Of a stretch of 64,000 nt of DNA, positions 1 to 64,000 are shown piece by piece. Source of the DNA: Massilia frigida (GTDB lineage Bacteria > Pseudomonadota > Gammaproteobacteria > Burkholderiales > Burkholderiaceae_D); the NCBI RefSeq assembly GCF_011682175.1, contig NZ_WHJG01000005.1, positions 186,001-250,000 of the forward strand, written 5' to 3'. The notes beneath the pieces are model-generated. The model saw only the letters and a list, made by a program, of their open reading frames with translations, had not been told where the DNA came from and did not search any database. A program made the translations under genes and the position numbers. Position 1 is the first letter of the stretch; each line of letters starts with the position of its first letter.

Positions 1-43
1 TAAGACCAGGCCGCGCTGGCCAAGCCAGTGCCATCACCGTCAC

Positions 44-82
44 ACCGTCGTTCCGCGCCGCCCTGGCGCCGGAACGACGGCG
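44..82. repeat. REP-like palindrome, copy A
   Basis: An inverted repeat whose arms are ccgtcgttccg and cggaacgacgg, with a ctggcg centre, lies just before the M3 peptidase gene. The same arm words recur around 18.46, 25.1, 34.1 and 37.9 kb, always between genes. It argues that the peptidase starts downstream of this element rather than at an earlier in-frame ATG. Confidence 0.5.
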
Positions 83-120
83 CCGCACCATCCGTTCCCC
101 TCCTCGATTTGCACAACACC

Positions 121-2250
121 ATGAACCGTCCCCAACTGATGATCATCGCGGCCAGCCTGGCCGTGTCCAGCTCCGCCTTCACCGCGCCGGCCAGCGCCGC
201 GCTGGCTGCGTCCAACCCGTTCGCCAAAGCCAGCAGCTTGCCCTTCAACTATCCGGTCTTCGACAAGATCCGGATCGAGCATTTCGTCCCGGCCTTTGCC
301 GAAGGCATGCGCCGCGAGGCCGCCGAGGTCAATGCCATCGCCAATAACCGCAAGCCGGCCACGTTCGAGAACACCATCGTGGCGATGGAGCGTTCCGGCA
401 CGCTGCTCGACCGCGTCAGCGGGGCCTTCTCCATTTTAGGGGCCGGCAACAGCAACGACGCGATCAAGGCCCTTGAGCTCACCCTGGCGCCGAAGGCGGC
501 GGCGCACCGCGACGCCATCAGCCTGAACCAGAAACTGTTCGAGCGCATCGAAACGCTGTACGCCAAGCGCGACAAGCTCGGGCTCGACGCCGAAGCGGCG
601 TTCCTGCTGGAGCGCTATCACAAGGATTTCATCCGTGCCGGCGCCAGGCTGAACGCGGCCGACAAGCGCAAGCTCAAGGCCTACAACGCCGAACTGGCGA
701 CCTTGCAAGCCACCTTCAGCCAGAACGTGCAGGGCGAGGCCAAGGCTGCCGCGCTGGTGGTCGACAGCCGCGCGGAACTCGATGGCATGCCGGAAGCGGC
801 CATCGATGCGGCGGCCGCGAATGCCAGCCAGAACGGCCTGGAAGGCAAGTTCATGCTCGCGGTGACCAACACCACGGGCCAGGCCGCCATGGCGGTGCTG
901 ACCAACCGCGCCGTGCGCCAGCGCCTGCAGGAAGCGTCCATGGGGCGCGGCAGCCACGGCGGCAAGTTCGATAATACCGGCGTGGTGCTGCGCCTGGCCA
1001 CACTGCGCGCCGAGCGCGCCGCCCTGCTCGGCTATCCGAACCATGCCGCCTACGTGCTGGACGACCAGACCGCGAAAGATACCGGCAGCGTCAACAAGCT
1101 GCTGGCCGAGCTGGTCAAGCCGGCGGTGGCCAATGCGCGCAAGGAAGCGGCCGACATCCAGGCCATGATCGACGCCGGCAAGGGCGGCTTCCAGCTGGCC
1201 GCCCACGACTGGGCCTTCTACAGCGACAAGGTACGCGCGCAGCGCTTCAATTTCGACCAGAGCCAGCTGCGTCCGTATTTTGAACTGAACAATGTGCTCA
1301 CCAACGGCGTGTTCTATGCCGCCGGCCAGCTGTATGGCCTCACCTTCAAGGAGCGCAAGGACTTGCCGGTGTACGACCCCGACATGCGTGTGTTCGACGT
1401 GATCGATGCCGATGGCAAGCCGCTGGCGATCTTCGTGGCCGATCTGTACGCGCGTGCGAACAAGCGCGGCGGCGCCTGGGCCAATGCCTACGTGCCGCAG
1501 TCGCACCTGATGGGCACGCGCCCGGTCATCGGCAACCACCTGAACATCCCCAAACCGGCCGCGGGCGAACCGACCCTGCTGACTTACGACGAACTGCGCA
1601 CCCTGTTCCACGAATTCGGCCACGCGCTGCACAGCATGTTTTCGGACGTGAGCTATCCGCGCTTTGCCGGCACCGCCGTGCCGCGCGACTACGTTGAATT
1701 CCCGTCGCAGGTCAACGAAATGTGGTCGCTCTGGCCCGAAGTGCTCGGCAACTACGCCAAGCACTACAAGACCGGCGAGCCGATGCCCAAGGAATTGCTC
1801 GACAAGGTGATCGGGTCGAAGCAGTTCAACGAAGGCTACCGCACCACCGAGAACCTGGCCTCGTCCATTCTCGACCAGCGCTGGCACCAGCTGGACGCGG
1901 CCCACATCCCGACCGACGTGCTGGCCTTTGAAGCGGCCGCGATGAAGGACGCCGGCGTCGACTTCGCGCCGGTGCCCCCACGCTACCGCTCCACCTACTT
2001 CTCGCACGTGTTCTCGGGCGGTTATTCGGCCGGGTATTACGGTTACCTGTGGAGTGAAAAGCTGGACGCCGATACCGTCGAATGGTTCAAGGAAAACGGC
2101 GGCTTGTCGCGCAAGAATGGCGATCACTTCCGCAAGACGCTGCTGTCGAAAGGCGGCACGCTCGATGCCATGCAGATGTACCGCAACTTCCGCGGCCGCG
2201 ATGCGACCATCGAACCGCTGCTGGAACGGCGCGGACTGAACGCCAGGTAA
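121..2250 (+). CDS. M3 family metallopeptidase, exported (peptidyl-dipeptidase / oligopeptidase A-like)
   Basis: A 709-residue zinc oligopeptidase. The catalytic motif HEFGH is at residues about 497-501, and a downstream VEFPSQ segment (Glu near 526) supplies the third zinc ligand, as in the thimet oligopeptidase/Dcp family. Full length fits the family. The first ~30 residues form a signal peptide (Met-Asn-Arg-Pro, hydrophobic core, Ala-rich cleavage region), so the enzyme probably acts in the periplasm on short peptides. I chose the ATG at 121 because earlier in-frame codons run through a palindromic repeat and encode an Arg/Pro-rich stretch unlike a leader. A rho-independent terminator follows, so it appears monocistronic. 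Confidence 0.9.
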   Translation: MNRPQLMIIAASLAVSSSAFTAPASAALAASNPFAKASSLPFNYPVFDKIRIEHFVPAFAEGMRREAAEVNAIANNRKPATFENTIVAMERSGTLLDRVSGAFSILGAGNSNDAIKALELTLAPKAAAHRDAISLNQKLFERIETLYAKRDKLGLDAEAAFLLERYHKDFIRAGARLNAADKRKLKAYNAELATLQATFSQNVQGEAKAAALVVDSRAELDGMPEAAIDAAAANASQNGLEGKFMLAVTNTTGQAAMAVLTNRAVRQRLQEASMGRGSHGGKFDNTGVVLRLATLRAERAALLGYPNHAAYVLDDQTAKDTGSVNKLLAELVKPAVANARKEAADIQAMIDAGKGGFQLAAHDWAFYSDKVRAQRFNFDQSQLRPYFELNNVLTNGVFYAAGQLYGLTFKERKDLPVYDPDMRVFDVIDADGKPLAIFVADLYARANKRGGAWANAYVPQSHLMGTRPVIGNHLNIPKPAAGEPTLLTYDELRTLFHEFGHALHSMFSDVSYPRFAGTAVPRDYVEFPSQVNEMWSLWPEVLGNYAKHYKTGEPMPKELLDKVIGSKQFNEGYRTTENLASSILDQRWHQLDAAHIPTDVLAFEAAAMKDAGVDFAPVPPRYRSTYFSHVFSGGYSAGYYGYLWSEKLDADTVEWFKENGGLSRKNGDHFRKTLLSKGGTLDAMQMYRNFRGRDATIEPLLERRGLNAR

Positions 2251-2270
2251 GCCTGGCTGGACTTCTCTAG

Positions 2271-2300
2271 AATGCCGTTCGCCCAGGACGGCATTTTTTT
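2271..2300 (+). terminator. Rho-independent terminator after the M3 peptidase gene
   Basis: The stem atgccgt...acggcat is followed directly by a run of seven T, 20 bases past the stop codon. Confidence 0.8.
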
Positions 2301-2374
2301 CATCCCCGGCACTTTGGCGGCCGCATGCGGCGATGCGCGATAATGGTGGCACCGATTTCCTCCAAGGAGCCAGA

Positions 2375-3610
2375 TTGACCGATATCGCGGTATTGTCAAA
2401 ACACCTGCAACAGCGCCTGCAAGCGGCCTTGACACCGGACGAGCGCCTGGTCTGGGTCGGCCAGCCGATTGCCCAGCACTATATGAAGCGGGAGGCATAC
2501 CAGGTCCGTGTGGTGTTTGCAGCGATGGTGGTCTGCGGGCTGCTGTGGATTGTCGGCGGCCTCGCCCGTACGCTCATCTTGTACGGCCTCGACTTCGATT
2601 TCCTGCCGCTGATCGGCGTGCCGTTCCTGCTGATTGGCGTGCGTGGATTGCGCTCGCCCTCCGATCTCAAGGAACAGGCGCGCTTCGTGGTGTACGCCAT
2701 CACCAGCGAGCGCGTCATCCTGTTGGGCGGCGACGATCCCGAAAAGATCAGGTTGTATCGCCCCGCGCAGCTGCAGCAAATCGAACGCACCGAGCATGCC
2801 GGCGGCTGGGGCGACCTGATACTGGAAACCGAACACGAATACGACGGTGACAGCTATACGACGAACCGCTACGGCATGCTCGGCATTGCCGGGGTGCGGC
2901 GCGTGCATGGACTCATCGCGGCGCTGGCGAAGACGCTGCCGCTCGCGCCCAACACGCCGCATGCCAGCTTCCAGCAGTGCCTCATCACGCCGGACATCGG
3001 GCCCTTGCCGGACAAGCTGCGCCAGGCGCTGCGCGCGGAAATGGCGCCGGACGAACGGCTGGTCTGGGCCGCGCAGCCCATCCCTAACAGTTATCTGAAA
3101 AGAGGTCTGGCGGAGCAATCCTTTTTTATCGTGTGGACGCTCTTTAGCCTGGTTCTCACCGGGTTTCTGGCCCCGGCAATGTGGGCAAGCAATCGGCCGG
3201 GAGACATCGCCCCATTGATGATGCTGTGCGTGCCGTTGATGTTTCTATCGATTGGTATTTACCACCTGTATCAGCCGTTCAAGATGCGCAAGGCTGCGCT
3301 CAGCGTGGTGCATGCCATTACCACCGGACGGGCCCTGACGATCGACGCCAGCGGTCCGCTCGTCACGCGTACCTACGCACCGGCCGGCCTGGTGCATGCC
3401 GACTGCATCGGCGGGCGCGACGACAGCGGCGACCTCCTGTTGGAAGCCGCATCGGAGGTGATGTCCAGGAGCGGGAACACTTTGCAGCGTTATGGTTTTT
3501 TGGGCATCGACGAGGTGCGCCATGTCGAGCGCCTCATCGGCCACCTGAAGCAAGCGCCGGTACGCCCCAGCTTCCTTGATAAAAATTGGTATAGCGACCA
3601 TGCTCTATAA
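2375..3610 (+). CDS. Membrane protein with two tandem bacterial PH-like modules
   Basis: A 411-residue protein of unknown role. It contains the same module twice. Each copy begins with a short helix ending in PDERLVW.(A/G)QPI, then Tyr-x-Lys-Arg, a two-pass hydrophobic hairpin (about residues 45-85 and 250-295), and a beta-rich part that ends in a Gly-Phe/Met-Leu-Gly-Ile turn before an Arg-Arg-Val/Arg-His-Val helix. The pattern resembles bacterial PH domain membrane proteins; that is inference. I prefer the TTG at 2375 because AAGGAG lies at ideal spacing before it, while the earlier in-frame ATG at 2333 has no ribosome site. It is preceded by a terminator and stands alone. Confidence 0.75.
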   Translation: MTDIAVLSKHLQQRLQAALTPDERLVWVGQPIAQHYMKREAYQVRVVFAAMVVCGLLWIVGGLARTLILYGLDFDFLPLIGVPFLLIGVRGLRSPSDLKEQARFVVYAITSERVILLGGDDPEKIRLYRPAQLQQIERTEHAGGWGDLILETEHEYDGDSYTTNRYGMLGIAGVRRVHGLIAALAKTLPLAPNTPHASFQQCLITPDIGPLPDKLRQALRAEMAPDERLVWAAQPIPNSYLKRGLAEQSFFIVWTLFSLVLTGFLAPAMWASNRPGDIAPLMMLCVPLMFLSIGIYHLYQPFKMRKAALSVVHAITTGRALTIDASGPLVTRTYAPAGLVHADCIGGRDDSGDLLLEAASEVMSRSGNTLQRYGFLGIDEVRHVERLIGHLKQAPVRPSFLDKNWYSDHAL

Positions 3611-3643
3611 TCAGGCACGTCCCTCTTTCCGAACGTTGCCTCT

Positions 3644-4918
3644 ATGCTCACACCTCGCTTTCTCCCGCTCGCGTCCGTCCTGCTGTGCGCCCTTGGCTTG
3701 GCGGCCTGTACCACCACACCGGTGCGCCCACCCGACGTACAACTGACCGAAGAGCCGGGCGAGGGCGGCCCGCGCTGTAGCGGCGCCGATTGCTGTAGCG
3801 ATGCCGACGCGCTCGAATTCGGGCCGCAGCGCCTGTATTGCAATGCGCTGGCGCTGGATAACGAAGGCAAGGCCCCCGCCTCGACGGCGGCCCTGCAGCA
3901 AGCCATCGCCGGTGCCCGCGCCGAGAAAACCCGCACGCACGATGCTTCCGCAGTGCTGTGCCACGCGTACGGGCTCGACGCCCAGCGCGCCAGCGACAGC
4001 GGCGACCCGGTGGCTGGCCGCACCGGCTATGCCGCCGCCGTGCAAGCCTGCCGGGCCGGGTACGGCAAGGAATCGAACCAGGCCGCCCAGGCCATGCTCG
4101 ACAGCGCCGAGCAGCGCATGCAGATGAAGGAATTCGGCAGCGTCCAGGCCGAGATGGCCGAGGTGCAGGCGCAGGCACGCAAGAACGCCAACCCCCAGCT
4201 CGAAGCCGATGCGGCCGACGCGCTCGGACGCATGCTGGGCCTGAGGGGCGACGTGGCCGGCGAGCGCCGCCTGTTGACCGAAGCGCTGGCGTTGCGCCGC
4301 AAGGTCCATGGCGAGGACAGCTACCAGGTCGGCATGAGTTACGTAAACCTTGGCGGCAGCTATATGCGCGAGAACGACAACCGGACCGGGCGCGAATGGT
4401 ACGAGCGCGCCATCGCGGTGTACGGCGCCACGCTCGGCATGGCCGACCCGGTGACGCTGGAAGTGCGCGCCGCGCACGCGATGAGCTACAGCGCGGAGCG
4501 CGGCCACAAGCGCGCCCAGGAACTGTTCGAGGCAATGCTGCCGCAGGCCGTGCAAACCTTCGGTGCGCAATCCGAGGAAACGGTCGCCGTCATCAACGAT
4601 ATCGGCAGCATGCACGAGCATCAGGACCAGAACCCGGCGGCCTTGCTGCGCTACGAGGAAATCCTGGCGATCCGGCGCGTCACCATGCCCAATTCGGTCA
4701 AGCACGGGCGCTCGGCCATGCTGGCCGCCACCATCAAGCGCCGGGTTGCCGGGTGCGGCGGCGCCAGCGCGCTGGATGCGGAAGTGAGGGCCATCGCCGC
4801 GCACTTGCGCACGTCCATGCCCAAGGATGCGGATGCGCGCGATTTCGTGGTCGAGGCCTCGGTCTTCGACGACAAGTGCGCGCGTCCGGCGCCGCGCGCT
4901 GCGCGCAAGAAGAGGTAA
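3644..4918 (+). CDS. TPR-repeat lipoprotein
   Basis: A 424-residue protein with a lipoprotein signal: a hydrophobic stretch ending in LAAC, with the lipidated Cys at residue 22. The rest is helical, with degenerate tetratricopeptide-like repeats between about residues 60 and 380. Typical 'ALxLRRKVHGEDS..VGMSYVNLG' and 'RYEEILAIRR' segments are those of the TPR_10/12 (kinesin light chain-like) type. It probably works as a protein-interaction scaffold anchored in the outer membrane or periplasm. The partner is unknown. The next gene starts 10 bases after its stop, so co-transcription with the oxygenase is likely. Confidence 0.8.
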   Translation: MLTPRFLPLASVLLCALGLAACTTTPVRPPDVQLTEEPGEGGPRCSGADCCSDADALEFGPQRLYCNALALDNEGKAPASTAALQQAIAGARAEKTRTHDASAVLCHAYGLDAQRASDSGDPVAGRTGYAAAVQACRAGYGKESNQAAQAMLDSAEQRMQMKEFGSVQAEMAEVQAQARKNANPQLEADAADALGRMLGLRGDVAGERRLLTEALALRRKVHGEDSYQVGMSYVNLGGSYMRENDNRTGREWYERAIAVYGATLGMADPVTLEVRAAHAMSYSAERGHKRAQELFEAMLPQAVQTFGAQSEETVAVINDIGSMHEHQDQNPAALLRYEEILAIRRVTMPNSVKHGRSAMLAATIKRRVAGCGGASALDAEVRAIAAHLRTSMPKDADARDFVVEASVFDDKCARPAPRAARKKR

Positions 4919-4928
4919 ACCGAGCCCC

Positions 4929-5507
4929 ATGCAGGTCGTCACCCATGCGCCGGCGGTGTGGTCCATCGATGGTTTTCTCGATGTGCGCGAGTGCGGCGAG
5001 CTGATCGCGCTGGCCGAGGCGCGCGGTTTCGCGGCGGCCGCGGTCCGCACGGCGCAAGGCGCCAGGCCGATGCCGACGATCCGCAACAACGAGCGCGCCC
5101 AGTTCGACGCGCCCGACTGGATCGCCCTGCTGTGGCAGCGCCTGGCGGCGGCCGGCCTGCCCGGACTCGACGGCCAGGCGGCGCTCGGGCTGCCGCGCGA
5201 GCTGCGCTTCTACAAGTATGCGGCGGGCCAGCGCTTCAAGATGCACAAGGATGGCCCGTGGAGCGAAGATGGACTGAGCAGCAAGCTGACCTTCCTCGTG
5301 TACCTGAACCAGGGCTACGAGGGCGGCGACACGGTCTTCAAGGAGTTTCGCGTCACGCCGAGGACCGGGTCGGCCCTGCTGTTCGTGCACGACACCTGGC
5401 ACGAGGGCGCCGCGCTGGCCGGCGGCGTCAAGTATGTGCTGCGCTCGGACGTCATGTACCGCCCGGCCAACCCGCCACAGGATAAGGAACATGCTGGAAA
5501 CACCTGA
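4929..5507 (+). CDS. 2OG-Fe(II) oxygenase (prolyl 4-hydroxylase-like)
   Basis: A 192-residue non-haem iron dioxygenase. The iron triad is visible: His106-x-Asp108 in 'KMHKDG', and the distal His158 in 'TWHEG'. Lys168 or Arg172 is the likely 2-oxoglutarate anchor. The surrounding 'FYKYAAGQRFKMHKDG' and 'YLNQGYEGGDT' are typical of the P4Hc superfamily. The substrate cannot be told from sequence. The ATG at 4929 follows the upstream lipoprotein gene by 10 bases, and the 3' end overlaps the next gene by 17 bases, which points to translational coupling. No signal peptide, so cytoplasmic. Confidence 0.85.
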   Translation: MQVVTHAPAVWSIDGFLDVRECGELIALAEARGFAAAAVRTAQGARPMPTIRNNERAQFDAPDWIALLWQRLAAAGLPGLDGQAALGLPRELRFYKYAAGQRFKMHKDGPWSEDGLSSKLTFLVYLNQGYEGGDTVFKEFRVTPRTGSALLFVHDTWHEGAALAGGVKYVLRSDVMYRPANPPQDKEHAGNT

Positions 5508-5994
5508 ATTTGCAGAACAATACACGCGCGCCGAGCGGCTGCGCCTCGCGCTGATCATCCTGCCCCCGGCGCTCGCGCTGCTGCTGGCGGCCCAGTTGTG
5601 GTTTTATCCCTGGCTGGCGGCGTTCTCCGCGACGGCCAGGTGCCGCGACATCGGCGGCGTCAATGGCATCGTGGTGCTGAACTACGGCCTCTTCGTGGGC
5701 TTGCCGCTGCTGTTTGCGGTGCTGGCGGGCCTGGTGTTGGGCGTGCCCGGTTACCGTAGCCTGCGCAGCGGACAGTTTCCCGCCCCCGGCATCAAGGTGT
5801 TTTCGCCCAGGCGCATCGTGCGTGGCTGGCGCGCCACCCTGTACGGCGCGGCGCACCTGCTGCCGGCGGGGTGCTTGCTGGGCGTGATGATATGGGGCTG
5901 TTTTGCAGCGGGCGAGATGGTGGCCAAGGCGCAGGCCAGCCCCGTCGAGTGCGCTGTCCGCCTTCCTGAAACACCTCACCTGGAAGCACCATGA
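5491..5994 (+). CDS. Small integral membrane protein of unknown function
   Basis: A 167-residue protein with three hydrophobic segments, about residues 18-40, 55-80 and 120-145. I do not recognise a family. The ATG at 5491 has AAGGA close upstream and lies inside the end of the oxygenase gene. Its own stop overlaps the ATG of the next gene in an ATGA arrangement. A decayed copy of its last third lies before the second paralogue downstream (see 6656-6802), so this gene and its partner were once duplicated as a unit. Confidence 0.7.
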   Translation: MLETPEFAEQYTRAERLRLALIILPPALALLLAAQLWFYPWLAAFSATARCRDIGGVNGIVVLNYGLFVGLPLLFAVLAGLVLGVPGYRSLRSGQFPAPGIKVFSPRRIVRGWRATLYGAAHLLPAGCLLGVMIWGCFAAGEMVAKAQASPVECAVRLPETPHLEAP

Positions 5995-6629
5995 AAAAAC
6001 CGATCGCGCACGCCGCGTGCTTGCTGGCCATGTCCGCAAGCGCGTTCGCCTGCGGCCGCGACGGCAGCACCCCGGTGCCGCTTGCGCAGCTGGCGGTGCA
6101 GAAGGCGACGTTCAGCTTGTCCGAGGATGGGCGTACCGCCACCACGCTCGGTACGCTGAAGAATGCGTCCGCCGACCGGGTCAGGGAAGTGATGTTCGAG
6201 GTGAAATACTTCGACGCCAAGCATGCGCTGGTCGATACCTTCACGCGCTGTGTCGACAACGTGATTGCGCCAGCAGCCGGCGAGGTGGCGTTCCGCATGC
6301 GCGAGCGGCTTTCCCAGCCGGCGGCGTCGTACGTGTCGCAGGAAGTGCGCGTGGTCTCCGCCGAGGCGATCAGTCCGCCTCCGGAAAAATCCGCGCTCAG
6401 CCCATTCATGCGGGAATTCCTGCTTGTCTGGCTACCCTTGCTGGCATTGCTGGGCTTCTTGATCTATTTCATGAAACGCCTGATCGGCAAGCAGTCGGCC
6501 ACCACCACCGCCCTGGCGCTGATGCAAACGCAGACGGCCCACCTCGGCACGCATGCGCGCATGCTTGAGCGGCTGGCGCTGGTCGCCGAAGCGCGGGTAC
6601 GCGGCGCTGCGCAGCCGGCTGACGACTGA
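5991..6629 (+). CDS. Exported single-span membrane protein with FxLYD-like domain (paralogue 1)
   Basis: A 212-residue protein. It has a signal peptide ending in 'SAFAC', then a beta-rich extracytoplasmic domain containing 'LKNASADRVREVMFEVKYFD', a hydrophobic stretch at about 144-162, and a basic, helical cytoplasmic tail. The domain resembles the FxLYD fold (a tract ending in a transition 'LKN.S...V..V...V.Y.D' and a later 'GEVAF'); this assignment is by eye. The Cys right after the signal peptide could be lipidated, but the lipobox is poor. The gene overlaps the upstream membrane gene by four bases. About half of its residues match the next gene, 6799-7446. Confidence 0.7.
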   Translation: MKKPIAHAACLLAMSASAFACGRDGSTPVPLAQLAVQKATFSLSEDGRTATTLGTLKNASADRVREVMFEVKYFDAKHALVDTFTRCVDNVIAPAAGEVAFRMRERLSQPAASYVSQEVRVVSAEAISPPPEKSALSPFMREFLLVWLPLLALLGFLIYFMKRLIGKQSATTTALALMQTQTAHLGTHARMLERLALVAEARVRGAAQPADD

Positions 6630-6655
6630 GCCATTCTGAAGCCTGGGAGCAATGC

Positions 6656-6802
6656 GGCACGGTTCATCCGCTGCTGGCGGCGTTTCCGGGTAGCGTAAGA
6701 TGCGCCTGTTTTACAACGAGCGCGATGGTGGCCAGGGCGCAGGCCAGAACCGTCAACTGCGCCGCTCGTCCCCTTGATACACTTCACCTGAAAGTACCAT
6801 GA
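6656..6802 (+). pseudogene. Relic of a second copy of the upstream membrane-protein gene
   Basis: Read in the frame that ends with TGA at 6800-6802, this stretch encodes about 48 residues that align with the C-terminus of the 5491-5994 protein. Examples are 'MVARAQARTVNC' against 'MVAKAQASPVEC', and 'DTLHLKVP' against 'ETPHLEAP'. The nucleotide match is strong across the last ~95 bases, including the ATGA junction with the next gene. The 5' two thirds of the gene are gone and I find no start codon. It is direct evidence that a two-gene unit was duplicated here and then lost most of one gene. Confidence 0.75.
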
Positions 6803-7446
6803 AAATATTTATCGCACGGTTGGCCTGCATATTGGCCTTCCCGGCGTCGGCGTTTGCTTGCGGCTACGACGACGCTTCCCCGGCCGTGGTCAACAAGCTG
6901 GCGGTCAGCAATACCTCGTTCGAGGTGTCGGATGGACCGCGCATGGTCACGTCCCTGGCAACGCTGAAGAATGGGTCGGCCGACGGCGTCCGGGACATCA
7001 TGCTGGAAGTGAAATACTTTGACGCCAACCACGTCCTCGTCGATACCGTGACCCAGTCTGTCGATGAGCTTGTCGTGCCAGCGTCCGGGGAGGTCGCGTT
7101 CCGCATCCGCGATCTTGCTGCGCGCGAGAAAGAGGCATATGCATCGCAGGAAATTCGCATCATCTCGGCCGAGGCGATCAAGCCGCACCGCAAGCAGTCG
7201 CCATCGGTGACGTCCCAAATTCTTGATTTTCTGTACAGCTGGGGGCCGATGCTGCTGTTAATTGGCGTGTACATTTACTTTATCAAGCGCGCGAACGGCA
7301 AAAATTCGCCGCAGAACAGAATGATGGTGCTGCTGGAGTCGCAGAGCGCCCACCTCAACGCACAGTTGCGTTTGCTTGAACGGCTGGCCGTTGCCGCCGA
7401 AGCGCAAGCAAGCCGCTCCGGCCCGCGCCCGGTTGAGCCATCCTGA
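6799..7446 (+). CDS. Exported single-span membrane protein with FxLYD-like domain (paralogue 2)
   Basis: A 215-residue protein with the same plan as its neighbour at 5991-6629: signal peptide ending in 'SAFAC', an extracytoplasmic domain with 'LKNGSADGVRDIMLEVKYFD' and 'GEVAFRIR', a transmembrane segment at about 147-166, and a short cytoplasmic tail with 'LLERLAVAAEA'. The shared tail ('LERLAL/VVAEA') suggests the cytoplasmic end matters too. The start overlaps the stop of the relic of the duplicated upstream gene. Function unknown. Confidence 0.7.
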   Translation: MKIFIARLACILAFPASAFACGYDDASPAVVNKLAVSNTSFEVSDGPRMVTSLATLKNGSADGVRDIMLEVKYFDANHVLVDTVTQSVDELVVPASGEVAFRIRDLAAREKEAYASQEIRIISAEAIKPHRKQSPSVTSQILDFLYSWGPMLLLIGVYIYFIKRANGKNSPQNRMMVLLESQSAHLNAQLRLLERLAVAAEAQASRSGPRPVEPS

Positions 7447-7458
7447 CGAGTAAACATC

Positions 7459-7734
7459 ATGCAACCGCGTACTGTGCTGTTCGTCGGCTTGGCGGGCGTC
7501 CATGCAACGATCGCCTGGATCTGGGCCGGTACCAGCACCTTGGGGCCGGCCATCGCCGCCACCATCTACGGCCCCTTGTTCGTGCTCGATGCGCTCAGGC
7601 TGCCGGTGTTCGGTAACGGCGCATCCGGCGGCTGGGCCGCGCCATCCGTGCCGGGATGGGTCTGCGTGGTGCTGTTCTGGGCCGCCGTCTGGTGGGGTGT
7701 GGCAGCTTTGCTGGCGCGCCTGTGTCGTCGCTGA
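7459..7734 (+). CDS. Small membrane protein of unknown function
   Basis: A 91-residue hydrophobic protein with two or three predicted spans, about residues 5-25, 28-48 and 65-88, and a basic C-terminus (Arg-Leu-Cys-Arg-Arg). It begins 12 bases after the preceding gene, so it is probably the last gene of the envelope cluster that starts near 3.6 kb. I recognise no family. Codon use fits the neighbours. Confidence 0.6.
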   Translation: MQPRTVLFVGLAGVHATIAWIWAGTSTLGPAIAATIYGPLFVLDALRLPVFGNGASGGWAAPSVPGWVCVVLFWAAVWWGVAALLARLCRR

Positions 7735-7824
7735 TCGCTGCGCATCCATGGTTGACCCAGCCATTCTCTCGATTTGATTAATGTTAAGATAATGCAATCC
7801 AAACATCATTGCGACAAAGGTATC

Positions 7825-8310
7825 ATGCGCCGCCATACCAACATGCTCCTTCTTCCCCTGCTGCTGTGCGCAGCCGCGACGTCGCAGGCAAAAGGACCGC
7901 AGCTGGCGTCGATCACCGATGCCCAAGCGGCCAAGATCGATGCGGAACTGCAAGTAAAAACCACCAACAAGGCGCTGCAGCAGGCCGTCGCGGAAGCGGC
8001 ACCGACCATTGCACCGTTCCTGAAGGCGAATTCCTGCCTCGGTGGTTACGACGCCAGCGCGCTCAACGTGTACGCGGCGCCGGGCAAGACCTATCCGAAC
8101 AACAATTACATCGGTGGCCCGCTGCCAACCATGCGCCGCCACACCAAGGGCGAATGCGCCACGGTGGTGCGCATCCATGGCTGGGACATGCCGGCCAAGA
8201 ACGCCCTGCGCTTTGAAGTGGTGTACGTTTCCGACAGCAGCGGCGAGTCGGGCAAGTCGCGTCACGAAGTGCAGCGCCAGGCCGGCGGCGAATGGTTGTT
8301 CAGTAAATAA
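7825..8310 (+). CDS. Exported protein of unknown function
   Basis: A 161-residue protein with a clear signal peptide: Arg-Arg, a Leu-rich core, cleavage after 'TSQA'. The mature part has a helical first half and a C-terminal half with 'HTKGECATVVRIHGWDMP' and 'GEWLFSK', which reads like a small beta-rich periplasmic domain. I recognise no family. The start at 7825 was chosen because a purine-rich AAAGG lies before it and the signal peptide begins there; an earlier in-frame ATG lies in A+T-rich sequence without a ribosome site. It is preceded by about 90 bases that could hold its own promoter. Confidence 0.65.
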   Translation: MRRHTNMLLLPLLLCAAATSQAKGPQLASITDAQAAKIDAELQVKTTNKALQQAVAEAAPTIAPFLKANSCLGGYDASALNVYAAPGKTYPNNNYIGGPLPTMRRHTKGECATVVRIHGWDMPAKNALRFEVVYVSDSSGESGKSRHEVQRQAGGEWLFSK

Positions 8311-8332
8311 GAGTGCCTTGCGAGGAAACACG

Positions 8333-8824
8333 ATGGCCCATGTGCGCGCGTCGCTCAAGCGAAAACTGAGCCGTATCCACAAGCGCGAGGAACGCGTCTC
8401 CATGGAGAAATGGGAGCGCCATACCTCGCGCTACTTCCGATATGACGCGGCGCTGCGCATCTTTGGGGCGGGCAAGTTGCATGACGAGATCAATGCGGTC
8501 ACCGGCCTTGTGCCGACAATGCTGCGTCTGGCTGGCCAGCCGCGCTATCCTCGTTCAGAGCGCCTTAACAAGCACGATCTGTGGTTGCTCTCCTCGCCCC
8601 TGGATAGGAGCCTGCCGCTCGACGACCATGTCGACTGGCTGCTGGAAACCCTGACTCCCCACGCCGATTTCCTGCGCGGGGTGATCGCACAAGCCGACTC
8701 GGCCGATTTGTGCCTGGGATGCCTTTCGGAAGTACCATACCCGATGATTGCCACCGGGAAGTCGACAACCGAGCTGATCAAGCGCTTCGATTTGAAGCTC
8801 ATGTTTAACTTTACCTGTGTCTGA
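8333..8824 (+). CDS. DUF4279-like protein
   Basis: A 163-residue cytoplasmic protein. After a basic helical N-terminus, it has the layout of the DUF4279 family: a beta strand 'SRYFRYDAALRIFG', a helix with 'DEINAVTGLVPT', a 'HDLWLLSSPLD' strand, a helix 'VDWLLETLTPH', and a C-terminal strand ending 'KLMFNFTC'. The family is small, widespread and of unknown function; it sometimes behaves like an immunity or accessory protein, which is only an inference here. The basic 35-residue N-terminal extension is longer than I expect. It overlaps the next gene by eight bases. Confidence 0.6.
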   Translation: MAHVRASLKRKLSRIHKREERVSMEKWERHTSRYFRYDAALRIFGAGKLHDEINAVTGLVPTMLRLAGQPRYPRSERLNKHDLWLLSSPLDRSLPLDDHVDWLLETLTPHADFLRGVIAQADSADLCLGCLSEVPYPMIATGKSTTELIKRFDLKLMFNFTCV

Positions 8825-9200
8825 GCGGCCCGTCCTGCGCGTGCTGGTCACGGGTTCGACCACCTGGGACAACCCCGACACGATACGGCGCGCATTGTCG
8901 CCACTGCCGCCGCACAGCGTGATCGTCACCGGCGACACCCCGGGCGCCGATGCCTGCGCGATGGCTGTCGCCACCGGGCTGGGCCTGACCGTGCAGCGTA
9001 TGCAAAAGAACCGCGCCGACCAGCGCGCCTTTCCCGGCGAAGCCTGGCGTGGCCTGAACCAACGCATGCTCGACACCGGCATCGACCTGGTGCTGGCTTT
9101 CCACGCGGATTACGGCAAGCCTGGCTGCGCGCGCGGCACCGTCCACATGGTGGAGCTCGCGCAGCGGCGCTCTGCCGAGGTGCGCATTTTCCGCGAGTAA
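8817..9200 (+). CDS. SLOG family protein (DUF2493/YspA-like nucleotide-ligand binder)
   Basis: A 127-residue Rossmann-type protein. The N-terminal strand and turn 'VLVTGSTTWDN', the 'VIVTGDTPGADACAMA' loop and the late 'VLAFHADYGKPGCARGT' region are those of small SLOG/DUF2493 proteins, which are thought to bind nucleotide-derived ligands. The start is GTG at 8817, inside the last codons of the DUF4279-like gene, so translation is probably coupled. The pair may act together; that is inference. Confidence 0.7.
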   Translation: MSERPVLRVLVTGSTTWDNPDTIRRALSPLPPHSVIVTGDTPGADACAMAVATGLGLTVQRMQKNRADQRAFPGEAWRGLNQRMLDTGIDLVLAFHADYGKPGCARGTVHMVELAQRRSAEVRIFRE

Positions 9201-9326
9201 TGCGCACGCGCCACGGTCCGCAAGACGCTCAAGCTGGCCGCGCTGCGCGATGGATTACGCCGCCATTTGGGTGTATAAGGACGGTATGGCCTTTCCCCCC
9301 CCACCCCCATAGGATCAAGCGCAGCA

Positions 9327-9539
9327 ATGAGTGTTCACGACTTACACGGTATTACCTTAGAATCACTGTTGACCCGGCTGGTCGCGCATTACGGCTGGGA
9401 TGAGCTTGGCAAGCGGATCGACATCAATTGTTTCATCAGCGATCCGAGCATCAAGTCAAGCCTGAAATTCCTGCGCAAGACGCCATGGGCGCGGACCAGG
9501 GTGGAAGAACTGTATCTGGCGACCACTTTTGACAACTAA
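9327..9539 (+). CDS. VF530 family DNA-binding protein
   Basis: A 70-residue protein that matches the VF530 (DUF2132) family over its whole length: '[14 protein letters not shown]', '[15 protein letters not shown]', then '[21 protein letters not shown]'. The family is described from a Vibrio structure as a small helical DNA-binding protein; its target is unknown. The next gene begins 10 bases after its stop, and the two are probably transcribed together. Confidence 0.9.
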
Positions 9540-9549
9540 CGAGGATGAC

Positions 9550-9924
9550 ATGTTGAACGACGACACAGCGAACCTGAAGTCGCACCTGAAAACCCTGCAT
9601 GCCAGCCTGGCGCAGACGGATCAGGTCGATGAAGAACTGCAAGGCTTGCTGATGCAGCTCGACGGCGACATCCAGGCCCTGCTGGACAAGCGTGCTTCCG
9701 CTGCCCTGGCCGCCATCAGCGAGGATGCGCTTGCCGAGCAAGCCGAAGCGTCCGCTACGGCGCACGACCCGGCGGCTTACCTGCCAGCCGAACCGGCCGA
9801 CACCACCACCTACGGGCTGGCCGAGCGCACCCAGGAAATCACTGCCAAATTCGCTGCCGAACACCCGCGCCTGGAGCCCGCCCTGCGCGAGCTGGGCCGG
9901 ATGCTGTCAAACATGGGTATCTAA
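9550..9924 (+). CDS. DUF4404 family protein
   Basis: A 124-residue acidic helical protein. The N-terminal 'LKSHLKTLHASLAQTDQVDEELQGLL' helix and the C-terminal 'FAAEHPRLEPALRELGRMLSNMGI' are typical of DUF4404. Function unknown. I chose the ATG at 9550 because GAGG lies 5-6 bases before it; an in-frame ATG at 9529 lies inside the upstream gene and has no ribosome site. Confidence 0.85.
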   Translation: MLNDDTANLKSHLKTLHASLAQTDQVDEELQGLLMQLDGDIQALLDKRASAALAAISEDALAEQAEASATAHDPAAYLPAEPADTTTYGLAERTQEITAKFAAEHPRLEPALRELGRMLSNMGI

Positions 9925-10094
9925 GTAGCCAGGCCCCGCTGCTTGCGGGCCTTGCTCCAGCCCCGGCAGCTGCCTGTAAATGTGGCACAAACGTCACAAG
10001 TTGTTGAAACATAAGACGTTTTTTCGTTGCAATCGCCCTCGAAAAAGGGCGGAGGCAAGTTGCTCCGGAAGGTTTTCCGGTACAATACCGCCCA

Positions 10095-12374
10095 ATGAAC
10101 TCCCCAACAAACCTGTTTGCGACCGTCCCGAAACGGTCTAGCCGCGCACCCGCCGCGCCTTTCCTTCCCATGTCCCGCGCCGAAATGGACGCCCTGGGCT
10201 GGGATTCGTGCGACGTCATCCTCGTCACGGGCGACGCCTACATCGACCATCCGAGCTTCGGCATGGCCCTGGTCGGCCGCCTGCTCGAAGCGCAAGGCTT
10301 CCGGGTCGGCATCATCGCCCAGCCGGACTGGCTCTCGGCCGAAGCTTTCCGCGTGCTCGGTAAACCCAATCTGTATTTCGGCGTCACCGCCGGCAATATG
10401 GATTCGATGGTCAACCGCTACACGGCCGACCGCAAGATCCGCTCCGACGACGCCTACACGCCCGATGGCGAGCCGAACAAGCGCCCGGACCGCACCGTCA
10501 CCGTGTACGCCCAGCGCGCGCGCGAAGCCTTCCCCGATGTGCCGGTCATCATCGGCTCGATCGAAGCGTCGCTGCGCCGCATCGCCCACTACGATTACTG
10601 GTCCGACAAGGTGCGGCGCTCGGTGCTGCCCGATTCCAAGGCCGACATGCTGCTGTTCGGTAACGCCGAACGCGCCCTGGTCGACCTGACCCACCGCCTG
10701 GCGGCCGGCGAAAACATCAAGGATATCCGCAACCTGCGCGGCACCGCCTTCATGGTGCCCTCCGGCTGGCTGCCCGGCGACGACTGGGGCGTGCACAATT
10801 CGACCCGGGTCGACGTGCCCGGCAAGGTCGACGCCCACCACGATCCTTACGCGATGGCCCAGGAAGACAAGTCCGCCTGCGCCACCGACAATGCCCAGCC
10901 CAAGGAAGTGGTCAAGCCGATCCGCATCATGTCGCGCGAAGAACGCCTGGCCATGGCCAAGGAAAAGCACGACAAGACCGTGGTGCGCCTGCCATCCTAC
11001 GACGTGGTCAAGGAAGACCCGGTGATGTACGCGCACACCTCGCGCGTGTTCCATCTCGAATCGAACCCCGGCAATGCGCGCGCGATGGTGCAGGCGCACG
11101 GCGAACGCGACGTCTGGCTCAACCCGCCGCCGCTGCCGCTGGCCATGGACGAGATGGATGGCGTGTACGACATGAACTACGCGCGCGCCCCGCACCCGAG
11201 CTACGGCAAGGCCAAGATTCCGGCCTGGGACATGATCCGCTTCTCGGTCAACATCATGCGCGGCTGCTTCGGCGGCTGCACCTTCTGCTCGATTACCGAG
11301 CACGAGGGGCGCATCATCCAGAGCCGCTCCGAGCCGTCCATCCTGCGCGAAATCGAGCATATCCGCGACAAGACCAAGGGTTTCACCGGCACCATTTCCG
11401 ACATGGGCGGCCCGACCGCCAATATGTACCGGCTGGCCTGCAAGGACAAGGAAATCGAAGTGTCGTGCCGCCGCCTGTCGTGCGTCTACCCGACCATCTG
11501 CGTCAACCTCGGTACCGACCACAGCAAGCTGATTTCCCTGTACCGCAAGGCGCGCGCCATTCCTGGCATCAAGAAAGTGCTGATCAGCTCGGGCCTGCGC
11601 TACGACCTGGCCGTGCGTTCGCCGGAATACGTCAAGGAACTGGTGACCCACCACGTGGGCGGCTTGCTCAAGATTGCACCTGAGCACACCGAAGAAGGTA
11701 CTTTGTCGAAAATGATGAAGCCCGGCATCGGCGCTTACGACGAATTCAAGGAAATGTTCGACCGTTTCTCGCTGGAAGCTGGCAAGAAGCAGTATCTGAT
11801 TCCTTATTTCATCGCGGCTCACCCGGGCACGACGGACGAAGACATGCTCAACCTGGCGCTGTGGCTGAAGAAAAACAACTTCAAGCTCGACCAGGTGCAG
11901 ACCTTCATGCCGACCCCGATGGCGATGGCCACGACCATGTACCACTCGCGCAAGAATCCGCTGAAAAAGGTGACGGCCGATTCCGAGATCGTGGAAACGG
12001 CCAAGAGCGGCAAGGTGCGCCGTTCGCACAAGGCCTTCCTGCGCTACCAGGACCCGGCCAACTGGCCGATCCTGCGCGAAACGCTGGTCAAGATGGGCCG
12101 TGGCGATTTGATCGGCAATGGCGACCGCCACCTGGTGCCGAGCTGGCAGGCGTCGGAAGACGGCGGCCTGGCGGCGGGCGAGCGCAAGCGGCAGACCTCG
12201 GGCGCCGGCACGCTCGACAAGTTTGCGGCCGCGCCCAAGCGCAAGACCGAGCGCGCGCTGGCGCCGACGCCCTTCATCGCCCCGGAATCGAAGGTGCGTC
12301 CATCGATCCTGGCGACGATCAAGACCAAGCCGAAGGCCGCGCCTGTGGCCAAGGCCGGGGCGCGCCGCAAATAA
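10095..12374 (+). CDS. ygiQ: YgiQ family radical SAM protein
   Basis: A 759-residue radical-SAM enzyme. The N-terminal UPF0313 domain begins with '[30 protein letters not shown]' type sequence; the iron-sulphur motif CxxxCxxC is at residues 391-398 in 'GCFGGCTFC'. The C-terminus is a basic, Ala/Lys-rich tail of about 80 residues, probably disordered. The family is widespread but its substrate is unknown. The full domain set is present and uninterrupted. A 170-base gap separates it from the DUF4404 gene; it contains a short hairpin (about 10065-10080) but no clear promoter that I would defend. Confidence 0.92.
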
Positions 12375-12399
12375 CCCCCGCCGGCACCGGCAATTAACC

Positions 12400-12448
12400 C
12401 CCGTCGCCCCCCTGGCGCGGGGGGCGACGGCTCTTAAGTCAAGAGCAT
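12400..12448. repeat. Two hairpins in the ygiQ downstream gap
   Basis: A G+C-rich palindrome (ccgtcgccccc...gggggcgacgg around ctggcg) is followed by a weaker one, gctcttaa/gtcaagagc. The first shares its outer ccgtcg/cgacgg and ctggcg centre with the scattered REP-like elements. There is no T run, so it is not a canonical terminator. Confidence 0.4.
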
Positions 12449-12591
12449 TCGGCTTACGCAGGCCGTCGCGTTTGCAACACGGATTGTTGTGCCACGCACA
12501 CAGTGCGCATTTTCCGCTGCCGCGACCGGGAAGGTCAGTACAATCGTATTCATACGTTGCTTTAGTGCACACCTAGCGGTGTGACCGACTG

Positions 12592-15456
12592 ATGATCCGA
12601 CTCCCCCTGGCCCGCCGCGCGTCGACGGCTTTCGCGTCCGCGCCGAAAGCCGTTGCGTTTGCCGTGGCGCTCGCCATGTGCATCAGCCTGCCCGCGCGGG
12701 CACTCGACAAAATCACGCTCCAGCTCAAACACACCCATCAGTTCCAATTCGCCGGCTATTACGCCGCCCTCGAAAAAGGCTATTACCGCGACGCCGGCCT
12801 CGACGTGCACATCGCCGAAGGCAGCGATGGCAACGAGCCGGAGCGCAGTGTCAGCGCCGGCAAGGCCGAATTCGGGGTCGGCAACAGCAGCCTGCTGCTG
12901 GCGCGCCTGGCCGGCAAGCCCCTGGTGGTGCTGGGGGTGATCTTCCAGCATTCGCCCTACGTCCTGCTGGTAGGCAAGCGCAGCGGCACGCCCGATGTGC
13001 GCGATCTCAAGGGCAAGCGCGTGATGATCGGCTCGCTCATCGACGAACTCACCCAGGCCGACGAACTGATCGCTTACCTGAACAAGGAAGGCGTCCCCGT
13101 CAGCAGCCTGGTGCGCGTCGACCACAGTTTCAATCCGGACGACCTGGCCAAGGGCAAGGTCGAGGCTTACTCGGCCTACCTGACCAATGAACCCGATTAC
13201 CTGGACCGCATCGGCTTTGCCTACGACGTGCACAGCCCGCGCGCGGCCGGCATCGATTTTTACGGCGACAACCTGTTCACCAACGAGCGCCAGATCGCCG
13301 CCCACCCCGGGCGCGTGCGCGCCTTCCGCGCCGCCAGCATGAAGGGCTGGGCCTATGCCATGGCCAACCAGGAAGAGATCGCGGACCTGATCCTGTCGAA
13401 GTATACGCGCCGCCACGACCGCCAGCACCTGCTGTTCGAGGCGCGCCAGATGGAACCGCTGGTGCAGCCGGTGCTGGTTGAAATCGGCTACATGAATCCG
13501 GACCGCTGGCGCCACATCGCCGATATCTACGCCGACCTGGGCATGCTGCCGCGCGGCGCCTCCTTCGACGGCTTCATGTACAGCACCGACCCCGCCGCCA
13601 GCTACCTGACCTGGCTGTACCGCGCGCTGCTGGCGGCCGGCCTGCTGCTGGTCGGCGGCGCCGCCGTGCACGTGTCGCTGCTGGCGCGCGAACGGCGCCG
13701 CGCCGCGGAAAGCATCCGCCAGGGCGAACTGCGCTTTCGTACCATGTTCGAGGAAGCGCCGATGGGCATCGCCCTGATCGATTCGGCCAGCGGCCAGTTC
13801 AAGGACATCAACCCGCGCTTCGCCGAGATCACCGGGCGCTCCTCGGAAGACCTCAAGCGCGGCCGCTGCGACGACATCACCCATCCCGACGACGTGGCCG
13901 CCGAAGCGGCGCGCATGGTGCAGCTGGGCGCCGGCAGCATCGCCGGCTTCAAGAGCGCGCGCCGCCTGCTGCGCCCCGACGGCAGCGTGGTCTGGGTCGA
14001 CATGTCGATCGCCGCCATCGACCCCAATGCCAGCGCCAGCGCCAGCGCGCACCACCTGTGCATGATCGAGGACGTGACCGAGAAGAAGACCTCGGAAGCG
14101 CTGATCTGGCAGCAGGCCAATTTCGATCCGCTCACGCGCCTGCCCAACCGGCGCATGTTCCACGACCGCCTCGAACACGACATCCTGCGCTGCCGGCGCG
14201 AGGGCACCCGCATCGCGATCCTGTTCATCGACCTCGATCAGTTCAAGGAAGTCAACGACACGCTCGGCCACCAGCAGGGCGACGTGCTGCTGGTCGACGC
14301 CGCGCGCCGCATCAGCGGCTGCGTGCGCGAGTCGGACACGGTGGCGCGCCTGGGCGGCGACGAATTTACCGTGATCTTGCCGCAGCTGGGCGAAACCGGC
14401 AGCGTGGGCGTGATCGCGCAAAAGATCCTCGACGTGCTGCAGGCGCCGTTCACGCTCGGCCAGGAGCAGGCGTATATCTCGGCCAGCGTCGGCATCACCC
14501 TGTATCCGGACGACGCGCGCGATATCGACGACCTGCTCAAGCACGCCGACCAGGCCATGTATGCGGCCAAGAACGCGGGCCGCAACCGCTTCAGCTACTT
14601 CACCCCGGCCCTGCAGGTGGCGGCCATCAACCGCATGCGCATGACCAACGACTTGCGCAGTGCCCTCAAGGGCGGACAGTTCCGCGTGTACTTCCAGCCC
14701 ATCGTGCACCTGCGCACTGGCAAGATCCACAAGGCCGAGGCCCTGATCCGCTGGGAGCATCCGCAGCGCGGGCTGGTGAGCCCCCTGGAGTTCATTCCGC
14801 TGGCCGAGTCGAGCGGCCTGATTATCGAGATCGGCGAGTGGGTGTTCATGGAGTCGGCGCGCTGGGCCAGCCGCTGGCGGCGCGATCACCATCCCGAGTT
14901 CCAGGTCAGCGTGAACCAGTCGCCGCTCGAATTCCAGCGCGAAGGCAAGGGTTACGAAGGCTGGCTGGCGCACCTGCGCGAACTGGGCCTGTCCGGCCAG
15001 GCGGTGGTGGTCGAGATCACCGAAGGCTTGCTGCTCGACGCCAGCAGCGGCGTGACCGACAAGCTGCTGCAACTGCGCGACGCCGGCATCCAGGTGGCGC
15101 TGGACGATTTCGGCACCGGCTATTCCTCGCTGTCGTACCTGAAAAAATTCGACATCGACTATCTTAAAATCGACCGCTCCTTCACCCGCAACCTGGCGCC
15201 CGAGTCGAGCGACATGGCGCTGTCGGAAGCGATCATCGTCATGGCCCACAAGCTCGGCCTGCGGGTGATCGCCGAAGGCGTCGAGACCCACGAGCAGCGC
15301 GACCTGCTGCTGGCGGCCGGTTGCGACTACGGCCAGGGCTACCTGTTCGCGCGCCCGGTCCCGGCCGCGCAATTCGACGCCATGCTCATGGCGCAAACGC
15401 GCGCCCTGGCCGCCGGCGCGGATCTTACTTCGACAGCCCCACGCTGGCCTGCCTGA
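12592..15456 (+). CDS. NMT1-like sensor / PAS / GGDEF / EAL c-di-GMP protein
   Basis: A 954-residue membrane signalling protein. A signal peptide is followed by a periplasmic NMT1/THI5-like solute-binding domain (about 35-330; 'LKHTHQFQFAGYYAALEKGYY'), one transmembrane span (about 340-362), a PAS domain with PAC (about 375-500), a GGDEF domain with GGDEF at 588-592 and an RxxD inhibitory site just upstream, and an EAL domain with EAL at 716-718. EAL catalytic features remain (DDFGTGYSS, LKIDRSF, EGVET), so both synthesis and breakdown of c-di-GMP are possible. The sensor domain type suggests a pyrimidine- or thiamine-precursor-like ligand, which is inference. Its 3' end overlaps the convergent permease gene by 32 bases. 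Confidence 0.92.
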   Translation: MIRLPLARRASTAFASAPKAVAFAVALAMCISLPARALDKITLQLKHTHQFQFAGYYAALEKGYYRDAGLDVHIAEGSDGNEPERSVSAGKAEFGVGNSSLLLARLAGKPLVVLGVIFQHSPYVLLVGKRSGTPDVRDLKGKRVMIGSLIDELTQADELIAYLNKEGVPVSSLVRVDHSFNPDDLAKGKVEAYSAYLTNEPDYLDRIGFAYDVHSPRAAGIDFYGDNLFTNERQIAAHPGRVRAFRAASMKGWAYAMANQEEIADLILSKYTRRHDRQHLLFEARQMEPLVQPVLVEIGYMNPDRWRHIADIYADLGMLPRGASFDGFMYSTDPAASYLTWLYRALLAAGLLLVGGAAVHVSLLARERRRAAESIRQGELRFRTMFEEAPMGIALIDSASGQFKDINPRFAEITGRSSEDLKRGRCDDITHPDDVAAEAARMVQLGAGSIAGFKSARRLLRPDGSVVWVDMSIAAIDPNASASASAHHLCMIEDVTEKKTSEALIWQQANFDPLTRLPNRRMFHDRLEHDILRCRREGTRIAILFIDLDQFKEVNDTLGHQQGDVLLVDAARRISGCVRESDTVARLGGDEFTVILPQLGETGSVGVIAQKILDVLQAPFTLGQEQAYISASVGITLYPDDARDIDDLLKHADQAMYAAKNAGRNRFSYFTPALQVAAINRMRMTNDLRSALKGGQFRVYFQPIVHLRTGKIHKAEALIRWEHPQRGLVSPLEFIPLAESSGLIIEIGEWVFMESARWASRWRRDHHPEFQVSVNQSPLEFQREGKGYEGWLAHLRELGLSGQAVVVEITEGLLLDASSGVTDKLLQLRDAGIQVALDDFGTGYSSLSYLKKFDIDYLKIDRSFTRNLAPESSDMALSEAIIVMAHKLGLRVIAEGVETHEQRDLLLAAGCDYGQGYLFARPVPAAQFDAMLMAQTRALAAGADLTSTAPRWPA

Positions 15457-16543
15457 CGCGCAGCGCCATGGCGTTGCGGTGGCGCGCGCGCCGGCGCGCA
15501 TTGGTCACCAGGCAGCCCAGCGTTTCACCGACCACCATCACCACGCCGAGCAGCGGCAGCACCAGCATCAGCCCGGCCACCCCGGCCAGCGAGCCGCCCA
15601 CGAAGATCATCAGCACCGTCATCAGCGGATGGATTTGCAGGCTGCGGCCCAGGGTGAGCGGCATGAAGATGAAGTCGTCCAGCAGGCGCACCGCCACGAA
15701 CACGCCGATCGCGCCGTAGCCGATCACCGCATTCGAGGGCGCGTCGGTGGCGGCCACCACCACCACCATGATGCAGCCGGCCACCGAGCCGACAAAGGGC
15801 ACCCAGGCCAGCACCGCCGAAATGAGCGCCAGCGCCAGCGGCGAGGACACCCCGATCATCCACAGCCCGAGCGCCAGCATGATGGTGTCGATCACGGTCA
15901 GCTTGATCAGGCCCTGGAAGTAGCGGCGCGCGGTCTGGTCGACTTCGTGCAGCAGGAACAGGGTCTTCTCGAAAAACGCATTCGGCACCGCGCGCGCCAG
16001 GAAGCGCTTGAAGCTGGCGCCGTCGCGCAGGAAGAAAAAGGTCAGGAAGGGCGCCAGCAGCAGCGACGGCAGCCAGCCGGCGATCACCACCAGCAGCCCG
16101 GCCAGGTGCTGCTGGGCGAAATTGTCGGTGAAGGACTTGAAGCGCCGGTTCACCAGGCGCGTCAGGTGCATCTGTTCGAACACCGGAAATTTTTTCTCGA
16201 GCAGCTGCATGGTGTTGCGGACAAACGTCACGCCGCCTTCGAGGTAGTGCCCGAGCAGCGCCTGCCACGATTCCTCCGGCACCGCCACGTACGAGAACAC
16301 CAGCACCAGCACCAGCGAGAGCACCGCCACGAAGCCGCCGCCCACGGTCAGCGCGGCCAGGTCCTGGCCGACGCCGGCGCGGATCAGGCGCTGCATGGGC
16401 GCGAGCAGGATGTAGTACAGGACCGTGCCGAAGATGAAGGGAATGGCCAGCCACAGCGTGTGTTCGAGCAGGATCAGGAGCAGGCAGGTGACCGCGATGA
16501 TCCCGCACCAGACCACGGGCCCGGCGCGATCGCGCGAGTTCAT
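15425..16543 (-). CDS. AI-2E family (TqsA/PerM-like) permease
   Basis: A 372-residue protein with about eight membrane spans. The 'FLTFFFLRDG' segment, the 'LIKLTVIDTIMLALGLWMIGV' span, and the late 'RLLDDFIFMPLTLGR' and 'GGSLAGVAGLMLVLP' are typical of the AI-2E family. Members export various small molecules and some work as Na+/H+ antiporters; the substrate is unknown here. Its start overlaps the stop of the upstream cyclic-nucleotide-binding gene by four bases, so the two are probably one operon. Confidence 0.88.
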   Translation of the reverse strand: MNSRDRAGPVVWCGIIAVTCLLLILLEHTLWLAIPFIFGTVLYYILLAPMQRLIRAGVGQDLAALTVGGGFVAVLSLVLVLVFSYVAVPEESWQALLGHYLEGGVTFVRNTMQLLEKKFPVFEQMHLTRLVNRRFKSFTDNFAQQHLAGLLVVIAGWLPSLLLAPFLTFFFLRDGASFKRFLARAVPNAFFEKTLFLLHEVDQTARRYFQGLIKLTVIDTIMLALGLWMIGVSSPLALALISAVLAWVPFVGSVAGCIMVVVVAATDAPSNAVIGYGAIGVFVAVRLLDDFIFMPLTLGRSLQIHPLMTVLMIFVGGSLAGVAGLMLVLPLLGVVMVVGETLGCLVTNARRRARHRNAMALRVRQASVGLSK

Positions 16544-17022
16544 AAGGCTTCCACCTGCGGGCTGCCGCCCATCCAGTCGCGCAGGCGCTGGCCGACCAGG
16601 CGCGCCAGGGTCAGCGAAATCTTGTAGCCGATCACGGCGTCGGTTTCCATCAAGCCCAGGAAATCGGCGCGGAAGAAGACCGCCAGCTCGCAGTTTTCCA
16701 TGGCGCGCGCCTGCGCCGTGCGCGGCGAATCGTCCAGCAGCGCCATGTCGCCGAACACGCTGCCCGGCCCGAGTTCGGACACCACCATGAAGGCGCTGCC
16801 CTTGGCGCGGCTGATCGCCACCTTGCCCGACGTGACCAGGTACAGGGCCTGGCCTTCCTCGCCCTGGTCGAACACGATTTCGTCGGTCAGGTAGCGCCGC
16901 TCATGCATCAGGCCATCGACGATCTTCAGTTCGAGCGGGGTCAGGGAATTGAACAGGACCGAACTCTTGAGGCGGTGCAGGCGGGGCGACAGCGGCGGCG
17001 ATTTCAGAAAACCAAAGATCAA
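16540..17022 (-). CDS. Cyclic-nucleotide-binding domain protein
   Basis: A 160-residue protein made mostly of one cNMP-binding beta-roll, about residues 20-140. The phosphate-binding cassette 'FGDMALLDDSPRTAQARA' carries the Glu-less but Arg-containing signature; canonical cassettes have a Glu where this has Met-Ala, so ligand choice may differ. There is no DNA-binding domain, so it is not a Crp-type regulator. I prefer a TTG start at 17022 because GGAG lies five bases before it; a GTG eight codons upstream lacks a ribosome site. It overlaps the AI-2E permease gene, suggesting it gates or partners that transporter. Confidence 0.8.
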   Translation of the reverse strand: MIFGFLKSPPLSPRLHRLKSSVLFNSLTPLELKIVDGLMHERRYLTDEIVFDQGEEGQALYLVTSGKVAISRAKGSAFMVVSELGPGSVFGDMALLDDSPRTAQARAMENCELAVFFRADFLGLMETDAVIGYKISLTLARLVGQRLRDWMGGSPQVEAL

Positions 17023-17280
17023 ATTAACTCCAGAGGGGGATAACACGCACGAGCTCGATTATGCGCCATGCAACTGGCGTGTGCAGCAGATTTGCCGCCG
17101 GGACTGCTGTCGTCCGTGTTTACCATAATTTTGCCACAGCAAGAACCGCAGCGATAACTAGTGTAATATGATGCCTTGCAGTAATACAACTTAACATTTC
17201 AATACGTACTCTCTGTCGTGCGGGCCTGCTGATGCGTCGCCTGCGGCGGCGGCCGTGTTTTATCCACGAGGAAAAGCGCT

Positions 17281-18450
17281 GTGATCGATATCAAAACCTT
17301 CACGTTGGTCATGGCCGTGGGCAATATTGCCTTCGCCATGCTGATGGCAGGTTACGCGCGTTCCGGTACAGTCCATCCGGCCATGCGCAAGTGGAAGTGG
17401 GCCAAGCTGGTGCAGGGTGCGGCCAACCTGCTGGCCTACTTGCAGACCGACGGTGCGCCGCTGTGGATGGGCATGGGCGTGTCCACGGTGCTGATGCTGG
17501 GCATAGCGGTCGAAGCGGCCGCCTATTGCGATTTCCTGGGCTACCAGCGCTGGCGGCGCCTGCTGTATCCGTTCACGGCCATGGCGCTGCTGCTGTACCA
17601 TCTGGCGCCGCTGGGCGGCGCCGGCGCGCGCGAGCTGGGCGTGATGCTGTCGCTGATGATCGCCCTGTTCAGCGGGGCGATGGCGGCCGCGCTGCTGCGT
17701 CCGGGCCGCGCGGCCTCGGACCTGCAGCGCATCATCGGCGCCAACAACCTGGTGTTCTCGGTGGCGATGGCGCTGCGCGCCTGCTGCAGTTCCGCCGGCA
17801 TGGTGCTCGGCGGCGGTACGCCGGGCGTGCTGCAGAGTGTCGCGTACATCGCCGGCTACCTCCTGATGATCGTGAACGGCTTCGGCTTTCTGCTGCTGTG
17901 CAAGGAGAAGGACGACCGCGCGATGGCGCTGCTGGCCACCATCGACAGCCTCACGGGGCTGGTCAACCGGCGCGCGTTTTTCGAGCGGACCGCGAGTGCG
18001 CGCCTGCTCGCCGCGCGCCTTCGCAGCCCGGTCGCGCTGATGATGCTCGACCTGGATCACTTCAAGTGCCTGAACGACCGCTTCGGGCATGCCGCCGGCG
18101 ACGATGCGCTGTGCGTGTTCAGCGCCACCGCGCAGTCCACCTTGCGCGAGCATGACATCATGGGCCGGCTCGGTGGCGAGGAGTTTGCGCTGGTGATGCC
18201 GGGAACCTGCCTGACGGGCGCGTTGCAGGCGGCCGAACGGCTGCGCCTCGCGGTGCTCGCGGCGCGCTTGCCATCCCTGGAAGACGCGTATGCGATGACG
18301 GTCAGTATCGGGGTGGTATCGATCGAACAGGGCGAGCATATCAACGCGGCGCTGGCGCGCGCCGATCATGCGCTGTACGTGGCCAAGAGCGCGGGACGCA
18401 ACCGGGTCGAGGTGGGGCAGCCGGTGCGGCCGATACAGCAGTGCGCCTGA
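17281..18450 (+). CDS. Membrane-bound diguanylate cyclase
   Basis: A 389-residue protein with six or seven hydrophobic segments in the first ~205 residues, followed by a GGDEF domain. The active site reads GGEEF at 298-302, with RxxD ('REHD') five residues upstream as an inhibitory c-di-GMP site. 'DLDHFKCLNDRFGHAAGDDAL' is intact, so it should make c-di-GMP. The start is GTG at 17281, preceded by GAGGAA. The 234 bases upstream are A+T-richer than the genes and probably hold its promoter and that of the divergent cNMP-binding gene. A REP-like palindrome follows the stop. Confidence 0.9.
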   Translation: MIDIKTFTLVMAVGNIAFAMLMAGYARSGTVHPAMRKWKWAKLVQGAANLLAYLQTDGAPLWMGMGVSTVLMLGIAVEAAAYCDFLGYQRWRRLLYPFTAMALLLYHLAPLGGAGARELGVMLSLMIALFSGAMAAALLRPGRAASDLQRIIGANNLVFSVAMALRACCSSAGMVLGGGTPGVLQSVAYIAGYLLMIVNGFGFLLLCKEKDDRAMALLATIDSLTGLVNRRAFFERTASARLLAARLRSPVALMMLDLDHFKCLNDRFGHAAGDDALCVFSATAQSTLREHDIMGRLGGEEFALVMPGTCLTGALQAAERLRLAVLAARLPSLEDAYAMTVSIGVVSIEQGEHINAALARADHALYVAKSAGRNRVEVGQPVRPIQQCA

Positions 18451-18451
18451 C

Positions 18452-18487
18452 CCGCTGTCGGTTCTGGCAATGCCAGGAACGACGGGG
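18452..18487. repeat. REP-like palindrome, copy B
   Basis: The gap between the convergent diguanylate cyclase and ABC ATPase genes is almost entirely one imperfect palindrome: gtcggttctggcaa / tgccaggaacgac. It could work as a bidirectional transcript end, though it has no T run. Confidence 0.55.
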
Positions 18488-19117
18488 CTAGCGATCCAGA
18501 TCCAGCATCCGCTTCACCTCCACCAGCGGCTCCAGGTGACTGGTCAGCAGCACGCACGCATCCTGCCGTGCCCCGCGTTCGCCCAGCTGCCCGCGCAAGT
18601 ACTCCACGGCCGCCGCATCGAGTCCGTTGAACGGCTCGTCGAGCAGCAGCAAGCGCACCGGCAAGGCCAGCGCCAGCGACAGCTGCACCTTCTTGTGCTG
18701 CCCCAGGGACAAGGTCGACAGCGCCTGTTCCAGCGTGCCCGTGACCCCGAACGCGTCCAGCTGGCGCTCGACCTGGCGCGCTTCGGCATCCGGATACAGC
18801 GCCAGATGCAGGTCGAGGAATTCCTGCACGGTCAGCCACGGCAAGTCCGGCAAGTCGCCGCCGCAGTAAAACGTCGCCAGCCGGTAGGCCAGCGGCTGCG
18901 CCGCGCAATCGATGCCGCCCAGCCCGATGCTGCCGCGGTTGGGCGTGAGCGTGCCGGCCACCAGCTTGAGCAAGGTGGTCTTGCCCATGCCGTTGGCGCC
19001 GCGCAGCCAGGTGATGCCCGGCTCGATCGCCGCCGAAAAATCGCTGAACACCGGGCGCGTATCGAAATGAAAATGCAGCCCCTCGATGCGCAGCACCGGC
19101 TGCTGTTCTACTCCCAT
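18488..19117 (-). CDS. ABC transporter ATP-binding protein
   Basis: A 209-residue ATPase. Walker A is 'GANGMGKTTLL' (about 37-47), the signature is 'LSLGQHKKVQL' and Walker B is 'LLLLDEPFNGLD'. The signature LSLGQ departs from LSGGQ, and the short length is like CcmA-type single-domain ATPases of drug or haem exporters. It starts with ATG at 19117, ten bases inside the end of the permease gene, so the two are coupled and form one exporter. Confidence 0.9.
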   Translation of the reverse strand: MGVEQQPVLRIEGLHFHFDTRPVFSDFSAAIEPGITWLRGANGMGKTTLLKLVAGTLTPNRGSIGLGGIDCAAQPLAYRLATFYCGGDLPDLPWLTVQEFLDLHLALYPDAEARQVERQLDAFGVTGTLEQALSTLSLGQHKKVQLSLALALPVRLLLLDEPFNGLDAAAVEYLRGQLGERGARQDACVLLTSHLEPLVEVKRMLDLDR

Positions 19118-20193
19118 AATTCGCTCCCTACCGCAGTCAATACCAGAATCTGAACCGCCACCAGGCCGACCCGCCCGCGCGCTGTAAAACGCGGGATCGC
19201 CACCAGCAGCAGCTGGGCCACGCAGCCGAGGATCAGGTAGGCGCGGCCGGCCGGCCGTCCCCACAGGCCATGCGGCGCGCCGCCGGCGAACACGAGCGCC
19301 AGCACCAGCAGTGCGGGCAGCAGCGCAAACGCGCGCGCCGCCAGCGCCAGCGAACGCTCTTGCAGCGGCCAGGCCGCCATGAGCGGGCGCAGCGCGGCGA
19401 GCTGCTCGCGCACGGCCTTGTCGCCACGGTCGGTGAGCAGCACCATCAGCGCGCTGGTGGCCAGCGCCAGCAGCGCGCGCACGATGCCGGGCGGCGCCTG
19501 CATCCACGGCAGCGCCGCGCCCACGGCCGCTGCCAGCAACAGGGTTTGCTGGCGCCCGACCATGTTCTCGTTGCGCCAGAAGGGCAGCCAGAACAAGCGA
19601 TGCCACAGCATGAGCACGCGCGCACGCCAGTGGCGCGCCTGGTAGCGCACCGGCGGCGCTGCCAGGCGGCGCTGCCAGCGCGCGCTCGATGGGGCACGGC
19701 GCGCGCGCAGCGACAGCACCGCCACCGCGCAGGCATAGGTCAGCATCAGCGAGAACAGGGTACCGAGCACGCCGCGCACCGGCAGCAGCCAGTCGGGCCG
19801 CTGCCACAGCCAGACCGTCGCCGACACCGCGTACAGCAGCGCCAGCGGCCCGACCATCATGCCGGCCACCAGCGCGTCCGCCGCCAGTTGCGTGGCCGGC
19901 GGCACCGGCAGGCGGCGCACCCAGTACACCACGTCGAGCGGCAGCACGCGCTTGCGCAGCAGGACCGCCGGCAGGGCCATCGCCAGGCCGTGCGCAACGA
20001 GCAGGCCAAGCGCTTGCAGGGCGCTCTGGGAGGCGGCATACATGGGGGGCAGGGCGACCAGTGCGAACAGGCCGATGAGAACCTGGGCGAACACCAGCAG
20101 CATGATCTCGGCCGAGCTTTTCAGGCTGGCGGCAAAACGCTGGAACGCGTGGATGGCGAGGCGACGGCGAAACGTGACGTAGGCGTGGGCCAA
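19108..20193 (-). CDS. ABC transporter permease
   Basis: A protein of about 361 residues with eight or more hydrophobic segments, paired with the ATPase gene downstream that it overlaps by ten bases. I chose the TTG at 20193, which has GGAA at reasonable spacing. The open frame extends further up to 20337, but that extension translates the tRNA-Asp gene and its terminator and cannot be coding. A TTG at 20214 is an alternative. The substrate is unknown; the layout recalls two-gene ABC exporters whose permease has no clear family motif. Confidence 0.75.
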   Translation of the reverse strand: MAHAYVTFRRRLAIHAFQRFAASLKSSAEIMLLVFAQVLIGLFALVALPPMYAASQSALQALGLLVAHGLAMALPAVLLRKRVLPLDVVYWVRRLPVPPATQLAADALVAGMMVGPLALLYAVSATVWLWQRPDWLLPVRGVLGTLFSLMLTYACAVAVLSLRARRAPSSARWQRRLAAPPVRYQARHWRARVLMLWHRLFWLPFWRNENMVGRQQTLLLAAAVGAALPWMQAPPGIVRALLALATSALMVLLTDRGDKAVREQLAALRPLMAAWPLQERSLALAARAFALLPALLVLALVFAGGAPHGLWGRPAGRAYLILGCVAQLLLVAIPRFTARGRVGLVAVQILVLTAVGSELWE

Positions 20194-20220
20194 GGCGGTT
20201 CCGAAGGTGAACAAGAAAAG

Positions 20221-20254
20221 AGAAAAGAAAAAGGGCCCGACGAATCGGGCCCTT
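20221..20254 (-). terminator. Rho-independent terminator after tRNA-Asp
   Basis: On the minus strand the stem aagggcccga/tcgggccctt is followed by a T-rich run, ten bases beyond the tRNA. It should end the tRNA transcript before the ABC permease gene. Confidence 0.85.
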
Positions 20255-20263
20255 CTTTGATGC

Positions 20264-20340
20264 TGGCGGAGCGGACGGGACTCGAACCCGCGACCCCCGA
20301 CGTGACAGGCCGGTATTCTAACCAACTGAACTACCACTCC
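20264..20340 (-). tRNA. tRNA-Asp (anticodon GTC)
   Basis: A 77-base cloverleaf on the minus strand starts GGAGTGGTAG, with the D-arm 'AGTTCAGTTGGTTAGAATACC', anticodon loop 'CTGTCAC', T-arm 'GGGTTCGAGTCCC', and an encoded CCA end. It closely matches the E. coli tRNA-Asp. It is the second of two tRNAs in one transcript. Confidence 0.95.
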
Positions 20341-20388
20341 GTGTTACTCTGATCGGTACTGCTGATCATGATGCACCGTCTCTGATGG

Positions 20389-20464
20389 TGGTGGGTGCTG
20401 AGAGGCTCGAACTCCCGACCCGCGCCTTGTAAGGGCGCTGCTCTACCAACTGAGCTAAGCACCC
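20389..20464 (-). tRNA. tRNA-Val (anticodon TAC)
   Basis: A 76-base cloverleaf on the minus strand starts GGGTGCTTAG, with D-arm 'GCTCAGTTGGTAGAGC', anticodon loop 'CTTACAA', T-arm 'GGAGTTCGAGCCTC' and encoded CCA. It lies 48 bases before tRNA-Asp and is probably co-transcribed with it. Confidence 0.95.
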
Positions 20465-20621
20465 AAATTCGCTTACCTCAGAGACTGCATCCGACGTTTG
20501 TCACCACGTCTGAAGAGGCACGAATCATAGCTAGAGTTCGGAAAGTGCGCAAGGGGTTTTGTGAAAAAAGTAAAAAATCCAGCAAGATCGCCAGCGCCTC
20601 GTACCCCGGGTTACGGGCCGA

Positions 20622-22754
<2,133 letters not shown>

Positions 22755-22857
22755 GAACACTCCTGAAAGATACTTTTGTGTCAATATCATAGGCCGGCGA
22801 CCGCAAAAAACATAGCGATTTCGATGCGGTGTTATGACCGGCCCACCGAGGACCTTC

Positions 22858-24138
22858 ATGAACGATATCAACGCCCAGCGTGGCTTGCTCCTGCACCTGT
22901 TTCATAGCGCACTGGCGGCGGTCGATCCGCTTGCCGTGCTGGCACCCCACCTGCCGCCCGCGCCCAAGGGACGCACCATCGTCATCGGCGCCGGCAAGGC
23001 TGCCGCGCGCATGGCGCAGGCGGTCGAGCAGCACTGGCAGGGCGAGATCGCCGGCCTGGTCGTCACGCGCTACGGCCACGGGGCGCCGACCAGGCATATC
23101 GAGGTGATCGAAGCGGGCCATCCGGTGCCCGACGAGGCCAGCACCACGGCCGCGCAGCGCATGCTGGCCCTGGTGCGCGGCCTGGGCCAGGACGACCTGG
23201 TGCTGTGCCTCATGTCCGGCGGCGGCTCGGCGCTGCTGTCGCTGCCGGCGCCCGGCATCACGCTCGACGACAAGCGCGAACTGACGCGCCGTTTGCTGGC
23301 CAGCGGCGCGCCGATCGGCGAGATCAATTGCGTGCGGCGCCACCTGTCCGCGATCAAGGGAGGACGCCTGGCGCTGGCCTGCCATCCGGCGCGCGTGGTG
23401 ACGCTGGTGGTGTCCGACGTGCCGGGCGACGATCCGGCGGTGGTGGCGTCCGGGCCCACCATCCCCGATGGCAGCCGCGCCGCCGATGCGCTGGCGGTGC
23501 TGGGTAAATACGGCATCGCCATCCCGCCCGCGGTGCGCGCGGTGCTGGACGATGGTGCGCTGGCCGCGCCGGCGATCGACGATGCGCGCCTGCACGGCAA
23601 CCGGGCGGTCGTCATCGCCGGCGCCCAGCATGCGCTCGACGCGGCGGCCAGCGCGGCGCGTGCGGCCGGCTACACGCCGCTGATCCTGAGCGGGTGCATG
23701 GAGGGCGAGGCGCGCGACGTGGCCATCGTCCACGCCGGCATTGCGCGCCAGGTGGCCGCGTATGGGCAGCCGCTGCCCGCGCCGTGCGTGATCCTGTCGG
23801 GTGGCGAGACCACGGTCACGCTGCGCGGCGGCGGGCGGGGAGGGCGCAATGCGGAGTTTTTGCTGGCGCTCGCAATCGCGCTCAAAGGCATGGCGGGCGT
23901 GCATGCGATTGCGTGCGATACCGATGGCATCGACGGCACCGAAGACAACGCCGGGGCGCTGCTCGATCCGCAGTCACTGGCCCGCGCCGCGCTGGCCGGG
24001 GTGGATGCGAACGCGCGGCTGATTGACAACGATGGCTACGGCTTTTTTGCGGCGCTGGGCGACCTGGTGGTGACCGGGCCGACGCGCACCAACGTCAACG
24101 ACTTCCGCGCGATTCTGGTCGGGGCGCCGGCGGATTGA
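22858..24138 (+). CDS. Glycerate 2-kinase (type 2, MOFRL family)
   Basis: A 426-residue enzyme that phosphorylates D-glycerate to 2-phosphoglycerate. 'VIGAGKAAARMAQAVE', 'MSGGGSALLSLPA', 'INCVRRHLSAIKGGRLA' and, in the MOFRL C-terminal domain, 'LSGGETTVTLRG', 'GGRNAEFLL' and 'DTDGIDGTEDNAGA' are characteristic. The start at 22858 has GAGGA before it. It is divergent from the peptidase gene, which starts 104 bases away. The other genes of glyoxylate or tartrate breakdown are not in this window. Confidence 0.92.
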   Translation: MNDINAQRGLLLHLFHSALAAVDPLAVLAPHLPPAPKGRTIVIGAGKAAARMAQAVEQHWQGEIAGLVVTRYGHGAPTRHIEVIEAGHPVPDEASTTAAQRMLALVRGLGQDDLVLCLMSGGGSALLSLPAPGITLDDKRELTRRLLASGAPIGEINCVRRHLSAIKGGRLALACHPARVVTLVVSDVPGDDPAVVASGPTIPDGSRAADALAVLGKYGIAIPPAVRAVLDDGALAAPAIDDARLHGNRAVVIAGAQHALDAAASAARAAGYTPLILSGCMEGEARDVAIVHAGIARQVAAYGQPLPAPCVILSGGETTVTLRGGGRGGRNAEFLLALAIALKGMAGVHAIACDTDGIDGTEDNAGALLDPQSLARAALAGVDANARLIDNDGYGFFAALGDLVVTGPTRTNVNDFRAILVGAPAD

Positions 24139-24222
24139 TTACCTGGGAGGTAATCGCCACGCCGGCGCGGGCAGCCCACAATGGTTTCAACGTATCCCGC
24201 TGCCCAACCAAGGAGACCCGCC

Positions 24223-25059
24223 ATGACCCATTCCACCGCCCCCGGCTTTATCCGCACCACCGATGCCGTCGACTTGTTTTACCGCGACTGGGGCGTTGGC
24301 GCGCCGGTGCTGTTCGTGGGCGGCTGGTCGCTGCCGTCCGATGCATGGAACTACCAGATGATGGCGTTGTCACGGCAAGGACTGCGCTGCATTGCGTTCG
24401 ACCGGCGCGGACATGGCCGTTCCAGCGATCCGGGCAAGGGCTACGACTTCGATACCCTGGCCGGCGACCTGGCCGCCGTGATCGACACGCTCGACCTGCG
24501 CGGCGTGACGCTGGTCGCGCATTCAATGGGCTGCAATGAGGTGGTGCGCTATCTGAGCCGGTTTGGCAGCGCAAGGGTGGCGCGGATTGTGTTGATGGGA
24601 CCCATGACGCCGATGATCATGCGCGCTGACGATAATCCCGGGGGCCTCGATGGGGCGCTGTTCGAGGGTTTTCGCGAGCAGCAGCTGAACCGCGATTTCC
24701 CGCGCTGGATCGACGAGAACGCGGTGCCGTTCCTGACGCCGGATGCCTCGCAGGGAATGATCGGATGGCTGCGCCAGATGGCGCTGGCATGCTCGCACAA
24801 GGCGCTGCACGATTGCCACGTGGCGGTTCAGCATGCGGACATGCGCGCGGAGCTGGCGCGGGTGGAGGTACCGGCCTTGATTATCGCGGGGGCGCTCGAT
24901 GTCAGTGCGCCGCTGGCGCTGACCGCGCAGCCCACTGCGGCCTTGATAAATGGGGCGCGCCTGGCGGTGTACGATGACGCGGCGCACGGGATGTTCGTGA
25001 CGCATGCGGAGCGGGTGAATGCGGATTTGATGGGGTTTATCGGTGCTGCGGGGCGCTGA
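24223..25059 (+). CDS. Alpha/beta hydrolase (haloperoxidase-like)
   Basis: A 278-residue hydrolase. The nucleophile elbow is 'AHSMG' (Ser about 98), the acid is Asp in 'AGALDVSAP', and the His is in 'DAAHGMF'. 'FDRRGHGRSSDPGKGYDF' is the usual loop of the non-haem chloroperoxidase/epoxide hydrolase-like group. Substrate unknown. The ATG at 24223 follows AAGGAG. A REP-like palindrome follows the stop, so it looks monocistronic. Confidence 0.88.
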   Translation: MTHSTAPGFIRTTDAVDLFYRDWGVGAPVLFVGGWSLPSDAWNYQMMALSRQGLRCIAFDRRGHGRSSDPGKGYDFDTLAGDLAAVIDTLDLRGVTLVAHSMGCNEVVRYLSRFGSARVARIVLMGPMTPMIMRADDNPGGLDGALFEGFREQQLNRDFPRWIDENAVPFLTPDASQGMIGWLRQMALACSHKALHDCHVAVQHADMRAELARVEVPALIIAGALDVSAPLALTAQPTAALINGARLAVYDDAAHGMFVTHAERVNADLMGFIGAAGR

Positions 25060-25065
25060 TTTGCT

Positions 25066-25150
25066 GTCCCGTAGTTCCCGCCCCCGCGCCCGCCCCCGTC
25101 GTCTCTGGCATTGCCAGAACCGACGGGGGCGGGAGGCGGGAACGACGGAG
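25066..25150. repeat. REP-like palindrome, copy C
   Basis: A long inverted repeat, cgtagttcccgcc...ggcgggaacgacg, encloses an inner palindrome built on ccccgtcgtctctggcatt/gccagaaccgacgggg. It fills most of the gap before the XRE regulator gene. Confidence 0.6.
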
Positions 25151-25207
25151 CGGGGGGAGCGACGGCTTTTAGCGAGATATTTCAATGCGGCTGAACAGGA
25201 AAACGCC

Positions 25208-26083
25208 ATGACAACACCTAGCCAATCGACCCCCTCGCGCGATCAGTACTTCGGTGATTTTTCAGCGGCGCTGCGCTACTGGCGCGGCAAGCGTGGCTAC
25301 AGCCAGCTGCATCTGTCCACCGTCAGCGAGGTCTCGCAGCGCCACATCAGCTTCCTCGAAAGCGGGCGCGCGCATCCCAGCAAGGAACTGATCCTCAAGC
25401 TCGGCGTCGCGCTCGACGTGCCGCTCAGGCAGCGCAACATCATGCTGCTGGCCGCCGGCTTCGCTCCCGCCTATCAGGAACGTACGCTGTCCGACCCCGA
25501 ACTGGCTCCGGTGCGGCAAGCGCTCGACTTCATGCTGGCGCAGCAGGCGCCGTATCCGGCGCTGGTGGTCGACCGCCTGTGGCATCTCCAGCTCCACAAC
25601 GAACCCGCCGCCTCGCTCTTCGGCTGGCTGCTCGGCCTGCCCGCCGGCCAGGCCATTCCCGGCAACGGCGCCGTCAACGTGCTCAAGCTGATGCTCGACC
25701 CGGCCGGCCTGCGCCAGTATCTGGTCAACTGGGAAGCCGTGTGCGCCGACGCGCTGCACTGGATCCAGCGCGAAGCCATGGGCGACGGCCCCGGCAGCGA
25801 AGCGGCCGCCCTGCTGGCCGAACTGGCCGCCTTGCCCGGTATCGATACCATCGGCACGGCCGCCCACGCGCCCAACCTCGACCGGCGCGCGCTGCCCTTC
25901 CTGCCGCTGACGATCCGCAAGGATGAGGTGCAACTGAACCTGTTTACCACCATCACCACCATGGGCACGCCGCACGATGTCACGGTGCATGAATTGCGGA
26001 TCGAATCGTTCTTTCCCGCCGATGAAGCCAGCAAAGCGTGGTTTGTTGCAAAAAATGTTGCGTTAAGGTCACTCAGGACTTGA
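25208..26083 (+). CDS. XRE/MmyB-type transcriptional regulator
   Basis: A 291-residue regulator. A helix-turn-helix of XRE type lies at about 15-72 ('QLHLSTVSEVSQRHISFLESGRAHPSKELILKL' in outline), followed by a C-terminal MmyB-like ligand-binding domain of about 180 residues with 'VVDRLWHLQLHNEPAASLFGW'. Such proteins often bind fatty acids or similar small hydrophobic molecules. The ATG at 25208 is chosen since the earlier open frame runs through a palindrome. It lies just before a TonB-dependent receptor gene on the same strand, which it may control. Confidence 0.88.
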   Translation: MTTPSQSTPSRDQYFGDFSAALRYWRGKRGYSQLHLSTVSEVSQRHISFLESGRAHPSKELILKLGVALDVPLRQRNIMLLAAGFAPAYQERTLSDPELAPVRQALDFMLAQQAPYPALVVDRLWHLQLHNEPAASLFGWLLGLPAGQAIPGNGAVNVLKLMLDPAGLRQYLVNWEAVCADALHWIQREAMGDGPGSEAAALLAELAALPGIDTIGTAAHAPNLDRRALPFLPLTIRKDEVQLNLFTTITTMGTPHDVTVHELRIESFFPADEASKAWFVAKNVALRSLRT

Positions 26084-26291
26084 ACTTCCTTGCCATTCAC
26101 AGCGGTGATGACAGAAAATACCGGCTTCAGACATACCAGGTCGGCAACCTATAGACATCGACAAGATGCAGTGCCGACGGCGTCCATCGCCGCGCGCGTT
26201 TGCTGCATGCGAGAACGTCCAGAAAAAGAGTAGAGCAGGAGACAAGAATACCTTCGTCGTACGCTTCATCAACTTTTTCCAGGGAACTCGA

Positions 26292-28499
26292 ATGATCAAG
26301 ATGTCCAAGATGCACAAGCGCGTTATCGGCGCACACGGCGCCGTGCTGGCCCTGACCGCACTGCTGCCGATCGCGTCGGCCATGGCCCAGGCCCAGGCGG
26401 CTCCGGAACTGCAAACCGTCACCGTGACCGCCCAGCGCCGTACCGAGAATATCAAGGAAGTGCCGGTCTCCGTCAGCCTGCTCAAGGACGAGAAGCTCGA
26501 CGTGATCGTTTCCGGCGGCCAGGATATTCGCGTGCTGGCCGGCAAAGTGCCGAGCCTGAACGTGGAATCGTCGAACGGCCGCACCTTCCCGCGCTTTTAC
26601 ATCCGCGGTTACGGCAATACCGACTTCAACACCTTCGCATCGCAGCCGGTGTCGCTGATCTACGACGATGTCGTGCAAGAGAATCCGATCCTGAAAGGCT
26701 TCCCGATTTTCGACCTGGCCGGCGTGGAAGTGCTGCGTGGCCCGCAGGGCACCCTGTTCGGCCGCAACACCCCGGCTGGCGTGGTCAAGTTTGAATCCGA
26801 AAAGCCGAAGCTCGATAAATTCGGCGGCTACTACAACGCGTCCGTCGCGACCCACAACACGGTCAACCTCGACGGCGCCGTGAACGTTCCGCTGAGCAAA
26901 GAATGGGCAGCGCGCTTCTCGACCCTGCGCCAGCACCGCGACGATTTCGTCGACAACACCTTCACCGGCCAGGACAAGGCGCTCGAAGGCTACAACGAGC
27001 ACGCCGAACGCCTGCAAGTGCTGTACAACCCGGGCGCCGGCTTCAATGCCCTGTTCAATGTGCACCAGCGCTCGACCACGGGCAGCTCGCGCTTGTTCCG
27101 CGCCAATATCATCAAAAAAGGCACGAACCAGCTGGTTGACGGCTTCGACGCCGACCAGATCGCCAACAACGGCCTGAACTTCCAGGCCCTGCGCACCAAC
27201 GGCGCCAATGTGCGCCTGTCGTGGGACCTGGGCGCGCTCAAGCTGTACTCGATCACGGGCTACGAAGGCGTGGACCACTACCTGAGCCGTGGCGACATCG
27301 ATGGCGGCGTACCGGCCGGCCCGGGCATGATCCCGTTCCAGGTTGAAACCGCCGGCGGCATCGCCGATGTCAAGCAATACAGCCAGGAATTCCGGGTCGA
27401 GTCCAAGAACAGCGGTCCGATCAACTGGCAGGCTGGCGTGTACTACTACAACGAAGACGCCAACGGTTTCAGCAACAACTACAACAGCACGACCGGCGCG
27501 CAAACTTCGCACCTGGCCAGCCACCAGAAGAATACCGCCTGGGCGGCCTTCGGTTCGGTCAACTACGCCATCAGCGATGCCTTCACGGTACGCGGCGGCT
27601 TGCGCTACACCAACGACAAGAAAGATTTCAATACCGTGTCGGCGATCAATGTGGCGCAGATCGGACCGGCTGCGGTCGGCGAGAGCAGCAACAAGGCCAA
27701 CTGGGACTTGAGCGGCACCTACAAGCTGAACAAGGATGTCAATGTGTACGCCCGCATGGCCACCGGTTTCCGCGCGCCGAGTATCGCAACGGCCTCGGCA
27801 TCGGTGCCGATCACCGTGGCCGCCGCCGAGACCATCACCTCGGTGGAAGCGGGCGTGAAAGCCGACTTGCTGAACCGGCGCGCGCGCGTGGCCTTCAGCC
27901 TGTACGACTACCGGGTCAAGAACCAGCAGCTCACTGTGGTTGGCGGCAACTCCAACGTCAACCGCCTGATCAACGCGGCCAAGACCAACGGCCGTGGCGC
28001 CGAGCTCGATTTTGAGGGCTTTGTCACCAGTAACTTCAAGGTATCGGCCGGCGGCAGCTATAACTTCACTGAAATCCGCGACGGCAGCTTGTCGGTCAAC
28101 AAGTGCGCGCAGTGCACGATCACCAATCCGGTCAATGCGGCCGGGCGTGTCGTCATCGACGGCAATCCATTGCCGCAGGCACCGAAGTGGATCGTGAACG
28201 GCACCGCGCGCTACTCGATGGAAGTGGGCGAAGGCCAACTGTTCGTGTTCACCGACTGGGCGTACCGCAGCAAGATCAATTTCTTCCTGTACGAAGCGAA
28301 GGAATTCACCGGCAAGCCGCTGGTCGAAGGCGGCCTGCGCGTGGGCTATACCTGGGATGGCGGCAAGTATGAAGTGGCCGCGTATGGCCGCAATATCACC
28401 GGTACCGAGCGCATTGTCGGCGGCATCGACTTCAACAACCTGACCGGCTTTACCAACGAGCCGCGCCTGTGGGGCGTGCAGTTCAAGGGCAACTTCTAA
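26292..28499 (+). CDS. TonB-dependent outer membrane receptor
   Basis: A 735-residue receptor. A signal peptide (cleavage near 'SAMAQA') is followed by a TonB box-like 'LQTVTVTAQRR', a plug domain with 'RFYIRGYGN' and 'VEVLRGPQGTLFGRNTPAGVV', and a beta-barrel ending in an aromatic residue ('VQFKGNF'). This is the FecA/CirA-like or xenobiotic-uptake TBDT type; the ligand is unknown. The ATG at 26292 has AGGGA upstream. There are no ExbB/TonB genes nearby. A perfect terminator follows. Confidence 0.9.
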   Translation: MIKMSKMHKRVIGAHGAVLALTALLPIASAMAQAQAAPELQTVTVTAQRRTENIKEVPVSVSLLKDEKLDVIVSGGQDIRVLAGKVPSLNVESSNGRTFPRFYIRGYGNTDFNTFASQPVSLIYDDVVQENPILKGFPIFDLAGVEVLRGPQGTLFGRNTPAGVVKFESEKPKLDKFGGYYNASVATHNTVNLDGAVNVPLSKEWAARFSTLRQHRDDFVDNTFTGQDKALEGYNEHAERLQVLYNPGAGFNALFNVHQRSTTGSSRLFRANIIKKGTNQLVDGFDADQIANNGLNFQALRTNGANVRLSWDLGALKLYSITGYEGVDHYLSRGDIDGGVPAGPGMIPFQVETAGGIADVKQYSQEFRVESKNSGPINWQAGVYYYNEDANGFSNNYNSTTGAQTSHLASHQKNTAWAAFGSVNYAISDAFTVRGGLRYTNDKKDFNTVSAINVAQIGPAAVGESSNKANWDLSGTYKLNKDVNVYARMATGFRAPSIATASASVPITVAAAETITSVEAGVKADLLNRRARVAFSLYDYRVKNQQLTVVGGNSNVNRLINAAKTNGRGAELDFEGFVTSNFKVSAGGSYNFTEIRDGSLSVNKCAQCTITNPVNAAGRVVIDGNPLPQAPKWIVNGTARYSMEVGEGQLFVFTDWAYRSKINFFLYEAKEFTGKPLVEGGLRVGYTWDGGKYEVAAYGRNITGTERIVGGIDFNNLTGFTNEPRLWGVQFKGNF

Positions 28500-28514
28500 A
28501 AGCTGCCTGGCAGT

Positions 28515-28545
28515 AAAAAAGCCGCGAGCGATCGCGGCTTTTTTT
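28515..28545 (+). terminator. Rho-independent terminator after the TonB receptor gene
   Basis: The stem gccgcga/tcgcggc with a GCGA loop is preceded by six A and followed by seven T. Confidence 0.92.
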
Positions 28546-28790
28546 CGCCCGCGGCTCCCATCATGATGAGCTCGTGGGCCAGACATATGACCGCCACCTC
28601 AGACAATACTTACCTTAGATAGGATGATTTCTTGCCCAGCTGTCAGCTCGAAGGTTGAGCTGAAGTAGGCCGGTGGCAGGTCAGCATGTCGGACATGACG
28701 CCGACATGCAGGATGAGCTTGTGCGTGAACGTCCCCGTTTTTCATGCCAAGGGCTTGCCGCACGAGGGAATACAAAGTGAAAAAAACTTT

Positions 28791-28815
28791 GCCACGCATG
28801 CTCGTGGCTTTTTTT
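28791..28815 (+). terminator. Rho-independent terminator of an unidentified transcript
   Basis: The stem gccacg/cgtggc is followed by eight T. No gene is recognised in the 240 bases before it on the plus strand. Confidence 0.75.
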
Positions 28816-29144
28816 CGCCTGCGTAGCGGCGTTCTGATCGCGGCAAAAAAACCGCATCCTGTATAGGCATCCAGCCGAACTTTCAGACGATTCCGACTGT
28901 CTACAGCATATTCACGGTAGCACAGGAAATTGTTCTGAATCTACATCCGATCTCGTCCTTTTTCCGAGAATGACAACGTTCATTGCTTGTCAAAAACTGT
29001 TCATTTTTAGACAATTTACAGTCGAATGTTCAGAAATAAACAAATATGAACAAACTTGCATTTGGAAAATGACCAACATTGCCAAATTAACTTTGCCGCG
29101 GGAAAAATTTTTGGCTTTTTGTGTTGCGAAACAGCCGAATCCTG

Positions 29145-29158
29145 TTGGAAATTTCCAA
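29145..29158. promoter_or_regulatory. Perfect 14-base palindrome, possible operator
   Basis: TTGGAAATTTCCAA is its own reverse complement and lies about 150 bases before the S8 protease start. A half-like TTTGGAAAA lies at 29061, and ATGACCAA (29069) and TTGGTCAT (29161) form a second inverted pair around it. A regulator site is inference. Confidence 0.4.
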
Positions 29159-29307
29159 AATTGGTCATGAATCGAAGTAATGTACAACGCTCGCTAACAA
29201 AGGCGGGGCTGCGTTGCAGAACAACGTGGAGACAATGGGAAGGCGACGGCTAATCGCTGCCACTTATCCCTTTATAAAATGTTCATCGGAAAACTTAAGG
29301 AACGACA

Positions 29308-31128
29308 ATGAAGCATTCGCAATCGAAGTACCCATCCTTTTTGAAATTTTGCGTCGCCGCCGTGATCACGGCCGGCCCGGTCTTCGCGCACGCCAGCGTG
29401 GGTGATGTGGACATGACTGCCAAGGCCCAGCCTGCAGCCACGAGCACCGACCGCATGATCGTCAAGTACAAGGAAACCGGCCCTGTCGTGCCGGGCGCCG
29501 CCCTCATGGCAGGTCCGAGCCAGGCCCGTCTGGCAATCGTCCAGCGTTCCGGCCAGCAGTTCGGCCTGACCATGAAGGCGCTGCACACCACCGCCAACGG
29601 CGCCCAGATTCTCAAGCTCGACAAGAAAATGGATGTGAAGGATGTGGCCGCCATCGCCAAGGACTTGATGGAGCGCGATGCCAGCATCGAATACGCTGAG
29701 CCGGACCGCATCATGCACCCCATGTTCACCCCGAACGATCCGCGTTACTCGGAGCAGTGGCACTACGGTGACAGCACCGGCGGCCTGCGCCTGCCGGCAG
29801 CCTGGGATCTCGCCACCGGCACCGGCATCGTCGTCGCCGTCATCGATACCGGCTTCCGTCCGCACGCCGACCTGGCCGGCCAGTTCGTGCAAGGCTACGA
29901 CTTCATTACCGACACCGCCATCTCGAACGACGGTAACGGCCGCGACAGCGATGCCAGCGATCCGGGCGACGCCGTCGCCGCGGGCGCGTGCGGCAACGGC
30001 GAGCCGCTGCGGGCACAGACCTCGAGCTGGCACGGCACCCACGTGGCCGGCACCATCGCCGCCAAGACCAACAATGGCCTCGGCGTCGCCGGTGTCGCCT
30101 ACAACGCCAAGGTACTGCCACTGCGCGTACTGGGCAAATGCGGCGGCTACACCTCCGACATCGCCGATGCGATCACCTGGGCCTCGGGCGGTACCGTCTC
30201 CGGCGTGCCGGCCAATGCCAACAAGGCGCGCGTGATCAATATGTCGCTCGGCGGCGGTGGCGCTTGCGACACCACGACCCAGAACGCCATCAACGGCGCC
30301 CGTGCGCGCGGCACCGTGGTGATCGTCGCAGCGGGTAACGACAACATGAACGTGAGTAACGCGAGCCCGGCGAACTGCTCGGGTGTGGTAGCGATTGCCG
30401 CCACCACCAAGGCGGGCGGACGTGCTTCGTACTCGAACTACGGCAACCTGATCGACGTGGCGGCCCCTGGTGGCGACACCGGCGCCCTGATCCTGTCGAC
30501 CCTGAACGCCGGCAGCGGCGCGCCAGGCGCAGACAGCTATGCCGGCTACGCCGGTACCTCGATGGCGACCCCGCACGTGGCAGGTGTTGCCGCGCTGATG
30601 CTGTCGAAAAATGCGGCCCTGACCCCGGATGACATCGAAAGCAAGCTGAAGTCGACCGCACGCGCCTTCCCGGGCACCTGCAATAGCTGCGGCACGGGTA
30701 TCGTCGATGCGCTGGCGGCCGTGAAGTCGGCTGGCGGCACCACGCCACCGGCAGGCACGACCATCAACGAAACCGAATCCAACAACGCGTATGGTTCGGC
30801 CAATGCGGTGACGGTCAGCGGCACTGTGGTCAAGGGCAACATGGGTTCGAGCACCGACTCTGACTACTTCGCTGTTCAACTGCCAGCCGGAAAAACGCTG
30901 TCGGCAACGATGACCATCGGCAGCAGCAGCGCCGACTACGATCTGTATGCCTACAACAGCACGGGCACGACGCAGGTGGCAATGAGCGAAAACGGCGCCG
31001 GCGTGGCCGACAGCCTGACCACCACCAACACCGGTACCACCACGCTCACCCGTTATGTGCGCGTGAAGTACTACAGCGGCGGCACGGGTGCCACCAGCGG
31101 CGCCTACACGCTGAAACTGTCGTGGTAA
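29308..31128 (+). CDS. Secreted S8 family subtilisin-like protease with PPC domain
   Basis: A 606-residue preproprotein. Signal peptide of about 29 residues, an inhibitor-like propeptide (about 45-135), and a subtilase domain with Asp180 ('VIDTG'), His242 ('HGTHVAG') and Ser418 ('GTSMATPHVAG'). The C-terminal ~110 residues, starting 'NETESNNAYGSANAVTVSG', form a pre-peptidase C-terminal (PPC) domain that is often removed during maturation. Cys pairs in the catalytic domain suggest disulphides. The ATG at 29308 follows AAGGAA. It sits after a long A+T-rich upstream region and before a strong terminator, so it is a single-gene transcript. Confidence 0.95.
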   Translation: MKHSQSKYPSFLKFCVAAVITAGPVFAHASVGDVDMTAKAQPAATSTDRMIVKYKETGPVVPGAALMAGPSQARLAIVQRSGQQFGLTMKALHTTANGAQILKLDKKMDVKDVAAIAKDLMERDASIEYAEPDRIMHPMFTPNDPRYSEQWHYGDSTGGLRLPAAWDLATGTGIVVAVIDTGFRPHADLAGQFVQGYDFITDTAISNDGNGRDSDASDPGDAVAAGACGNGEPLRAQTSSWHGTHVAGTIAAKTNNGLGVAGVAYNAKVLPLRVLGKCGGYTSDIADAITWASGGTVSGVPANANKARVINMSLGGGGACDTTTQNAINGARARGTVVIVAAGNDNMNVSNASPANCSGVVAIAATTKAGGRASYSNYGNLIDVAAPGGDTGALILSTLNAGSGAPGADSYAGYAGTSMATPHVAGVAALMLSKNAALTPDDIESKLKSTARAFPGTCNSCGTGIVDALAAVKSAGGTTPPAGTTINETESNNAYGSANAVTVSGTVVKGNMGSSTDSDYFAVQLPAGKTLSATMTIGSSSADYDLYAYNSTGTTQVAMSENGAGVADSLTTTNTGTTTLTRYVRVKYYSGGTGATSGAYTLKLSW

Positions 31129-31136
31129 TGTAACTG

Positions 31137-31200
31137 CATGCAGCGGCCTGGCCGCTGCATGAAAAAGGGGACGACTGGCTTGCCATTCGTCCCCTTTTTA
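31137..31200 (+). terminator. Double hairpin terminator between S8 protease and lipase foldase genes
   Basis: The first stem is atgcagcgg/ccgctgcat. The second, aaaaaggggacga/tcgtccccttttt, has A and T runs at its two ends and can work for both converging transcripts. Confidence 0.85.
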
Positions 31201-31237
31201 CATCGGTCGTCCAAGTCCTGCGCCTGAGGCTTCCCGC

Positions 31238-32155
31238 TTACTCGTACGCGCCAAGCCGGCGCTGCTCATCGGCCGAAAAATGCTGGTCGCGCACCTTTTG
31301 CAGCATCGCTTCCGGCACCGCGCCCAGCGTGGCCCGCTGCGCCAGGTAGGCCTTGATGCGTCCCTTCCATGCGCCTTCCTCCCGATCGAGCTCGGCCAGC
31401 CGGCCGGCCGCCTCCGGCGAAAACGCCGCCGCCCGCAGCCGGTACACCTCGTCGTCGCCGCCACCCTGCTCGCGCAGCTTCTGCACCGACGCTTCGGTCC
31501 GGATCACCTTGGTCGGCGCTTCGCGGTCTTCACGCAGCGCGGCCGGCATGCGCTGGTCGAGCGCCGCCAGCTGCAGCGCGCGCTGCTCTGGCGTGAGCGC
31601 CCCGTTCTGGTCGAGGTCCAGGCGCGCCAGCGCATCGGCATCGTAGGTGTCGCCGGCGCCGAACAGGCCGGCCGCCTCGCTGGCGCTGAAAAACTGCGGG
31701 CGCAGGCGCTGCTTGAGTTCCAGCCGCGCGCGCGCCGCCTTGGCCAGGTCGGCCACGGGCGCGAGCGACTTTTCCGCATCGGCCAGCGCGCGCTTGTAAT
31801 CGAGATAGCTGGCCAGCAAGCGCTTGGCCTGGGCCGCCGGGCCGGGCGCCAGGCGCCGGTCCAGCTCGCGCTCGATCTCGGCGCGGATGGCCTGCAAATC
31901 CTTTTCGCCCAGGCCGGCCAGATAGTAGTCGAACAGATGCCCCAGTTCGGCATCGACCACCAGCTGGCCTTCGGCGCTCTGGCGCACCGCGCCGTCCGGC
32001 CTGGTGCCTTCCATCGAGCGCACGAACGCGAACGGGTCGGCGTGCGGCACCGTTGCCGCCACGGCGGCCACCTCCGGCTTCGGATAGGCGTAGTACAGCG
32101 CGCCGGCCACCAGGGCGCCGGCGCCCAACCTTTTCCATTGCGTGCGTGCGCTCAT
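31238..32155 (-). CDS. lifO: Lipase chaperone (Lif, steric foldase)
   Basis: A 305-residue lipase-specific foldase. It has an N-terminal membrane anchor (about 10-25), an Ala/Pro-rich linker, and a long helical region. The Lif motif is at about 72-84, 'GHLFDYYLAGLGE'; the usual Arg before x-x-FDYFLS is not where I expect it (Leu71-Gly72-His73 precede). Such chaperones fold the cognate secreted lipase in the periplasm. The gene starts ten bases after the lipase stop, as is usual for lipase-lif operons. Confidence 0.88.
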   Translation of the reverse strand: MSARTQWKRLGAGALVAGALYYAYPKPEVAAVAATVPHADPFAFVRSMEGTRPDGAVRQSAEGQLVVDAELGHLFDYYLAGLGEKDLQAIRAEIERELDRRLAPGPAAQAKRLLASYLDYKRALADAEKSLAPVADLAKAARARLELKQRLRPQFFSASEAAGLFGAGDTYDADALARLDLDQNGALTPEQRALQLAALDQRMPAALREDREAPTKVIRTEASVQKLREQGGGDDEVYRLRAAAFSPEAAGRLAELDREEGAWKGRIKAYLAQRATLGAVPEAMLQKVRDQHFSADEQRRLGAYE

Positions 32156-32165
32156 GGCAGGCTCC

Positions 32166-33077
32166 TTACAGGCCGAGTGCCTGCAGGCGGTTCGCTTGCT
32201 GGCGGAACACGGTCACCGGGCTGGTTTCGAACAGGTTGACGATGCCGATGAACTGGTTCACTTCATCGAGGTGGTTCATGGCGTAGTCGTCGCGGATCAC
32301 GCGTCCGAGGCGGCTCGAGCAGCTGCTGACCAGGCCATCGTTCTTGCCGCCGAAAGCCAGTCCGGTGAGCGCCATGAACGGGTCGATCGCGTCGAACATA
32401 TTGGTGTAGGGCTTGGCGCCGCTCCACGAAAAGTAATACACGCCGTTGACATGGTTGGCGCCTTCGCCGCACGCGGTGGTCGGCACGCCCTGCGGGTGGC
32501 GCGTGTTAAAGGCGAGCGAGCCGGCCGTGGTGAGCGATTTGAGCGCGGCTTCGCCATCCTGCGGCAAGCCCGAGCGGCCGGACAGGAAGTCCATCACCGC
32601 GGCCACCGCGTTGGCCAGCGCATTGCCCACGTTGGGGGCGTTGCCGGTCAGGATGTCGGCGATCGCCGAGCCCTTGTTCACGCCAGCCACCGAGCTGACC
32701 GAGGCGACCAGGTTGGGCGCCACCGAGGCGACGTAGCGCACGGTCGGACCGCCATGGCTATGGCCGATCAAATTGACCTTGGCGGCGCCGGTGGCGGCCA
32801 TGATCTGCTTTACTTGCGAGAGTAATTGTTCGCCGCGTACTTCGGTGCTGTTGGCGCCCGAGACGGTGACGGTATAGACCTTGGCCCCGCCGCTGCGCAG
32901 CGCCGACGGGATGCCGTAGAAATATTCGATCGGCCCCAGCTTTTCAAAGCCGAACAGGCCGTGCACGAGCACGATGGGGTACTTGGTTTGCGTGTAACCC
33001 GCAGCCAGGGCCTGGGTGGGAACGACGAGGATGGCGATGAGAAAAACGGACAGGCACTTCCAAAAGCGATTCTTCAT
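32166..33077 (-). CDS. Secreted triacylglycerol lipase (family I)
   Basis: A 303-residue lipase. Signal peptide ending 'QALAAG', oxyanion motif 'VLVHGLFGF' (about 36-44), nucleophile Ser107 in 'GHSHGG', Asp in 'GGKNDGLV' and His in 'AMNHLDEVN'. Two Cys ('TACGEG' and 'SSCSS') can form the disulphide of family I.1/I.2 lipases. The ATG at 33077 follows GGAGA. It is the first gene of a lipase-foldase operon and should be secreted by the type II pathway, whose genes are not in this window. Confidence 0.93.
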   Translation of the reverse strand: MKNRFWKCLSVFLIAILVVPTQALAAGYTQTKYPIVLVHGLFGFEKLGPIEYFYGIPSALRSGGAKVYTVTVSGANSTEVRGEQLLSQVKQIMAATGAAKVNLIGHSHGGPTVRYVASVAPNLVASVSSVAGVNKGSAIADILTGNAPNVGNALANAVAAVMDFLSGRSGLPQDGEAALKSLTTAGSLAFNTRHPQGVPTTACGEGANHVNGVYYFSWSGAKPYTNMFDAIDPFMALTGLAFGGKNDGLVSSCSSRLGRVIRDDYAMNHLDEVNQFIGIVNLFETSPVTVFRQQANRLQALGL

Positions 33078-33300
33078 ATTGTGTCTCCATAATGGTTTTT
33101 GATTGAAGTCGACTACTGGAACAGGAGTTGCACAGTGCGAGCTGGGCATTCCTCCGGCTACCGGGCACACGCTCTTGCTGCGGCTGTTGCAAGAGAAAAA
33201 TACGAATTAGAGCGAGCGCTCGGTTTTTTTAATGTAGCACCGGCCTTTGGATAAAGCATCGCGCAGTGCAGCATCTGGAGGGCTTGTTTTGCGCTTTGAA

Positions 33301-33328
33301 TTGATGTGTGGTTTTAACGAGCTATAAT
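33301..33328 (+). promoter_or_regulatory. Likely sigma-70 promoter of the TetR gene
   Basis: TTGATG at 33301 and TATAAT at 33323 are separated by 16 bases, about 35 bases before the TetR gene's ATG. The 286-base divergent gap should also hold the lipase promoter. Confidence 0.55.
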
Positions 33329-33363
33329 CATTCCCGAAACCAACTCTAGCGGTAGATGCACAT

Positions 33364-34053
33364 ATGGGAACGCTGGTGTCCACCCGCTTTGACTTTGCCC
33401 AGTTTGAAAAGATGACGCCGCTCAACGGCGACACCATCTGGGCCTACATTATCGACCGCCATGCCGAGCGAATCGGCGTCAAGCGCCGCAAGCCGGCGCT
33501 GGAAAACATGGAAAAAATCTTTGCCGCAACGTTCCGCCTCGCCAACGAGGTCGGCTTTCGTGCGATGAGCTTGCGCGACCTGTGCCGCGAGACGGGCTTG
33601 TCGATGGGCGGGCTGTACGGCTACATCGAGAGCAAGGATCAACTGGCGGAAATGATCGAGGATGTGGTGCGCCATGCTAGCCAGGAATTGCCGCGCATGT
33701 TCCAGCATGTGCAGGCGCCCTTGGAACGGCTCGAATCGCTGGTGCGGGCGACGATTTACCTGTCCGAGATCTTGCAGCCGTGGTTTTACTTCGTGTACAT
33801 GGATTCGCGCGTGCTCAGTTTCGAGCAGCGCGGCATGGCGAAAAATTCCGAGCTGTCGATCCAGGCCGAGATTGCCGACATGATCGGCCAGCTCACGCCG
33901 GTGCCGGCCGGGCGGCCGGATTTGCTGGCGGCGCATATCGTGGCCATGTTCCAGGACTGGTATATCAAGCGCTGGAAGTACCGGGCGGCCAAGGTGCATG
34001 TGGATGATTTTGCCGATAGCACGCTGGCGATGATCCGCAGCCACCTGAGTTAG
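33364..34053 (+). CDS. TetR/AcrR family transcriptional regulator
   Basis: A 229-residue regulator. The helix-turn-helix lies at about 47-95 with 'FRLANEVGFRAMSLRDLCRETGLSMGGLYGYIESKDQL', and an all-helical ligand domain follows. The ~45-residue N-terminal extension before the HTH is unusual for the family; it contains no known motif. It is transcribed away from the lipase operon across a 286-base gap, so regulation of the lipase genes or of itself is plausible but unproved. Confidence 0.88.
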   Translation: MGTLVSTRFDFAQFEKMTPLNGDTIWAYIIDRHAERIGVKRRKPALENMEKIFAATFRLANEVGFRAMSLRDLCRETGLSMGGLYGYIESKDQLAEMIEDVVRHASQELPRMFQHVQAPLERLESLVRATIYLSEILQPWFYFVYMDSRVLSFEQRGMAKNSELSIQAEIADMIGQLTPVPAGRPDLLAAHIVAMFQDWYIKRWKYRAAKVHVDDFADSTLAMIRSHLS

Positions 34054-34056
34054 GCT

Positions 34057-34190
34057 CCCCCGTCGTTTCCGGGATTGCCAGAAACGACTTCCCGGGCCAA
34101 GGGTGCAGTCGGCGGGAACACAAATGTAGCCCCCGTCGTTCCCGCCAATGGCAGGAACGACGAGCTAGGGGGAGCGACGAGCTAGCGCAA
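34057..34190. repeat. REP-like palindromes, copy D (two units)
   Basis: Two units lie side by side: cccccgtcgtttccgggatt/gccagaaacgac, then cccccgtcgttcccgccaat/ggcaggaacgacg. The tail ...gacttcccgggccaag...gtcggcgggaac of the first unit is also present in copy E at 37.9 kb. Confidence 0.65.
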
Positions 34191-34249
34191 ACGCCGAGCT
34201 GGCGCGCCTGCGCATCCTTCCAACTTGCAACAAATCCCATTTCAGTGAA

Positions 34250-34269
34250 TACTGTATGCAATTACAGTA
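34250..34269. promoter_or_regulatory. LexA (SOS) box of dinB
   Basis: TACTGTATGCAATTACAGTA has the CTGT-N8-ACAG consensus exactly and differs little from the E. coli consensus. It is 28 bases before the likely dinB start, and TTGCAA at 34225 could be the -35 of the promoter it covers. Confidence 0.85.
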
Positions 34270-34297
34270 GTTGCCCTCAACGGGCACACCAGCCCGC

Positions 34298-35371
34298 GTG
34301 AACGCCCCAGCCCGAAAAATCATCCATTGCGACTGCGACTGCTTCTACGCAGCCGTCGAAATGCGCGACAATCCCGCCCTGCGCGAGGTGCCGCTGGCCG
34401 TTGGCGGCCAGCCGGGCCAGCGCGGCGTGGTGGCGACCTGCAACTACGAAGCGCGGCGCTATGGCATCCACTCGGCCATGGCCACCGCCCAGGCCCTCAA
34501 GCTGTGCCCGGAGCTGGTGGTGATTCCGCCGGCCATGGAAAAATACCGTATCGCCTCGCGCCAGATCCTGGCCATCTACGGCGACTACACCGACCTGGTC
34601 GAGCCGCTCTCGCTCGACGAAGCCTACCTCGACGTCTCCGACTCGCCCCACTGCAAGGGCAGCGCCACCCTGATCGCGCAGGAAATCCGCAAGCGTATTT
34701 TCGAGACCGTCGGCATCACCGCCTCGGCCGGCGTGGCGCCCAACAAGTTCGTGGCCAAGATCGCCAGCGACTGGAACAAGCCCGACGGCCTGTGGCTGGT
34801 GCGCCCGGACGAGGTGGACGCCTTCGTCGCCGCCTTGCCGGTCAAAAAACTGCACGGCGTCGGCAAGGTCACCACCGCCAAACTCAACAAGCTGGGCGTG
34901 CAAACCTGCGCCGACCTGCGCAGCTGGACCCTGCTCGAACTGCAACACCATTTCGGCAGCTTCGGTACCCGGCTGCACGACTTGTGCCGCGGCATCGACA
35001 ACCGCGCCGTCTGCAACGAGCGCGAACGCAAGTCGGTCAGCGTCGAGGAAACCTACACGCCGGACTTGCCGGACCTGACGGCCTGCATCGGCCTGCTGCC
35101 GGAACTGTTCGACAACCTGAACGCGCGCATTGCCCGTGCCGGGGCCCAGAAAAGCGTGCAAAAGCTGTTCGTTAAACTCAAATTCGCCGATTTTCACCAG
35201 ACCACCGTGGAATGTGTTGGCACCGCGCCACACATGGGCCAATACGCCAGACTGATGGAAACCGGCTATGCGCGCGGCAAGCAGCCTGTGCGCTTGCTGG
35301 GCGTCGGCGTGCGCCTGGGCGAGGCCGAAAACCTCGAACAGTTAAGCCTGTTCGCCGATGCGGACGTGTAA
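34298..35371 (+). CDS. dinB: DNA polymerase IV
   Basis: A Y-family translesion polymerase of 357 residues from the GTG at 34298. Catalytic motifs are 'DCDCFYAAVE' and 'PLSLDEAYLDVS'. Fingers, palm, thumb ('LPVKKLHGVGKVTTAKLNKLGV') and little-finger domains are complete. It ends in 'LEQLSLFADADV', with a QLSLF clamp-binding motif for the beta sliding clamp. A TTG at 34271 would add nine residues but begins one base after the LexA box, leaving little leader; GTG seems better though its ribosome site is weak. Expression should be damage-induced through LexA. Confidence 0.92.
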   Translation: MNAPARKIIHCDCDCFYAAVEMRDNPALREVPLAVGGQPGQRGVVATCNYEARRYGIHSAMATAQALKLCPELVVIPPAMEKYRIASRQILAIYGDYTDLVEPLSLDEAYLDVSDSPHCKGSATLIAQEIRKRIFETVGITASAGVAPNKFVAKIASDWNKPDGLWLVRPDEVDAFVAALPVKKLHGVGKVTTAKLNKLGVQTCADLRSWTLLELQHHFGSFGTRLHDLCRGIDNRAVCNERERKSVSVEETYTPDLPDLTACIGLLPELFDNLNARIARAGAQKSVQKLFVKLKFADFHQTTVECVGTAPHMGQYARLMETGYARGKQPVRLLGVGVRLGEAENLEQLSLFADADV

Positions 35372-35416
35372 AATGTCGTTCCCTTCGCACAGATGATTTG
35401 TCGCGGACGACGCAAG

Positions 35417-35477
35417 TCCTGCCCCCGGGGCAGGCCGTTACGCAGGAGGTGAAAGCGGCTCGCCGCGCCTTCCTGCT
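35417..35477 (+). other. Structured leader before rdgC
   Basis: Two hairpins lie in the 147-base gap between dinB and rdgC: cctgccc/gggcagg at 35418-35434, and gcagga/tcctgc at 35442-35476 enclosing gcgg-ctcg-ccgc. There is no T run, so this may be a folded 5' leader rather than a terminator. I match it to no known riboswitch. Confidence 0.4.
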
Positions 35478-35518
35478 TCATCCCGCTGTAAATATTGACT
35501 CAAACAAGGTAAAGCACA

Positions 35519-36415
35519 ATGTGGTTCAAGAATCTTCAGATTTACCGCCTTCCCGCACCGTGGGCATTCACTCCTGAGCAACTCGAAGCGGCGCTGGCGC
35601 CCATGAGTTTTGTTCCGGCCACCAGCAACGAATTGCTGCGCCAGGGCTGGGATTCGCCGCGCAACAACGGCATGCTGGTTCACACCGTCAACAAGCAGAT
35701 GCTGATTTTGCTGGGCACCGAAAAGAAGCTGCTGCCATCGTCGGTGATCAACCAGGTGGCCAAGGCCAAGGCGGCCGAGCTGGAAGAAGCCCAGGGCTTC
35801 GCTCCGGGCAAGAAAGCCATGAAGGAACTCAAGGAACGCGTGGCCGATGAACTGTTGCCGCGCGCTTTCAGCATCCGCAGCAATACCTTCACCTGGATCG
35901 ACCCGGTCAACGGCTGGCTGGTGGTCGATGCCGCCAGTCCGGCCAAGGCCGACGAAGTCATCAAGCTGCTGCTCAAGGCGGTCGACCGCATGCCGCTGGA
36001 AAGCCTGCGCGTGCAGCGCTCGCCCGTGGCCGTGATGACCGCCTGGCTGGAATCCGACGAAGCGCCGGTCGGCTTCACGATCGACCAGGATACCGAACTG
36101 CGCGCCACCGGCGAGAGCAAGGCCGCCGTGCGTTATGTGAAGCATGCCCTGGAAGTGGACGATATCCGCCGTCACATCGCGGCCGGCAAGCAGTGCACGC
36201 GCCTGGCGATGACGTGGGACGACAAGATTTCCTTCGTGCTGACCGAATCGCTGGCGATCAAGGGCATCAAGCCGCTGGACGTCATCAAGGAAAGCGACAC
36301 GAGCACGCGTAACGATGAAGAGCGCTTCGACAACGACATGATGCTGATGACCGGTGAACTGGCCAAGCTGATGAGCGAAGTGGTGGAAGCGCTGGGCGGC
36401 GAAGCGAAGGCGTAA
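35519..36415 (+). CDS. rdgC: Recombination-associated protein RdgC
   Basis: A 298-residue ring-forming DNA-binding protein that modulates RecA. The whole length fits the family: '[11 protein letters not shown]' at the N-terminus, 'RQGWDSPR', 'LLPSSVINQ', '[12 protein letters not shown]'-like segment (here [20 protein letters not shown]), '[22 protein letters not shown]' and 'SFVLTE'. It follows dinB after a 147-base gap with folded sequence, so it probably has its own promoter or a leader. Confidence 0.95.
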
Positions 36416-36460
36416 GGCGCTGCTGGCGGGCCGCCCCGGCGGCCCATCCATCGGGACCGG

Positions 36461-36946
36461 CTACAGCGGCTGGAACACCCCGGCCGCGCGATTCTTGGTC
36501 ACGTTATCCCAGGTGAAAATTTGCCCGTTCATCGCCACGTACACCCCCGGCGGCAAGATTTGCGCGGCGGCACTGGCGCAGCCGAGGTTGAACAGCGCAT
36601 CCGAATTCGCTATCTCGTACGGAATCATTGCGCCCGTCAAGACAATGCTCTTGCCGAGCGCGGCGGCGCCCAGCACGGCCGCCGTTTCCGGCATCGTATC
36701 GGTGCCGTGCACGATCACAATCGCCTTTTCCGGCGCCGCCTGGCAACTGGCCAGTACGCGCGCGCGGTCGGCATCCTGCATGTCGAGCGAGTCGAGCAGG
36801 GGAAGCTGCTCCAGTTCAACCGGTACCGTCATGCGCGTGCGCGCCAGGACTGCGGGCAGATGGCTTTCCGCAAAGCCGAGCTTACCGGTCAGTTCATCAT
36901 AATGTTTATCGAAGGTGCCGCCGGTGGCGATGATGCGCAAGCTCAT
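36461..36946 (-). CDS. Single-domain asparaginase-like protein
   Basis: A 161-residue protein that matches only the N-terminal domain of type I/II L-asparaginases. It has 'IIATGGTFDKHYDELTG' (the first catalytic Thr in TGGTFDK) and 'VHGTDTMPETAAVLG' (the second Thr-Asp pair). The C-terminal domain of the usual ~330-residue enzyme is missing; short homologues of this kind are found elsewhere, so it may not be a truncation artefact. Activity on asparagine is uncertain. I use the ATG at 36946; longer in-frame starts exist without good ribosome sites. Confidence 0.78.
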   Translation of the reverse strand: MSLRIIATGGTFDKHYDELTGKLGFAESHLPAVLARTRMTVPVELEQLPLLDSLDMQDADRARVLASCQAAPEKAIVIVHGTDTMPETAAVLGAAALGKSIVLTGAMIPYEIANSDALFNLGCASAAAQILPPGVYVAMNGQIFTWDNVTKNRAAGVFQPL

Positions 36947-37097
36947 AATGATCTGGGATTCGTAAGAAGAAGGTGCCGTATGATAACGTGTAGTGTCGGC
37001 GATGTCGAAGCGCGCAAAGCGGGCGGCGCCACTTGCCGCTGCGTTAGCAGCGTTGTCTGTGCATGAGACCATTCATTTTTTTGTCCACCAAGAAGCC

Positions 37098-37862
37098 ATG
37101 AAAGCCCTTGCTCCAGGAACTGTTATTTTCCATCGCCATCGTGGCTATGGCGTCATCACGCACGTCAACCTGCTCACCGGCTGGATCTCCGCGCGTTTCG
37201 GCAGCGAAGCACGCACGCTCGACCTGAACCTGTCCACCGACGATGTGCAGCACGCCGATGGCGAAGCGATCCTGTTCCGCCGCGCTCCGCCCGACCGCAT
37301 GCCGCACGCGCGCCTGATGGCCATGGTGCGCGCCCTGCACCAGGCCGGCTACGAAAAACTGTATCTCTATTCCTGGCCCAAGCCATCGGGCCTGCACTGG
37401 CGCTGGCATTTGTTCACCGGCCAGCGCGACTGGATGCAACGCCCCTGGCGCGAAGGCTGGTACGGCTCCGGCGCCGACTACAACGTCAACCCGGTGATGG
37501 GCTGGGGCGATTTGCCCGGCGCCAGCACCGACGAACTGGTCACCGCGCTGGCGCGCTTCGACCCGCATGGACTGGCGCAGGCGCTCGGACGCGACGAAGA
37601 CCACAGCGCATGGTTCGAGGGCGCGTGCAAACTCTTGCTGCCAGGCTATATGTACAGCCTGAACATGGAGCGCCCCGGCGCCGGCGGCCTGCAAGATGCC
37701 CCGCCCGTGCCGGTGGTAGCCGTGCGCGCCAGCCTGCCGGCCTACGAAGGCCCGGCACTGGGCTGGCCGCCCGGCTGGGCCGGCCTGTGGACGCGCGCGC
37801 ATGTCATGCCAGCGCCGCCGATCGACATCACCGGCGAGCGCAAGCTGCGCGAACCGTCGTAA
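37098..37862 (+). CDS. Conserved-looking protein of unknown function
   Basis: A 254-residue soluble protein that I do not recognise. The first ~45 residues, 'ALAPGTVIFHRHRGYGVITHVN' in outline, look like a small SH3-like or CarD-start beta fold. The middle is Trp-rich ('WRWHLFTGQRDWMQRPWREGW'), as in a carbohydrate or peptide binding surface; this is speculation. No signal peptide, no spans. It is divergent from the asparaginase-like gene with 151 bases between starts, and followed by a REP-like palindrome. Confidence 0.6.
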   Translation: MKALAPGTVIFHRHRGYGVITHVNLLTGWISARFGSEARTLDLNLSTDDVQHADGEAILFRRAPPDRMPHARLMAMVRALHQAGYEKLYLYSWPKPSGLHWRWHLFTGQRDWMQRPWREGWYGSGADYNVNPVMGWGDLPGASTDELVTALARFDPHGLAQALGRDEDHSAWFEGACKLLLPGYMYSLNMERPGAGGLQDAPPVPVVAVRASLPAYEGPALGWPPGWAGLWTRAHVMPAPPIDITGERKLREPS

Positions 37863-37896
37863 CACGGCAGGGCCGACGCAGTATGTATTGAATTTG

Positions 37897-37966
37897 CCCC
37901 GTCGTTCCTGGCATTGCCAGAAACGACTTCCCGCGCCAAGGCGGGACTCGGCGGGAACGGCGGCGG
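37897..37966. repeat. REP-like palindrome, copy E
   Basis: gccccgtcgttcctggcatt/gccagaaacgac followed by ttcccgcgccaaggcgggactcggcgggaac is closely similar to copy D. It fills the gap between two convergent genes. Confidence 0.65.
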
Positions 37967-37968
37967 CA

Positions 37969-38961
37969 TCACAATTTCCGCAACGCTTCCGGGTTCAAAA
38001 TATTAGACGGCGCGCCGTTCGCGAAGTTCAGCACATTCTCGAACGCGGTGCGGAAATACAGCTCGTAGCTATCCTTTTCCACGTAGCCGATGTGCGGCGT
38101 GGCCAGCACGGTCGGAATGCGCAGCAGCGGCGCATCCGGTGCCAGCGGCTCGCTGGTGAACACGTCGATGGCCGCGTTGCCCGGCCGTCCCAGGCGCAGC
38201 GCCGCTTCCAGCGCGTCCGTTGCGACCAGCTCGGCGCGGCTGGTATTGACGAACAGCGCGTCCGGCTTCATGCGCGCAAGGTCCTCGGCGGTGACGATGC
38301 CGCGGGTCGCGTCGGCCAGCCGCAAATGCAGGCTGAGCACGTCGGCGCGCTCGAACAAGGCTTCGCGCGTTGGCGCCGCCTCGACACCGTCGGCCACCGC
38401 CGCCGCGCGGCTGGCCTCGCCGCCCCAGACCAGCACCTGCATCCCGAAGGCCTTGCCGTAGCCGGCGATCATGCGGCCGATCTTGCCGTAGCTCCAGATC
38501 GCCAGGGTGCGGCCCTTGAGCGTGCGGCCCACGCCATTGAGCACGGGGTTGACCGAGGCGGTTTGCCACAGCCCGTCCTTGAGGTTGCTCGCGTAAGGCA
38601 CGATCTTGCGGCTGGCCGCCATGATCAGGGCCCAGGTCAGTTCGGCCGGGGCCACCGGCGAGCCGATCCCTTCCGCGATGGCAACGCCGCCCGCCGTGGC
38701 GGCCGCCACATCGACGTGGCCGGCCAGCTTGCCGGTCTGCGAAATGAGCTTGAGATTGGGCAGTTTTTCCAGCAATGCCGCCGGAAACACGGTGCGTTCG
38801 CGGATCAGCACCAGCGCGTCGAAAGGGGCCAGGCGGATGGCCAGCTGGCCTGTACCACGGGCCGAACTGTTAAAAATTTTGACATCGTGACCGTCGAGAA
38901 GTTTGAAACAGTCGAGCTGGCGGACGGCGTCCTGATAGTCGTCAAGAATAGCTATTTTCAT
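37969..38961 (-). CDS. D-2-hydroxyacid dehydrogenase family protein
   Basis: A 330-residue NAD-dependent oxidoreductase. The Rossmann part has 'LAIWSYGKIGRMIAGYGKAFGMQVLVWG', where the first Gly of GxGxxG is replaced by Ser-Tyr-Gly. Catalytic Arg ('VNTSRAELV'), Glu and His ('TPHIGYVE') are in place. It belongs to the large family with phosphoglycerate and glyoxylate reductases; the substrate is unknown. It ends 107 bases before a convergent gene across REP-like copy E, and faces away from pckG upstream. Confidence 0.88.
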   Translation of the reverse strand: MKIAILDDYQDAVRQLDCFKLLDGHDVKIFNSSARGTGQLAIRLAPFDALVLIRERTVFPAALLEKLPNLKLISQTGKLAGHVDVAAATAGGVAIAEGIGSPVAPAELTWALIMAASRKIVPYASNLKDGLWQTASVNPVLNGVGRTLKGRTLAIWSYGKIGRMIAGYGKAFGMQVLVWGGEASRAAAVADGVEAAPTREALFERADVLSLHLRLADATRGIVTAEDLARMKPDALFVNTSRAELVATDALEAALRLGRPGNAAIDVFTSEPLAPDAPLLRIPTVLATPHIGYVEKDSYELYFRTAFENVLNFANGAPSNILNPEALRKL

Positions 38962-39337
38962 GGGAGATGGCAGAAGTTAAATAAATCTTCGTAGGTAAAT
39001 AACACAATACAGAATATTCGGAATAGCCTACTACTTTACTCAACTATTATTCCTACATTTTTGAGCCTGGAGCATTTAAAACAGGTAATAGCAGGTGTAC
39101 AATCGCCCCCTAAATTCGGGATTTGCCCCCTCCCCGGACCGTGTTTTGACCAGTCCCGGAGCGTCTCAAGTCCCCGCACTACCGTTCCACCAACCTTGCT
39201 GTCATCGAGGTTGTCGACATGACCGCCGTATCGCCGAACCTTTCTTAGGGAATGGATTCTTGAGCGCAAGCTGAAACGCTGACGACGATCCTGCCGTGCC
39301 GGGACAAGAAAGAATTCTTATTGGCATTGGAGGTACT
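38962..39337 (+). other. 376-base gap / long leader before pckG
   Basis: I see no gene. The left third is A+T-rich and could hold divergent promoters; the right part is G+C-rich with several short inverted words (for example tccccgga/tcccgga near 39134-39157) and may be an untranslated leader of pckG. No riboswitch class was recognised. Confidence 0.4.
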
Positions 39338-41203
39338 ATGAATCAGCCCCTTATGGGTGGCGTTGCAACACTGAACGTCCCAGCTTACATCAAACATCAA
39401 AAGCTCATCAACTGGGTCAGCGAAATTGCTGCCCTGACGAAGCCGGCCCGCATCTATTGGTGCGATGGCTCGCAAGATGAGTACGACCGCCTGTGCGCCG
39501 AGATGGTGGCCGCCGGCACGATGAAAAAGCTGAACCCTGAAAAGCGCCCGAATTCCTATCTGGCCTGTTCCGATCCGTCGGACGTGGCACGCGTGGAAGA
39601 CCGCACTTACATCTGCTCGGAAACCAAAGAGCAGGCCGGCCCGACCAACAACTGGATGGCCCCTGCGGAAATGCGCACCACCCTGAACGGCCTGTTCGAT
39701 GGCTGCATGGCCGGGCGCACCCTGTACGTGGTGCCGTTCTCGATGGGTCCGCTCGGTTCGCCGATCGCCCACATCGGCGTCGAGCTGTCCGATTCGCCTT
39801 ACGTGGCGGTCAACATGCGCATCATGACGCGCATGGGCAAGGCTGTGTACGACGTGCTGGGCACCAGCGGCGACTTCGTGCCGTGCGTGCATACCGTCGG
39901 CGCACCGCTGGCGGCTGGCCAGAAAGACGTTGCATGGCCGTGCAATCCGACCAAGTACATCGTGCACTACCCTGAAACCCGCGAAATCTGGTCCTACGGT
40001 TCCGGCTACGGCGGCAACGCGCTGCTGGGCAAGAAGTGCTTCGCGCTGCGTATCGCCTCGAACATGGGCCACCAGGAAGCCCAGGCCGGCGGCACCGGCT
40101 GGCTGGCCGAACACATGCTGATCCTCGGCGTCGAGTCGCCCGAAGGCAAGAAGCACTACGTCGCGGCAGCCTTCCCATCGGCTTGCGGCAAGACCAACTT
40201 CGCCATGCTGATTCCACCGGCAAGCTTCGGCGGCTGGAAAGTGACCACCATCGGCGACGATATCGCCTGGATCAAGCCGGGCGCCGATGGCCGCCTGTAC
40301 GCAATCAATCCGGAAGCCGGCTACTTCGGCGTGGCGCCGGGCACCAACACCCGCACCAACTCGAACTGCATGGCCTCGATGAACGAGAACACCATCTTCA
40401 CCAACGTCGCGCTGACCGACGATGGCGACGTCTGGTGGGAAGGCCTGACCAAGGAAGCGCCGTCGCACCTGATCGACTGGCAGGGCAAGGACTGGACCCC
40501 GGCGTCCGGCGCCAAGGCCGCGCATCCGAACGCGCGCTTCACGGTGGCCGCGACCCAGAACCCGGTGATCGATGCGGCCTGGGACGACCCTGCGGGCGTG
40601 CCGATTTCGGCCTTCATCTTCGGTGGCCGCCGTTCGACCACGGTGCCGCTGGTGACCGAAGCGCGCAACTGGGTGGAAGGCGTGTACATGGCCGCGACCA
40701 TGGGTTCCGAAACCACCGCCGCCGCCGCCGGCCAGATGGGCATCGTGCGCCGCGATCCGTTCGCGATGCTGCCCTTCATCGGCTACAACATGAGCGACTA
40801 CTTCCAGCACTGGCTCAACATGGGCAAGAAGATCGAAGCCATGAACCCGGCCGCGCTGCCGAAGATCTACTGCGTGAACTGGTTCCGTACCGATGCCGAC
40901 GGCAAGTTCGTCTGGCCTGGCTTCGGCGACAATATGCGCGTGCTGAAGTGGATGCTGGAACGCATCGAAGGCAAGGCGGGCGGCACCGAGAACGTGTTCG
41001 GCACCACCCCGAACTTCGGTGACCTGAACTGGGACGGCATCGACTTCACGCAAGCGCAGTTCGATACCATCACCTCGATCGACAAGGACGCCTTCAACGA
41101 AGAGCTCAAGCTGCACGATGAGCTGTTCGAGAAGCTGGCCTATCACCTGCCGCAAGAACTGGTAGCGACCAAGGCCGAGCTGGAAAAACGCCTGTCCGCC
41201 TGA
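39338..41203 (+). CDS. pckG: Phosphoenolpyruvate carboxykinase (GTP)
   Basis: A 621-residue enzyme that converts oxaloacetate and GTP to phosphoenolpyruvate for gluconeogenesis. The active-site loop '[12 protein letters not shown]' with its Cys, the 'TTIGDDIAW' metal-binding motif, and '[14 protein letters not shown]' are those of the GTP-dependent class. Length is normal. The ATG at 39338 follows GGAGGT. A strong terminator follows, so it is monocistronic. Confidence 0.97.
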
Positions 41204-41224
41204 GCGCGGCCGCGTAGTCCCAAG

Positions 41225-41275
41225 GCGGAGGTGGCGCGCGCGTGAATCACGCGGGCGGCACCTCCGCTTTTTTTC
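41225..41275 (+). terminator. Rho-independent terminator after pckG
   Basis: The stem gcggaggtg/cacctccgc encloses an inner cgcgtga/tcacgcg hairpin and is followed by eight T. Confidence 0.88.
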
Positions 41276-41442
41276 GTCCATCGATCCGCTGCGTCGCGGC
41301 GAGGTGTTGTCGTGCGGCCTCGCGGGCCGACAAATAGGCGAAAACCGACCCGATCGGGAGTACACTTATTTGCCGATGGGATTTTATATTTTCTTCATAG
41401 AAATACTGTCAATGCGGCACGTTTTTTCTGCCGGGACACATC

Positions 41443-44400
41443 ATGCGATGGTTATGGAGCAGCCTGCTAGCACTGGGCTTGATCTGGACAGTACCCCGGG
41501 CCGTGGCCGGCGAGATGCCGCTGCGCCGCTTTCAATACCAAAGCTGGAGCACCGAGGCCGGCCTGCCGCAGGTCTCGGTGTACGACGTCGCGCATGACGC
41601 CGACGGTTATCTCTGGGTCGCCACCGAAAACGGCCTGGCGCGCTTCGATGGCACCCGCTTCGACAATTTCAACCGCGAAAACACCCCGGCCATGGCGAGC
41701 CGTTGGGTTAGCAAGCTCTACCGTGGGAAATCACAGCGCCTGTGGATTGCCACCCGCCGCAATCTGCTGCGCTGGGAAGCCGGGCAGTTCACCGAACAAG
41801 CCATGACCGGCGCCGCGCCGGGCCGGGTGCGCGATCTGGTGGAAGACGCCGACGGCCATTTGTGGCTGGCCGGCGACGTCTTGCTGCACGAGCGGGGCAA
41901 GGCCATGCTGCCGGTGCCCGGGTGGGCGGGCGCCGCCACCGCCCTGGCCGCGGAGGGGGACGCGCTCTGGATCGCCGGCGCCCATGGCGTGCTGGCGCGC
42001 CACAGTGGCGGCCACTTGCAGCACTTTCATTTTGCCCAGCTGGACGAGGCTGTCGTGGGCGCCATGGTCTGGGCGCGCGGTGCGCTGTGGCTGGCCAGCA
42101 GCAAGGGATTATTCCGCCTGCGCGACGGCGTGCTGGAGGCGCAGCCGCTGCAGTCCGATCCGCTGCCGCCGAACCTGACCAGCATGGCCGTCGACGCCGC
42201 CGGCGCGCTGCTGCTCGGCAGCGACAAGGCGCTGTTCAGGGTGCGCGACGGGGCGCCGGCCGAGCGCCTCGATGCCGGCACGGCCGGCGGTTTTGCGGCG
42301 ATCATCAGCGTGCGCACCGGTGCCGACGGCAGCCTGTGGCTGGGCAGCCAGCAGCAGGGCTTGCGCCATATGTGGCCGGACCGGGTCGATCGCCTGTCGA
42401 CCGAGGAGGGCTTGCGCGATGCGCGCGTATGGAGCCTGGCGGCCCAGGCCGATGGCGTGCTGGTCGGGCACAACGGCGGCTTCGACCACCTCGCCGGCGA
42501 ACGTTTCACCCCCGTCGCCGACGCTGCCGCCTTGCCCGATCCCAAGGGCTATGCCGGCTTTATCGACGCGCGCCAGCGCCGCTGGCTGGGCACTTTTCGC
42601 GGCCTGGTGCGGATCGACGCCGACGGCGGCGGCCGGGTGGAGTTTGCCGCCCTGGCCGGCTTGCAGGTGAACGGGATCGAGGAAAGCCCCGACGGCGTGG
42701 TGTGGGTCGCCAGTTCCGGCGGCCTGTTCCGGATCGAGGACGACCAGGCGGTCGCCGTGGGCGCGCAGTCGGGCCTGGATGAACAGATGGTGCGCTTCGT
42801 GCTGGCCGATTGGGACGCGCGCCTGTGGGTGGGCACTGAACACGGTTTGTTCCGGCAGGATGGCGCCCGCTTCGCGCGCGTGCGCGACAGCGGCCTGGGC
42901 ACCACCTTCATCACGTCCATCGCCCAGTTATCCGACGGTACGATGGCGGTCGGCAGCCTGGACCAGGGCATGTTCTTTCGCGTCGGCGGCATCTGGCGTC
43001 ATATCGAGCGGCGCCCGGGATTGCCGGTCGATAGCGCCTCGATCCTGGTGCAACACAGGGATTCGCTGCTGGTGGTCCACGCCGACGGCGTGTATCGCTT
43101 TCCGCTGCGAGAACTGGCCAGCGCGACGCTGGCGGGAGGCCAGCTGCGCCATATCGAAATCCTGTTGCAGGACCATGGCGACCGGCTCGGGTCCTCCAGG
43201 GTGCGCTGCTGTAATTATGGCGGCAATGGCAAGGCCCTGGTCCTCGGCGACACCCTGCTGCTGGCGACGCTCAACGGCGTGGCCCGCATCGACCTGCGCG
43301 AACGCCCGCAGCGCGTACCGCGGGTGGCGATCCGGGCCATCCGCCTGGCCCGTGCCGGCAGCGCCAGCGCCGGCATGGCCTTGCCCATGGGCGTGCGCGA
43401 TCTCGACATCGATTTCGGCACGATCGATTTCCGCCAGGCCAGGCTGCTGCGCTACCGGTATCGCGTCTGCGGACCCGATGCCGACTGGATCGATGCCGGC
43501 CAGCGCGCCGCGGCGATCTATACCAATCTGCCGCCCGGAACGTGTCGCTTTGAAGTGCAGGCGCGCTACCTGTCCCAGGAGTGGGGGCCGGGCGCCAGGC
43601 TGGAACTGACCGTGCCGCCTTACTTCAGCGAGACCTGGCTATTCAAGATCATGCTGTTCGGCGCCGCCGGCATGCTCATCGCGGCATGGGTAAAGCGGCG
43701 CGAGCGGCGCCTGATGCGGCAAAAGGCGGCACTGAGGGCGGAAGTGGCCAAGCGCACGGCCCAACTGGCCGAGGCGAACCAGGATCTGGCGAAGAATATC
43801 CAGATCCTGGCCGCGGCCAGCGTGACCGATGCGCTGACCGGACTGCATAACCGCCGTTTCATGCAGGAGCACGTGCTGCACCTGTTTGCGGAACTGATAC
43901 GCGCGCGCACGGACGGCTCGGCCGACGCCATCCTCGGCTTCATCCTGGTCGACATCGATTTTTTCAAGGCCGTCAACGACCGCTTCGGCCACGCCGTCGG
44001 CGACGACGTGCTGTGCGCGGTGGGCCGGGCCTTGCGCGAGGCGGCGCGCGATTCCGATTATGTGCTACGCTGGGGCGGCGAGGAATTCCTGCTGGTCGTG
44101 ACCAACAGCTCGCGCGCAGAACTGGTCAACATCGCCGAAAGGCTGCGCCTGAACGTGGCCAGGGTAACGACTGGCGGGGCCGAGCCGCAGCCGGTGACGG
44201 TCTCGCTCGGCTACGTCGCCTACCCGCTCGACGGCATCGCTCTCGAACGGCATGAATGGAGCACCGCACTGGCGGTGGCCGACAAGGCCCTGTACGGCGC
44301 CAAGGAGTCCGGCCGCAATTGTGCCGCCACGATCGTCTTCGATGGCGCCGAGCGTGCAAGCTGGGGCGACGATGAGATCCGCGCCGCGCTGGAGGCCAGC

Positions 44401-44448
44401 CCGATGGCCGGCGCGACGCTGGTGGTGGCGCCGCGCAGCCTCGTCTGA
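41443..44448 (+). CDS. Periplasmic beta-propeller sensor diguanylate cyclase
   Basis: A 1001-residue protein. A signal peptide is followed by two-component-regulator propeller repeats ('GYLWVATENGLARFDG', 'GSLWLGSQQQGL', 'ARLWVGTEHGLFRQDG' and more) to about residue 620, a Y_Y_Y domain (about 640-720), a transmembrane span (about 730-750), a short coiled coil, and a GGDEF domain with GGEEF at 878-882 and an RxxD ('RDSD') inhibitory site. It couples an unknown external signal to c-di-GMP synthesis. Most proteins with this sensor are histidine kinases; here the output is a cyclase. Confidence 0.93.
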   Translation: MRWLWSSLLALGLIWTVPRAVAGEMPLRRFQYQSWSTEAGLPQVSVYDVAHDADGYLWVATENGLARFDGTRFDNFNRENTPAMASRWVSKLYRGKSQRLWIATRRNLLRWEAGQFTEQAMTGAAPGRVRDLVEDADGHLWLAGDVLLHERGKAMLPVPGWAGAATALAAEGDALWIAGAHGVLARHSGGHLQHFHFAQLDEAVVGAMVWARGALWLASSKGLFRLRDGVLEAQPLQSDPLPPNLTSMAVDAAGALLLGSDKALFRVRDGAPAERLDAGTAGGFAAIISVRTGADGSLWLGSQQQGLRHMWPDRVDRLSTEEGLRDARVWSLAAQADGVLVGHNGGFDHLAGERFTPVADAAALPDPKGYAGFIDARQRRWLGTFRGLVRIDADGGGRVEFAALAGLQVNGIEESPDGVVWVASSGGLFRIEDDQAVAVGAQSGLDEQMVRFVLADWDARLWVGTEHGLFRQDGARFARVRDSGLGTTFITSIAQLSDGTMAVGSLDQGMFFRVGGIWRHIERRPGLPVDSASILVQHRDSLLVVHADGVYRFPLRELASATLAGGQLRHIEILLQDHGDRLGSSRVRCCNYGGNGKALVLGDTLLLATLNGVARIDLRERPQRVPRVAIRAIRLARAGSASAGMALPMGVRDLDIDFGTIDFRQARLLRYRYRVCGPDADWIDAGQRAAAIYTNLPPGTCRFEVQARYLSQEWGPGARLELTVPPYFSETWLFKIMLFGAAGMLIAAWVKRRERRLMRQKAALRAEVAKRTAQLAEANQDLAKNIQILAAASVTDALTGLHNRRFMQEHVLHLFAELIRARTDGSADAILGFILVDIDFFKAVNDRFGHAVGDDVLCAVGRALREAARDSDYVLRWGGEEFLLVVTNSSRAELVNIAERLRLNVARVTTGGAEPQPVTVSLGYVAYPLDGIALERHEWSTALAVADKALYGAKESGRNCAATIVFDGAERASWGDDEIRAALEASPMAGATLVVAPRSLV

Positions 44449-44589
44449 AGTGCTCGGCTGCGCCCAGCGGCGCACGCTTGATGGGCCGGCGCGCTACGGC
44501 GGCCGGCTATTTCTTTTATAATTTTCCCATTATCAATCCCGGAGCCGAGGCGCCCGACATCGCCGGCCCGTCGCCCGGAGTCCGCCCGC

Positions 44590-46266
44590 ATGGCAGCACC
44601 GCCCCAGTACCTGAAACCGACTCCCGCCTGGGAAGAACACGAAAAACCCAGCATGCCGGGTTCGGCGTCGATGCCCTGGCATCCGCCCCACATCCGCTTT
44701 GCCTACGCCTGCGTGGCGCTGCTGGTCGGCATTACCGGCGGCCTGGGCAACGCGCTGGTCTCGGCCAACCTGCCGGCCATCCAGGGCACCCTGGGCCTCA
44801 CGCCCGCCGAAGCGGCCTGGCTGCCGGCCGCCTACATCATGGTCAACGTCACCTCGAACCTGATGGTGTTCAAGTTCCGCCAGCAGTTCGGCCTGCGCCT
44901 GTTCGCCGAGATCGGCCTGTCGCTGTACGCCTTCGTCACCTTGCTGCACCTGCTGGTGGGCGGCTTCGAGATGGCGATCCTGGTACGCGCCGTCAGCGGC
45001 CTGGCCGGCGCCACCACCAGCACCCTGGCCATGCTCTACATGCTGCAGGCCGCGCCCAAGAAATACACCGGCAAGATGCTGGTGCTCGGGGTCGGCATCG
45101 CGCAGATCGCCACGCCGCTGGCCTGGCTGATGTCGCCGGCCTTGCTCGACATGGGCCAGTGGCACAATCTGTACCTGTTCGAGGCCGGCCTGGCGCTCTG
45201 TTCGCTGGCCGCCGTGGTGGTGCTCAAGCTGCCGCCCGGGATCCACATCAAGGTGATCGAGCCGCTCGATTTCGTCACCTTCGCGTTAATCGCTCCGGCG
45301 GTGGCGATGATCGTCGCCGTGCTGGCGCAGGGTTTCACGCGCTGGTGGTTCGACACGCCCTGGCTGGCGTACCTCCTGATCGCCGCCGTGCTGCTGATGA
45401 CGATCGCGCTGTTCATCGAGCACCACCGCGCCAATCCGCTGATCCAGACGCGCTGGCTGATGATGGGGCCCACCATCCGCTTCATGATCGGCGCCTTTTT
45501 GATCCGCTTCCTGACTTCCGAGCAGACCTATGGCGCGGTCGGCCTGCTGCGCACCCTCGGCATGGGACCGGACCAGATGCAGCCGCTGTTCGCCGTCATT
45601 CTGGCCGGGACCATCTGCGGCATGGTCGCCAGTTCCGTCACCTTCAGCCCGAAGACCGTGATCCCGCAAATCCTGTTCTCGATTTTGCTGTTCGGCGTGG
45701 CCGCCTGGCTCGATTACGGCCGCACCAGCCTTGACCGCCCGCACGACTTTTTCGTCAGCCAGTTCCTGGTGGCGCTGGGCGCGGGCATGTTCATGGGGCC
45801 GATGATCATGATCGGCATCATGCAGGCGCTCAAATTCGGCGCCGACCACGTGGTCACCTTCGTCGTCATGCTGGCCATGACGCAAAGCCTGGGCGGCTTT
45901 ACCGGCGCCGCCGCGCTCAGTACTTACCAGCTGCACCGCGAGCATGTGCACTCGACCCAGGTCAATGCCCAGCTCAATCCCGCCGACCCGGTCGTCGCCC
46001 AGCGCCTGCGCCTGCAGCAGCAGATCTACCAGGGAGTGAACACCGACCCGGCCCTGCGCGCCGCCCAGGGCGTGGCGCAACTGGCCCTGATCAGCCGGCG
46101 CGAAGCGAATGTCCTCGCGTTCAACGATGTCTTCGCCCTGAGCGGCGTGATCGCCATCCTGTTCCTCGGCTGGTCGCTGTTCATCTCCGTGCGCCTCGCG
46201 CGCCGGCAGAAACGCGAAGCCGCAGCCTTACTCAACCAGGCGCCCGCGGGCGCCCCCGCCAGATAA
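44590..46266 (+). CDS. MFS transporter (DHA2/EmrB-like) of a tripartite efflux pump
   Basis: A 558-residue protein with about 14 membrane spans, typical of the DHA2 drug-proton antiporters. The family motif near span 1, 'GGLGNALVSANLPAIQGTLGL', and 'AAYIMVNVTSNL' are visible. It should export hydrophobic compounds with the membrane-fusion and outer-membrane genes that follow. The start has CGGAG upstream. It ends three bases before the next gene; the three genes form one operon. Confidence 0.92.
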   Translation: MAAPPQYLKPTPAWEEHEKPSMPGSASMPWHPPHIRFAYACVALLVGITGGLGNALVSANLPAIQGTLGLTPAEAAWLPAAYIMVNVTSNLMVFKFRQQFGLRLFAEIGLSLYAFVTLLHLLVGGFEMAILVRAVSGLAGATTSTLAMLYMLQAAPKKYTGKMLVLGVGIAQIATPLAWLMSPALLDMGQWHNLYLFEAGLALCSLAAVVVLKLPPGIHIKVIEPLDFVTFALIAPAVAMIVAVLAQGFTRWWFDTPWLAYLLIAAVLLMTIALFIEHHRANPLIQTRWLMMGPTIRFMIGAFLIRFLTSEQTYGAVGLLRTLGMGPDQMQPLFAVILAGTICGMVASSVTFSPKTVIPQILFSILLFGVAAWLDYGRTSLDRPHDFFVSQFLVALGAGMFMGPMIMIGIMQALKFGADHVVTFVVMLAMTQSLGGFTGAAALSTYQLHREHVHSTQVNAQLNPADPVVAQRLRLQQQIYQGVNTDPALRAAQGVAQLALISRREANVLAFNDVFALSGVIAILFLGWSLFISVRLARRQKREAAALLNQAPAGAPAR

Positions 46267-46269
46267 ACC

Positions 46270-47472
46270 ATGACCAATCCACTTCCTCCTGCGCGCAGCG
46301 AACCCACCGCCGACGAGGCCAACCCGCCGCTGCCGGGCGACTCCAGCAACAGCACCGCTGCCATCCCTCCGGCCGCGGTGCCGGTGGCGCCGGTAGTTAC
46401 CGAAGCGCCTCCTCCCAAGTACATCAAGCCCAAGCTGTGGACCGTGGTGCTGATGGCCGTCGTCGCCCTGGCCGGCATCGTGCTGATCATGTGGGCGTGG
46501 CGCCTTGGGCCTTTTAACAGCACCCTGGTCCAGACCGACAACAGCTACGTGCGCGGCCAGATCACGGTGCTCGCGCCGCAGGTCAATGGCTATGTGGCCA
46601 ACGTGCTGGTCAAGGACTTCCAGTTCGTCAAAGCCGGCCAGCCGCTGCTGCGCATCGACGACCGCATCTACAAGGCGCGCGTGGAACAGGCCGAGGCCCA
46701 GCGCGACGGCGCCATCGCCGCGCTGGAGAACTTCACGCAGACCCAGGCCCAGAACCGCGCCCGTGGCGGTGCCGCGCGTGCCACGCTGGTGGCGGTGCGG
46801 GCTGAGCGCAATCGGGCCGCGGCCGAACTGGGACGGGTCGAGGAACTGGCAGCCAAGGGATCGGTGTCGCTCAATGAGCGCGACCGGGTGCGCATGACGA
46901 CCCAGCTGGCCGGTGCCAATGTCCTCAAGGCCAAGGCCGATATCGCCATCGCCGAAGAAACTGTCAAGGCCACCACGGTCTCGCGCGGCGGCCTGGAGGC
47001 GCAGGTCAAGACGGCCGAAGCGCAGCTGGCGCTGGCGCAAATCGACTTGTCCAATACCGTCGTCAAGGCCCCGCGCGACGGCCAGGTGAGCGAAGCGTCG
47101 GTACGTTTGGGCCAGTACGTCACGGCCGGCTCGCAACTGCTGTTTTTGGTCCCCGACACCATGTGGATCGTGGCGAATTTCAAGGAAAACCAGACCTGGA
47201 AAATGCGCATCGGCCAGCGCGCCACGTTCACGGTGGATGCGTTCAATGGCGCCGCCTTGAGCGGCCATGTCGAACAGATCGCGCCGGCCACCGGCTCGGA
47301 ATTTTCCGTGCTGCGCGCCGATAACGCCAGCGGCAATTTCACCAAGGTGGTCCAGCGCCTGCCGGTGCGCATCGCCATCGATCCCAGGCAGGAGCTGGCA
47401 CGGCGCCTGCGGCCCGGCATGTCGGTGATCGTCAAGGTTGACACGGTCGGCGCGGCGGAGCAGCAGCCGTGA
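46270..47472 (+). CDS. HlyD/EmrA family membrane fusion protein
   Basis: A 400-residue periplasmic adaptor. A proline-rich cytoplasmic N-terminus of about 55 residues is followed by one span (about 56-75), the barrel and lipoyl-like regions ('TDNSYVRGQITVLAPQVNGYVANVLVKDFQFVKAGQPL' in outline), a coiled coil, and a C-terminal barrel with 'VPDTMWIVANFKE'. It links the MFS pump to the outer-membrane channel. It overlaps the next gene by four bases. Confidence 0.92.
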   Translation: MTNPLPPARSEPTADEANPPLPGDSSNSTAAIPPAAVPVAPVVTEAPPPKYIKPKLWTVVLMAVVALAGIVLIMWAWRLGPFNSTLVQTDNSYVRGQITVLAPQVNGYVANVLVKDFQFVKAGQPLLRIDDRIYKARVEQAEAQRDGAIAALENFTQTQAQNRARGGAARATLVAVRAERNRAAAELGRVEELAAKGSVSLNERDRVRMTTQLAGANVLKAKADIAIAEETVKATTVSRGGLEAQVKTAEAQLALAQIDLSNTVVKAPRDGQVSEASVRLGQYVTAGSQLLFLVPDTMWIVANFKENQTWKMRIGQRATFTVDAFNGAALSGHVEQIAPATGSEFSVLRADNASGNFTKVVQRLPVRIAIDPRQELARRLRPGMSVIVKVDTVGAAEQQP

Positions 47473-48845
47473 GGCGCCGTTTGTTCCTGGTTGCGGGAGC
47501 CGCCTGCGGCCTGAGTGCCTGCATGCCAGCCTTGCGTCCCGCGCCGCCGCTGTCGACAGTGACGGTACCCGATGCCTGGCGCGATAGCCCGGCCGGGCAG
47601 GCCACCGTGGATGCGCAATGGTGGCGCGCTTTCGGCGACCCGACCCTGACCAAGCTGGTGGAAGCGGCCCTCGCGCACAACACCAATGTGCTGGCCGCCG
47701 TGGCCCGGGTCGACCAGGCGCGCGCGCTCGTAACCGTGGCCGAGTCGGCGTCCCTGCCGGCCGTGAACGCCGTGCTGGGCGGCGCTTCCGCGCGCGCTCC
47801 GGCCGGCGCCGCCATGGTCCATTCGCGCTCGCTGCAGCCGGAATTGCAGGCCAGCTGGGAGCTCGATCTGTTCGGCCGCCTGCGCGACCAGTCGCGCGCG
47901 GCCTCGCTGCAGTACCAGGCCAGCCAGGCCGAACGCGATGGCGTGGCACTGTCGGTGGTCGCCAGCACGGCGCAGGCCTACGTGGGTTTGCTGGCGCTGG
48001 ACGCCCAACTGCAAATCACCAGGGCGACTGCCGCCTCGCGCGCGCAAGCGCTGCGCCTCGCGTCGGACCAGGCGCGCGTGGGCTACACCTCGCAGCTGCA
48101 ACTGACGCAGGCGCAGGCCGAAAATGAAACGGTGCTGCAAGCCATTCCCGAACTGGAGCTGGCCGTGCGCCGCCAGGAAAACAGCTTGCGCGTGCTGACG
48201 GGCGAGCTGCCGGGCGCGGTGCTGCGCGAACGCCGCTTCCAGGACTTGCCGGTGCTGCCGGCGCCGGCCTCGATTCCATCGGACCTGCTGGCGCGCCGGC
48301 CCGACGTGGCGCAGGGCCAGTTGCTGCTGGCGGCGAGCGACGCCAACTTGTCGGTGCGGCGCGCCGATTTTTTGCCGCACGTGACCATCAGCGCCAAATT
48401 CGGCAGCCTGCTCACCAACGGGCGCGATTACGATCCGGTCACCTTGTGGAGTTTGGGCGGCAGCGTGCTGGCGCCCGTGTTCTCCGCCGGGCGCTTGAAC
48501 GCGCAGGTGGGCGCGGCAACGGCGCAGCGCGACCAGGCGGCGTTTGCCTACCGCGCCGTGGTCCTGACAGCGTTCAGTGAAGTGGAAAATGCCCTCGCTG
48601 GCGTCGTGCGCCTGCAAACGCAGATGGCGCATGCGCAAAAGCGCCGCGACATCCTCGCGCGCACCCTGGATTTTGCGAAAGACCGCTACCAGGCCGGTTA
48701 TGCATCGTATCTGGAGGTGCTCGACGCGCAGCGCAATCTGTACCAGACCGAGCTCAACGCGGTGACCCTGCGCCAGAACCAGGTGAACAATATGGTGGCC
48801 TTGTACCGCGCACTGGGCGGCGGCTGGAGCGCCGCCGCGCAGTAA
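47469..48845 (+). CDS. NodT-type outer membrane efflux lipoprotein
   Basis: A 458-residue TolC-like channel. The signal peptide ends 'CGLSAC', a lipobox with the modified Cys at residue 18. Two OEP repeats follow, with 'AQWWRAFGDPTLTKLVEAAL', 'SWELDLFGRLR' and 'RPDVAQGQLLLAASDANLSV'. The start is GTG at 47469, overlapping the adaptor gene. It completes a three-gene efflux operon. A gene relic continues in the same frame just after its stop. Confidence 0.93.
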   Translation: MRRRLFLVAGAACGLSACMPALRPAPPLSTVTVPDAWRDSPAGQATVDAQWWRAFGDPTLTKLVEAALAHNTNVLAAVARVDQARALVTVAESASLPAVNAVLGGASARAPAGAAMVHSRSLQPELQASWELDLFGRLRDQSRAASLQYQASQAERDGVALSVVASTAQAYVGLLALDAQLQITRATAASRAQALRLASDQARVGYTSQLQLTQAQAENETVLQAIPELELAVRRQENSLRVLTGELPGAVLRERRFQDLPVLPAPASIPSDLLARRPDVAQGQLLLAASDANLSVRRADFLPHVTISAKFGSLLTNGRDYDPVTLWSLGGSVLAPVFSAGRLNAQVGAATAQRDQAAFAYRAVVLTAFSEVENALAGVVRLQTQMAHAQKRRDILARTLDFAKDRYQAGYASYLEVLDAQRNLYQTELNAVTLRQNQVNNMVALYRALGGGWSAAAQ

Positions 48846-48867
48846 CCGGCTAGCTCAGCCTGTACGG

Positions 48868-49016
48868 CAAGTCCGGCGCGCTTCGGCGACCTGCCGCAGA
48901 CGGCAACGCAATGCATCGGCCAAGCCACGCAGGCGGAACTGGAACAGTGGTGCCAACGCAGCCTGGACGCGCCCAGCCTGGCGGCGGTGTTCGGCGTCGA
49001 GCCGGCGCCCGCTTAG
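48868..49016 (+). pseudogene. Relic of a DUF4351/Rpn-nuclease-like C-terminus
   Basis: In the frame ending with TAG at 49014-49016 the sequence encodes 'RFGDLPQTATQCIGQATQ', 'AELEQWCQRSLDAPSLAAVF'. This looks like the C-terminal end of Rpn/PD-(D/E)XK transposase-associated proteins, which end in a helix with 'LExW..R.LDA.SL..VF'. There is no start codon and nothing upstream but the stop of the NodT gene. It seems to be a leftover of a larger gene. Confidence 0.45.
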
Positions 49017-49085
49017 GCTTGCGGCCCGGCGTGAACGGCCGGTGTCCTGAGCGGACCCGGCAGCGCTACAGCGGCTTGCGCCTTG

Positions 49086-49574
49086 TCAGGAGGCGTCGTC
49101 CGATGACGGCGCATCTTCGCGCTTGGCGCCCTGGAAGCCGTCGTACACGCGGCGGTGAAAAGCATACGAGCAGTTGTCGTCGCGCGCATCGTACTTGCCC
49201 ACCCACTCCATCAGGAAGGGCAGCATGTTGTCCTGTTCTTCTTTTGACGCATACTTGTGCGGCTCCCACGGCCGCTGCGCGTTGTTGGCCATGCAGGCAT
49301 CCTTGCCCGGATTGATGAACACCAGCTGGGTGCAGAACGGCAGCGCCGCCTCGATCAAGTCGCCGTAGCAGCCTTCCACCACCCAGTCGGCATGGCCGCG
49401 CACGAAGGCGTACAGGTCGGCCAGCACTTCATAGGCCGGCCGCGCCACCGCCACCGCTCCCGGCACCCAGTAGATGGTGTCGAGATCGAGGTGGCGCAGC
49501 TGGTGCAGCCCGGCCAGCTGGCGCGCGCGCCACGACTTGCCGGACCCTGAATTGCCCATGATGAGAACGCGCAT
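49086..49574 (-). CDS. P-loop nucleotide kinase-like protein (topology-modulation/FlaR family)
   Basis: A 162-residue P-loop NTPase. Walker A is 'GNSGSGKS' (about 7-14), followed by 'HLDLDTIYW' and 'WVVEGCYGDLIEAAL', typical of the small adenylate-kinase-like 'DNA topology modulation' proteins. The substrate is unknown. The C-terminal ~15 residues are acidic and Ser-rich. The gene starts nine bases after the stop of uvrA on the same strand, so it may be expressed with it. Confidence 0.8.
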   Translation of the reverse strand: MRVLIMGNSGSGKSWRARQLAGLHQLRHLDLDTIYWVPGAVAVARPAYEVLADLYAFVRGHADWVVEGCYGDLIEAALPFCTQLVFINPGKDACMANNAQRPWEPHKYASKEEQDNMLPFLMEWVGKYDARDDNCSYAFHRRVYDGFQGAKREDAPSSDDAS

Positions 49575-49583
49575 CGCGGTTCC

Positions 49584-52445
49584 TTACGCCAGCAGCGGCA
49601 CCAGGTATTTGCCGGTGACGCTCTCCGGATTGGCCGCCACGTCTTCCGGCGTGCCGCTGGCGACGATCCTGCCGCCGCCCGCGCCGCCTTCCGGACCCAG
49701 GTCGACGATCCAGTCGGCGGTCTTGACCACATCGAGATTGTGTTCGATGATGACCAGCGTGTTGCCCTGGTCGCGCAGGCGGTGGATCACCTTGAGCAGC
49801 AGGTCGATATCGTGGAAGTGCAGGCCGGTGGTCGGCTCGTCCAGGATGTAGAGCGTGCGCCCGGTGTCGCGCTTGGACAGTTCAAGCGACAGTTTGACGC
49901 GCTGCGCTTCACCGCCGGACAGGGTGGTTGCGCTCTGGCCGAGGCGGATATAGCCCAGGCCCACGTCGAGCAGGGTTTGCAGCTTGCGTGCGATCAGCGG
50001 CACCGGCTTGAAGAATTCGTGCGCCTCTTCCACCGTCATGCCCAGCACTTCGGTGATGTTCTTGCCCTTGTACTGCACTTCCAGCGTTTCGCGGTTATAG
50101 CGCTTGCCGTGGCAGACGTCGCACGGCACGTACACGTCCGGCAGGAAGTGCATCTCGACCTTGATCACGCCATCGCCCTGGCACGCTTCGCAGCGCCCGC
50201 CCTTGACGTTGAACGAGAAGCGCCCGGCGCTGTAGCCGCGCTCCTTGGCCGCCGGCACGCCCGAGAACAGGTCGCGGATCGGCGTGAACAAGCCGGTGTA
50301 GGTGGCCGGGTTCGAGCGCGGCGTGCGCCCGATCGGCGCCTGGTCGACCGAGATGACCTTGTCGAAGTGTTCCAGGCCGCTGATGGAGTCGTGCGGTGCC
50401 GGTTCGGTTTGCGAGCCATACAGGTGGCGCGACAGGGCCGGGTACAGCGTGTCGTTCACCAGCGACGATTTGCCGGAACCGGAAACGCCCGTCACGCAGG
50501 TCATCAGGCCGACCGGCAGCTTGAGGGTGACCTTTTTCAGGTTGTTGCCGGTGGCGCCGGTGATCACCACTTGCTTGTTGGCGTCGGCCACGTGGCGCTT
50601 CTTGGGCACCGCGATTTTCAGCGAGCCATTCAGGTAGCGCGCGGTCAGCGATTTTTTGTTCTTGAGGATGTCCTTGAGCGTGCCTTCGGCGATGATCTCG
50701 CCGCCATGCACGCCGGCGCCCGGACCCATGTCGACGATGTAGTCGGCGGTGCGGATCGCGTCTTCATCATGCTCGACCACCAGCACGCTGTTGCCGATGT
50801 CGCGCAGGTGCTTGAGGGTTTCGATCAGGCGGTCGTTGTCGCGCTGGTGCAGGCCGATCGACGGTTCATCGAGCACGTACATCACGCCGGTCAGGCCCGA
50901 ACCGATCTGCGAGGCCAGGCGGATGCGCTGCGCCTCGCCGCCCGAGAGCGTATCGGCGCTGCGGTCGAGCGACAGGTAGTCCAGTCCCACATTATTGAGG
51001 AACTTCAGGCGCGAGACGATTTCCTTGACCACGCGGTCGGCGATCTCTTTCTTGGCGCCCTTGAGGGTCAGCTTCTCGAAGAACTCCAGGCATTCGCGCA
51101 GCGGTTTGCGCGCGACCTCGTAGATGGCGCGCTGCTGCTTGCCGGTGCCGACCTTGACGAAGCGCGCTTCCACGCGCAGGCGCGCGCCTTCGCACGACGG
51201 GCACTGCTTCTCGTTGATGAACTTCGCCAGCTCCTCCTTGACAGCCATCGAATCGGTTTCGCGGTAGCGCCGCTGCAGGTTGGTGACCACGCCTTCGAAG
51301 GTATGCTCGCGAATCACGGTGCGACCGCGCTCGTTCACATAGGTGAACGGGATCGAGGTCTTGCCGGAGCCGTACAACACGGCCTGCTGCGAGGCCAGGT
51401 CGAGCTGCTCGAACGGCATGTCGATATCGAACTCGTAGTGCGCCGCCAGGTTCGACAGCATCTGGAAGTAGAACTGGTTGCGCCGGTCCCAGCCCTTCAC
51501 CGCGCCCGAGGCGAGCGACAGGTTGGGGAAGGCCACGATGCGGCGCGGGTCGAAAAATTCGATGTGGCCCAAGCCATCGCATTCAGGGCAGGCGCCCATC
51601 GGATTATTGAACGAGAACAGGCGCGGTTCGAGTTCCTGCAGCGAGTAGCCGCAGGTGTTGCAGGCGAACTTGTTGGAGTAGACGTGTTCCGCCCCGCCGC
51701 CTTCCGCGGCCCGATCCATCTCGAGCACCACGGCGCGCCCGTCGGCCAGGCGCAGCGCGGTCTCGAAGCTTTCGGCCACGCGCTGCTTGATCTCCGCATT
51801 GACCTTGACCCGGTCGATGACCACGTCGATGCTGTGCTTTTCGGTTTTCTTCAGCTTGGGCAGATCGTCGATCTCGTAGATCTTGGCGTCGTGGGTGCCG
51901 CTCTGGATGCGAAAGCGCACGAAGCCCTGCGCCTGCATCGACGCGAACAGGTCGCCGTGTTCGCCCTTGCGGTTGGCGACAACGGGCGCCAGGATCATCA
52001 GCTTGGTATCTTCCGGCATGGCCAGCACCGCGTCGACCATCTGCGACACCGTCTGCGCGGCCAGCGCGTGGTCCGGGTGGTTGATGCAGTAGGGCGTGCC
52101 GACGCGCGCGTACAGGAGGCGCAGGTAATCGTGGATCTCGGTGACCGTGCCGACCGTGGAACGCGGATTGTGCGAGGTGGCCTTCTGTTCGATCGAGATG
52201 GCCGGGGACAGGCCTTCGATCAGATCGACATCGGGCTTTTCCATCAACTGCAGGAACTGGCGCGCGTAGGCCGACAGCGATTCGACATAGCGGCGCTGCC
52301 CTTCGGCATACAAGGTGTCGAACGCCAGCGACGATTTGCCGGAGCCGGACAGGCCGGTGATCACGATCAGCTTGTTGCGTGGCAGGTCGAGATTGATGTT
52401 CTTCAGGTTGTGCGTACGTGCGCCGCGAATGCGGATCTGTTCCAT
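49584..52445 (-). CDS. uvrA: Excinuclease ABC subunit A
   Basis: A 953-residue damage-recognition ATPase of nucleotide excision repair. Two ABC modules are complete: Walker A '[14 protein letters not shown]' and '[14 protein letters not shown]', signatures '[12 protein letters not shown]' and '[12 protein letters not shown]'. Zinc-binding CxxC pairs ('CNTCG', 'CPECDG', 'CEACQG', 'CDVCHG') are present. Full length. It is divergent from ssb with a LexA-like box between, as in E. coli, so SOS control is likely. Confidence 0.97.
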
Positions 52446-52778
52446 GTGTTGTGTGCCTTAAACGGGTCAGCTCATACTATAGCCGTGTTTCAGAAGCGAC
52501 GTCTGCGGGGGACGATTGCCGCGTCCGCAGTTGCGCGAAAAGCGTATTGACGTTGCTCAGGGTTTTTGCTTATTTTCACTGTATATAATACCAGTATTTT
52601 TGTGTGTGCATGCGTATGATGGGCGCATAATATAGGGCACCATGGATGCGGACAGGACGCAGTAGGGAAGCATGAAGGACGCACTTTGGATGCGGTGGAG
52701 ATGCCCGCCGGAGTATAATCCTCGTCTAGAAAAATCATCGGGTTGCGGGACGCCGCAGCAGTTCAACAGGAGTAATAC
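52446..52778. other. Divergent uvrA-ssb promoter region
   Basis: A 333-base gap without genes. Its centre is A+T-rich and carries the LexA-like box at 52577-52596. A good ribosome site (CAGGAG) lies just before ssb. Confidence 0.65.
52577..52596. promoter_or_regulatory. LexA-like (SOS) box between uvrA and ssb
   Basis: CACTGTATATAATACCAGTA has CTGT-N8-CCAG, one base off the CTGT-N8-ACAG consensus. It contains a TATAAT that could be a -10 element, and stands in the place of the shared uvrA-ssb SOS box of E. coli. Confidence 0.75.
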
Positions 52779-53285
52779 ATGGCATCAGTCAATAAAGTCA
52801 TCATCGTCGGCAACTTGGGGCGCGATCCGGAAATCCGCTACATGCCCAGCGGTGACGCTATCGCCAACATTGCCGTCGCGACCTCGTACAAGTCGAAGGA
52901 CCGCAACACCGGTGAGCAAAAAGAGCTGACCGAATGGCACCGCATCTCGTTTTTCGGCCGCCTCGCTGAAATCGTCGGCCAGTACCTGAAAAAGGGTTCC
53001 TCGGTCTACGTTGAAGGCCGTCTGCAGACCCGTAAATACACCGACAAGGATGGCGTCGAGAAGTACGCGACCGAAATCGTCGCCGAACAGATGCAGATGC
53101 TGGGCGGACGCCAGGGCATGGGCGGCGACGCCGGCGGCGGCATGGATGATGGCGGCGGATACGATTCGCAGCCGCAGCAGAGCCGTCCGGCGCCACAGCG
53201 CCAGGCGCCACCTGCGCCTGCGGCACGTCCGGCCCCGAAGCCGGCCCCGAACTTCTCTGACATGGATGACGATATTCCGTTCTGA
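52779..53285 (+). CDS. ssb: Single-stranded DNA-binding protein
   Basis: A 168-residue SSB. The OB-fold (about 1-110) starts '[17 protein letters not shown]'; a Gly/Pro/Gln-rich linker follows; the acidic tip 'MDDDIPF' recruits partner proteins. Full length. A terminator follows immediately. Confidence 0.97.
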
Positions 53286-53310
53286 CGCCTAGTCTGCTGA
53301 TACTGTAAAC

Positions 53311-53346
53311 AAAGCCCTGTAAGTCACTGACTTACAGGGCTTTTTC
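53311..53346 (+). terminator. Rho-independent terminator after ssb
   Basis: The stem aaagccctgtaagtca/tgacttacagggcttt is followed by TTTTTCTTTT. The A run at its left end may let it also stop the converging TPR gene transcript. Confidence 0.9.
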
Positions 53347-53428
53347 TTTTACCAGCACTATATTTTGTGGCGCCAAGCCGATCCCATGCCGTCCGCCCAA
53401 GATCTGCGCGGGGCAAATGCGAAGCAAT

Positions 53429-54250
53429 TCAGTGCTCGGATTGCAGTGCAAGCAATTCGGCTCGCAACTGCTTCATTGCCGGGGTCTCACGTCGGGCGGC
53501 AGGGATCTGGTCGATGGACGCCAACCCCACTTGCACCGCCTCTTGCGCCGTAGATTGGCGCTCGGCAGCGAGCAGTATTTTTGCCTTGCGAAGGTACAGC
53601 TCAGGTAGACCTTGGCCTTGCATGATCATGGCATCCAGGCGTTTCAGGGCGTCGTCCCATGCTTTTGATTCGATGTCCAGGCTAATGGACTTGTTTTGCA
53701 GCACGTTCAACCTCCCGAGTTTTTGCATGCCTTCATCCAGACTAGCGTGCGCTTCCGCAGTGGCGCCGGCTTTGCTCTGCGCATCGGCAAGGTGCAGGTA
53801 ATGCTCAGGCGAGGGTTCGGCTGCCTGGTCCACTGCGATGCGGAACGACGCCCCGGCGCCACGATACTGTCCCTGCGCGAGCAGAATCTGTCCGTATAGA
53901 CTTTGGCCTCGCACGATTGCGCCTGGCTCACCTTTCAACATCGCCAGAAATTTTTCCGCGTACCGCCGTGCCTCGGTAAATCTTTTCTGATTGAAGGCCT
54001 GCTCGGCCAAGTAATAGTAGGCGGATCGCTCCTCAGGATTGAGCTTCAGGGCAGACGAGAAATCCTCGGTTGCGGACTTGTTATTCCCGTGTTCCATGTG
54101 AAGCCGTCCACGTTTGACAAGCAAGGGTGCACTTTTTCCTTCCCGCCGCATCGTCGCACTGAGATCTTGTATCTGGCTGTGCAAGGAGCCATGGGCCAGC
54201 GCCTGCCCGGTGAAAAAAAGCAGAGCGAATAACACCCGATTGAGCTGCAT
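53429..54250 (-). CDS. Exported TPR-repeat protein
   Basis: A 273-residue protein with a signal peptide (cleavage near 'GQALAHG') and tetratricopeptide repeats over most of the mature part, for example 'APLLVKRGRLHMEHGNNKSATEDFSSALKL' and 'ERSAYYYLAEQAFNQKRFTEARRYAEKFL' in outline. It lies 70 bases after the purple acid phosphatase gene on the same strand and may be co-transcribed. The ATG at 54250 has GAGG upstream. The gene looks less G+C-rich than most in the window. Confidence 0.75.
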   Translation of the reverse strand: MQLNRVLFALLFFTGQALAHGSLHSQIQDLSATMRREGKSAPLLVKRGRLHMEHGNNKSATEDFSSALKLNPEERSAYYYLAEQAFNQKRFTEARRYAEKFLAMLKGEPGAIVRGQSLYGQILLAQGQYRGAGASFRIAVDQAAEPSPEHYLHLADAQSKAGATAEAHASLDEGMQKLGRLNVLQNKSISLDIESKAWDDALKRLDAMIMQGQGLPELYLRKAKILLAAERQSTAQEAVQVGLASIDQIPAARRETPAMKQLRAELLALQSEH

Positions 54251-54320
54251 GATGGGATCCTCAACAAATAAAATGGGCGGGAGACCTTTCTCCCGCCACA
54301 TTCGAGCGAATCGTTACCGA

Positions 54321-56456
54321 TTAGTTCTGATACGTAATGCTTAAAGTCGGGCGCTGGGAGACAGTGCCATATTCGCTGGCGCGGAAGTCGACGCCGTCGC
54401 TGCTTGGGGAGCGGACGGTCAGGCCGTTATTGGCGACCGTACCGTTCAACCAGCCCTGCACCACGCTGATGCCGGCCGAATTGAGGGTGATGGTTTGAAG
54501 TCCATTGACACTTGGTACAAAGTTGCCGATCTCGGTACCCTGACTGCCGGCGACATTGGCGTTGGCCCAGGTGGCCGTGCTTTCGGTCCAGGCACTAGTT
54601 CGAGCGTAGAGCCGGTATGTGCCAGCGCTCGGGTTGAAGGTTTGTAGCTTCACACGAACCGACTTGACAGTGGCGGTGCTCGGGATGCCGGTCACGCTCC
54701 ACTTGAGCAGGGAGACCAGTTCGCCATTGGTGCTGTCCGACCCATCAGCGCGCACGGCGGCAGAGGTGCCGAAGCTGGAGCCGGTCGCACCACTGGCGAC
54801 ATAGGTATCCTGGGTGCCGGTGTAACCGTTCAATCCGTCGCGCAGATCGAGCGTCACCGTCGTGCTGCCGGCAGCGAGCGTCGTCGCGTTGGCCACATTC
54901 GAATAGGCCGAGTTGCCGGCACTGTTTTTGGCGCGTACCCGGTAAGAGTAGCTTGTGCTGGCGGCCAGCCCGGTGTTGCCGTACGACTGGATGTTGCTGC
55001 CGACCGGGGCCAGCGCTGCCCAGTTGACATTGTCGGTGGAACGCTCGATATCAAAGCCGGTTTCGTTATTGGCATTGTCGGTCCAGGTCACGTTAATGGC
55101 GGACGATGAAGCGGCCGTTGCCGTCAAGCCGCCAGGCGCTGCCGGAATGGCTGGCGGCGTGGTGCTTTTGCTGATGGTGAAATAATCACGCATGGTGCCG
55201 TTGTTGTTGAGATACTTGATGTCCAGGGTTTGGCTGGAAACATCAATGACCATCGAGCCCAATTCGTTAAGCGATAAAAACATGGCGGGATGATTCAACA
55301 GGCCGCCACTGACCTGGCCGGATGCGCCGACCACGGAATAGACTGCGCCGGAATGCGGCAGGCTGGCGGTTTTTGTATAGGCGCCCGTAGCATCGACGCG
55401 GCCGCTGCCGCCGTTGATTTCAAACGAGCTGTTGTAGCTGCTCGAGAGGCCGTAGTGGCCGTCGATGAATTTCGAGCGTTCATACGAATGGCTGTGTCCC
55501 GCAAGAACAAGGTCGACGCCATAGTTTTCCAGGATAGGCAGGAAATTCTGGCGCATCTCGATCATGTTGGTCTCGGTATCCGAATTGTGCGAACCCTTGG
55601 TGTAGGGCGGATGGTGCCAGATGGCGATCAACCAGGTCGCGGTGACATTCGCCAGATCGGCTTTCAGCCAGTTCATCATCGCGCCTGTGGTGGAGCGGCT
55701 GGTCTCGTTCGAGTCGAGCACGATGACGTGGATGTTGCCATAGTTGAACGAGTAATAGGCCTCGGTACCCGAAGCGACACCGCCGGCCTCGGCGTTTTTC
55801 GGAAAGGTGTGGATGTCATAGTAGGGCCCGCTCTGCGTCGCGGAATCGGCGCTGACGCCGTCGTGGTTGCCGATCGTGGCCCACAGCGGCGACTGGCGCA
55901 TCATCTCCGGGTACACGTTGAACATCTTGGTTTGATATTCGGCATCGGTACCGCTGTTGTAGGCGTTATCGCCGAGCATCATCCAGAAGTCCGTGTACCT
56001 GCTTCCGGTGTAATTGCGGTAGGCGTTGTAGACGGCTGCCTGGCCGGCTGAACCTGTGCCTGCATCGCCGATCACCCAGATACGGGTGGGCACCGCGGTG
56101 CCGGCCGTCGGCGAGGTTTTGAAAAAATACGTGGAGTCGCCTGCCTGCACGGCGCTGCTGGAGCCGACGTTGTAGAAATATGTCGTGTTCGGGTCGAGGC
56201 CGGTCAATTTGACGACGTGTTCAGTGGTGGATGCGGCGTTGGATGCGGGAGACGTCAGGCTGCCGGAACTGGTGCCATAGTGGACACGGCTATCGGTAGC
56301 GGTATCGGTACGCCAGCGCACAGTGATGCTATCGCTGCTTGCGCTTTGAAGGTAAGGCCCGCGTACGACGGTGGCTGCGAATGCAAGCGATGACGAAAAC
56401 AGAACGAGGAGCGCGACGCAGGACTTCAACACACCATGCTTTCTATTATGTAGCAT
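54321..56456 (-). CDS. Secreted purple acid phosphatase-like protein with Fn3 and DNRLRE domains
   Basis: A 711-residue exported metallophosphoesterase. After the signal peptide comes a PAP-type Fn3 domain (about 30-115), then the catalytic domain with GDAG (130-133), GDNAY (162-166), GNHD (196-199), 'WHHPPY' and 'GHSHSYER', which supply the two-metal site. A second Fn3 domain (about 440-530) and a DNRLRE-type C-terminal domain (about 535-711) complete it. The multi-domain tail suggests binding to a surface or polymer. A GGAGA site precedes the ATG. It follows the cytochrome gene by 141 bases. Confidence 0.9.
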   Translation of the reverse strand: MLHNRKHGVLKSCVALLVLFSSSLAFAATVVRGPYLQSASSDSITVRWRTDTATDSRVHYGTSSGSLTSPASNAASTTEHVVKLTGLDPNTTYFYNVGSSSAVQAGDSTYFFKTSPTAGTAVPTRIWVIGDAGTGSAGQAAVYNAYRNYTGSRYTDFWMMLGDNAYNSGTDAEYQTKMFNVYPEMMRQSPLWATIGNHDGVSADSATQSGPYYDIHTFPKNAEAGGVASGTEAYYSFNYGNIHVIVLDSNETSRSTTGAMMNWLKADLANVTATWLIAIWHHPPYTKGSHNSDTETNMIEMRQNFLPILENYGVDLVLAGHSHSYERSKFIDGHYGLSSSYNSSFEINGGSGRVDATGAYTKTASLPHSGAVYSVVGASGQVSGGLLNHPAMFLSLNELGSMVIDVSSQTLDIKYLNNNGTMRDYFTISKSTTPPAIPAAPGGLTATAASSSAINVTWTDNANNETGFDIERSTDNVNWAALAPVGSNIQSYGNTGLAASTSYSYRVRAKNSAGNSAYSNVANATTLAAGSTTVTLDLRDGLNGYTGTQDTYVASGATGSSFGTSAAVRADGSDSTNGELVSLLKWSVTGIPSTATVKSVRVKLQTFNPSAGTYRLYARTSAWTESTATWANANVAGSQGTEIGNFVPSVNGLQTITLNSAGISVVQGWLNGTVANNGLTVRSPSSDGVDFRASEYGTVSQRPTLSITYQN

Positions 56457-56597
56457 TTATTTTCTCCATATCCCAGGTTGGTGGAACAGCGTTGGTCATG
56501 CCCGGACGACGACTCCGTTCCTGCGCACGACAAAGTGCCGGGCAGGTGATCGTTTCATTGGTGGCGCAGCGGCGGTCGTCATGTCGACCAATTCGGC

Positions 56598-57491
56598 TCA
56601 CTTGCGCTCTTCGGAATGGGATCTGAGCAGCGCCAGCGACTTCAGGCGCTCACTGGAAGACCCCGGTAGTGTTTGCATCAATTCCTCATCAGGAAGCGTG
56701 GCAGCTGCCTTCAGCCACAGATCCGCAGCCGTCCGGTCAAGCTTGGCTGCGGCGGGTAATTCCATGCGTGGTCTGAGCGAAAGTACATAAAACGACACGG
56801 CCCACAATTCGTCCTCTGCCAGGGAAGAAAAGCTTGGCATTGCGGTGTTTTGAACTCCCAATTTGGCGGAGGTAAAGACGGACAACGGCGACATGGACGC
56901 CATGCGTGCCGAATCGAGAAAATTCATTGGCGTCGAAGCCAGTGCCTGCGCTGCGACGCCTCGCCCATTGCCCATTGCGCCGTGACAGGAGGCGCAGTGC
57001 GCCGTGAATAGTTGTTTTCCATGGGTCAGGCTGGGCCAATTGCCGGGTGCTGTCGCCGTTCCGGCTGCTACGTAGATGGCATCACGCGCTTTCAATGCCT
57101 GCTTCTTGATGGCATCGGGCTGCGCTTTTTCCTTGATCAGCTCGATGAGCCTGGCAATATCCCTGCGAATGGCAGGCTGTGAGCTGATCGCTTTTACCTG
57201 CTCACTGACTTCCAGCGCGGAACCGCTGACGACGAGTTGTTCGACGTATTCATCTTCGTCGATAATTTTTCCGTTCAATACGGCGAGCGCATAGTCGCGG
57301 GAGACATAATCGAGCATCTGCGCCACAAAATCGGCCGTGTATGCGGGCCGGATGCTTTCCTGTGCCGATGTGTTTGCCACCACGCCGAGATAGAGCAGCA
57401 ATGCCGAGATCGCCATGGATGCGAGTGCGGAAGATGCCATGCCTTGCAGCGGAGATTTTCTACTGGCGGCAGCCAAATCTTTATCGATCAT
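56598..57491 (-). CDS. Orphan c-type cytochrome, similar to the N-terminus of FTR1 iron permease fusions
   Basis: A 297-residue protein. One span near the N-terminus (about 20-40) is followed by a helical region with 'YVSRDYALAVLNGKIIDEDEYVEQLVVSG' in outline, then a cytochrome c domain with Cys166-Ala-Ser-Cys169-His170 and 'SFSSLAEDELWAVSFYVLSLR'. This order matches the N-terminal half of FTR1 family iron permeases of betaproteobacteria. The permease half is absent here: the frame stops at 56598 and the next 141 bases hold nothing like it. It is either a dedicated small protein or the stub of a fusion. The neighbours do not include other ferrous iron uptake genes. Confidence 0.75.
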   Translation of the reverse strand: MIDKDLAAASRKSPLQGMASSALASMAISALLLYLGVVANTSAQESIRPAYTADFVAQMLDYVSRDYALAVLNGKIIDEDEYVEQLVVSGSALEVSEQVKAISSQPAIRRDIARLIELIKEKAQPDAIKKQALKARDAIYVAAGTATAPGNWPSLTHGKQLFTAHCASCHGAMGNGRGVAAQALASTPMNFLDSARMASMSPLSVFTSAKLGVQNTAMPSFSSLAEDELWAVSFYVLSLRPRMELPAAAKLDRTAADLWLKAAATLPDEELMQTLPGSSSERLKSLALLRSHSEERK

Positions 57492-57918
57492 TGGAGTATG
57501 CGGAAAGAATACGGGAAACCACTGACAGTACCGATACAGAATGACCTCTCGATGACAACGCGAGCACGAGTGCGATGCGCGACATGGGGAGGCGTCTACA
57601 TCGGCCGCACCGTCAGGTACGGGGTGACCCCATGGTATACGGACTCGAGGGCAGCGGCCAGTCCTTTGCGCACCCCGTCAACGTGGTCGAGTTGCGGATC
57701 CGATTGTTAGTCTCACTCATGCGCTGCTTTGTACCAACACTTTTTAGTTGGGCATAACCGTTCTAAGCCGAGCGCTTTGCACTGGCGTTCGGGGCCTCTG
57801 CATCTGGCGCGGTCAGGCTGCATTTCGCGCCAGTATGCGGTGATTCGTCGCATATGTTCCTTCCGTAGGCGTGTCGCGGGCAAAGTGGCATCAACTTAAC
57901 GACCTTGCGGAGCCTGCC
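57492..57918. other. 427-base gap with a possible short gene relic
   Basis: No complete gene. On the minus strand a frame of about 35 codons ending near 57597 reads 'DPQLDHVDGVRKGLAAALES' and continues 'VYHGVTPYLTVRPM' before a stop. It has the look of real protein but no start codon, so it may be a remnant. The rest, including the promoters of the flanking genes, is unremarkable. Confidence 0.3.
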
Positions 57919-58449
57919 ATGCTGATTCAGATCCTGACCCACACCCCTTTCTACGTGTGGGCCATCCTCGCCTTGCTGGTGTATCGCGGCGTCGTCGCGA
58001 TGCGCGACCGCGAGATGGCGGTCGGGAAGCTGTTCATCATCCCCGTCATCATGCTGGCCCTTTCCTTGCAGGACATCGTGGCAAAGTTCGGTACCGCCTT
58101 CCTTCCGCTGTCCGCCTGGGCCAGCGGCGCGGCGATGATGCTGCTGCTGGTGTGGAAGTTCAGCAGCGCAGGTGTGAGCGCTGGCGCCGCGCCCGGCAGC
58201 GTGCGCGTCCACGGCAGCTGGGTGCCGCTGGCGATGATGCTCGCGATTTTCTGCACCAAGTACGCCACGGCCGTGACGCTCGTTGTCCAGCCGCAGGCCA
58301 GCCACCATGCGCTGTTTTCGACGGTGGTGTGCTTCATGTTCGGCGTCTTCAACGGCTACTTCTTGGGAGGCCTTGCACGCAAGCTGACGTCCTGGAAGGG
58401 ATCGCTGGCACCAGCCCGTGCAAGCAGCTACCCGACGACCGCGGCATGA
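57919..58449 (+). CDS. DUF6622-like membrane protein
   Basis: A 176-residue protein with four or five spans. It begins 'MLIQILTHTPFYVWAILALLVYRG', followed by 'MRDREMAVGKLFIIPVIMLALSLQ' in outline. This resembles the DUF6622 family, whose role is unknown. The ATG at 57919 is chosen over an earlier in-frame ATG because the hydrophobic protein begins there and GGAG is just upstream. Confidence 0.65.
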   Translation: MLIQILTHTPFYVWAILALLVYRGVVAMRDREMAVGKLFIIPVIMLALSLQDIVAKFGTAFLPLSAWASGAAMMLLLVWKFSSAGVSAGAAPGSVRVHGSWVPLAMMLAIFCTKYATAVTLVVQPQASHHALFSTVVCFMFGVFNGYFLGGLARKLTSWKGSLAPARASSYPTTAA

Positions 58450-58553
58450 CTGCTCCAGGCGATGCCTCGCCATTGCTGACCCCAACAGCGGATTTTTGAC
58501 TCGGCGCGGCATCAGGCACATACTTTCCACTTTTGGAAAGCACAGGCAAACGC

Positions 58554-59243
58554 ATGAATATGCTCACGCTTCACTATCATCCTCTGTCGTCCTGCTGCCA
58601 CAAGGTATTGATCGCGATTGATATGCTCGGTATCGAGGTGGACAAGCGACTGCTCAACCTGGGCGACCCCGAGGAGCGGGCCGCGCACCTGGCGCTTTGG
58701 CCTACAGGCAAGATGCCACTCTTGATGGACGGGCCGCGTCCGGTGCCCGAAACGAGCATCATCATCGAGTATCTCCAGCGTCACCATGCCAGTCCGGGCC
58801 GTACGCTCATCCCGGATGCGCCGGACGCCGCGCTCGACGTGCGTTTGTGGGACCGCCTGTTCGACCTGTATGTGATGACGCCGATGCAGGCACTGACAGC
58901 CGACCTGCTGCGGCCAGAAGGCGAGCGCGACGCACCCGCTGTGGCCAAGGCGCGGGAAAGCCTGTCGTCGGCCTACGCCTTTATCGGCCGCCACCTCGAA
59001 GGGCGGACCTGGGTCGCCGGTGATGCATTCAGCATGGCCGACTGCGCCGCGGCGCCAGCCTTGTTCTATGCCATGGCTTACGTGCCGCTGCCGCCCCAGC
59101 ATGGCCACCTGGCGGCCTATGTCGAGCGCTTGATGAGTCACCCATCGGTAGCGCTTACCATCGACCAGGCACGGCCCTACTTCAAGTTCTTTCCTGGCCG
59201 CAGCGGCTTGTCTCGCCGCTACTTCGACCCGGCCACGGCCTGA
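58554..59243 (+). CDS. Glutathione S-transferase family protein
   Basis: A 229-residue protein with a thioredoxin-like N-terminal domain (about 1-80; 'LHYHPLSSCCHKVLIAIDMLG', 'GKMPLLMDG', 'PETSIIIEYLQ') and an all-helical C-terminal domain ('WVAGDAFSMADCAAAPALFYA'). The substrate is unknown. The Ser-Ser-Cys-Cys pattern at the usual catalytic place makes a Ser- or Cys-type mechanism possible. Confidence 0.9.
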   Translation: MNMLTLHYHPLSSCCHKVLIAIDMLGIEVDKRLLNLGDPEERAAHLALWPTGKMPLLMDGPRPVPETSIIIEYLQRHHASPGRTLIPDAPDAALDVRLWDRLFDLYVMTPMQALTADLLRPEGERDAPAVAKARESLSSAYAFIGRHLEGRTWVAGDAFSMADCAAAPALFYAMAYVPLPPQHGHLAAYVERLMSHPSVALTIDQARPYFKFFPGRSGLSRRYFDPATA

Positions 59244-59294
59244 GGTGCATGCCGGGCGCGGGTGTTCCGCCCTGGCCTCCGGGCTGGAACACCA

Positions 59295-60404
59295 CTACGC
59301 CTGAGCCAGCCACGCCAGCGGAAACTCGACGATCGTGTGCGGCCCGATGGCGACCAGGGTTGCGCGCGCCGCATCATGGAAACGCGGGGTAAAACCAGGC
59401 AGGCCGCTGATCTGCGCGCGCGTCGCCAGGTCCCAGACGCTCGTCCCTGTGTCGGCAGCGACGTACAGGCGCTTGCCGTCACTGAACAGGTCGAGAACGC
59501 CGATCGTTGCGTCGATGGCCATGGGCCAGCGCGCCTCGGGAGGCGGCGCTGCCTGCACCGTCGCATCCAGGATGCGCACGCCCGGCCCTTTACCCGATTC
59601 CTCGCATTCCTCCTCGTCCCAGTCGGCCGTGCCCCACAGCGCGACCTGGCGTTCGCTGACCCAGCAGGCAGGCGTATTCCAGTCGTCACGCATGGCCACA
59701 CGCACGACCGAGGCGCCGTCTTCGCTTTCCCACGGATTCGAAGCTAGCCAGTCGGTGACGGACCAGGCCAGCGGGATCGAGACCGGCTGCCAGACCCAGC
59801 CATCATCGAACAGGCGGCTGCCGTCCGGGCTGGGCCGGACCTGTCCGTGGAAGTAGTCGTGGTAATGCTCCGGGCAATCCTTGCCCGGCTCATACGCTGC
59901 GATGTGGCGCTCGGTAAGCGACTTGCCGGTCGCCGCATCGGCAGCGTCGAGGCGGTTCCAGGCGCTGCGGTGGACGAGAACATTGCGCCCTTCATGACGG
60001 ACAAAACACGCGCTGAAGGGCACTTGTTCGGCGTGATAGTCGCCGCCGTCCAGGCGCATGGTGATGGCGCCGGACTGCGTCTCCACCACCACGCCATGCT
60101 GGCCCCGGTCGACCACGATCGCGGCATGGACGCCGTCGGACGACGCGTGCAGCCGCAGGCTGGGCGCCAGGCGGTCAGCGTCCTGCGGCGGCGCGGGAAG
60201 TTCCACCCGGCACAGTTCGACACTGGCTCCGCTATCGAGATCGACCCCGTGCAGAGCGCCGTCGGTGGTCAGGACCAGCACGTGGCCGTACGCTCCCTGG
60301 ACCGGACAGGCATCCACGATGGGAGAGCCGGACCATGCGAGGGTGCGCAGCGGATGCGCATGGCCATTTGTCGCCTGCAACAGGCTTTCATTGATCGTGA
60401 TCAT
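59295..60404 (-). CDS. Beta-propeller-like protein of unknown function
   Basis: A 369-residue soluble protein with many short beta-strand repeats such as 'HVLVLTTDGALHGVDLDSG', 'DGKRLYVAADTGTSVWDLATR' and 'VVETQSGAITMRLDGG'. The layout suggests a WD40- or YVTN-like propeller; the repeats are too diverged to count with certainty. No signal peptide. The ATG at 60404 is used because upstream in-frame Met codons precede an Arg/Cys-rich stretch that looks non-coding. Confidence 0.7.
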   Translation of the reverse strand: MITINESLLQATNGHAHPLRTLAWSGSPIVDACPVQGAYGHVLVLTTDGALHGVDLDSGASVELCRVELPAPPQDADRLAPSLRLHASSDGVHAAIVVDRGQHGVVVETQSGAITMRLDGGDYHAEQVPFSACFVRHEGRNVLVHRSAWNRLDAADAATGKSLTERHIAAYEPGKDCPEHYHDYFHGQVRPSPDGSRLFDDGWVWQPVSIPLAWSVTDWLASNPWESEDGASVVRVAMRDDWNTPACWVSERQVALWGTADWDEEECEESGKGPGVRILDATVQAAPPPEARWPMAIDATIGVLDLFSDGKRLYVAADTGTSVWDLATRAQISGLPGFTPRFHDAARATLVAIGPHTIVEFPLAWLAQA

Positions 60405-60636
60405 CGTAAATTCGTGGTTTGCGGGACAGGTAAAATGGGCTCGCCTCCGGCAGGGGACGGCACACGCATGTGGCGGAAGGATGATTGGCTGCCTCATCAA
60501 ACGAGACAGACAGGGGCAGCAAAATATGTTGCAATAATGTAACAAAAATCCCGATGGTGCAATGTTTTAGAAGCATATTTACATTGGGCATGGGATACTT
60601 GTTGCGTTTTTAACTACATACTATCCGTGAGTCATC

Positions 60637-61089
60637 ATGAAGAAGCCTTTTATCACTTTTCTGCTTGTGTTTGCGATCGCGTTCGGCGCCGTAGCATGGT
60701 TTAACATTGAAAAAATCAATACCAACGCTGCCATCGCCAAATCGCCTGTCTACGTCCTGGCGACGCCGGAAGGCATTACCAAGAAAACCAAGAAGGGCAA
60801 AGTCACCTATCAGGTGAACTTCAGTTATTCAGACGCTGGAGCTACCTATAAAAAGGACTCGCACTGGTTCGACACGGTCGAGCAAGCCGAGGCACTGGCC
60901 AGCTCGCCTGTTCAAATCGCTTTTGCCACGAACAAGCCAGCCGACGCTGTCTTCAAGACTGAATTCGATCAGCGCGATCCCGGCGAAGGCATGGGCAGCG
61001 CGCTGACCACCGCCGGCATGATTGGTTTTTTTCTTGCGCTCCTCGGCACGGCGGTCTTGCTGTACCGCGTTCCCTCGCTGCGTCGCTAG
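60637..61089 (+). CDS. DUF3592-like two-span membrane protein
   Basis: A 150-residue protein. A signal-anchor span (about 5-23) is followed by an extracytoplasmic beta domain ('VTYQVNFSYSDAGATYKKDSHWF') and a second span (about 122-142). This order is like DUF3592 proteins. A Lys-rich turn follows the first strand. Function unknown. A terminator follows after about 60 bases. Confidence 0.65.
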   Translation: MKKPFITFLLVFAIAFGAVAWFNIEKINTNAAIAKSPVYVLATPEGITKKTKKGKVTYQVNFSYSDAGATYKKDSHWFDTVEQAEALASSPVQIAFATNKPADAVFKTEFDQRDPGEGMGSALTTAGMIGFFLALLGTAVLLYRVPSLRR

Positions 61090-61150
61090 TCATCGCTTGC
61101 CAGGCGGCCTGATCAGGCGAATCGGTCAGGTCTACGCCCCCACGGGAATC

Positions 61151-61178
61151 AAAGCCAGCCTCGCCAGGCTGGCTTTTT
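61151..61178 (+). terminator. Rho-independent terminator after the DUF3592-like gene
   Basis: The stem aaagccagcc/ggctggcttt is followed by five T. The A run on the left may also serve the convergent LysR gene. Confidence 0.85.
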
Positions 61179-61212
61179 CGCGTCTGCCGATGCCCCTTGG
61201 GCGGGCGCAGCG

Positions 61213-62079
61213 TCAGGCCGCTGCGCGCACAGGCCGCAATGCCGCCATGATTTCGCCCGCCAGGCACTCCACCGCCGGCGAACTGCTGTTGCGTCCTCTG
61301 ATCAGCACGACGTCGAGCGGCTCGACCGGCGGCAAGCCCTCCGCTTCGCCCAGCCGCACCAGGTGCGGCGGGATGCTGCATTCGGCCAGGGCCGCCACCG
61401 CCAGTCCCGCATCGACCATCGCCACGATGCCCAGCAGGCTCGGGCTGCTGTAGGTCGCGCCGTACGGCCTGCCGCACTTGTCCAGCGCGGCCAGGGTGTG
61501 CGCGCGCGCCACGCAGCCCTTGTCGAACAGCGCCACCGGCAGCGGCGTTTTTTTCCACACCGCGTGCCGCTGCGAGCCGACCCAGACCATCGCTTCACGC
61601 CGGATCAGGCTGCCTTCCAGGCCGTCGTCGCGGGTCACGAACGCCAGGTCGATCTGCCCCTTTTGCAGCAGGGGCTTGAGCAGCGTGCTTTGCAGGCAGA
61701 CCAGCTCGATCTCGACATTGGCGAACAGCTTGGTGAAGCGCTCCAGCACCGGCGGCAGCAGGGATGCCACGTAGTCGTCGGGCGCGCCGAGCACCACGCG
61801 CCCGACCACCTCCTGCGTGCGCAGCGCGGCCAGCGCCTGTGCCTCGAGCGCGAGCATCTGGCGCGCATACGGCAGCAGCCGTTCGCCCGCCGCCGTCAAT
61901 TCGATGCGGCGCGTGTGGCGCGCGAACAGCGCCTGCCCGACCGTCTCTTCGAGCTTCATGATTTGCATGCTCACCGCCGCCTGCGAACGGTGCACCGCAT
62001 CGGCTGCGCCGACAAAGCTCATGTGGTCGGCCGCCGCGACAAAGGTGCGCAGCTGGTTCAGGTTCAGGTCTGGTGTCAT
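61213..62079 (-). CDS. LysR family transcriptional regulator
   Basis: A 288-residue regulator. The HTH lies at about 3-62 with 'LNQLRTFVAAADHMSFVGAADAVHRSQAAVSMQIMKLEE' in outline, followed by a substrate-binding domain ('VVLGAPDDYVASLLPPVLERF'). It is divergent from an EamA exporter gene that it probably controls; starts are 97 bases apart. A longer open frame to 62160 exists, but the ATG at 62079 gives the usual LysR start. Confidence 0.92.
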   Translation of the reverse strand: MTPDLNLNQLRTFVAAADHMSFVGAADAVHRSQAAVSMQIMKLEETVGQALFARHTRRIELTAAGERLLPYARQMLALEAQALAALRTQEVVGRVVLGAPDDYVASLLPPVLERFTKLFANVEIELVCLQSTLLKPLLQKGQIDLAFVTRDDGLEGSLIRREAMVWVGSQRHAVWKKTPLPVALFDKGCVARAHTLAALDKCGRPYGATYSSPSLLGIVAMVDAGLAVAALAECSIPPHLVRLGEAEGLPPVEPLDVVLIRGRNSSSPAVECLAGEIMAALRPVRAAA

Positions 62080-62175
62080 GGTTTCGATTATCGAATGAAT
62101 TTCATCAAATAAATCAGCTTGTTTGATGTGTGGCGCTACCCGATGATAGCCCGAAACCACTCACCGGAGCAGATC

Positions 62176-63051
62176 ATGTCCAATCCCGCCCTATCGTTCG
62201 CCGCCGCCATGCTCATGCTTGGCACGCTCGGTATCTTCTTCCACGAAGCCGCGCTGGCGCCCGTGATGACCGTGTTTTTCCGCTGCGCTTTCGGCGCCGC
62301 CATCTTGCTGGCGTACTGCGCGTACAAAGCCATGCTCAAGCGCAGCAATGTCTCGTTCAACAACCTGATGCTGGCGCTCGGCAGCGGCATCCTGATGTGC
62401 GTAAACTGGGTGATGTTCTTTGAAGCGATCGCCCGCGTCGGCATTTCCGTGACCACCATCGTGTACCACGTGCAACCGTTCCTGGTCCTGATCTTCGGTT
62501 CGCTCCTGCTCAAGGAACGCGTCAGCGCCAACAATATCGGCTGGGTCGCGCTGGGCTTCGCCGGCCTCGTGCTGGCATGCGGATTGCGTACCGGCATGGC
62601 GCTCAGTGCCAGCTATCTGATCGGCATCGCCTGCACGCTCGGCGCGGCCGTTGCCTACGCCGGCGTCACCCTGAGCACGCGCGCCATGCGCGGCATGCCA
62701 CCTCATCTGACGGCATTGACCCACTGCCTTACCGGTACCGTGCTCACGGCCGGGTTCTTCAGCATGCCCGCCAGCGGCATCGATGCGGCGCAGTGGGGCT
62801 GGCTGGCCGGCCTCGGATTGATTCCCACCGCGCTTGCCTACGTGATGGTGTACGGCGCCACGCCACGCATGAACACGGCCGTCATCGCCGTGCTCACCTT
62901 TCTCTATCCGGCGGCGGCGGTGGTGGTCGACTTCCTCGTCTACGGCCATGCGATCGGCGCGCTGCAGCTGGCCGGCTTTGCGCTCATCGCCAGCGCCACG
63001 CTCGGGGTCAACCTGCAATGGCGCTTTTTCCCTTCCCTGAAAGGCGCATGA
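62176..63051 (+). CDS. EamA/DMT family transporter
   Basis: A 291-residue protein with ten predicted spans in two EamA repeats. The first contains 'FFRCAFGAAILLAYCAYKAML', and 'VYHVQPFLVLIFGSLLLKERV' lies at the end of repeat 1. The family exports metabolites such as amino acids. The start has GGAG six bases before it. It overlaps pepP by four bases and is divergent from a LysR gene, so the regulator, exporter and aminopeptidase are probably one module. Confidence 0.92.
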   Translation: MSNPALSFAAAMLMLGTLGIFFHEAALAPVMTVFFRCAFGAAILLAYCAYKAMLKRSNVSFNNLMLALGSGILMCVNWVMFFEAIARVGISVTTIVYHVQPFLVLIFGSLLLKERVSANNIGWVALGFAGLVLACGLRTGMALSASYLIGIACTLGAAVAYAGVTLSTRAMRGMPPHLTALTHCLTGTVLTAGFFSMPASGIDAAQWGWLAGLGLIPTALAYVMVYGATPRMNTAVIAVLTFLYPAAAVVVDFLVYGHAIGALQLAGFALIASATLGVNLQWRFFPSLKGA

Positions 63052-64000
63052 TGCATCCCTATCACACCCGGCGCGCGCGCCTGATCGCGCACATGCAGAA
63101 ACACGGCGGCGGTGTCGCCATCATTCCCACGGCGCCCGAAGTCATGCGCAACAACGATGTCGAGTATCCGTTCCGGCACGACAGCTATGTTCATTACCTG
63201 TCCGGCGTGACCGAGCCGGACGCCGTGCTCGTGCTGGTGGCCGGGGTGCAATCGCGCAGCATCCTCTTTTGCCGCGACAAGGATGCCGCACATGAAATCT
63301 GGCACGGATTCCGGCATGGCCCGGACGGCGCCTGCGCGCATTTCGGTGTCGACCAGGCGTTTTCCATCGCGGCGCTCGACCAGCACCTGCCCGGCCTGCT
63401 GGCCGACGCGCCAGCCCTGTACGCCGGCATGGGCCGCAACGCAGCCTTCGACGAGCGCCTCAACGGATCGCTGCGCGCCGTACGCGGCGCTGGGCGCTCC
63501 GGCATGCGGGCGCCGGCGCTCATCCACGACGTCCACATGCTGATCGATGAAATGCGGCTGTTCAAGGATGGCGGGGAGCTCGACCTCATGCGGCGCTCCG
63601 CCGCCGTGGCGGCCGACGCCCATCTGCGGGCCATGCGCGCAGCGCGTGCCGGGCTTGCCGAATACCAGGTCGAGGCCGAGCTGCTGTATGAATTCCACCG
63701 CCAGGGCGCGGCCGCGCCGGCGTATCCATCCATCGTGGCGGCGGGCGCGAATGCCTGCATCCTGCACCACAACCCCGGCCGCACCCGACTGCGCGATGGC
63801 GAGCTGCTGCTGATCGATGCCGGCTGCGAGCTCGACAGTTACGCGTCGGACATCACGCGCACCTTTCCCGTCAATGGCCGTTTTTCGCCCGCGCAAAGGC
63901 GGATCTACGAGATCGTGCTCGACGCCCAGCTGGCCGCGCTCGCCGCGGTGAAGCCCGGAGCGAGCGTCCTGGCGCCGCACGAGGCTGCGGTGCGCATCCT
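63048..64000 (+). CDS. pepP: Xaa-Pro aminopeptidase (5' part; runs off the window)
   Basis: The first ~317 residues of an aminopeptidase P, which removes N-terminal residues before proline. The N-terminal creatinase-like domain starts 'YHTRRARLIAHM' and has 'EYPFRHDSYVHYLSG'. The catalytic part begins after 'ELDLMRRSA' and shows 'PSIVAAGANACILHH' and 'LLLIDAGCELDSYASDITRTFPVNG', where the Asp residues are metal ligands. The remaining ligands are beyond the window. ATG codons at 63048 and 63051 are both possible; the first overlaps the EamA stop as ATGA. Confidence 0.92.
   Translation, partial: MMHPYHTRRARLIAHMQKHGGGVAIIPTAPEVMRNNDVEYPFRHDSYVHYLSGVTEPDAVLVLVAGVQSRSILFCRDKDAAHEIWHGFRHGPDGACAHFGVDQAFSIAALDQHLPGLLADAPALYAGMGRNAAFDERLNGSLRAVRGAGRSGMRAPALIHDVHMLIDEMRLFKDGGELDLMRRSAAVAADAHLRAMRAARAGLAEYQVEAELLYEFHRQGAAAPAYPSIVAAGANACILHHNPGRTRLRDGELLLIDAGCELDSYASDITRTFPVNGRFSPAQRRIYEIVLDAQLAALAAVKPGASVLAPHEAAVRI

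Follow-up and report, generated by a model that had tools for sequence, protein, structure and literature searches.

The genes under study (Table 1) lie in a window of 64,000 nucleotides of Massilia frigida DNA. OXY and MEM overlap by 17 bp. Both EXP genes start on an ATGA, as the initial annotation had it: the EXP1 start overlaps the stop codon of MEM by four bases (5991-5994), and the EXP2 start overlaps in the same manner the stop codon of a MEM fragment, hereafter the relic (6799-6802). Both overlaps have been read directly. Twenty-five bases separate the EXP1 stop codon from the relic. MEM has no match in Pfam and NCBIfam scans. Four terminator-like sites are found in the 4900-7800 interval, where 2.8 are expected; sigma-70-like sites number 0 in the same interval (0.4 expected), and a separate promoter for EXP2 has been discarded on this count. 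A peptidase-like gene with a HEFGH motif, to which we assign the label M3, is located at the start of the window (28-2250). A second adjacent copy of this gene is found in five of six related loci (L063, L064, L065, L066, L068), and in the sixth the contig ends there. Judged from these adjacent copies, tandem duplication seems to occur readily at this locus.

Table 1. Features of the locus, in window coordinates
Feature	Position	Strand	Description
OXY	4929..5507	+	2OG-Fe(II) oxygenase-like, 5' neighbour of MEM; PF13640, E 6e-10
MEM	5491..5994	+	small hydrophobic protein with three spans, counted by eye; the full-length copy
Copy 1 of the putative duplicated segment	5844..6656	+	last third of MEM, EXP1 and spacer to the presumed former SM91 start; ends approximate
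EXP1	5991..6629	+	predicted signal peptide, beta-sandwich, single span and C-terminal helix; conservative copy
Post-EXP1 stretch	6630..6656	+	like the G009 EXP2-SM91 spacer, SM91 start codon included
MEM fragment (relic)	6655..6802	+	open frame; lacks the first two thirds of MEM
EXP2	6799..7446	+	diverged paralogue
SM91	7459..7734	+	small hydrophobic protein 3' of EXP; start is the putative 3' end of the duplicated segment

EXP proteins are 212-215 residues long. In the model of EXP1, obtained from a two-sequence alignment (mean pLDDT 71, pTM 0.47), a beta-sandwich (34-127) is followed by a span helix (138-165) and by an additional helix (170-203). EXP is most likely a bitopic inner-membrane protein, the predicted sandwich being periplasmic and the helix cytoplasmic. 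The EXPs had been labelled FxLYD-like. The two proteins of the window and those of three relatives match overlapping parts of the FxLYD model NF038353. However, in a scan covering five of the eight EXP proteins, no score reaches the 23 bits of the curated cut-off (15.0 for EXP1, 12.7 for EXP2; 18.9, 22.4, the best, and 17.6 for three of the six relatives' EXPs). A literature search on FxLYD retrieved nothing related, judging by title. Searched with Foldseek, the EXP1 model best matches the DUF1425 structure 3o0l (E 2.7e-4, target TM 0.56), but identity of EXP1 to 3o0l and other Ig-like sandwiches is 14-17%. According to VIA-align, 3o0l has a Z of 6.8, and the best matches to the model are glycosidase sandwich domains (Z 9.0 or less). 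PDB matches are many, and at or little above the generic level of the tool, too generic for a function of EXP to be drawn from them.

A profile of EXP retrieves from PDB sequences only two matches at E<=1, both to FtsH (4.4e-5). Positions 135-169 of the profile match FtsH 93-127, a region that presumably corresponds to the second membrane span; the resembling span sequence in EXP2 is SW-PMLLLIGV. The likeness involves about 35 residues, one span and its edges. In contrast to FtsH, EXP has neither an ATPase (AAA+) nor a zinc protease domain, and its identification as an FtsH protease has been rejected. Family-wide searches with EXP yielded matches outside the genus in 58 of 64 and in 166 of 172 genomes with a match. 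Among the matches listed, these are mostly open frames of 600-700 codons, and have been read as FtsH rather than EXP, as they are restricted to the span or extend at most over residues 79-207, approximately. No relatives of EXP outside the genus were found in the plasmid (protein) and viral_contigs collections, nor in genome_contigs with EXP1 or with EXP2, the latter giving one 28-residue match confined to the span region; these scans examine only stretches matching short peptide patterns. A 77-codon frame from another genus (L093:650-883) features an FtsH-like span and a LERIAAVLEA tail like the C-terminal half of EXP2, and the encoded protein matches the EXP2 span and tail (45% over 71 residues). 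The likeness is thin evidence for a mechanism. It is highly speculative that EXP1 and EXP2 might be alternative membrane adaptors, docking FtsH or partners via span mimicry, with the periplasmic sandwich as sensor and the cytoplasmic helix as effector, and that duplication might have given rise to two differently tuned adaptors.

The locus is recognisable, by EXP or MEM, in seven genomes, all from one genus. EXP is present in six of the 17 genomes of the genus sampled, and MEM in five of the 60 near genomes searched, all five from this genus; both samples include the genome of the window (G000). Three upstream genes (the peptidase-like gene, a 425-codon gene and a TPR gene) are conserved in all six relatives. 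SM91 is found in five, G007 being the exception, and a large gene further downstream also in five, being absent from the G014 stretch fetched. The loci belong to two clades. Clade A includes the window, which has the order OXY-MEM-EXP1-relic-EXP2; G012, which has OXY-EXP1-short relic-EXP2 and no MEM; and G009, which has OXY-EXP2, and neither MEM nor EXP1. OXY is at the same place in all three, and is absent from the four clade B loci. Of these, G002 and G016 feature MEM-EXP, with SM91 directly 3' of EXP; in G007, MEM is followed by an SM91-like stretch, spotted by eye, and then by EXP; in G014 (L068), MEM is followed by about 6 kb of other genes, and EXP is missing. ORC-CDC6-like and PRTase-CE proteins and an N6 methylase are encoded where EXP is expected (L068:1700-7900), and judging from its gene content this stretch between MEM and SM91 looks like a conflict or defence island. 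Comparison of the same locus in relatives, which had been recommended as a check, thus revealed both one- and two-copy versions, two EXPs being found in only two of the six EXP-bearing genomes of the genus. G012 and G009 would have reached their present state by later loss; if so, EXP works without MEM.

MEM matches have been detected in nine of 392 genomes, five in this genus and four in three other genera. No EXP was found in the 10-11 kb fetched around each of the four extra-genus MEM relatives. One MEM relative lies beside an integron integrase (L087:2759-3301 and 4421-5473; TIGR02249, 496 bits, cut-off 265), amid three repeats of 57 bases (2777, 3313 and 3801), which we take to be attC sites. 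Because of the repeats and the adjoining integrase, this gene looks like an integron cassette. The initial annotation had described the duplicated DNA as a unit made of a membrane gene and an exported gene. Tandem duplication did occur, but G012 and G009 have no MEM and G014 has no EXP, so that a two-gene unit is not generally required, and MEM and EXP may be regarded only weakly as one.

The duplication is evident at the DNA level. Positions 5842-6641 and 6653-7448 are two adjacent direct copies, homologous beyond chance. The copies abut: DNA homology ends at 6641 in copy 1 and begins at 6653 in copy 2, and if the G009 spacer is added the two meet at 6655-6656, the G000 spacer alone being weak. 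EXP1 and EXP2 are indeed paralogues (protein alignment score 500, 48% identity), and are the only two matches found in their own genome at E<=0.001. Their signal peptides, reported as the same, are similar but not identical. The proposal that some 48 residues matching the C-terminus of MEM are encoded between the two genes has been substantiated by the suggested alignment. The local DNA score of relic and MEM is 69.8, and none of 500 shuffles exceeds 19.7; in the frame of the TGA at 6800-6802 the protein score is 82, 300 shuffles reaching at most 41, and in the other two frames it is 26 and 27, within their own shuffles. Over the gap-free relic tail, 79 of 103 bases are identical to MEM.

The 5' boundary of the relic is common to G000 and G012 (score 55.2, highest of 500 shuffles 8.3; the final 14 bases of EXP1 and the ATG of EXP2 are part of the stretch compared), and is therefore older than their split. 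The spacer that follows EXP1 resembles, from the stop codon to the ATGCG of SM91, the spacer found between EXP2 and SM91 in G009. With the stop codon excluded, the G012 and G009 spacers score 16 (1 in 20000 shuffles; best score elsewhere in the 16-kb G009 locus, 11); the G000 and G009 spacers score 12 (42 in 20000 shuffles), which is below the 13 reached by a chance match on the opposite strand of the G009 locus. Of 12 spacer pairs, these two alone are significant. EXP1 spacers of G000 and G012 match neither the EXP2 spacers of the same genomes (p 0.14-0.96) nor the clade B spacers, and G009 may have kept the old spacer best. Homology to the spacer ends at 6656 and homology to MEM starts at 6655, with a 2-base overlap. 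As the former extends to the SM91 start and the latter is found from 6655 onwards, the simplest view is that the duplication started inside MEM.

Tandem gene duplications may leave a flanking gene truncated at the breakpoint. The locus does not differ in kind from this class: the repeat is direct, each copy contains one complete gene, the flanking gene is complete in one copy and cut in the second, and the junction is still partly readable despite the 67% DNA identity of the EXPs. An ancestor common to at least G000 and G012 would have undergone tandem duplication of a segment of about 800-810 bp, which started inside MEM (about codon 118), contained EXP and the spacer, and ended at the SM91 start codon. 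The breakpoints would have left a whole MEM1, two whole EXPs, and a second MEM devoid from the start of its first two thirds. Taken as a whole, the account is rather probable. Only the tail of the second membrane gene remains, in keeping with the initial idea that this gene had decayed, but the boundary shared with G012 and the spacer homology suggest that it was most simply born truncated by the duplication breakpoint. Truncation would have arisen together with duplication, and the copied MEM tail probably never was a working gene.

It is appreciably less probable that the whole unit of MEM and EXP was duplicated, and that a deletion subsequently removed the 5' two thirds of the second MEM. 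Such a history preserves the MEM-tail homology and the ATGA overlap, and duplication plus one early deletion would give the same present picture. The G012 locus, moreover, does lose pieces of MEM, as MEM1 is gone and the relic is about 90 bp shorter than in G000. In G012 a weak MEM-tail match is found before EXP1 (21.5 vs a shuffle maximum of 18.5), and the oxygenase frame, as read, appears to run into this remnant; in G009 no MEM tail is detectable before EXP2 (score 13, shuffle maximum 17). However, the extra deletion would have had to end just where copy 1 ends, before G000 and G012 split, and no match to the first two thirds of MEM was found in the relic interval. Among the clade A loci, which represent three species only, none shows an intact second MEM or remnants of a whole one. 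Another reading of the relic draws on its conservation. In the 6655-6798 stretch, the relic tail is more similar to MEM (79/103) than third codon positions are between the EXPs (101/207, p 2.8e-6), although it is not clearly better conserved than the whole EXP coding sequence (412/617, p 0.052). The relic frame is open, an in-frame ATG at 6725 starts 25 codons ending on the EXP2 ATGA, and the part shared by G000 and G012 differs at 9 of 78 bases, somewhat less than the synonymous distance of the neighbours (0.17-0.29). The relic could have been kept as a working leader or a short coupled frame for EXP2, but this is quite unlikely, as EXP2 is kept both in G012, which lacks most of the relic, and in G009, which has no detectable one.

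The evidence on timing is contradictory. NG86 values of dS are 0.77-1.0 for EXP1-EXP2 and 0.51-0.69 for EXP1-clade B, which places the EXP1-EXP2 split before the divergence of clades A and B; EXP2-clade B values are 0.91-1.24, those of other genes at the locus 0.37-0.65, and those of a conserved downstream gene 0.23-0.26. The relic conflicts with an early split, being closer to the G000 MEM (identity 0.70) than to the four clade B MEMs (0.48-0.59), to which the G000 MEM is 0.54-0.68 identical; some of the slices compared include the EXP start and some do not. The duplication may predate the clade A/B split, clade B having lost EXP2, and gene conversion having later refreshed the MEM tail in clade A. 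This alternative has a substantial chance, though below even, of being correct, and concerns the date, so it can be combined with the breakpoint explanation. The dS values fit, and so does the high conservation of the relic tail relative to EXP third positions. Exchange between copies could explain the nearness of the relic to the G000 MEM. On the other hand, GC3 is lower in EXP2 (0.72-0.75) than in EXP1 (0.83-0.84), which could inflate EXP1-EXP2 dS, and SM91 follows EXP directly in G002 and G016, leaving no room for a trace of EXP2.

EXP1 and EXP2 are both under purifying selection, and are maintained where present. The 95% limits of omega (NG86), estimated in orthologous comparisons from 300 bootstrap samples, are 0.28-0.70 for EXP1 and 0.34-0.75 for EXP2 between G000 and G012, and 0.19-0.49 for EXP2 between G000 and G009. 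With upper limits of 0.49-0.75, omega is below one for both paralogues, and the notion that the second exported gene was kept stands. The suggestion that two versions of the protein had been selected for is weakened: G009 lacks EXP1, which implies that two versions are not generally required, and two EXPs coexist in a minority of the EXP-bearing genomes. An unrooted tree, made without outgroup, sets EXP1s, EXP2s and clade B EXPs apart from one another, with support of 100 for EXP2 and clade B in both protein and DNA trees, and of 69 (protein) and 92 (DNA) for EXP1. Substitution rates of the paralogues seem to differ. In a relative-rate test that takes clade B to be the outgroup, residues unique to one paralogue are more numerous in EXP2 than in EXP1 (44-49 vs 14-18) in 6/6 comparisons, which share sequences and are not independent (p 1e-3 to 1e-5). 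Third codon positions also lean to EXP2 (53 vs 29, p 0.011; 48 vs 32, p 0.093), and the excess hence does not clearly stem from selection on the protein; the EXP2 branch is possibly faster in general, or older. The Cys of the TRCVDN motif is kept in EXP1 and clade B EXPs, and missing from EXP2. EXP2 looks like the changed, faster copy, and EXP1 seems to keep the clade B form.

The duplication is real and of an ordinary bacterial kind, and it is its history that is revised. The locus says little about function; it corrects an easy misreading, truncation at birth being taken for decay. In a still readable way, it exemplifies how the breakpoint of a duplication may leave a gene fragment mimicking a decayed gene, and shows neighbouring genes missing in different combinations among sister species.
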